Source: a virus. Taken from it: a stretch of 28,510 nucleotides of DNA. Below the pieces are notes generated by a model, which did no database searches, had not been told where the DNA came from, and worked only from the letters and a program-made list of their open reading frames with translations. The stretch lies in the IMG/VR virus record IMGVR_UViG_3300008110_000307, positions 1-28,510 of that record, one strand, 5' to 3'. Positions 1-28,510 of this stretch are shown here, piece by piece; the stretch's first letter is position 1, and the number at the start of each line of letters is the position of its first letter. Position numbers and translations under genes: made by a program.

Positions 1-192
1 ACTGCTGGTGCTGCTGCCACCGGGTCAAGTAGTCTATTTTCGTCGATTGCTGCCGACCCAACAGGAACTGCGCTATTAGTTGTTGCAGCAGTAGTTGTTG
101 CAGATCAAATTTTAAGCGATCCGGATAAGAAAAATATTAAAGATTTTGTTACTAATCCGACTGACACAGTTGCAAGAGCATTTGGTTGGTAA
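1..192 (+). CDS. C-terminal fragment of an unidentified, probably structural, phage protein
   Basis: Frame 1 is open from the first base to a TAA at 190-192, giving the last 63 residues of a protein whose start lies outside the window. The tail is rich in Ala, Gly, Thr and Ser, then has a hydrophobic stretch (TALLVVAAVVVADQIL) followed by a charged, soluble end (SDPDKKNIKDF...VARAFGW). The hydrophobic stretch could be a buried helix or a membrane-active segment; the sequence does not decide. It lies directly upstream of the baseplate-region genes, so a baseplate or tail role is a positional inference only. No family was recognised. Confidence 0.6.
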   Translation, partial: TAGAAATGSSSLFSSIAADPTGTALLVVAAVVVADQILSDPDKKNIKDFVTNPTDTVARAFGW

Positions 193-226
193 AAATGAAT
201 ATTAATAAGATAGCAGGAATTTAAAA

Positions 227-1954
227 ATGGCAACAAATATAAACAGTTTAAATATACAAGATGCAACAGCAGCAGGCACTGCTGTATATGCCGGCGCACA
301 ATTAGTTGGATTTGGTATTGCAGAAATGCCACCTAATACAAAAATATATGTATATTGTAATGGTGTAAATATTACTTCTTTTTGTGCACCTAATACATCT
401 GGTTCAAAAATAGGAGATACTATAACAACCAATTCTGCAGGTACAGCAGCCGGATGGTTGTATATTCCTAGTGATGACGGAGATTATAAATTTTTAATAG
501 GAGAAATTTTATTAACATTCTCTGATAGCGCAGATGGTGTAGAAAAATCTAAATATATTTCAGAAACTATATTATATAATCATGGATACAACCTTGTAGA
601 CACTGAACAGGGTGGTACTATTTCTTTGAGACAAACTATAAAGTTTAGAACAGATCCTGTAGGTTCTTCTGCCGAAGCAAATAAAACATTATCAAGATTA
701 GATCCTCTAGCACAAACTTTTATTGTTGATGGGGTAAAATATCCATATGGAATATATTTAACAGGAATAAATCTTTTTGTATATTCTAAAGATGAAACTT
801 TACCAATAGGTGTAGAATTAAGACCAGTAACTGCAGGCAAACCATCAACAACAGAATACTTATCGGGTAGTTATGTACTACGAGCACCAAATGAAGTTAA
901 TACTTATGACAATGTAGCAAAAAATTGTTTGCCTACTCCTTTTACTTTTAATCATCCAATTTATTTACGCCCGGGCGAATATGCGTTTTGTGTGTTAACA
1001 AAGTCCGACAAATATCTATTATTGTCTGCAAAATCCGGAGATGGAAAAATAGTTAAACAACCATTTGCCGGACGTTTGTTTAAAGCGCAAAATACTGGAG
1101 ATTGGGTAGGCGATAGTAATGAAGATTTAGCATTCCTCTTAAGAAAAGCTGCATTTACTACAGGCACCGTAACCATTGAAGCAAAAACACTGCCTATTAC
1201 AAATGGGGTAACTTATAATAGATTAAGACTATTATCTACTGCTGTAAATTTTGGCGATGTTGGTTCTGCAACGTATAAAGCATCAACAACATTAGCCGGT
1301 TCTAGAACTAAATCCGATTTCAAAGAAATAACACCTGGAGTAAATTTTGATTTAAACGGAAGACAAATTTTAACTGAAGAAGGCGATTTGACAATACAAC
1401 TGGAACTTACTACAAAATCAAAAGATATATCCCCAATGTTGGATCAACAATTACTTGCAGCTCAAGTATTTAGAACTAATATTACAGAATATTCCGAAGC
1501 AATTTCTGTTAGCGAATTGAAACCGAATCATGGTACCGCTACTTGCAGATATTTAAGTAAAGTTGTAGAATTGGCAGATGGATTTGATTCTACGGGGTTG
1601 GAAGTTAAAGTAAATGTTAACAGAAAAACTGGTACAGATATAGATGTATTTTGTAGAACATTATCAAGAAATGATACATCTGTTTCTAATGGTATATTTG
1701 ATAGATACTGGAAAAAAATGCCTTTAGTATATCCTGTATCTAAAACTTTTGCAGGAACATCGGACACATTTTCTCAAGAAACTTACAGAATACTTGAACC
1801 AAATCTAGAATATACTGCAAATGCGGGACCTAATACTAATATAACTGCAAATTTTGAAGATTTTGCATACTATCAAGTTAAGGTGGTAATGTATTCTAGT
1901 GATCCTATAAATGTACCTAGATTAAAAAGCTTATCTGCGACATCGTTAATATAA
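227..1954 (+). CDS. Virion structural protein of the baseplate region (575 aa, 'PLAQTF' type)
   Basis: A 575-residue, Thr/Asn/Gly-rich, beta-predicted protein. Its clearest landmark is LDPLAQTFIVDG at residues 158-169, followed by YGIYLTGINLFVYSKDETLP and a stretch ending in LRPGEYAFCVLTKSDKY. I associate this arrangement with large virion structural proteins of T4-like phages of cyanobacteria, where it sits in the baseplate region (the interval holding T4 genes 7-12). The start at 227 is preceded by a GCAGGA ribosome-binding sequence at 213-218. The next gene starts on the last base of its stop codon (TAATG), implying coupled translation. Family membership is from memory of the motif; the exact T4 equivalent (gp10-like or another wedge protein) cannot be decided here. 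Confidence 0.7.
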   Translation: MATNINSLNIQDATAAGTAVYAGAQLVGFGIAEMPPNTKIYVYCNGVNITSFCAPNTSGSKIGDTITTNSAGTAAGWLYIPSDDGDYKFLIGEILLTFSDSADGVEKSKYISETILYNHGYNLVDTEQGGTISLRQTIKFRTDPVGSSAEANKTLSRLDPLAQTFIVDGVKYPYGIYLTGINLFVYSKDETLPIGVELRPVTAGKPSTTEYLSGSYVLRAPNEVNTYDNVAKNCLPTPFTFNHPIYLRPGEYAFCVLTKSDKYLLLSAKSGDGKIVKQPFAGRLFKAQNTGDWVGDSNEDLAFLLRKAAFTTGTVTIEAKTLPITNGVTYNRLRLLSTAVNFGDVGSATYKASTTLAGSRTKSDFKEITPGVNFDLNGRQILTEEGDLTIQLELTTKSKDISPMLDQQLLAAQVFRTNITEYSEAISVSELKPNHGTATCRYLSKVVELADGFDSTGLEVKVNVNRKTGTDIDVFCRTLSRNDTSVSNGIFDRYWKKMPLVYPVSKTFAGTSDTFSQETYRILEPNLEYTANAGPNTNITANFEDFAYYQVKVVMYSSDPINVPRLKSLSATSLI

Positions 1955-2157
1955 TGAAAGAATATTTACCTATAGAAAACGAATCTGGATATGTAAAAGA
2001 TCCTTATTCTTCTGCTATCTTGTATAATGATTTATCTGGTCTTGCTGAAGTTAAACAAAAGAGAAAACAGACACGACAAATTTCAACCATGCAAGAGGAA
2101 ATAAATATGTTGAAAGAAGAAATTATAAAAATTAAATCTCAACTTAACTTAAGTTAA
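1954..2157 (+). CDS. Small coiled-coil protein of the tail region (67 aa)
   Basis: 67 residues. The N-terminal half is short and polar (EYLPIENESGYVKDPYSSAI). The C-terminal half is a strongly predicted helix with heptad spacing (QISTMQEEINMLKEEIIKIK), so it probably oligomerises or docks to a fibre or baseplate partner. It overlaps the upstream structural gene by one base (TAATG) and ends two bases before the next start, so it belongs to a translationally coupled tail/fibre cluster. No named family is assigned; a linker, chaperone or small baseplate subunit are all possible. Confidence 0.7.
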   Translation: MKEYLPIENESGYVKDPYSSAILYNDLSGLAEVKQKRKQTRQISTMQEEINMLKEEIIKIKSQLNLS

Positions 2158-2159
2158 CC

Positions 2160-3785
2160 ATGGCAACATCCAAAAATTTATCAAATATTAATATAGGTAC
2201 TTCTCCCAATAGTGGAGATGGAGATCTATTACGAGACGCATTTATTAAAGTTAATTCTAATTTTAATGATACTTATAATAATGGACAATTTGTAGGATAT
2301 GGTCAAGACCAAAAATTAATACCTGGTTATACATGGGATGGTGATAAAGATACTGGTATGTATCATGCATCATCGGGAGCTATTGGATTTTCTTTAAATG
2401 GTTTAGAATCATTATTATTGAACAATGATGGTACTATTAAATGGTTCAATAAACAATTAGCAACACAAGATTATGTTACTGCACAATTAACTTCTTTTAC
2501 TGGAGGAATAAGTGGTGCAAATATTTCCGTGTCAACAGGATCGGGAAATGTTAGTGTAACTGTTAATGGTGTTCCTGTAGTATCTTCATTGCCAACAACA
2601 GGAAATTATCAAGGACGTATTGTATTTAATAATGGAGATGTTTGGATATATTCAAATTATCCTGCAGGAAACGGAACAGGATTACCTGCAGATTCTAGTA
2701 TAGCAAGAGCTGCGGGTTCAGATTCAAGATGGGTTAGATTCAGAGGAGACCAAGCAGTATCAATTGGTTTGGTTCGTCCCCCAATTGCTGCAGAAGGAAC
2801 TACATTCTACGAAACAGCAAATGCAAAAATATACATGTATTTGTCTGGTTCTTGGAAAACATTATCAAGTTTAATTACTTCAAGTTCCCCATCAGGATTA
2901 GAAGTATTAGTTTCATTGCCATCAGTAGGCGATGCTGGTAATTATTCTGGCAGAACAGTTATTGTAGGTTCTATTGCTTATATTTTTATAAGTGGTGCTT
3001 GGCAAACATTAAGCACATACGTAGGGTCAAATGCTGCAGTAGGCGGAGGAATTTCGTCAGGTATATTATTACCACCTACTGCAAATGTCGGCGAATTGTT
3101 TAGATTAACAATTGCATCGGGCGTATCTTTACCCGACTTATACATATACGATGGAGGTAATTGGCAAACTTTACCTCAATATACTGCAAATACGGGAACT
3201 GCAAGTATAAAAACACTTACAGGATTGCCTTTAGATGTTAGATATTATAATGCTGGCGATTTAATTATAGTAGGTGGGAAAACTTATATTTTAAATACTG
3301 CAAAAACAAGTTGGGATTTATTCACACCCGGCGCAAATACTACAGTAACAAATATAGTATTAAATGCAGGGCAAGTAGGTACAACCCAATTAGCAAACGC
3401 ATCAATTACAAATATTAAATTAATAGCAAACAGTATTACATCTGATAAATTAGTAAACAATACTATTACAACTAGAGAATTATCTGATGGATCAGTAACA
3501 GATGCTAAGTTAGCAGCAAATAGTATTACTTCAGCAAAAATACAATCCGGAATAATAACCGGAAGAGAAATTGCAGGCAATTCTATTCCAGGTAATAGAA
3601 TACAACTAGGAAGTATTACTTCAGATTTATTAGCTCCAGGGGCAATTGCAATTAGCAGAATAAATGCTAATACATTATCTGAACTATCTCAAAATGCAGG
3701 TACATTGACTTCGGGGGTATTAAAATCTTCTGACGGCAAAATGATGATAGATTTAAATAATAAGTTTATAAGAATTGAACTATAA
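2160..3785 (+). CDS. Modular tail-fibre protein (541 aa)
   Basis: Residues 10-40 (NINIGTSPNSGDGDLLRDAF, then IKVNSNF) and 58-80 (YTWDGDKDTGMYH, then SGAIGFSLNG) match N-terminal segments common in fibre proteins of T4-like marine phages. Residues about 141-390 hold five degenerate beta modules of roughly 40-60 residues, three of which end in a W-x-T-L signature (SWKTLSS, AWQTLST, NWQTLPQ). Residues 411-510 are ten tandem decapeptides in perfect register. The end (LTSGVLKSSDGKMMIDLNNK) resembles a fibre-tip segment. This reads as a trimeric fibre: baseplate anchor, repeated shaft, distal end. Host binding is inferred, not shown. The start is two bases after the upstream stop. Confidence 0.85.
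   Translation: MATSKNLSNINIGTSPNSGDGDLLRDAFIKVNSNFNDTYNNGQFVGYGQDQKLIPGYTWDGDKDTGMYHASSGAIGFSLNGLESLLLNNDGTIKWFNKQLATQDYVTAQLTSFTGGISGANISVSTGSGNVSVTVNGVPVVSSLPTTGNYQGRIVFNNGDVWIYSNYPAGNGTGLPADSSIARAAGSDSRWVRFRGDQAVSIGLVRPPIAAEGTTFYETANAKIYMYLSGSWKTLSSLITSSSPSGLEVLVSLPSVGDAGNYSGRTVIVGSIAYIFISGAWQTLSTYVGSNAAVGGGISSGILLPPTANVGELFRLTIASGVSLPDLYIYDGGNWQTLPQYTANTGTASIKTLTGLPLDVRYYNAGDLIIVGGKTYILNTAKTSWDLFTPGANTTVTNIVLNAGQVGTTQLANASITNIKLIANSITSDKLVNNTITTRELSDGSVTDAKLAANSITSAKIQSGIITGREIAGNSIPGNRIQLGSITSDLLAPGAIAISRINANTLSELSQNAGTLTSGVLKSSDGKMMIDLNNKFIRIEL
3390..3689 (+). repeat. Ten tandem decapeptide repeats in the tail fibre
   Basis: Residues 411-510 of the 541-aa fibre protein fall into ten consecutive 10-residue units without a single indel. 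Each starts with Leu or Ile and usually carries Ser/Thr-Ile-Thr at positions 5-7, for example LIANSITSDK and LAANSITSAK. DNA identity between units is low, so this is an old protein-level repeat rather than a recent tandem duplication. Repeats of this style usually form a fibrous shaft. Confidence 0.9.
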
Positions 3786-3787
3786 AA

Positions 3788-4276
3788 ATGGCGACTAATG
3801 TTTTTTACGCAGGAAATCTATATAAAACATCCGGAGAGCCTGTAGTATCTATATTCAATAATCCATATACAACAGAAGATGATTCCCCGTTGTTTGAAAG
3901 ACATCGCTATATAGATAGAATTTATTTTGATTCTAGATTTGATTATTTGAATATCAATTATCAAATAGATGTCACTGTTCCTTTTCCTGCGGTATCCGCC
4001 GGAGGATCTGGAGAAACAATAACTACTATAGCTTATCACGATTTTGGATATCCTCCTGTTGCTATATTATTAGATACTGATACTCGAGAAGTTGTAACTA
4101 ATGGTAGTTATATTCATATAGTAAATTTTTCATCATATCGTACTATATCTTTTTTAATGGATTCTACAAAATTTTATGTGAAACAACAATATTCTAATAC
4201 ATTAGATAATTTGCCTGCTATAACAAGAAGATATTCAATAATAGCCTTTAGCACTACTGCGCAAACTCCTTCTTAA
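3788..4276 (+). CDS. Small virion structural protein, probably fibre-associated (162 aa)
   Basis: 162 residues, rich in aromatic residues, Ser/Thr and beta-branched residues, with no signal peptide or membrane segment. The centre (VSAGGSGETITTIAYHDFGYPPVAILL) looks like a beta-sandwich with a glycine-rich turn. It starts two bases after the fibre gene stop (ATGGCGACTAAT) and is followed one base after its own stop by the next gene, so it is co-translated with the fibre. No family was recognised. An accessory fibre, fibre chaperone or receptor-binding subunit are the plausible roles from context. Confidence 0.7.
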   Translation: MATNVFYAGNLYKTSGEPVVSIFNNPYTTEDDSPLFERHRYIDRIYFDSRFDYLNINYQIDVTVPFPAVSAGGSGETITTIAYHDFGYPPVAILLDTDTREVVTNGSYIHIVNFSSYRTISFLMDSTKFYVKQQYSNTLDNLPAITRRYSIIAFSTTAQTPS

Positions 4277-4277
4277 T

Positions 4278-5423
4278 ATGGCAAACGTATATCTATTAAA
4301 TTTATCCGATAATCAAGTAACACTAGGTAATGTTTTTGATTCTTCAAAAAGTTATATAGTAAAAGATACATTAGATTATCAATCTAGAACATTTGCTTTT
4401 ACTAAAGTATTATCCTCTCCATCTTTAAGAGTATACAGAGAACCTATACGAGGGATATTATTAAATGCGTATGCCGACAGAGAAATGCGAGAACAGGTTC
4501 CTTCCGATGGTCCAGTATCAGGGCCATTTATAGAAAATTATTCATACACTGGAGAATTAAGAACTGATACATTTGTTAATTTATTATTAATAGATAAACC
4601 TCCTGTAAGAACAGGATTTTTTAAGTTTAGTATCGGAACAGTTTCTTTTACTGGTATAGTAAGACAAAGGATTCCGTATGTACATTATGATTGGGAAAGA
4701 AATGGTTCTAAATACGAGTATATTAGAAAATCAGATGATTTGGGATATGCCATAGAGATAAGTAAAAATTTATTATATACTGCTGTAACTAATACCAATG
4801 GTACTACTTATACTCCTACAAATTTGAATTTCTTTTTAAAAAATCTAAACGGCGGAGAAGAAATAACATCTTTTGCCACTACAGATAATCCGAATTCATA
4901 TTTACAAAGTATACCTGGAGCAAATGCGAAAATATCTGGAGCATTGCCTGAAAGTATATTTTATATCTCTCCTGAATATGCATTAAGATATATTGCAAGT
5001 TATCCAGATTTAATTGCATCTTATGGAACAAATTATGCACTAGGGCAATCTCATTATGCAAGGTATGGTGCGGTTGAGGGTAGAATTATTTCTTTTGATC
5101 CTATAGTGTATTTAAATAAGTATCAAGATTTAAGACAAACATATGGATATGATACATATAGAGCAACTATACATTATATAACAATTGGGTATTATGAGGG
5201 CAGAACATTAGATTTGTCTAGTGGATTCAACCCTCTAACTGGAGGATTATATGATGAAAGAAATTATTCTATATCATTAACAAATAAGAATATAATTTGG
5301 CCTGTAGGTAAAACATCTACGGCTAAAGGAAAACAATTTACATACAAATATGGAACAACTTCCTATTATGTAGGAGCAGCTTTAGATTTTGAAAGTAATG
5401 TCATATATTTGAAAGTACAATAA
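4278..5423 (+). CDS. Putative adhesin/structural protein with two 36-residue 'DPLxYxxxYPDL...EGR' repeats (381 aa)
   Basis: 381 residues. Residues 1-220 are a beta-rich region without a recognised family. Residues 234-269 and 274-309 are two copies of a 36-residue unit that ends in G-x-x-EGR (YIASYPDLIASYG...HYARYGAVEGR and YLNKYQDLRQTYG...HYITIGYYEGR). From memory this repeat also occurs in large secreted or surface bacterial proteins of the calcium-binding repeat/adhesin kind. The last 70 residues are again beta-rich. The stop codon shares a base with the next start (TAATG at 5421-5425). Placement in the fibre cassette suggests a host-contact or fibre-tip role, which is inference. Confidence 0.75.
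   Translation: MANVYLLNLSDNQVTLGNVFDSSKSYIVKDTLDYQSRTFAFTKVLSSPSLRVYREPIRGILLNAYADREMREQVPSDGPVSGPFIENYSYTGELRTDTFVNLLLIDKPPVRTGFFKFSIGTVSFTGIVRQRIPYVHYDWERNGSKYEYIRKSDDLGYAIEISKNLLYTAVTNTNGTTYTPTNLNFFLKNLNGGEEITSFATTDNPNSYLQSIPGANAKISGALPESIFYISPEYALRYIASYPDLIASYGTNYALGQSHYARYGAVEGRIISFDPIVYLNKYQDLRQTYGYDTYRATIHYITIGYYEGRTLDLSSGFNPLTGGLYDERNYSISLTNKNIIWPVGKTSTAKGKQFTYKYGTTSYYVGAALDFESNVIYLKVQ
4977..5204 (+). repeat. Two 36-aa repeats at 40-residue spacing in the 381-aa protein
   Basis: Residues 234-269 and 274-309 align without gaps. They share Y(I/L) near the start, a DL pair, a YG pair, a central H-Y, and a terminal G-x-x-EGR. Nucleotide conservation between the copies is weak, so the duplication is old or the module was acquired as a pair. 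Confidence 0.85.
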
Positions 5424-5923
5424 TGGGAATATCTTTAAACACATCTAATGCATTTACTATTACCGATAGTTTAGGTAATACTAAATTTTCTTTAGATTAT
5501 AGAATGCCTCATATTATTCATAATATATCAAGCACCTATATTGAGATTCCTAAAATGTTTAAGCCCGGAGTAAATTCTGATACTCAAAATATAGACAGAG
5601 TAGATGAGATTGCGGTGCTGGCAAATACGCATATAACAAGTAATCTTCAAGATAGTATGATATTACCGTTTTTTAAAATTAGCGGAGGATATGCAGATAC
5701 TAATTCTAAAATTGTTAGCGGAACAGGATCTGTAGTTTTAAGAAGAATTGTACAAGCAACATCCAGAGAACTCTTAGGAACATCCATTCTGAATATTGTT
5801 CAAGAAAATGACCAATTAAAATTAGTATGTAATCAGCAATTAGATAGATCAGGATTTGCTAATTATAATGGAGATGATGAAATTTATATTTCATACAGAA
5901 TATACTACGGAAGATTTAGATAA
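5423..5923 (+). CDS. Small virion structural protein of the fibre cassette (166 aa)
   Basis: 166 residues with predicted beta strands and no cysteine-rich, membrane or catalytic motif. The middle (HITSNLQDSMILPFFKISGG) and the end (YNGDDEIYISYRIYYGRFR) are hydrophobic-aromatic. It starts on the last base of the upstream stop (TAATG) and ends one base before the next start at 5925. No family was recognised. The tight coupling on both sides places it in the fibre/baseplate cassette; the role is unknown. Confidence 0.7.
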   Translation: MGISLNTSNAFTITDSLGNTKFSLDYRMPHIIHNISSTYIEIPKMFKPGVNSDTQNIDRVDEIAVLANTHITSNLQDSMILPFFKISGGYADTNSKIVSGTGSVVLRRIVQATSRELLGTSILNIVQENDQLKLVCNQQLDRSGFANYNGDDEIYISYRIYYGRFR

Positions 5924-5924
5924 A

Positions 5925-6269
5925 ATGGCAACAATAAAAAATTTAATTATTGACCAAGGCACTACTTTTGTAGCAAATACTACCTTTGTTTCTGATAGTG
6001 GTACTATTTTAGATTTAGCAGGTTATACAGTAACAGGTCAATTACAAAGAACATATCAATCTGCAAATGTTACTGCAAGTTTTAATACTACAATAACTAA
6101 TAATACTACGGGATCAATACAAATACAACTAGCATCAAATGTAACTGCTAATATATCTGCAGGTAGATATGTATATGGAATATTTGGAAAAAATGGAGAT
6201 TTTACTATAAAGATAAATGAAGGTATTGTTACTGTAAATCCAAGTACACTAGCAACCGGTCGGCGCTAA
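5925..6269 (+). CDS. Small beta-sandwich structural protein (114 aa)
   Basis: The ATG at 5925 is chosen because it comes directly after the preceding stop and gives the MAT- start shared by neighbouring structural genes. An in-frame ATG at 5856 would add 23 residues read out of frame through the previous gene. The 114 residues contain SDSGTILDLAGYTVTGQLQR, then alternating hydrophobic strands and GRYVYGIFGKNGDFTIKINEG. The pattern resembles small Ig-like or carrier domains found in phage baseplate/fibre proteins. No precise family is claimed. Confidence 0.7.
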   Translation: MATIKNLIIDQGTTFVANTTFVSDSGTILDLAGYTVTGQLQRTYQSANVTASFNTTITNNTTGSIQIQLASNVTANISAGRYVYGIFGKNGDFTIKINEGIVTVNPSTLATGRR

Positions 6270-6271
6270 GG

Positions 6272-6279
6272 AATAAATA
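6272..6279 (+). promoter_or_regulatory. Candidate variant late promoter (AATAAATA) before gp13
   Basis: AATAAATA lies in the 26-base gap between the fibre cassette and gp13, 16 bases before the gp13 ATG. It differs from the T4 late octamer at the first position only. An AAAGGA ribosome-binding sequence lies between it and the ATG. The leader would be very short and the motif is weak in AT-rich DNA, so this is tentative. Confidence 0.35.
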
Positions 6280-6295
6280 TACAAAAGGATAACAA

Positions 6296-7039
6296 ATGGC
6301 ACTAATAACAACTAGAGAACAATTAAAAGATTATTGCCTAAGACGATTAGGTGCGCCTGTTATTGAAATAAATTTAGATGACGATCAAATTGAAGATCGT
6401 TTAGATGATGCTTTTCAATTCTATAGAGAATATCATTATGATGCTGTAGAAATGGTTTATCTAAAACATGAAATTACTTCAACTGATATAGCAAATCAAT
6501 ATATTCCAGTGCCCGATAGTGTAGTCGGGGTAAGTAGAATGCTTCCTTTTACTAATAGATCAGATGGAACAAATATATTCAGTATCAGATATCAATTATT
6601 AATTAATGATTTATATAGTTTAATGTCTACAAATTTGATTTATTATGCTCAGGTTAAAACAGAGTTAGAATTAATAAACCAATTACTTACAGGAATTAAA
6701 CCTGTAAGATTTAATAGACATATGAATAGACTTTATATGGATATGGATTGGACAGGCGATGTGGATGTAGGTACATTCATTATTGTAGAATGTTACAGAA
6801 TATTAGATCCAGAAACATATCGAGATGTTTATAATGATATGTTCCTTAAAAAATACGCAACAGCATTGCTAAAACGTCAATGGGGTGAGAATCTTAAGAA
6901 GTTTTCAGGTATGCAATTACCTGGCGGAGTAACAATTAATGCGGATGTAATCTATCAAGATGCATTAGCTGAGATAGATAAGATTGAATCTGAAATGCAA
7001 TCTAGATTCGAGTTACCTGTAGATATGTTCACGGGATAA
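6296..7039 (+). CDS. gp13: Neck protein gp13
   Basis: 247 residues starting MALITTREQLKDYCLRRLGAP, then IEINLDDDQIEDRLDDAFQF. This N-terminus is characteristic of the short gp13 of T4-like phages of cyanobacteria and relatives (T4 gp13 is about 309 aa). In T4, gp13 and gp14 form the neck complex that closes the filled head and joins it to the tail. The C-terminal half has the helical YRDVYNDMFLKKYATALLKR segment. It opens the run gp13-gp14-gp15-gp16-gp17, in the same order as T4. An AAAGGA ribosome-binding site lies at the right distance upstream. Confidence 0.93.
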   Translation: MALITTREQLKDYCLRRLGAPVIEINLDDDQIEDRLDDAFQFYREYHYDAVEMVYLKHEITSTDIANQYIPVPDSVVGVSRMLPFTNRSDGTNIFSIRYQLLINDLYSLMSTNLIYYAQVKTELELINQLLTGIKPVRFNRHMNRLYMDMDWTGDVDVGTFIIVECYRILDPETYRDVYNDMFLKKYATALLKRQWGENLKKFSGMQLPGGVTINADVIYQDALAEIDKIESEMQSRFELPVDMFTG

Positions 7040-7109
7040 AATTAAGTATTTAATTAACCGGGACACATAGAAGATGATAACACCGAGTCAATAGGAAGTC
7101 AATACAATT
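7040..7109 (+). other. 70-base gp13-gp14 spacer
   Basis: No gene is seen here. It holds an AT-rich inverted repeat (AATTAA, GTAT, TTAATT) just after the gp13 stop. It also has an 11-base sequence, TCAATAGGAAG, that recurs 57 bases downstream inside the start of gp14. No late promoter octamer and no poly-T terminator are present. GGAAG about 11 bases before the gp14 ATG is its only ribosome-binding candidate. Confidence 0.5.
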
Positions 7110-7859
7110 ATGGCTACTGTTAATCCATATTTTCAATCTGGTAGATCAATAGGAAGAGCTTCTGAACAAAATCTGTACGAAGATCTGATAATTGAATCCA
7201 TGAAGATTTATGGGTTCGAAGTATATTATTTACCTCGATCAGTTTCGAATCCCGATTTAATCTTAACAGAAGATCCTACAAACAAATATGAACACGCATT
7301 TCCAATTGAAATGTATCTTCAAGAAGTGGATGGGTTTGCTGGCGATGATGAATTAATTTCTAAGTTTGGTTTGGAGATTAGAAACTCTGCAAACTTTGTA
7401 GTATCAAGACGCAGATGGTCAGATGTTGTAGGATCAACTAACACTTCTGTTTTGAGTACTAGACCTACAGAGGGAGATATAATTTACTTTCCCCAAACGC
7501 AATCTTTATTTGAGATAAGAAAAGTCGATAGTCAAATTCCATTTTTTCAAGCAGGCAAATTATATACATATAAAATGAATTGCGAATTGATACAATTCTC
7601 AAATGAAATTTTTGATACAGGTGTTGCGGAAATAGATAACATAGCTGCATCTTTTGGAAGAACAATAGAAAATTTCGACATATTATTAGAATCAGGAGAC
7701 TCCTTGTTATTAGAAACAACTTCTTTAACTCCATTAGTTAATGAAAGCTATACTGTAAATAATGATATTGCAGCTGCGGATAATGAAACTTTTACTGCGG
7801 AAGCAGACAATGTATTGGATTTTTCTGAAAGAAATCCTTTCGGAGAGGCATATAGATAA
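7110..7859 (+). CDS. gp14: Neck protein gp14
   Basis: 249 residues, close to T4 gp14 (256). The N-terminal half has ATVNPYFQSG, LYEDLIIESMKIYGFEVYYL, and a PIEMYLQEVDGF...DLISKFGLEI-type region typical of the family (here DDELISKFGLEIRNSANFVVSRRRW). gp14 pairs with gp13 in the head-tail neck. The last 60 residues are acidic and rich in repeated short strands (LLESGDSLLLETTSLTPLVN), a low-conservation tail. The stop overlaps the gp15 start by one base. Confidence 0.93.
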   Translation: MATVNPYFQSGRSIGRASEQNLYEDLIIESMKIYGFEVYYLPRSVSNPDLILTEDPTNKYEHAFPIEMYLQEVDGFAGDDELISKFGLEIRNSANFVVSRRRWSDVVGSTNTSVLSTRPTEGDIIYFPQTQSLFEIRKVDSQIPFFQAGKLYTYKMNCELIQFSNEIFDTGVAEIDNIAASFGRTIENFDILLESGDSLLLETTSLTPLVNESYTVNNDIAAADNETFTAEADNVLDFSERNPFGEAYR

Positions 7860-8605
7860 TGTTAGATCAAAAATTTTACTGGGGAACTATACGAAAAGCA
7901 GTTGTTGCTTTTGGTAATATGTTTAATAATATTACTATAGATCGCAAAGATGCGAATGGTAGTATTATTCAAACAATCAAAGTACCATTATCGTATTCTC
8001 CGAAACAAAAATTCTTAACAAAGATAAGACAACACCCTAATGTGGATAATCAGAATTTACAAGTTATTGTTCCTCGTATGGGGTTTGAAATGGTATCTTT
8101 AGATTATGATCCTAACAGAAAAATTGCACCTATACAACAATCAAGAACAATTAATAGTAGTACATCGGCAAGCGCTCAGTATGCTCCGACACCGTATAAT
8201 ATTAATATGCTACTTTATATTTACGTGAAGAATCAAGATGACGGTTTACAAATTGTAGAACAAATATTACCATACTTTAATCCTGATTATAATCTTACAC
8301 TTAAAGCTATTCCAGAATTAGATATTAAAAATGACCTTCCTATTCTTTTAAACTCCATTGGGTTTGAGGATGACTATGAAGGGGACATGACTACAAGAAG
8401 ATCTATTATTTGGACAATGAATTTTATAATGAAACTTAATTTTTATGGTCCTGTTAATAAACAAGGCATAATTAAAAAGGTTATATCTACTACGTATAAT
8501 GATGAAAATTTAAATGTAATACTACAAAAAATATCTGCCACCTCAAGTGCAAATGCTACACCTACAAGCGATTATACTTACATAGATACTTTTGAAGATT
8601 TTTAA
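7859..8605 (+). CDS. gp15: Tail completion/sheath stabiliser gp15
   Basis: 248 residues (T4 gp15: 272). The start MLDQKFYWGTIRKAVVAFGN plus FNNITIDR and KVPLSYSPKQKFLTKIRQHP is diagnostic for gp15, the hexameric terminator that caps the tail tube and sheath and forms the connection to the neck. The region IQQSRTINSS..AQYAPTPYNI is also a typical conserved patch. It begins on the gp14 stop codon (TAATG) and is followed two bases after its stop by gp16. Confidence 0.93.
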   Translation: MLDQKFYWGTIRKAVVAFGNMFNNITIDRKDANGSIIQTIKVPLSYSPKQKFLTKIRQHPNVDNQNLQVIVPRMGFEMVSLDYDPNRKIAPIQQSRTINSSTSASAQYAPTPYNINMLLYIYVKNQDDGLQIVEQILPYFNPDYNLTLKAIPELDIKNDLPILLNSIGFEDDYEGDMTTRRSIIWTMNFIMKLNFYGPVNKQGIIKKVISTTYNDENLNVILQKISATSSANATPTSDYTYIDTFEDF

Positions 8606-8607
8606 TT

Positions 8608-9033
8608 ATGAAAAATTTAGAAAATTTGAATAATCTTTTTAATATTGATCCTATGGAGGAAACTTCAACAGCCATTCAACCTTTGCCTGAAAATTTAAAT
8701 GGTAATAAGGAAATGGATCAAGAAGAGGATTATCAATTAGCTCGTCAAACGATGCGTAAGTTATTACTTAAGGGCGAAGATACTTTAGATACATTAATTG
8801 AATTATCTAAAAGTTCTGAGCATCCAAGAACATATGAAGTTGCTGGGCAATTCATGAAAACTTTATCTGATGTATCTAAAGATTTAATGGGTCTGCAAAA
8901 ACAAGTTAAAGATTTAAAAGCAGATGATCCTGTAAAAATAGGAACACAAAATAATAATGTTGTGTTTGCTGGCTCTACGAATGAGCTAATGAAAATGCTA
9001 GGCAAAAAAGATGACAACATCATCGACCAGTAA
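8608..9033 (+). CDS. gp16: Small terminase subunit gp16
   Basis: 141 residues (T4 gp16: 164), lying between gp15 and gp17 as in T4. It has a polar, variable N-terminus, then a helical core YQLARQTMRKLLLKGEDTLD followed by LIELSKSSEHPRTYEVAGQF and a second helix LSDVSKDLMGLQKQVKDLK, the usual oligomerising coiled coil. The C-terminal end (VVFAGSTNELMKML) is also conserved in the family. The protein recruits DNA and stimulates the large terminase. Its last 23 bases overlap the gp17 start. Confidence 0.9.
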   Translation: MKNLENLNNLFNIDPMEETSTAIQPLPENLNGNKEMDQEEDYQLARQTMRKLLLKGEDTLDTLIELSKSSEHPRTYEVAGQFMKTLSDVSKDLMGLQKQVKDLKADDPVKIGTQNNNVVFAGSTNELMKMLGKKDDNIIDQ

Positions 9034-10696
9034 AAAATTATCTTATAATGGTAATCCCAATCTAAAACAGATTGGTACGGTTATCTCTTATTCTGCAGAA
9101 CAAGTTAAAGAAATAATTCGTTGTTCTCAGGATCCTATATACTTTATAGAACAATATTGCCAAATTGTTTCTTTGGATAAGGGCCTAATACCATTTAAAT
9201 TATACGATTGTCAAAAGAAAAAAGTATTAACCATATTGAATAATCGTAAGGTTATTCTAATGGAAGGCAGACAGCAGGGAAAGACCATTACTTCTGCTGC
9301 TTGTATACTTTGGTACACTTTATTTCAATCAAATAAAACTGTTGCTATTCTTGCTAACAAATCCTCCGCTGCTAGAGAAGTTCTTTACAGATATGAGATG
9401 ATGTATGAAATGCTTCCGATCTGGATGCAGCAAGGTGTAAAAACATTCAACAAGGGCGATATAGAATTAGAAAACGGATCTAGAGTATTTACTGCAGCAA
9501 CAAGTTCTTCGGGTATTCGAGGTAAATCTGTAAATTGGCTGTACATTGACGAAGCGGCAATTATTCCAAATAATGTTGCTGAAGATTTCTTTACATCTGT
9601 TTATCCAGTTGTTTCTGCAGGTGAAACTACAAAGATTCTTTTAACTTCTACTCCACTTGGATATAATCATTTCTGGAAATTCTGGAATGAAGCAGAACAG
9701 GGATTAAACGGATTTGTTCCTATGTTTATTCCTTACAGTGAGATTCCTGGTAGAACTGAAAAATGGGCGGAAGAACAAAGAGCATTATTGGGCGAGCTTA
9801 AGTTCAACCAAGAGGTTTTATGCAGATTCTTGGGATCATCTAATACACTTATCAATCCTGATACTATTGGAAGAATGTCAGTCAAACCATATGTTTACAG
9901 TAAAGATGGTTTAGATGTGTTTGACGAACCGGAAGAAGAAAAAGTTTATATGTTGGTAGCGGATACCTCGCGTGGAGTTGGTGGGGATTACTCCGCATTT
10001 GCAGTCATGGATATTACCGCGTATCCCTTTAAAGTTGTTGCGAAGTATAGAAACAATAAAATAAGCCCCCTTCTTTTTCCGAATATAATATATAAAGTAG
10101 CCAAGGATTATAACAAAGCTTATTGTTTAGTTGAGATTAATGATAACGGGCAACAAGTAGCGGATACTTTGTATATGGATTTGGAATATGAGAATGTGTT
10201 CTTTGTCGGAAGTAATAGTAAATCAGGGCAATTTTTATCTGGCGGATTCTCCCAGGGAGCGACTCTTGGGGTTAGAACCACTAAACAAGTAAAACGATTA
10301 GGGTGTACCTCATTTAAGAGTTTGGTTGAAGGTACGAAATTATTAATACACGACCCAGATATTATTAACGAAATATCCACATTCATTGAAGTCCGCGGAA
10401 GTCATAAAGCAGATGAGGGATATCAGGACGATTTAGTTATGTGTTTGGTCTTATTCTCATGGGCCACTAACGAATCATTCTTTAAGGATTTAACAGACTC
10501 AAATCTCAGAAAAGCTCTATACGAAGAACAGTTCAAACAGATTGAAGAAAATCTTACTCCGTTTGGTATTATAGATACGGGAATTCCCGAACACGAAGCT
10601 CCGCAGATTATGTCGGATGCTATTTGGTTTAATGTTGGTTCAAAATCTCAAGATGAAATACAAGAATTACAAAGAAAATTCCTTGAAAATGTCTAA
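9011..10696 (+). CDS. gp17: Large terminase subunit gp17 (packaging ATPase and nuclease)
   Basis: 561 residues (T4: 610). ATPase domain: adenine-side region PFKLYDCQKK (61-70), Walker A GRQQGKT at 86-92 with Lys91, Walker B WLYIDE at 176-181 with Asp180 and Glu181, and coupling motif LTSTP at 211-215. RNase H-like nuclease domain: first acid Asp318 in VADTSRGVGGDYSAF, second Glu375 in CLVEIND, third in GYQDDLVM at 470-477. All catalytic residues are present, so the enzyme should be active. It translocates DNA into the prohead at the portal gp20 and cuts it. The start overlaps gp16 by 23 bases, and a late promoter follows its stop. Confidence 0.97.
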   Translation: MTTSSTSKKLSYNGNPNLKQIGTVISYSAEQVKEIIRCSQDPIYFIEQYCQIVSLDKGLIPFKLYDCQKKKVLTILNNRKVILMEGRQQGKTITSAACILWYTLFQSNKTVAILANKSSAAREVLYRYEMMYEMLPIWMQQGVKTFNKGDIELENGSRVFTAATSSSGIRGKSVNWLYIDEAAIIPNNVAEDFFTSVYPVVSAGETTKILLTSTPLGYNHFWKFWNEAEQGLNGFVPMFIPYSEIPGRTEKWAEEQRALLGELKFNQEVLCRFLGSSNTLINPDTIGRMSVKPYVYSKDGLDVFDEPEEEKVYMLVADTSRGVGGDYSAFAVMDITAYPFKVVAKYRNNKISPLLFPNIIYKVAKDYNKAYCLVEINDNGQQVADTLYMDLEYENVFFVGSNSKSGQFLSGGFSQGATLGVRTTKQVKRLGCTSFKSLVEGTKLLIHDPDIINEISTFIEVRGSHKADEGYQDDLVMCLVLFSWATNESFFKDLTDSNLRKALYEEQFKQIEENLTPFGIIDTGIPEHEAPQIMSDAIWFNVGSKSQDEIQELQRKFLENV

Positions 10697-10700
10697 AAGA

Positions 10701-10734
10701 CTATAATTATAAATAAATAGAAATCAAATTATAG
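10701..10734. repeat. Inverted repeat enclosing the gp18 late promoter
   Basis: CTATAATT at 10701-10708 and its exact reverse complement AATTATAG at 10727-10734 flank an 18-base spacer that holds the TATAAATA octamer. A transcript reading through from gp17 could fold here; the duplex could also present a symmetrical site. An 8-base match in AT-rich DNA is not rare by chance. Confidence 0.5.
10708..10715 (+). promoter_or_regulatory. T4-type late promoter before gp18 (TATAAATA)
   Basis: An exact match to the T4 late promoter octamer in the 69-base gap between gp17 and gp18, on the coding strand, 50 bases before the gp18 ATG. A strong ribosome-binding site AAGGAG (10754-10759) lies 6 bases from the ATG. 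The gp55 sigma factor expected to read it is encoded at 23969-24583. Confidence 0.8.
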
Positions 10735-10765
10735 ACGCATCTATAAAATTATCAAGGAGAAGAAG

Positions 10766-13456
10766 ATGGCATTTCAGCTTTCACCTGGCGTTGTAGTAAC
10801 CGAAGAAGATAGAACAACCTTTGTTCCTTCCGTTGCAACCACTGCAGGAGCGTTTACAGGCGCTTTCCAATGGGGCCCTGTGGAAGAAGTTACGACCGTA
10901 GATTCGGAAAGTTCTTTAGTAAGTACTTTTGGTAGACCAAACGACACAACTGCGGGATATTTCTTTACCGCAGCAAATTTCTTGTCATATGGAAACAATC
11001 TTAAAGTTGTTCGTGTTGTAGATAAATCAACATCAAGAAACGCAGTTTCTACCCCCACAGGAATAATCACAGGAATTACCTTAGCTACAGATGTGGGTGG
11101 TCCAACTAATGTAACAACTACCACATTCTTAACAGCATCAAATATTAATGTTATTATTGAAAATCCAATTGCTGGCGGAACACAGGCTACTGCAAATGTT
11201 GTTTTAGAAACAACAGGGAATGTTGCAAAATTACTTATCAATAATGCAGGACAAGGATATAATACTGCGCCAAGCTTATCGTTTGAAGCAGCGGCAGGTG
11301 GTACTGGAACTACCGCAACTGTTGCACTAGGGTCAGGGGCTCTTGCAAATATTTACGTTATAGATGGCGGTAATAATTATACATCCACATCTAATGTGGT
11401 AATTCAAAATCAAGCAGCAACCGGTGCAAGAGCAAATCTAGTTGTTAGATATAAATTGATACAAGTAGGTGTGGCAAACGGCGGGACAAATTATGGGCCA
11501 CAAGCAAATATACAATTTAGCGGAAATATTGCAGAAAATGGGACACATGCTACAGCATCGTTAGTTCTAAGCGGAGGAAATACAATAACAGGTATTGTAA
11601 TTACTAGTATGGGTTCAGGATATATATCTACTCCCAATGTAATTATTAATAGAAGAGATGGAAATACTGGTTCTGACGCTTCTGTTGTAGCAAATATAGG
11701 ACATGGTTATGTTGATAGCGTAGTAATTGATAATACTGGTCCCGGCGGATATAGTTATCAGCCAATTCTTACAGTTAACAGAAATAATAGTTTAGGTGGC
11801 GCAAATGCTGCGTTACAATCTCGTATCAATAGCGGCATTGCAAGTGTAACTTTAGTAGATACAGGTTCTGGGTATATTAGAAATCCTAATGTAACTGTTA
11901 CACCTGCCACATCTGACATTGGATTTATTACTACAAATGCAGATATATTAGCAGTAGTAGAATATTTAATTGACAGTGTAAATCTAATTAATCCTGGTAC
12001 AGGATATGGTTCTGCTCCTACAGTTACAGTTAGTACAGTTGCAGGATTTAGTACTCCTGCAAATGCAACAGTTACATCAAATCCTACACTAATTACAAAT
12101 CGAGATTTTTATCAGGCAACTTATGAAAATGGATCTGCAACAGTTGGAGAATTTGCTGCTAAGTATCCCGGAGAATTAGGAAACTCTATTAGAGTTTCAA
12201 TGGCGGATTCTAATACATTTAGCACATGGCAATATGCTGCTAATTTTGATTCTGCTCCAGGAACATCTGCATACGTTTCTGGTAAGAGTGGATCGTTGGA
12301 CGAGATGCACGTTATTGTTGTGGATTCAAATGGAACTTGGTCAGGTACATCTGGTTATGTACTTGAAAAATTCTCATTCTTATCTAAAGCATCTGATGCT
12401 AAAAATTCCGATGGATCAACCAATTATTACAGAGACGTAATTAATAATCAATCTAATTATGTTTGGTGGATGGATCATCCTTCACAAGGTACAAACTGGG
12501 GAACATCTGGTTCAAATAAAACATTTGCAGTATTAAGTTCTGCAGTTACAAATACTTTATCCGGCGGGGTTTCTTCAGATAGTGTTTCTTCAGGAAATGT
12601 ATCAATTGGATATAATCTTTTCTCTAATGACGAATTGTATGATGTTAGCTTAATCCCAATGGGACCAACTACAGATGTATCAGTAGTTAATAGCGTTATT
12701 GGCATTGCGTCAACCAGACGAGATGCTGTAGTATTTGTATCACCTCCATACACTTCAGTTGTTAATTCTACAACTCCTGCAGATAATATTGTTTCTTACA
12801 GAAATACTTTAACAGATTCTTCTTATGCTGTTTTAGATTCTGGTTGGAAATATCAGTACGATCGTTATAACGACAAATATCGTTATGTTCCATTGAACGG
12901 GGATATTGCAGGTCTTGCAGCAAGAACAGATTACATTGCAGATCCTTGGTTCTCTCCTGCGGGATATAATAGAGGTGTTATTAAGAATGTAGTTAAATTG
13001 GCATATTCTCCATCCAAGACAGATAGAGATACATTGTACAAGAAGGGTGTAAATCCTGTAGTAACATTCCCAGGACAAGGAACATTGCTGTTTGGTGATA
13101 AAACTCTACAATCAAGACCAAGCGCATTTGATCGTATTAACGTACGTAGATTGTTTATTGTTCTTGAAAAAGCAATTTCTACAGCATCTAAATTCCAGTT
13201 ATTTGAATTTAATGATCCATTTACTCGCGGACAATTTAGAAACCTTGTAGAACCATTCTTAAGAGATGTACAAGGTCGCAGAGGTATTACAGACTTTAAA
13301 GTTGTTTGCGACGAAACAAACAACCCAGCTTCTGTAATTGATGGAAATCAATTTGTTGCAGATATTTACATCAAGCCTGCAAGATCGATTAACTTTATCC
13401 AGTTGAACTTTATAGCTACAAGAACTGGCGTATCTTTCGAAGAAGTAGGCGCATAA
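10766..13456 (+). CDS. gp18: Contractile tail sheath gp18 with a large repeat insertion (896 aa)
   Basis: The N-terminus (MAFQLSPGVVVTEEDRTTFV) and the C-terminal domain (GYNRGVIKNVVKLAYSPSKT, INVRRLFIVLEKAI, FKVVCDETNNP, KPARSINFIQLNFIATRTG) are typical of T4-family sheath proteins, which wrap the tube and contract during infection. The length is 896 residues against 659 in T4. The excess lies mainly at residues about 110-430, where seven Gly-x-x-Tyr units occur (next entry). The domain that resumes at about residue 447 (DFYQATYENGSATVGEFAAK, YPGELGNSIRVSMAD) is again sheath-like. The insertion therefore lies within protruding domains and should not break the contractile core; that is inference. 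Strong AAGGAG ribosome-binding site. Confidence 0.95.
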   Translation: MAFQLSPGVVVTEEDRTTFVPSVATTAGAFTGAFQWGPVEEVTTVDSESSLVSTFGRPNDTTAGYFFTAANFLSYGNNLKVVRVVDKSTSRNAVSTPTGIITGITLATDVGGPTNVTTTTFLTASNINVIIENPIAGGTQATANVVLETTGNVAKLLINNAGQGYNTAPSLSFEAAAGGTGTTATVALGSGALANIYVIDGGNNYTSTSNVVIQNQAATGARANLVVRYKLIQVGVANGGTNYGPQANIQFSGNIAENGTHATASLVLSGGNTITGIVITSMGSGYISTPNVIINRRDGNTGSDASVVANIGHGYVDSVVIDNTGPGGYSYQPILTVNRNNSLGGANAALQSRINSGIASVTLVDTGSGYIRNPNVTVTPATSDIGFITTNADILAVVEYLIDSVNLINPGTGYGSAPTVTVSTVAGFSTPANATVTSNPTLITNRDFYQATYENGSATVGEFAAKYPGELGNSIRVSMADSNTFSTWQYAANFDSAPGTSAYVSGKSGSLDEMHVIVVDSNGTWSGTSGYVLEKFSFLSKASDAKNSDGSTNYYRDVINNQSNYVWWMDHPSQGTNWGTSGSNKTFAVLSSAVTNTLSGGVSSDSVSSGNVSIGYNLFSNDELYDVSLIPMGPTTDVSVVNSVIGIASTRRDAVVFVSPPYTSVVNSTTPADNIVSYRNTLTDSSYAVLDSGWKYQYDRYNDKYRYVPLNGDIAGLAARTDYIADPWFSPAGYNRGVIKNVVKLAYSPSKTDRDTLYKKGVNPVVTFPGQGTLLFGDKTLQSRPSAFDRINVRRLFIVLEKAISTASKFQLFEFNDPFTRGQFRNLVEPFLRDVQGRRGITDFKVVCDETNNPASVIDGNQFVADIYIKPARSINFIQLNFIATRTGVSFEEVGA
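11222..12046 (+). repeat. Seven-copy G-x-x-Y repeat array inside the sheath protein
   Basis: Seven units share the pattern hydrophobic strand, N/D-x-G-x-(G/N)-Y, short loop, strand. Examples are INNAGQGYNTAPSLSF, VIDGGNNYTSTSNVVI, ITSMGSGYISTPNVII and LVDTGSGYIRNPNVTV. The motifs start at 11243, 11363, 11477, 11609, 11732, 11858 and 11990, a spacing of 38-44 codons. The linkers are Ala/Thr/Asn-rich. The regular spacing suggests stacked beta modules projecting from each sheath subunit. Confidence 0.88.
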
Positions 13457-13472
13457 CAGGAGAATAATAAAA

Positions 13473-14048
13473 ATGGCAATACCATTTAATGTAGAACGAT
13501 TTAAAGCAGAACTTACAAACGGCGGCGCAAGACCGAATCAGTTTGCAGTTCAAATGACCTTCCCTAACTATGTTTCGGGAAGAACTGCTGCTCTTGCAAA
13601 GGCGCCCTTTTTAGTTAGTGTTGCGGAATTACCAGGACAAACCATCGGGGTTGCTCCAGTTTATTATCGCGGACGATTAGTTAAAATGGCAGGCGACAGA
13701 GAGTTTGCTCCATTTAACTGTACAGTTCTAAACGACTCAGGATTTACTATTAGAACAGCCATTGAACAATGGATGAACGGAATAGAAGATCTTGCTAACA
13801 AGACAGGTGCTTTACAACCAGCCACATATCAAACAGATATGTTTGTTTCCCAATTGGATCGTAATGGCGCAGTTCTAAAACAATATAAATTATTAGGAGC
13901 CTTCCCTGTAGACTTGGGAGCAGTTGCGTTAGATTTTGGATCCAACGATCAGTTGTCGACATTTGGTGTATCATTCCAGTATCAATCTTTTGAATTCTCT
14001 AATAATCCAGCACAACAATTGGTCGACGCATTAACATCATTAGGTTAA
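13473..14048 (+). CDS. gp19: Tail tube protein gp19
   Basis: 191 residues (T4: 163). NQFAVQMTFPNYV, FLVSVAELPGQTIG, VYYRGRLVKMAGDREFAPF and SFQYQSFEF are hallmark segments of the T4 tube monomer, which stacks as hexameric rings inside the sheath. It starts 16 bases after gp18 with a CAGGAG ribosome-binding site at 13457-13462, and it shares the gp18 late transcript. A second protein with the same fold is encoded at 20113-20700. Confidence 0.95.
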   Translation: MAIPFNVERFKAELTNGGARPNQFAVQMTFPNYVSGRTAALAKAPFLVSVAELPGQTIGVAPVYYRGRLVKMAGDREFAPFNCTVLNDSGFTIRTAIEQWMNGIEDLANKTGALQPATYQTDMFVSQLDRNGAVLKQYKLLGAFPVDLGAVALDFGSNDQLSTFGVSFQYQSFEFSNNPAQQLVDALTSLG

Positions 14049-14069
14049 TTTTAAAAAGTGAATTAAATT

Positions 14070-15623
14070 ATGGCAATTAAACTATTTGGCTTTACTATTG
14101 GTAGAGAGGATGAAGAACCTCCTATAGACAGAAAACTACAGGGGTTTGCCACGCCTGTTGCTGACGATGGAGCATCCACTGTACAAGCGGGTGGATATTT
14201 TGGAACGTATGTTGATTTAGATGCAACCGCAAAATCTGAATATGATCTTATTACCAGATATCGCGAATGTGCAATGTATTCAGATACATCTGCAGCAATA
14301 GATGAAATATTAACTGAAGCAATTGCTGCTATAGACGATGAGGCTGTAGTACAAATTAATTTAGATAGATTAGATATTCCTGACGATATTAAAGATACTA
14401 TCCTTGATGAATTTACTGCATTGATGAAAATGATTGAATTTGATACCAAAGGATTTGATTATTTTAAAAGATGGTACATAGATGGTAGATTATACTTTCA
14501 AAAGATCGTAGATACTAAAAATCCTAAACGTGGTATTTTAGAGACGATAGTGTTAGATCCAAGGAAAATAAAGAAGATACGTGAAGTTAAGAAAGAAAAA
14601 GATAAAGATAGTGGCGTAGAGATTATTAAGTCTGTTGAAGAGTATTTCTTATACAATGAAAAAGGTATCACTTATAATCCAGGATTTACTACACATGCTG
14701 CGAATCAGGGCATAAGAATTTCTTTAGATGCTATTACATTTGTACCTTCGGGTATAATGGATTTGGATAAGAATGTAGTTTTAGGTCAATTGCATAAAGC
14801 AATTAAACCTGTGAATCAATTAAAGATGATGGAAGATTCTTTAGTTATTTACAGATTGGCAAGAGCACCTGAGAGAAGAATATTTTATATAGATGTGGGC
14901 AATTTACCAAAATTGAAAGCAGAGCAATATTTAAAAGATATTATGGCTCGCTATAGAAATAAGATTGTTTATGATTCCAGTACTGGAGAAGTTAGAGACG
15001 ATCGTAAATTTATGTCTATGTTGGAAGATTTTTGGTTGCCTAGAAGAGAAGGCGGCAGAGGTACAGAAATTACTACATTGCCTGGCGGCGAAAACTTAGG
15101 TCAGATTGACGATATTAATTATTTTCAAACTAAATTATATCAGGCATTAAATGTTCCGTTATCAAGAATGCAACCCCAAACAGGTATATCGTTTGGCAGA
15201 GCAACAGAGATTACTAGAGATGAATTAAAATTTGCTAAATTTGTCGGCAGACTCAGAGTAAAATTTAATGAGCTATTCAATGATTTGTTAAAAACTCAGT
15301 TGTTGTTAAAGGGTGTTTTAACAGAAAAAGATTGGAACTCAATAAAGAATGAAATAGATTATCGATATGCTCAGGATCAGTATTTTGAAGAAATGAAAAA
15401 TGCTGAGAATTTGAGAAACAGAATTGATCTGTTGAATCAAATTCAACCTTTTGTTGGCGCATATTATAGCCAAGCATATGTTATGAAAAATATTTTGAGA
15501 ATGTCGGATAAAGAAATGAAGGAGATGAAAGCTCAAATAGAGACAGAACCTCCACCGCCACCGATAGGAATGCCTGGCATGCCGCCTGGTCAATTGCCTC
15601 CTGGGCAGGAACCTCAGCAATAA
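14070..15623 (+). CDS. gp20: Portal protein gp20
   Basis: 517 residues (T4: 524). Conserved segments include MYSDTSAAIDEILTEAI, FDYFKRWYIDGRLYFQKI, a long helix region LARAPERRIFYIDVGNLPK, FWLPRREGGRGTEITTLPGG, and YQALNVPLSRMQPQTGISFG. It forms the dodecameric ring at the capsid vertex through which gp17 pumps DNA. The C-terminus is a Pro/Gly/Gln-rich, low-complexity tail of about 30 residues (PPPPPIGMPGMPPGQLPPGQ). The ribosome-binding site is weak (AAAAAGTG). Confidence 0.97.
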   Translation: MAIKLFGFTIGREDEEPPIDRKLQGFATPVADDGASTVQAGGYFGTYVDLDATAKSEYDLITRYRECAMYSDTSAAIDEILTEAIAAIDDEAVVQINLDRLDIPDDIKDTILDEFTALMKMIEFDTKGFDYFKRWYIDGRLYFQKIVDTKNPKRGILETIVLDPRKIKKIREVKKEKDKDSGVEIIKSVEEYFLYNEKGITYNPGFTTHAANQGIRISLDAITFVPSGIMDLDKNVVLGQLHKAIKPVNQLKMMEDSLVIYRLARAPERRIFYIDVGNLPKLKAEQYLKDIMARYRNKIVYDSSTGEVRDDRKFMSMLEDFWLPRREGGRGTEITTLPGGENLGQIDDINYFQTKLYQALNVPLSRMQPQTGISFGRATEITRDELKFAKFVGRLRVKFNELFNDLLKTQLLLKGVLTEKDWNSIKNEIDYRYAQDQYFEEMKNAENLRNRIDLLNQIQPFVGAYYSQAYVMKNILRMSDKEMKEMKAQIETEPPPPPIGMPGMPPGQLPPGQEPQQ

Positions 15624-15630
15624 ATAAATA
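15619..15630 (+). promoter_or_regulatory. Candidate variant late promoter (overlapping AATAAATA copies)
   Basis: Two overlapping AATAAATA octamers (15619-15626 and 15623-15630) cover the gp20 stop and the bases after it, about 20 bases before the gp67-like start. The T4 late consensus tolerates changes in the first base, so this could drive the prohead core genes, but the sequence is simple enough to be chance. Confidence 0.35.
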
Positions 15631-15648
15631 ATGATTATAGGAGAAGTT

Positions 15649-15822
15649 ATGGAATCAACAGTTATACAATCTATGGTAGACAGCATCATTAATAATCAAC
15701 AGTCAGATGCTGTTGAAAAATTTAATGAAATCATTGCAAGTAAAGTGTCGGATGCGTTAGAAGCAAAGAAACAGGAAGTTGCAACTTCTATAGGAACAGA
15801 AAAAGAACATGAAGAAGTTTAA
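15649..15822 (+). CDS. gp67: Prohead core protein, gp67-like (57 aa)
   Basis: The ATG at 15649 is chosen because TAGGAG (15638-15643) lies 5 bases before it; an in-frame ATG at 15631 would place that site inside the gene. The 57 residues are largely helical: STVIQSMVDSIINNQQSDAV then FNEIIASKVSDALEAKKQEV, ending in an acidic tail (GTEKEHEEV). T4 gp67 is an 80-aa acidic internal core protein at this locus, with a comparable N-terminal helix ending in a Lys-Lys-Glu-Val-Ala-like stretch. Position and helix pattern support the call; sequence identity is modest. The next gene overlaps by 14 bases. Confidence 0.65.
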   Translation: MESTVIQSMVDSIINNQQSDAVEKFNEIIASKVSDALEAKKQEVATSIGTEKEHEEV

Positions 15823-16429
15823 CGAGCTTAGAGAACAGTATTTAGAAGAAAAGCTAAAGGCATCTGATCCTGCCGGAACGTACATTCACGACTTTGTACA
15901 TTCTGACAATCCAAGATTTGCAGGCAAATCTAAAGCTAAACGTATTCAAATGGCGTTGGCTGCTTCTTATGCTGCTAAGGGAAAATCTCGTAATGAAGAA
16001 GTTGAACAACAAGATGAAGGAATTCTAGGAGCAATTGGAAAAGCAGTAGGCGGGGCAGTAAAAACTGTAGCTTCTGCGGGCAGATCTTTAGCATCGGATG
16101 TTGCTAAACCTATAGTACAAAATACTGTTCCTAAATCAATACAAACTACCGGTAGTTCTAGCACTACTAATTCTAATACTAATACGTCAACAAAACCTGC
16201 AAAACCTGTTAAGTTGAAAACTGAAGAAACAGAACAGATTGATGAATTAAAAAAATCAACTCTTGGATCATACGTCAAGAAAGCAACATCCGGAATGTCC
16301 GGTATTGCAATTAACGCACATCAAGCTGGAGGTGCAGCGCCAGGATCTAAAGAAAGAAAGACTTTCTTAACTAAGGCCAATAAACGTATTGCTGGTGTTG
16401 ATAAAGCAATCAACCGTTTAAGCAAATAA
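15809..16429 (+). CDS. Prohead-core-position protein with DFVHSDNPRFAGKSK motif (206 aa)
   Basis: 206 residues in three parts. Residues 19-55 (DPAGTYIHDFVHSDNPRFAG then KSKAKRIQMALAAS) form a motif I recall from several proteins of T4-like phages (D-F-x-x-S-D-x-P-x-F-x-GKSK-x-x-R). Residues 65-140 are low complexity, Ala/Gly/Val- then Ser/Thr/Asn/Lys/Pro-rich. Residues 144-206 hold DELKKSTLGSYVKKA and a basic helical end (LTKANKRIAGVDKAINRLSK). It sits where T4 has gene 68, between gp67 and gp21, so a capsid core or internal head role is likely. Equivalence to gp68 by sequence is not established. The ATG overlaps the upstream gene by 14 bases. Confidence 0.7.
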   Translation: MKKFNELREQYLEEKLKASDPAGTYIHDFVHSDNPRFAGKSKAKRIQMALAASYAAKGKSRNEEVEQQDEGILGAIGKAVGGAVKTVASAGRSLASDVAKPIVQNTVPKSIQTTGSSSTTNSNTNTSTKPAKPVKLKTEETEQIDELKKSTLGSYVKKATSGMSGIAINAHQAGGAAPGSKERKTFLTKANKRIAGVDKAINRLSK

Positions 16430-16438
16430 GAGGAAGAC

Positions 16439-16819
16439 ATGGCAACAATAAGAACAATACTTAAAAAAGTTAGACAACAAGCAGTTGTAAAAATAGTTGG
16501 TGATGGTCAAGCAAATATTACAAGTGCAGATCTTGCTATTGCCGATGAAACTATAGATCAACCAAATGTCCAAATGAATATTACTGGTGTAATGTGGTCT
16601 ACTCCTGGCTCTATTCCTATTGTTGTTTCTCGCGGCGGTACAGCAATACTATATCTTAATGGAAATGATAACTGGTCTATGACTCAAACAATGGGATTCT
16701 CAGATACAGCTAATAATAACGCTAATATATTTGTTGCAATGCCGGCGAATTCTTTAGTATATTTTACTATTTCAAAGCCTGCTGGTTTTATTGAGCCAGA
16801 CCAACAAACTAAGAAGTAA
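16439..16819 (+). CDS. Beta-rich protein between prohead genes, possible capsid accessory (126 aa)
   Basis: 126 residues, nearly all predicted beta. A short basic N-terminus (TIRTILKKVRQQAVVKIVGD) is followed by alternating strands (VQMNITGVMWSTPGSIPIVV, GGTAILYLNGNDNWSM, VYFTISKPAGF). AGAGGAAGAC upstream is a good ribosome-binding site. It lies between the prohead core gene and the gp21 protease, a position with no counterpart in T4. The compact beta fold and head-gene context make a capsid decoration or vertex-associated protein plausible. No family was recognised with certainty. Confidence 0.7.
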   Translation: MATIRTILKKVRQQAVVKIVGDGQANITSADLAIADETIDQPNVQMNITGVMWSTPGSIPIVVSRGGTAILYLNGNDNWSMTQTMGFSDTANNNANIFVAMPANSLVYFTISKPAGFIEPDQQTKK

Positions 16820-16828
16820 GGAATTTTA

Positions 16829-17479
16829 ATGAGATTAATTAAAGAAGTTGCACAAGATTTAAAATACCTTGTAGAAGAGAAACAAGGTGGTGGTAAGAAC
16901 ATTTTTATCGAAGGTATTTTTGCACAAGCAGAAAAACCAAATAGAAATAACCGTTCTTACGGTAAAGGTATAATGGAACGCGAAGTAACTAAGTACCAAT
17001 CACTTATCGGCGAAAAACGTTCATTGGGAGAATTAGGACATCCTGAAAATCCTTCGATTAATTTACATCAAGTTTCCCATCTAATTACCGGCCTAAAAAT
17101 GGAAGGTAATGATGTATACGGCAAAGCTAAAATCTTAGATACGCCAATGGGAATTATTGCTAAAAACTTAATAGAAAATGAAGTTCGTTTAGGCGTATCA
17201 ACTAGAGGTCTAGGATCGTTAAAAATGAACTCAAACGGAATCAACGAAGTGCAAGATGACTTTCATCTAGCAACCGTAGATATTGTTGCTGATCCTTCTG
17301 CGCCGGATGCCTTTGTGCAAGGTATTATGGAAAATGTAGAATGGATTTGTGAGAATGGTATTTGGAAAGCAACACAAATTGAGGCTGCACAAAAAACAAT
17401 TAAGAAGGCTTCTGCCAAGGAATTGGACGAAGTTAAATTAAAAATATTTGAACAATTCGTAAATCAATTGTCTAGGTAA
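16829..17479 (+). CDS. gp21: Prohead core protein protease gp21
   Basis: 216 residues (T4: 212). Conserved elements are IFIEGIFAQAEKPNRNNRSY (25-44), catalytic His71 in SLGELGHPENP, HLITGLKMEG, and nucleophile Ser124 in LGVSTRGLGS, then DIVADPSAPDAFV. This is the herpes/T4-type serine protease that is built into the prohead, digests the scaffold and trims the shell proteins, usually after Glu in (Leu/Ile)-x-Glu. Both catalytic residues are present. It starts nine bases after the upstream stop with a GGAA ribosome-binding sequence. Confidence 0.96.
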   Translation: MRLIKEVAQDLKYLVEEKQGGGKNIFIEGIFAQAEKPNRNNRSYGKGIMEREVTKYQSLIGEKRSLGELGHPENPSINLHQVSHLITGLKMEGNDVYGKAKILDTPMGIIAKNLIENEVRLGVSTRGLGSLKMNSNGINEVQDDFHLATVDIVADPSAPDAFVQGIMENVEWICENGIWKATQIEAAQKTIKKASAKELDEVKLKIFEQFVNQLSR

Positions 17480-17486
17480 CTAGAAT

Positions 17487-17494
17487 TATAAATA
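17487..17494 (+). promoter_or_regulatory. T4-type late promoter before gp22 (TATAAATA)
   Basis: An exact late octamer in the 50-base gap between gp21 and gp22, 35 bases before the gp22 ATG. A TAGGAG ribosome-binding site follows at 17518-17523. The geometry is like that before gp18 and gp23. Confidence 0.8.
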
Positions 17495-17529
17495 TTGATT
17501 GAGTATATTCATACATTTAGGAGACACTA

Positions 17530-18684
17530 ATGTCAGTAGAAAGTAAAGTTAAGGAATTGCTAGAACGCGTAACAGCTAAAGCTTCTTCTTTAAATGAAGA
17601 AGCTGGGCCTATGGTACCGACAAAGCCAAAAGATTCCACAATCAAACCTGCCAATGCTGGCGATAGTGGCAATCCCAAGCAAGGCGACTCTCAAGAAGCA
17701 AGTCACGAAGACCGTGATGAAAAAGATGCTAACCAAGGATCTATTACTGCAAAAGGTATTTCTAAAAATACTATTGCAATGAAGGGCCCTGTAGGCGATG
17801 CACCTAATTTCACCACTGTACAGAGTTTGTCTTCTATCCCTCAGAACACCGGTAATCATATGCAACACGGTGAAGAAACAGAATCAGATGAAAATCTAGA
17901 AGTTGTTTCGGAAGAGGAAGAAACCGAAGAAGAAACAATTGAAGCTCAAGAAACAGTTGTTGAGCCAATTGATTTATCTCCAATCTTCGGTGAAGGCCTA
18001 TCAGAAGAATTCAGAGAAAAAGCTACAGCCATTTTTGAAGCAGCAGTTATTGCTCGCGTAAATAACGAAATGGAAAAAGTAGCAGCTTCCTTAGAAGAAA
18101 AATATGCAGAAGAATTTGATGTATATAAGGAAGGCGTAGTAGAAAAAATCGATTCATATCTTAACTATGTAGTTGAGAATTGGATGGAAGAAAATAAATT
18201 AGCGATAGAAAATGGTCTTCGTACAGAAATCGCAGAAGATTTTATGTCGGGACTTAAGGCTCTCTTCAAAGAACATTACATTGAAGTGCCTGAAGAAAAA
18301 TATGATGTAATAGGTGATTTACAAGGTAAAGTAACAGAGTTGGAAGAAAATCTAAATAGTCAGTTGGCAAATAATATTGGTTTGAATACTGAAGTAACAG
18401 ATCTTAAAAAGAAACTTATCATTAAAGAAATGACTAAAGATCTAGCAGATACTGAAGTAAACAAATTAACAAAACTTCTAGAAGGTGTAGAGTTCGATAA
18501 TTCCGATATCTACAAGGAAAAAGTTTCCGTTATCAAGGAAAATTATTTCCCTCGCGAATCAGTTGTTAAAGAAACAGCTAAGCAAGCTCTAATAGAAGAA
18601 ACTGGCACACAACCTGAATATTCAGGCAACGATGTTGTTTCATCTTATGCACAGGCCTTATCAAGAACAATCAAAAGACAATAA
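17530..18684 (+). CDS. gp22: Prohead scaffold protein gp22
   Basis: 384 residues, longer than T4 gp22 (269). The N-terminal 130 residues are hydrophilic and low complexity (PTKPKDSTIKPANAGDSGNP, NHMQHGEETESDENL), then very acidic (VVSEEEETEEETIEAQE). From residue 150 it is almost wholly helical with long coiled-coil stretches (IGDLQGKVTELEENL and following, LIIKEMTKDLADTEV), ending SSYAQALSRTIKRQ, as in other gp22 proteins. The scaffold assembles inside the gp23 shell and is degraded by gp21. It is flanked by late promoters on both sides, which would allow separate dosage of scaffold and capsid protein. Confidence 0.93.
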   Translation: MSVESKVKELLERVTAKASSLNEEAGPMVPTKPKDSTIKPANAGDSGNPKQGDSQEASHEDRDEKDANQGSITAKGISKNTIAMKGPVGDAPNFTTVQSLSSIPQNTGNHMQHGEETESDENLEVVSEEEETEEETIEAQETVVEPIDLSPIFGEGLSEEFREKATAIFEAAVIARVNNEMEKVAASLEEKYAEEFDVYKEGVVEKIDSYLNYVVENWMEENKLAIENGLRTEIAEDFMSGLKALFKEHYIEVPEEKYDVIGDLQGKVTELEENLNSQLANNIGLNTEVTDLKKKLIIKEMTKDLADTEVNKLTKLLEGVEFDNSDIYKEKVSVIKENYFPRESVVKETAKQALIEETGTQPEYSGNDVVSSYAQALSRTIKRQ

Positions 18685-18707
18685 CTTATAAATAAGTAAT
18701 AAGTTAT
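18681..18707. repeat. Perfect 9-bp inverted repeat overlapping the gp23 late promoter
   Basis: ATAACTTAT (18681-18689) and ATAAGTTAT (18699-18707) are exact reverse complements around a 9-base spacer. The repeat includes the gp22 stop codon and most of the TATAAATA octamer. In RNA it would form an AU-rich hairpin without a U-tract, so it is not a standard terminator. Confidence 0.6.
18687..18694 (+). promoter_or_regulatory. T4-type late promoter before gp23 (TATAAATA)
   Basis: An exact late octamer between gp22 and gp23, 38 bases before the gp23 ATG, with a strong AAGGAG (18720-18725) 7 bases from the ATG. It is expected to give extra major capsid protein transcript beyond the upstream operon. 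Confidence 0.82.
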
Positions 18708-18732
18708 CCAAATTTAAACAAGGAGACATTAA

Positions 18733-20016
18733 ATGTTTTTATCAGAAAATGCACAACAAAAATGGGCAGCAATTTTAGATCATCCCGATCTAGCTCCTAT
18801 TAAAGATTCATATAAGCGTCAAGTAACAGCAGTGTTGCTTGAAAATCAGGAAAGATCTTTGAGAGAAGAGCGTCAAGCACTTTTCGAAACACCTGCAAAC
18901 AACATTCAAGCCACAAGCGGTATTGACAAGTACGATCCAATCATGATTGGTCTAGTACGTCGTGCAATGCCTAACCTAATGGCATATGACATTTGCGGTG
19001 TACAACCTATGACTGGCCCAACAGGCTTGATCTTCGCAATGAGATCAATGTATGGTTCAGAGCGTAATAACACCTCAACTCGTAAAGAAGCATTGTACAA
19101 TGAAGCAAATACTTCATTCTCAAGCTCAATGCAAGATGCTACAGGTAACAACCCAGTATTTGGAACATACAACACTGGTAATGCTACAATGACAGCTTCA
19201 ATGGAAGCTCAAGAGAATTTTGGTGAAATGTCATTCTCAATTGACAAGACAACAGTTACTGCTAAGAGCAGAGCATTGAAGGCAGAATACACTGTTGAAT
19301 TGGCACAAGACTTGAAAGCAATTCACGGTCTTGACGCAGAGGCAGAATTATCAAATATTCTATCTCAAGAATTCATGTTTGAGATCAATCGCGAAGTTGT
19401 TCGTACAATCTACAAAGTTGCTAAGAATGGTTCACCTTCAACCGCAACCGCTGGTACATTCGACTTAGACGTTGACTCCAATGGTCGTTGGTCTGTAGAA
19501 CGCTTCAAAGGTCTATTGTTCAATATTGAACGTGATGCTAACCACATTGCACAAGACACAAGAAGAGGAAAAGGTAACTTCATCGTTTGCTCTGCAGACG
19601 TTGCAAGTGCATTAGCTATGTCTGGTGTTCTAGACTATACCCCAGCTCTTTCTACAAACTTGAATGTAGACGATACAGGCAATACATTCGCAGGCGTTCT
19701 AAATGGTCGCTTCCGTGTTTATATTGATCCATATTCTGCAAACCTAGGAGCTGCTAATCAGTTCTACATGGTTGGTTATAAGGGTTCTTCTCCTTATGAC
19801 GCAGGTATGTTCTATTGCCCATATGTACCTCTACAAATGGTTCGTGCAATTGATCCTAACAGCTTCCAGCCAAAGATTGGCTTCAAGACACGTTATGGTT
19901 TGATTGCTAACCCATACGTTACATCTAGCGACTCTTTATCAGACGCAGATGCTGACAGATTTACCGCAGGACGTAACCAGTACTATCGTAAGACTAAGGT
20001 TATCAACCTAATGTAA
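18733..20016 (+). CDS. gp23: Major capsid protein gp23
   Basis: 427 residues, shorter than T4 gp23 (521). IGLVRRAMPNLMAYDICGVQ followed by PMTGPTGLIFAMRS is the family signature. Later landmarks are FGEMSFSIDKTTVTAKSRAL, ELAQDLKAIHGLDAEAELSN, VERFKGLLFNIERDANHIAQ, and the C-terminal KTRYGLIANPY. An HK97-fold shell protein, it is cleaved by gp21 in T4. A matching (Leu)-x-Glu site, LFE/TPAN, lies at residues 50-53, a fitting distance before VRRAMPNL. Arg codons are mainly CGT/CGC and many Asn/Asp/Phe codons end in C, unlike the AGA-rich fibre genes, consistent with very high expression. It has its own late promoter and terminator. Confidence 0.98.
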   Translation: MFLSENAQQKWAAILDHPDLAPIKDSYKRQVTAVLLENQERSLREERQALFETPANNIQATSGIDKYDPIMIGLVRRAMPNLMAYDICGVQPMTGPTGLIFAMRSMYGSERNNTSTRKEALYNEANTSFSSSMQDATGNNPVFGTYNTGNATMTASMEAQENFGEMSFSIDKTTVTAKSRALKAEYTVELAQDLKAIHGLDAEAELSNILSQEFMFEINREVVRTIYKVAKNGSPSTATAGTFDLDVDSNGRWSVERFKGLLFNIERDANHIAQDTRRGKGNFIVCSADVASALAMSGVLDYTPALSTNLNVDDTGNTFAGVLNGRFRVYIDPYSANLGAANQFYMVGYKGSSPYDAGMFYCPYVPLQMVRAIDPNSFQPKIGFKTRYGLIANPYVTSSDSLSDADADRFTAGRNQYYRKTKVINLM

Positions 20017-20041
20017 TCAACCGACATTAAGATCGGACTTT

Positions 20042-20067
20042 AAGGGGGAAGCAATTCCCCCTTTTTT
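20042..20067 (+). terminator. Intrinsic terminator after gp23
   Basis: AAGGGGGAA (20042-20050), loop GCAA (20051-20054), TTCCCCCTT (20055-20063), running into T's to 20067. This is a perfect 9-bp stem with five G-C pairs and a stable GNRA-type tetraloop, the strongest hairpin in the window. It lies 25 bases after the gp23 stop and just before the next late promoter, so it isolates capsid transcription from the downstream unit. Confidence 0.95.
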
Positions 20068-20081
20068 GTCTTTGCACAGGC

Positions 20082-20089
20082 TATAAATA
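20082..20089 (+). promoter_or_regulatory. T4-type late promoter after the gp23 terminator (TATAAATA)
   Basis: An exact late octamer 14 bases after the terminator T-run and 23 bases before the ATG of the tail-tube-fold gene. The ribosome-binding site is AAAAGG (20101-20106), 6 bases before the ATG. Confidence 0.8.
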
Positions 20090-20112
20090 TAATGTAGAGT
20101 AAAAGGTTTAAA

Positions 20113-20700
20113 ATGGCATTCACACAAAATATTAATTTAATACAAGAAAGTTCTGTTAGTTCGTTATCCAAAACATACGATTTCTTACGACCAAACGCTT
20201 TCAAATTTAGTATTAAAGATTTGCCCACTACATCGTTTACTTGTCAATCTGCAAATCTCCCTGATTTACAATTAGGGTTTGCAATACAACCTACCCCGTT
20301 TGTTGATGTTCCTACAATAGGAGATAAAATAAATTTCGGGGATTTTACTATTAGATTTTTGATAGCAGAAGATATGTCCAATTACATTGAATTATATCGT
20401 TGGCTTATTGCTCTTGGGTTCCCAGACAATTATAATCAATTCTCAACCTTTGCGAAAAACAGACCAAGCAGTTTTCCTTTTGTAACAAAAACAAATGGAA
20501 AGTCTGATATTTTGGCTTACTCGGATGGATTATTGACTATTTTAGACTCGACAAATAACCCTAAAGTAAATATAATATTTAAAAATCTTTTCCCTATATC
20601 ATTACAGGCCCTTGATTTTGACATTGCGTCACAAAGCGTAGAATATTTTACAGCGATAGCATCGTTCAAATATACTATTTTCGAAGTAGAACCCTTATAA
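20113..20700 (+). CDS. Tail-tube-fold virion structural protein (195 aa)
   Basis: 195 residues. FLRPNAFKFSIKDLPTTSFT, CQSANLPDL, PFVDVPTIGDKINFGDFTIR, FLIAEDMSNYIELYRWLIAL and YSDGLLTILDSTNNP form the layout of the T4 tail-tube superfamily as it appears in T4-like phages of cyanobacteria: a tube-like beta barrel with the conserved 'P-x-x-x-x-P-x-x-G-D' loop. It differs from gp19 of this phage, so it is a paralogue by fold, perhaps the tube initiator (gp54-like) or a terminator. In related genomes the gene after gp23 is often labelled gp3, and I cannot decide between these. It has its own late promoter, which supports a structural role. Confidence 0.75.
   Translation: MAFTQNINLIQESSVSSLSKTYDFLRPNAFKFSIKDLPTTSFTCQSANLPDLQLGFAIQPTPFVDVPTIGDKINFGDFTIRFLIAEDMSNYIELYRWLIALGFPDNYNQFSTFAKNRPSSFPFVTKTNGKSDILAYSDGLLTILDSTNNPKVNIIFKNLFPISLQALDFDIASQSVEYFTAIASFKYTIFEVEPL
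20618..20644 (+). promoter_or_regulatory. Possible sigma-70-type promoter inside the tail-tube-fold gene
   Basis: TTGACA (20618-20623, exact -35) and TAGAAT (20639-20644, one mismatch to TATAAT) with a 15-base spacer, two short of optimal. It would place a start about 65 bases before the glycosyltransferase gene and could drive that gene with uvsY, uvsW and gp55 before late genes turn on. It lies within coding sequence and the spacing is poor, so it is weak evidence. Confidence 0.25.
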
Positions 20701-20717
20701 TATAACTTGGAGTTATT

Positions 20718-21620
20718 ATGGATAAAAATAAAAAAGTAATTAAACCTATGGCCCTACCTAAAATTCCTTCTTTGCCGAAGGTACCTGGTACGCCAACCGC
20801 AGAAACTCCTGCGGCACCTGGTCAACAAAAATTAGAAGTTAAACTTGAGGATTTGCGAAAAGAAAAAATCTTTATTGCAACTCCTTGCTATGGCGGACAA
20901 TTGACTGAGGCATATTTTAGATCAACAATTCGTTTGTTAACATTCTGCAATCAACATCAAATTCCAATTGCATTTGGTACAATTGCAAATGAGTCTCTTG
21001 TTACTCGTGCTCGTAACGTATTGGTTGCTTATTTCCTACAAAGCGACTTTACCCGTTTAATGTTTATTGATGCGGACATTGAATTCCAAGTTGAAGATGT
21101 AATTAAATTAATTGCACATAATAAGGAAGTTGCAGTAGGTGCATATCCTAAGAAGGGTGTTAATTGGCAACGTATTCGTGAAAGTGTTAAACAAACAGAT
21201 CAGCCTTTTGACGACAAAGCAATTGCATCATTCGGTAGCGATTATGCCATTAACTTTAAATTCATAAATCGTGAAGCAAAACAAATTGCAATCGAGAATG
21301 GTCTAATTCGTTTGCATGACGGCGCAACAGGCTTCATGATGATTAAGCGTGAAGTAATTCAGAAGATGATTGAGAAGTATCCTGAATTGAAATATAACAA
21401 TGATTTGAATACTCCTCCAGAGTTGAATCCTCATTTCTACGCATTCTTTGATACAATGATTGATCCGAAGGATAAGCGTTATTTGTCTGAAGATTATACC
21501 TTTAGTCGCAGATGGCAAGACATCGGTGGCGAAATTTGGCTTGATCCTTCAATCTCATTGAATCACTATGGTTCGTTTAATTTCCAAGGTAATCCTCAGC
21601 AAATTATTCAAATAGGTTAA
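20718..21620 (+). CDS. GT-A-fold glycosyltransferase (300 aa)
   Basis: Residues 8-38 are a Pro/Ala/Lys-rich flexible lead (PKIPSLPKVPGTPTAETPAA). The catalytic domain then begins EKIFIATPCYGGQLTEAYFR. A DxD metal/nucleotide-sugar motif is at 118-120 (MFIDADIEF). Further conserved-looking parts are NESLVTRARNVLVAYFL, HDGATGFMMIKREVI and SEDYTFSRRWQDIGGEIWLD followed by LNHYGSF. No signal peptide, so it acts in the cytoplasm. Acceptor unknown: DNA, a virion protein or host glycan are possible. Arg is mostly coded by CGT. The ribosome-binding site TTGGAG is 6 bases from the ATG, 17 bases after the tail gene. Confidence 0.85.
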   Translation: MDKNKKVIKPMALPKIPSLPKVPGTPTAETPAAPGQQKLEVKLEDLRKEKIFIATPCYGGQLTEAYFRSTIRLLTFCNQHQIPIAFGTIANESLVTRARNVLVAYFLQSDFTRLMFIDADIEFQVEDVIKLIAHNKEVAVGAYPKKGVNWQRIRESVKQTDQPFDDKAIASFGSDYAINFKFINREAKQIAIENGLIRLHDGATGFMMIKREVIQKMIEKYPELKYNNDLNTPPELNPHFYAFFDTMIDPKDKRYLSEDYTFSRRWQDIGGEIWLDPSISLNHYGSFNFQGNPQQIIQIG

Positions 21621-21625
21621 TTTAA

Positions 21626-21638
21626 ATAATATATTATG
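21626..21638. promoter_or_regulatory. Palindrome ATAATATATTAT at the uvsY start
   Basis: A perfect 12-base palindrome at 21626-21637 overlaps the first two bases of the uvsY ATG (21636). The same 13 bases, in the same register to the ATG, recur at the MazG-like start (24591-24603). Neither start has a purine-rich ribosome-binding site immediately upstream. It may be an operator or a shared core promoter element; chance is possible in DNA this AT-rich. Confidence 0.4.
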
Positions 21639-22076
21639 AAATTATCAGATCTACAAGATTCCTGGAAGGATGATTGTAAAATTGATGAAATGAATCTTGG
21701 ACGTGAATCGGCTAGAACTCCTACCCTTCACGCCAAGTATTTAAATTATCTATCGTCCACTCGTCTTAATCTTCGTAAAACCGAATCCGATTATTTAAAT
21801 TGCCGTCGTAAGAAATATAAGTATTATCGCGGCGAAATGACTAAGCAAGAATTGGACGATGAAGGTTGGGAACAATGGCAAGGAAATAAACCCCTAAAGA
21901 ACGAGATGGATGAATTTCTAACTGTAGATAATGATCTTATTTTACTACAGGATAAGGTAGAATATTTTAAAACAGTATTGTATCAATTAGAACAAATCAT
22001 CCGTTCTTTGAATAGTCGTACTTGGGATATTAAAAATGCTATTGAATGGAATAAGTTTACTAACGGCATGATGTAA
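21636..22076 (+). CDS. uvsY: Recombination mediator UvsY
   Basis: 146 residues (T4: 137). Start MKLSDLQDSWKDDCKID, HAKYLNYLSSTRLNLRKTES, then YYRGEMTKQEL and a C-terminal helix VLYQLEQIIRSLNSRTWDIK ending in AIEWNKFTNG. These follow T4 UvsY: short helical N-terminus, K-x-D-Y-Y-x-G centre, and a C-terminal helix with W/F. UvsY loads the UvsX recombinase on SSB-coated (gp32) ssDNA for recombination-dependent replication. The last base of its stop is the first base of uvsW (TAATG), so the two are co-translated. No ribosome-binding site is clear at its own start. Confidence 0.9.
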   Translation: MKLSDLQDSWKDDCKIDEMNLGRESARTPTLHAKYLNYLSSTRLNLRKTESDYLNCRRKKYKYYRGEMTKQELDDEGWEQWQGNKPLKNEMDEFLTVDNDLILLQDKVEYFKTVLYQLEQIIRSLNSRTWDIKNAIEWNKFTNGMM

Positions 22077-23557
22077 TGGCTGATCTTTACGTATCTAAAT
22101 TAAATGAAGTACATCTTAGAGTAGATTGTGAACCTTCATTAGCACAAGAATTAAACGACCATTTTTCGTTTGAAGTTCCTGGTGCTAAGTTCCATCCTCT
22201 CTATAAGTCTCGTATGTGGGATGGAAAAGTTAGACTATTTTCAATGTTCACAAAAGAGTTGTATGTTGGACTTTTAAGTTATTTAGAACACTTTGCAAAA
22301 GAACGAGATTATGTAATAGATTATGAAAAGTATATTCATACTGCAGATGCTGTTACTTATGATATAGTTAAAAACTTCTGCGAAGGATTGAAACTCTCAT
22401 CTAAGGGACAACCCCTTCAAATAAGAGATTACCAAATTGATGCGGTATATCAAGCAATCAATGATGGTAGACGTCTATTATTATCACCTACCGGTTCAGG
22501 TAAATCACTAATACTTTATTGTTTGATTCGTTGGAATGAACGATGGAATCGTCGTCAACTTATTCTTGTTCCTACAACCTCTCTTGTAGAACAAATGTAT
22601 TCTGATTTTCAAGATTATTCTGGTCTTAATGGTTGGAAAGCATCTGAGGAATGCCATCGCATTTACGGCGGACATGAAAAATCAAATCAATATAATGTAG
22701 TCATTAGTACATGGCAATCACTATATAAACTGCCCAAGCAATTCTTTGCAGACTTTAAGGTAATTTATGGTGATGAAGCACACAACTTTAAAGCAAAATC
22801 ACTTACAAGTATACTAAATAAGTGTATACATACTCCCTATAGATTTGGTACTACAGGAACTTTAGATGGCACTAAAACTCACAAACTTGTACTTGAGGGT
22901 TTATTTGGTCCTGTTTATAAAGTAACAACAACTAAGAAGTTAATTGAAAGTAAGTCTCTTGCTGATTTAGAAATATTTAATGTTATTCTGCAATATACAG
23001 ATGAAATTAAAAAAGCAGTAAAAGGAAATTCTTATCAAGAAGAAATGGATTTCATTGTTCAATACGAACCTAGAAATAAATTTATTCGTAATTTGGCTTT
23101 AAAGCAAGAAGGTAATACTTTGGTTCTTTTTCAATATGTTGAGAAGCATGGCAAGATACTATATGATATGATAGCAGAGAGATGTGATACTAGAAAAGTA
23201 TTTTTTGTATATGGCGGAACAGATACAGAACAACGAGAACAAATTCGAGCATTGACAGAAACAGAAAATGATGCTATAATTGTAGCATCATATGGAACTT
23301 TCTCTACAGGAATAAATATTAAAAATTTACATAATATTATTTTTGCTTCTCCCTCAAAATCTAGAATTAGAAATCTTCAATCTATTGGACGAGGACTACG
23401 AACAAGCGAATCTAAAAAGACATGTAAACTATATGATATTGCAGATGACCTAAGTTGGAAAAATAAAAAGAACTATACGTTGTTACATATGATTGAAAGA
23501 ATTAAAATTTATAATGATGAGCATTTCAACTATAAGTTAGTAAAGGTATCAATTTAA
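22076..23557 (+). CDS. uvsW: Recombination helicase UvsW
   Basis: 493 residues (T4 UvsW: about 500). The N-terminal domain has the family element PGAKFHPLYKSRMWDGKVRL (35-54). The superfamily 2 helicase motifs follow: Q-motif RDYQIDAV (118-125), motif I LLLSPTGSGKS (134-144), Ia LILVPTTSLVEQM, motif II DEAH (233-236), III GTTGTLDG (258-265), IV/V VASYGTFSTGINIKN, VI QSIGRGLR (435-442). All core motifs are intact. UvsW remodels stalled forks and R-loops and drives branch migration with UvsX/UvsY. In T4 its late expression switches off origin-dependent replication. Confidence 0.96.
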   Translation: MADLYVSKLNEVHLRVDCEPSLAQELNDHFSFEVPGAKFHPLYKSRMWDGKVRLFSMFTKELYVGLLSYLEHFAKERDYVIDYEKYIHTADAVTYDIVKNFCEGLKLSSKGQPLQIRDYQIDAVYQAINDGRRLLLSPTGSGKSLILYCLIRWNERWNRRQLILVPTTSLVEQMYSDFQDYSGLNGWKASEECHRIYGGHEKSNQYNVVISTWQSLYKLPKQFFADFKVIYGDEAHNFKAKSLTSILNKCIHTPYRFGTTGTLDGTKTHKLVLEGLFGPVYKVTTTKKLIESKSLADLEIFNVILQYTDEIKKAVKGNSYQEEMDFIVQYEPRNKFIRNLALKQEGNTLVLFQYVEKHGKILYDMIAERCDTRKVFFVYGGTDTEQREQIRALTETENDAIIVASYGTFSTGINIKNLHNIIFASPSKSRIRNLQSIGRGLRTSESKKTCKLYDIADDLSWKNKKNYTLLHMIERIKIYNDEHFNYKLVKVSI

Positions 23558-24036
23558 TGTCAGAAGAATTACAATACAAATTTTTAAAATTATCTTCAGG
23601 CGACGGCATAATTTGCAAGACTACGGATGATTGCTCAAATCTGTTTGATAGAAAAACAATAAGTATTACTGATCCTATAGTGTTGAATCCTGTTAGAGTT
23701 CCTCGAGGAGATGTTCTTGTAGAATCTTATATTATGTATCCTTGGTTTAGTTTTTCGGAAGAAAAAGAGTATGTTATTTCTACTGGACAAATTATTTTTG
23801 TATCAAATGTAGAAGACCGATTGAAACAAAACTATATACAATATTTAAAAACACAAGAAGAAAAAGAACAGGAAAATGATGATGATCCCATCATCATAGA
23901 AGAAGATGATGACGAAGAAAACGAAAGTTTGTTTGATAAATTACTAAATGCATTAGGAGAAGAAATTCATGAAGAAGAAAGACACGACGATTTTATTACC
24001 GGAAGAACTAGAAGAACTTCAAGAACCATCCACTAA
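23557..24036 (+). CDS. Sm-like small protein with acidic tail (159 aa)
   Basis: Residues 1-100 (LQYKFLKLSSGDGIICKTTD, ISITDPIVLNPVRVPRGDVL, IMYPWFSFSEEKEYVI) form a strand pattern I recognise from a conserved T4-like phage family between uvsW and gp55 that looks like an Sm/LSm barrel. Residues about 105-125 are a run of Asp/Glu (ENDDDPIIIEEDDDEENE), followed by an amphipathic helix and a basic end. It starts on the uvsW stop (TAATG) and overlaps the gp55 gene by 68 bases in another frame. An RNA- or protein-binding role is inferred from fold resemblance only. Confidence 0.7.
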   Translation: MSEELQYKFLKLSSGDGIICKTTDDCSNLFDRKTISITDPIVLNPVRVPRGDVLVESYIMYPWFSFSEEKEYVISTGQIIFVSNVEDRLKQNYIQYLKTQEEKEQENDDDPIIIEEDDDEENESLFDKLLNALGEEIHEEERHDDFITGRTRRTSRTIH

Positions 24037-24583
24037 GATTCCTGAAAGTTCTCATTACGTAGATAATAAAAAGTTTCTTGCAGCGCTCATTGAATATAAA
24101 CAAAGCATAGATGATGCGAAAGCTAAAGGTGAGGAACAACCCAGAGTACCTCATTATATAGGTGAATGCTTTATTAAAATTGCTACACATCTATCATATA
24201 AATCTAATTTTATTAATTATACTTTCAGAGACGATATGGTTTCGGATGGTATTGAAAATTGCTTGACCGCAGCTGCAAAATTTGATCCAACTAAATCATC
24301 TAATCCGTTTGCATATTATACTCAAATTATTTACTTTGCTTTCATTCGAAGAATCCAAAAAGAAAAGAAGCAACAGGCAACTAAATATAAGATTATTGAA
24401 AATTTGGATTTTGATTCTCTAATGCAAAATAGTGATGACTCAGAATCGAGTAGACAACTAATAGATTATTTGAAAACTCAATTAGATCAAATTGACCCGG
24501 AAAAAAGAGAGACTCCGGCTCAAACCAAAGCTAGAAAGAAAAAGGCTAAAGAGGAAGAATCTAATATTGACTTACTTAACTAA
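23969..24583 (+). CDS. gp55: Late transcription sigma factor gp55
   Basis: 204 residues (T4: 185). The core YTFRDDMVSDGIENCLTAAA, then KFDPTKSSNPFAYYTQIIYF and AFIRRIQKEKKQQ, is the sigma-2-like segment (core binding and -10 recognition) typical of gp55. The C-terminal end is short and basic then acidic (TKARKKKAKEEESNIDLLN), where T4 gp55 carries its sliding-clamp-binding end. It should direct host RNA polymerase to the TATAAATA octamers found in this window. The ATG has GGAGAAG upstream inside the previous gene, which it overlaps by 68 bases. The N-terminal 40 residues are poorly conserved. Confidence 0.93.
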   Translation: MKKKDTTILLPEELEELQEPSTKIPESSHYVDNKKFLAALIEYKQSIDDAKAKGEEQPRVPHYIGECFIKIATHLSYKSNFINYTFRDDMVSDGIENCLTAAAKFDPTKSSNPFAYYTQIIYFAFIRRIQKEKKQQATKYKIIENLDFDSLMQNSDDSESSRQLIDYLKTQLDQIDPEKRETPAQTKARKKKAKEEESNIDLLN

Positions 24584-24595
24584 ATACATTATAAT
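24567..24595 (+). promoter_or_regulatory. Near-consensus sigma-70 promoter before the mazG/queE module
   Basis: TTGACT (24567-24572, one mismatch to TTGACA), exactly 17 bases, then TATAAT (24590-24595, exact). The -35 box lies in the last codons of gp55. Transcription would begin near 24602, at or just after the first ATG of the MazG-like gene. This is the best host-type promoter I found and suggests early expression of the downstream metabolic genes. Confidence 0.7.
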
Positions 24596-24603
24596 ATATT
24601 ATG
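24591..24603. promoter_or_regulatory. Palindrome ATAATATATTAT at the MazG-like start
   Basis: The 12-base palindrome (24591-24602) with the following G is identical to 21626-21638 at the uvsY start, in the same position relative to the ATG. Here it also contains most of the TATAAT -10 box, so a protein bound to it would block or tune that promoter. Confidence 0.4.
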
Positions 24604-24873
24604 GAAACTAAAGAAGAAGAAATTATGCTCATTCTACAAGAAGAATGCGCAGAAGTAACTCAAGCAATTTCAAAATGTTTTCGCTTTGGTGTTGATAATT
24701 TTAAGCCAGGTAAACCGAAAACAAACAGGGAACATCTGGCTGAAGAATTGGGTGATCTACAAGCAATGATTGATTTGTGTATTAAATTTAATATTGTCGG
24801 CAGTGAACAGATCAGTATTGCAGCTGATAATAAAATTGCCAAACTTAAAAAATGGTCTAGTATATATGAATAA
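24601..24873 (+). CDS. MazG-like nucleotide pyrophosphohydrolase (90 aa)
   Basis: A compact all-alpha MazG/dUTPase-type domain. The metal-binding motifs are EECAE (14-18) and AEELGD (47-52), the EExxE...ExxD pattern, with a basic Gly/Pro/Lys loop between. Such enzymes hydrolyse NTPs or dNTPs (or ppGpp-like nucleotides) to monophosphates; the substrate here is unknown. Start: ATG at 24601 has no ribosome-binding site and sits where the predicted transcript begins. An in-frame ATG at 24625 (82 aa) is preceded by AAGAAGAAGAA and keeps both motifs, so it may be the true start. The end overlaps queE by 8 bases. Confidence 0.85.
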   Translation: METKEEEIMLILQEECAEVTQAISKCFRFGVDNFKPGKPKTNREHLAEELGDLQAMIDLCIKFNIVGSEQISIAADNKIAKLKKWSSIYE

Positions 24874-25714
24874 ACTTAAGATATCAGAATTATTTTATAG
24901 CATTCAGGGTGAAGGACGTTATATGGGCGTCCCTTCTGTCTTTTTAAGAACCTTTGGTTGTAATTTTACTTGTGGTGGCTTTGGCATGCCTAAGGGAGAA
25001 CAAAGTAATGAACGATTTAAAATTGACGCAGAGTCTTTTAAAAGTTATAACGACTTGCCTTTGGTTCATACTGGATGTGATTCTTATGCTTCTTGGGATG
25101 TTCGTTTTAAGCATCTCAGTCCTGTGTTATCTGTTGACGCTATTGCCGACGCTATCGTGGATACGTTACCGTACAAGGAATGGAAAGACGAACATCTGGT
25201 AATTACTGGAGGTGAACCTTTATTGGGATGGCAACGAGCTTATCCTGAATTATTAGAGCATTCTAAAATGCAATCTCTAAACGAATTGACTTTTGAGACA
25301 AACGGTACACAAAACATATCAGAAGAATTTAGTACATATCTATTTGAAGAATGGACCAGATTTGGTAGGGAATACTTTAAATTAACATTTTCAGTATCTC
25401 CTAAATTATCTGTTTCGGGTGAATCTTGGGATGAAGCTATTAAGCCAGATGTTGTTATGCAATATAATTCTTTAGGTTATACTTATTTAAAGTTTGTAGT
25501 AGCAACAGAAGAAGATGCTCTAGAGGCAGAGGAGGCAGTAAATGCTTATCGTAAAGCGGGGTTTGGTGGTCCTGTTTATCTTATGCCTCTCGGTGGCACT
25601 GAGCAGTTGTACTCTCTTAATAATAGATCGGTTGCGGAATTGGCAATGAGAAAGGGTTGGAGGTATTCGGACAGACTCCAGATACCATTATTTAAAAATG
25701 CTTGGGGAACCTAA
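24866..25714 (+). CDS. queE: 7-carboxy-7-deazaguanine synthase QueE (radical SAM)
   Basis: 282 residues from the ATG at 24866, which overlaps the upstream stop by 8 bases and gives the family start KISELFYSIQGEGRYMGVPS. An earlier in-frame ATG would run through the MazG-like gene. Features: FLRTFGCNFTC with Cys32 and Cys36, third cluster Cys71 in HTGCDSYASWD, SAM-binding GGEP (115-118), FETNGTQ, and SVSPKLS. QueE turns 6-carboxytetrahydropterin into 7-carboxy-7-deazaguanine, the precursor of preQ0. The cluster loop is CX3C-34-C rather than a compact CX3CX2C, and the protein is longer than E. coli QueE (223). With FolE nearby it implies deazaguanine synthesis. Confidence 0.93.
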   Translation: MNKLKISELFYSIQGEGRYMGVPSVFLRTFGCNFTCGGFGMPKGEQSNERFKIDAESFKSYNDLPLVHTGCDSYASWDVRFKHLSPVLSVDAIADAIVDTLPYKEWKDEHLVITGGEPLLGWQRAYPELLEHSKMQSLNELTFETNGTQNISEEFSTYLFEEWTRFGREYFKLTFSVSPKLSVSGESWDEAIKPDVVMQYNSLGYTYLKFVVATEEDALEAEEAVNAYRKAGFGGPVYLMPLGGTEQLYSLNNRSVAELAMRKGWRYSDRLQIPLFKNAWGT

Positions 25715-25920
25715 TGAATAAATTGGCATGGGACATTGAAAAGATGGGGCATGAAATGAGATCGCCCTATAATGATGGATTTACCACATTTGAAATTAAA
25801 AAGAAATTATATGAAATTAAATGGGCAGTTCTAAAACAATTAGACAACTCGCCTAATTATGTTGGTGAAAAAGAATGGCTTGAAGAACAGGAGACTAAAA
25901 ATGGCAAAAAAGAAAATTGA
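25714..25920 (+). CDS. Small hypothetical protein (68 aa)
   Basis: 68 residues from the ATG at 25714, which shares a base with the QueE stop (TAATG). An upstream in-frame TTG at 25702 is less likely. The protein is helical and charged: NKLAWDIEKMGHEMRSPYND, then FEIKKKLYEIKWAVLKQL and an acidic-to-basic end. No family is recognised. Tight coupling to queE and overlap with the next gene (20 bases) suggest a helper in the same module or simply dense packing. Confidence 0.7.
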   Translation: MNKLAWDIEKMGHEMRSPYNDGFTTFEIKKKLYEIKWAVLKQLDNSPNYVGEKEWLEEQETKNGKKEN

Positions 25921-26077
25921 ACTATACGCAGAAGCACCTTATAAACAAGGTTACGATTCTGCAAAAGCAAATGAAACATTTTATAATCCATATTCTGATA
26001 TTGAAGATGCAGAAGCAGATGCAGAAGATTATCAGCGTGGATTTGAAAACGCACTAGAAGAAAATACTAATAAATAA
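25901..26077 (+). CDS. Small acidic protein with a ribosome-modulation-factor-like pattern (58 aa)
   Basis: The ATG at 25901 is chosen because AGGAG (25889-25893) lies 7 bases upstream. The 58 residues read MAKKKIELYAEAP, then YKQGYDSAKANETFYNPYSD, then an acidic stretch and YQRGFENALEE. The pattern QGY-x-A, NPY, a spacer, then Trp/Tyr-x-x-G-(W/F)-x-x-A resembles the RMF family of small ribosome-dimerising proteins, but this one is acidic in the middle. The resemblance is from memory and could be coincidence. It overlaps the upstream gene by 20 bases. Confidence 0.7.
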   Translation: MAKKKIELYAEAPYKQGYDSAKANETFYNPYSDIEDAEADAEDYQRGFENALEENTNK

Positions 26078-26080
26078 TAA

Positions 26081-26098
26081 TGTTACACAAAGGTAACA
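26081..26098. repeat. Short hairpin in the leader of folE
   Basis: TGTTAC (26081-26086), loop ACAAAG, GTAACA (26093-26098): a perfect 6-bp inverted repeat in the 60-base gap before folE. There is no T-run, so it is not a terminator. It could be an operator or an RNA leader structure. The rest of the gap holds the AAGGAAGG ribosome-binding site for folE. Confidence 0.45.
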
Positions 26099-26137
26099 AA
26101 ATTCAATCATCATATCCGTGTAAGGAAGGATTCAAAA

Positions 26138-26818
26138 ATGTCATACAACAAGACAAAAACTGACCCTGAGTTGGGTAATTTGGTTCACAAACATTTGGTG
26201 AACATGGGCGTAGAAACTCCCACATTTAAAACCTCATTAGATCGCAAAGACAAAATTGCTGAGATTGAGAAAAGCTTCAGCCATATTATGCAGGTGCTTG
26301 GTCTTGATCTTACAGATGATAGTCTTATTGAAACGCCTAAGCGTGTTGCCAAGATGTATGTTAATGAAATTTTCTGGGGACTTGATTATGACGCATTCCC
26401 TAAATGTACAACTGTAGATAATAAAATGAAGTACAACGAAATGGTTGTAGAACGTAATGTTAATGTGCAATCAAATTGTGAGCATCACTTTGTAATTATT
26501 GATGGTCTGGCTACAGTTGCGTATGTTCCAAAGCAAAAGGTATTGGGATTAAGTAAAATTAATCGTATTGTAGAATACTTCTCAAAGCGTCCTCAGATTC
26601 AAGAACGTCTAACAGAACAAATTTTTCACACACTACAATTTATTCTTGAGACTGATGATGTTGCGGTACTAATTGATGCACAACACTATTGTGTTAAATC
26701 TAGAGGTGTTGAAGATACCGGTAGTTCTACAGTAACAGTTCGTCTCGGTGGAGGATTTAAAACAGATCCATCTGCTAGAAACGAATTTTTAAGTATTGCG
26801 AGAATGAGTAAAAAATAA
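26138..26818 (+). CDS. folE: GTP cyclohydrolase I (FolE)
   Basis: 226 residues, the usual length (E. coli: 222). Family landmarks: ETPKRVAKMYVNEIFWGLDY, zinc site Cys114 and His117 in QSNCEHHF, third ligand Cys185 with catalytic His183 in DAQHYCVKSRGVEDTGS, and KVLGLSKINRIVEYFSKRPQ plus QERLTEQI. All metal and catalytic residues are present. It converts GTP to dihydroneopterin triphosphate, the first step towards both folate and the QueD-QueE deazaguanine route. Next to queE, the deazaguanine role is more likely. Strong AAGGAAGG ribosome-binding site. Confidence 0.96.
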   Translation: MSYNKTKTDPELGNLVHKHLVNMGVETPTFKTSLDRKDKIAEIEKSFSHIMQVLGLDLTDDSLIETPKRVAKMYVNEIFWGLDYDAFPKCTTVDNKMKYNEMVVERNVNVQSNCEHHFVIIDGLATVAYVPKQKVLGLSKINRIVEYFSKRPQIQERLTEQIFHTLQFILETDDVAVLIDAQHYCVKSRGVEDTGSSTVTVRLGGGFKTDPSARNEFLSIARMSKK

Positions 26819-26834
26819 TTCTTGGAAAGATAAT

Positions 26835-27344
26835 ATGACAGTTAATGTAATGGTTGACTTAGAAACAATGTCAACAAGATCGAATGCTGCAATTTGTTCT
26901 ATCGGTGCAGTTAAATTTGAAGGCAAAGAAATACTTGATAAGTTTTATTGCACTATAGATATTAAGACTTGTAAAGATGCGGGATTTCATATCTCAAAAG
27001 ATACAGTCAAGTGGTGGTCAGAACAAAACAAAGAAGCATTACGAGAATTAACTCGTAATAATATTCCATTGGATGAAGCTTTAACAAAATTTTCTGATTG
27101 GTTTGGCCCTAAGAGTTTGCCTGTCTGGGGAAACGGTGCGGTATTTGATAACACAATTTTAGCAAATGCTTACTTTAATACTAACAGAGAACCACCCTGG
27201 AAATGCTGGGATGACCGTTGCTATAGAACAGTTAAAGCTTTATTCCATTGGGTAAAATCAGATGAAAGAGAAGGCGTATATCATAATGCTCTAGATGATG
27301 CTGTTTATCAGACTAAACATTTAATTAAAATTTTAGGTGAGTAA
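26835..27344 (+). CDS. dexA: DEDDh 3'-5' exonuclease, DexA-like (169 aa)
   Basis: 169 residues with a complete DEDDh set: Asp8 and Glu10 in MVDLETMSTRSNAAICSIGA, Asp105 in WGNGAVFDNTIL, and His150 and Asp155 in YHNALDDAVYQTKHLI. The element FHISKDTVKWWSEQNKEALR resembles T4 DexA (227 aa), a deoxyribonuclease acting on ssDNA ends. The protein is shorter than DexA, so an RNase T-like or proofreading-like activity is also possible. It starts 16 bases after folE with GGAAAG, and its stop overlaps the next start by one base. Confidence 0.85.
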   Translation: MTVNVMVDLETMSTRSNAAICSIGAVKFEGKEILDKFYCTIDIKTCKDAGFHISKDTVKWWSEQNKEALRELTRNNIPLDEALTKFSDWFGPKSLPVWGNGAVFDNTILANAYFNTNREPPWKCWDDRCYRTVKALFHWVKSDEREGVYHNALDDAVYQTKHLIKILGE

Positions 27345-28510
27345 TGAAGACATACAAGAAAAGAATTGCCTTTTGTTTAAGCGATCAACATACTATTCCT
27401 CACGGGGGTTTAGGTCAATTTGCTAAAAGTTTTATTGAGACTTTTACGCCTCTCGGTTATAAGATAGATATTATTACTGATAAGCCAACAACCGGAGTAC
27501 CCTTTAAAGAATACTTAGAAAGTCAAGGTGCAAACTTTGTTTGTAATCCTGACCCCAAATCTTATAGTGCACATACTAAAACATTTATGTTTGAGGATTC
27601 CTATAACTTTGAAAAGATGTCGGCGTTTAGAGACTCTATGATGTATGCTCTAAATACTAATCTTTATGATATTATTATATGTAATACCTTAGAATCATTC
27701 CCCGGTATTTACGCTTTAAATTTGCATAAGTCTATTCAAGTTATTTACTATACTCATAATGAAAGTATGGTATTTCTAGATGATAGAACATGGAAGAATG
27801 AATTTACAGAATCGTTTAATGAATTGTTCAATGCTTTAATGAAAGTTAAAGGCATTACTATTGGTACACAGACTAAAAGAAACCTTTTAGAATTGTATGG
27901 ACAAAAATTGCATAATGCTAAATATCTCCCAATCCCAATGTCTGAAAAATCTTTATTAGAAGAACATCACAAAGAAAGAAGCGGTGTGCTTTGGATTGGC
28001 CGTTGGGAGCCTAGAAAAAATCCAGAAGAATTTATTCGTGTTATTAAGGAAACAAAATTGCCTGCAAAGGTAATTACCAATGTAAATGGCGCTAGAAAAT
28101 TTGAAGCAGCCTTAAAAGAAATTGATGCCGAATATGAAATTAAGATTGGCGTATATGGCAAAGAAAAGGTAGACTTTATCACATCCGCACGGGTAGCATA
28201 TAACCCTGCAATTAGAGAAAGTTTTGGTCTAGCATTTTATGAATGTATGGGACAATTGCCTACAGTAGCAATAAAGGGAATGTCCTGGTTGGATAATTTT
28301 AGTAATCAAAATTATTGGTGCGAGGAAAAGAAAAACATTCCGGGATTGATACTAAAGTTATATGAGGATTTTCCTAATTCTAAAATTTGGTATAGCAAAT
28401 CTCAACTAAATACTATTGTAAAAGAACATGATGAAGGTATACAAGATTGGATTAATTGCTTTGAGTCATTTACTCCTGTAGAATCTAATTCTACTAGAGC
28501 AACAATTAAT
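27344..28510 (+). CDS. GT-B-fold glycosyltransferase, family 4-like (partial, 3' end outside the window)
   Basis: The frame opens at ATG 27344 (TAATG overlap with the exonuclease stop) and stays open for 389 codons to the window edge. The N-terminal domain has the glycine loop IPHGGLGQFAKSF (18-30), as in the glycogen-synthase/GT4 type. The C-terminal domain has VLWIGRWEPRKNPEEFIRVI and the E-x7-E signature RESFGLAFYECMG with Glu292 and Glu300, which contacts the nucleotide sugar. These features make an active retaining GT-B enzyme likely. Acceptor and sugar are unknown. It is a different fold from the DxD glycosyltransferase at 20718-21620. Confidence 0.85.
   Translation, partial: MKTYKKRIAFCLSDQHTIPHGGLGQFAKSFIETFTPLGYKIDIITDKPTTGVPFKEYLESQGANFVCNPDPKSYSAHTKTFMFEDSYNFEKMSAFRDSMMYALNTNLYDIIICNTLESFPGIYALNLHKSIQVIYYTHNESMVFLDDRTWKNEFTESFNELFNALMKVKGITIGTQTKRNLLELYGQKLHNAKYLPIPMSEKSLLEEHHKERSGVLWIGRWEPRKNPEEFIRVIKETKLPAKVITNVNGARKFEAALKEIDAEYEIKIGVYGKEKVDFITSARVAYNPAIRESFGLAFYECMGQLPTVAIKGMSWLDNFSNQNYWCEEKKNIPGLILKLYEDFPNSKIWYSKSQLNTIVKEHDEGIQDWINCFESFTPVESNSTRATIN

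Follow-up and report, generated by a model that had tools for sequence, protein, structure and literature searches.

Contractile tail sheaths are usually regarded as motors with a passive outside. In T4 gp18, domain I (residues 98-188) protrudes from the tail without sheath-sheath contacts; it binds the baseplate and the retracted long tail fibres, and mutations in it prevent the fibres from retracting (PMC3004832). In large phages the sheath core is extended, mostly by β domains lying away from the tail tube, for which adhesion as well as a cementing or stabilising role has already been proposed (Evseev et al. 2022, PMC9230969). Here we consider a window of 28,510 nucleotides, positions 1 to 28,510 of the IMG/VR virus record IMGVR_UViG_3300008110_000307, whose sheath protein had been predicted, from the letters of the DNA, to carry a seven-unit β-repeat array displayed on the tail surface.

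The sheath gene (10766..13456; this and all features below lie on the plus strand) codes for a T4 gp18-type protein of 896 residues, 237 more than the 659 of T4 gp18, in line with the excess of about 240 given in the original prediction. It matches the Pfam profiles PF22671, PF04984 and PF17482, all above their curated cut-offs, as well as the PHROG profile phrog_23 (E 1e-131), and the top PDB fold matches of its model are the KP1/Lilla1 and T4 sheaths, with E-values down to 2.6e-36. The N-terminal sheath core (10766..11062, residues 1-99) contains PF22671 at residues 32-84 and aligns with T4; the C-terminal core (12086..13453, residues 441-896) comprises the rest of domain II and domains III and IV, with PF04984 at 636-781 and PF17482 at 785-882, so that the array is indeed flanked by clear sheath sequence. 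The gene lies between those for the terminase large subunit (9011-10696) and the tail tube (13473-14048, identified by gene order and sequence only), and ahead of it the window codes for gp13/14/15-type neck and sheath-stabiliser proteins and the small and large terminase subunits; the order gp13-gp14-gp15-gp16-gp17-gp18 is standard for a T4-like phage genome fragment. By terminase (about 49% identity) and capsid (62-63%), the closest cultured relatives are the marine Pelagibacter and Methylophilales T4-like phages Mosig, HTVC008M and Melnitz. A 51-kb metagenomic contig (L083) has an array identical to that of the window at each of the 356 positions compared, and appears to be the same phage. 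We also observed at 2160-3785 of the window a predicted tail fibre protein with tandem short repeats of the SITSxKL/SVTDAKL type (residues ~400-520) and, in the record of Synechococcus phage S-SRM01 (MW015081.1, 128240-129805), a terminase large subunit labelled 'tail sheath protein', apparently an annotation slip.

Between the two core regions lies the inserted β-repeat arm (11063..12073, residues ~100-436, about 337 residues), predicted to be β throughout. A unit HMM delimits seven repeats: unit 1 at 11201..11308 (residues 146-181, core NAGQGY), unit 2 at 11318..11428 (185-221, DGGNNY), unit 3 at 11432..11530 (223-255, NGGTNY), unit 4 at 11564..11671 (267-302, SMGSGY), unit 5 at 11690..11800 (309-345, NTGPGGY), unit 6 at 11822..11914 (353-383, DTGSGY) and unit 7 at 11951..12046 (396-427, NPGTGY). 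Their cores start at residues 160, 200, 238, 281, 323, 365 and 409, a spacing of 38-44 codons, and five of the seven fit N/D-x-G-x-(G/N)-Y exactly, the fourth starting with S and the fifth being one residue longer; NIGHGY at residue 310 fits the motif, yet is not a unit core. The seven units first proposed are thereby confirmed by both motif and HMM, whereas the proposed extent of about 270 residues proved too short for the insert, which probably includes an eighth unit. This degenerate unit 0 (11054..11200, residues ~97-145), without a GxGY core, probably precedes the clear ones: the length of the slot matches eight units of ~42 residues, the AlphaFold2 model has predicted strands at residues 99-106 and 127-131, and in a close relative (L006) the unit HMM gives a weak match of 5 bits at the same position. 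Seven clear copies of a ~40-residue β-repeat and a degenerate one, with the consensus avalsggtvtsItvtngGsGYtsaPtVtIsgpggtGG in tandem at ~40 residues, would then fill residues ~97-438. Detection of the repeat is independent of the training set, since an HMM from sheaths other than the window and its clade still found four window units (13-24 bits each, 44.7 bits in total), and 200 shuffles of the array against this HMM yielded no units and a best total of 2.5 bits. Tandem duplication at the DNA level is weak, with few copies found and about 70% of bases shared over 31 nt, and the array is therefore old, unlike that of the Pseudanabaena sheath described below, with its near-identical units.

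Based on an alignment in which T4 gp18 residue 98 corresponds to window residue 100 and T4 residue 188 to residue 436, and on the same insertion point in domain II, it is well supported that the array stands in place of T4 gp18 domain I. In an array-free relative (L013) nothing aligned to T4 98-188, leaving the domain I slot empty. Against T4-type chains the window protein has no aligned stretch between residues ~105 and 460, and similarity to the domain I barrel is absent. The protruding position of domain I in T4 (PMC3004832) in turn lends good support to the surface display of the array. We considered the gp18 proteins of S-WAM1 (L218, 932 residues; the best viral fold match) and P-TIM40 (L170) as cultured twins and rejected both, as their slots hold a different module, unrelated to the GxGY repeat and apparently duplicated; the domain I slot therefore accepts unrelated modules. 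The shared slot, together with the role of T4 domain I in binding the baseplate and retracted fibres and the block of retraction in its mutants (PMC3004832), mildly favours an alternative in which the arm serves as a docking site for the retracted long tail fibres or touches the baseplate, its sequence following that of the fibres. Units that are specific to their positions (see below) would suit such docking; however, relatives lacking the array get by with an empty slot, and the repeat is present on proteins distant from the fibres as well as on lipoprotein-like and secreted-looking proteins of bacteria, and we hold this explanation to be rather unlikely.

An AlphaFold2 model of the window protein, made from an alignment of 81 sheaths (mean pLDDT 84.7, about 85-94 over most of the array), predicts a regular series of units with three strands each. 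The series lies outside the conserved core, separate from it as originally proposed, and the non-array part of this single-chain model matches T4 and KP1 sheath structures in the PDB. With a pTM of 0.65 the direction and angle of the arm relative to the core are uncertain, which weighs against its reading as an outward arm. The repeat has no matches in Pfam at E up to 10, including the Ig-family profiles, no NCBIfam model contains it, and among PDB sequences there are no matches below E 0.1 and no lectin or CBM structure. By fold, no counterpart was found among the solved structures of the PDB, and an array-targeted search with a low-confidence AlphaFold2 model (9 sequences, mean pLDDT 44) gave nothing convincing beyond sheaths. 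An immunoglobulin-like identity was rejected for want of a profile match and because ~40 residues and three strands contrast with a seven-stranded sandwich of ~90 residues. As to the binding of glycans, raised as a possibility in the original prediction, the profile search against the carbohydrate-binding families of Pfam and NCBIfam was negative, and a carbohydrate-binding module was rejected on the lack of CBM or lectin matches in these databases and the PDB. The composition of the array, with 7% charged residues and no tryptophan, is likewise atypical for sugar-binding sites and argues against adhesion.

We then applied the unit HMM to the complete sheaths of 65 metagenomic loci, not counting that of the window. 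Sheaths of 553-575 residues have no detectable units, those of 641-682 have 0-3 (mostly 1-3), those of 720-743 have 2-4, those of 766-821 have four and those of 881-898 have 6-8, while a wider search added sheaths with eight (L151) and nine (L140) units. Alignment of related gp18 proteins thus bears out a wide variation in copy number, from 0 to 9, and the domain I slot grows from about 33 residues with no units to about 377 with 7-8. When placed on a core-only tree, the five size classes require at least 14 changes against a minimum possible of 4; the 7-8-unit sheaths form one clade of ten with 100/100 support, and array-free sheaths are common among the closest relatives, including the nearest neighbours of that clade. 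The array is a variable module, and the existence of array-free close relatives indicates that the arm is dispensable for sheath assembly or contraction. Neither of the contrary outcomes named in the original prediction, repeats within the sheath core or an invariant copy number and sequence among relatives, occurred. Within the long-array clade, average identity is 45% in the array versus 78% in the core, the array being lower in 36 of 36 pairs, and orthologous units are 48% identical versus 31% for paralogous units of one protein. This faster divergence, together with the position-specific units, points to an old, exposed and diversifying module rather than to a recent duplication or an assembly interface; the same specificity of position counts against adhesion insofar as it also suits bracing or docking with fixed contacts. 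At L148:1080-1082 an in-frame stop splits a sheath gene between ...GYALFSND and LYDVSLIP..., reflecting either a sequencing error or a nonsense mutation.

The repeat recurs on other phage proteins. It forms part of PHROG families 701, 708, 460, 2885 and 5342, phrog_701 matching residues 257-437 of the window sheath with an E-value of 1.1e-20; these families share the GxGY repeat with the window gp18, yet none is a sheath, their annotations being virion structural, baseplate wedge, neck or head closure and tail fibre. In related phages it ends the neck protein gp14 and the sheath stabiliser gp15, and it is also found in gp7 baseplate and tail fibre families and in giant structural proteins. Its presence at the ends of gp14 and gp15 mildly favours the possibility that neighbouring arms pack along the sheath surface as a brace, stiffening or stabilising the extended or contracted tail. 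Conservation of individual unit positions across relatives and the cementing role proposed for extra sheath domains (PMC9230969) fit with this; set against it are the frequency of array-free sheaths among the closest relatives, the lack of subunit contacts of T4 domain I (PMC3004832) and an arm that diverges much faster than the core, unlike an assembly interface, and bracing accordingly strikes us as improbable. In the window's clade (contigs of 222 kb and 190 kb), whole-genome searches placed the repeat essentially in the sheath alone, with one weak match in a ~465-residue protein; members of the 4-unit clade bear it on some four different proteins, and a 202-kb phage with an array-free sheath has a single weak match. 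In cultured cyanophages the repeat mostly sits in giant structural proteins rather than in gp18; among eight isolates examined only S-CAM1 has it in gp18, with three units at a site other than the domain I slot. A tblastn search of the arrays against cultured phages gave no gp18 array match, at a sensitivity reduced by low-complexity masking. We further noted in L154-L157, L149, L153, L159 and L160 a non-sheath open frame of 748-754 residues with about six units, ending in EHELRARF or EYELRARF.

Contractile sheaths encoded in bacterial genomes, cyanobacterial and rhizobial among them, also carry the repeat. A Pseudanabaena contractile-sheath protein (L178:2281-4173, with PF04984 and PF17482) has four near-identical units, which are a recent expansion, at a site unlike that in gp18. 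Sheaths of Metarhizobium, Shinella and Aestuariivirga matching phrog_23 (L186, L188, L192, L197) have about four, N-terminal to or within the subtilisin-like domain. In all these bacterial-genome sheaths the array adjoins that domain or lies inside it and is not in the domain I slot, as judged from where the conserved domains resume; when mapped onto gp18 with the core HMM, L178 aligned over its C-terminal part only, and L192 and L197 did not map. These different sites in unrelated sheaths point to separate insertions. We tentatively suggest, as a possibility we rate as somewhat doubtful, that contractile sheaths of phages and cells customise their outer surface through one GxGY β-repeat, taken up on several independent occasions at different loops and adjusted in copy number, which would yield a modular, variable coat resembling head decoration fibres. 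The bacterial genomes scanned also have the repeat in lipoprotein-like and secreted-looking proteins, so that the unit is a general β building block. In a Dehalococcoidia MAG, an open frame of at least 1,832 residues (L183:1279-6774) holds about 35 copies at ~40-residue spacing. The presence of the repeat in many structural and bacterial proteins, one of them with 35 units, and its frequent changes in copy number are what one would expect of a largely neutral, promiscuous G/A/T/N-rich β-unit that recombination carries from one structural gene to another and that is tolerated where assembly is undisturbed. Yet the 7-8-unit array has stayed intact across the ten-sheath clade (100/100) despite an array identity of about 45%, conservation is unit-specific, and a costly ~340 residues per subunit would be expected to erode; we thus deem neutrality very unlikely.

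We propose instead that the array is an outward-facing arm in place of T4 gp18 domain I, one per sheath subunit, which makes weak multivalent contacts with the outside and is tuned by gain and loss of units, a reading to which we give about an even chance. The T4 sheath has 138 subunits, and by analogy around a hundred or more β-repeat arms would cover the tail, their ~40-residue units predicted by the model to fold as three β-strands and stack in tandem. Most likely the arm would make weak contacts at many points, be it with the host envelope, with extracellular polymers or with particles, and phages adjust it via gain, loss and diversification of units. In favour of this arm are the domain I position, predicted fold, dispensability, copy-number change and fast evolution of the array, together with the presence of the repeat on other exterior proteins and its recruitment into unrelated sheaths at other sites; against it stands the lack of a match to ligand, lectin or adhesin families. 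The range of zero to nine copies among related viruses suggests that phages can swap what the tail surface shows outside. Close relatives with largely the same motor offer a natural series (0, 2, 4, 7-8 and 9 units) for studying the function of the tail exterior, and a model of this unmodelled repeat family, which recurs across phage virions and bacterial contractile sheaths, would improve the annotation of giant 'virion structural proteins'.

In the open-access literature we found no description of a tandem, copy-number-variable sheath repeat arm or of the GxGY repeat as a family. Variation in sheath outer domains is already known; the copy-number-variable repeat arm appears to be the new element. 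With T4 gp18 (PMC3004832; 3FOA, 9MKB) the window protein shares the core fold, gene position, insertion point and an outward-facing accessory domain, but domain I of T4 is one 91-residue six-stranded barrel with a helix, while the window slot holds about eight tandem β-repeats without sequence similarity to it. The survey of Evseev et al. 2022 (PMC9230969) covers mainly Ig-like sandwiches in few domains, and its text does not mention repeats, whereas here a short unit occurs in 0-9 copies across the family. Arguing from analogy, T4 Hoc is the functional counterpart on the head, and the role of the arm may be comparable to that of the Ig-domain fibres on T4 heads: both would display on the outside of the virion, in many copies, a string of variable β domains, although Hoc is a separate, non-covalently bound head protein with Ig-like domains, whereas the string in the window is built into the sheath subunit from ~40-residue units (PMC10385173).
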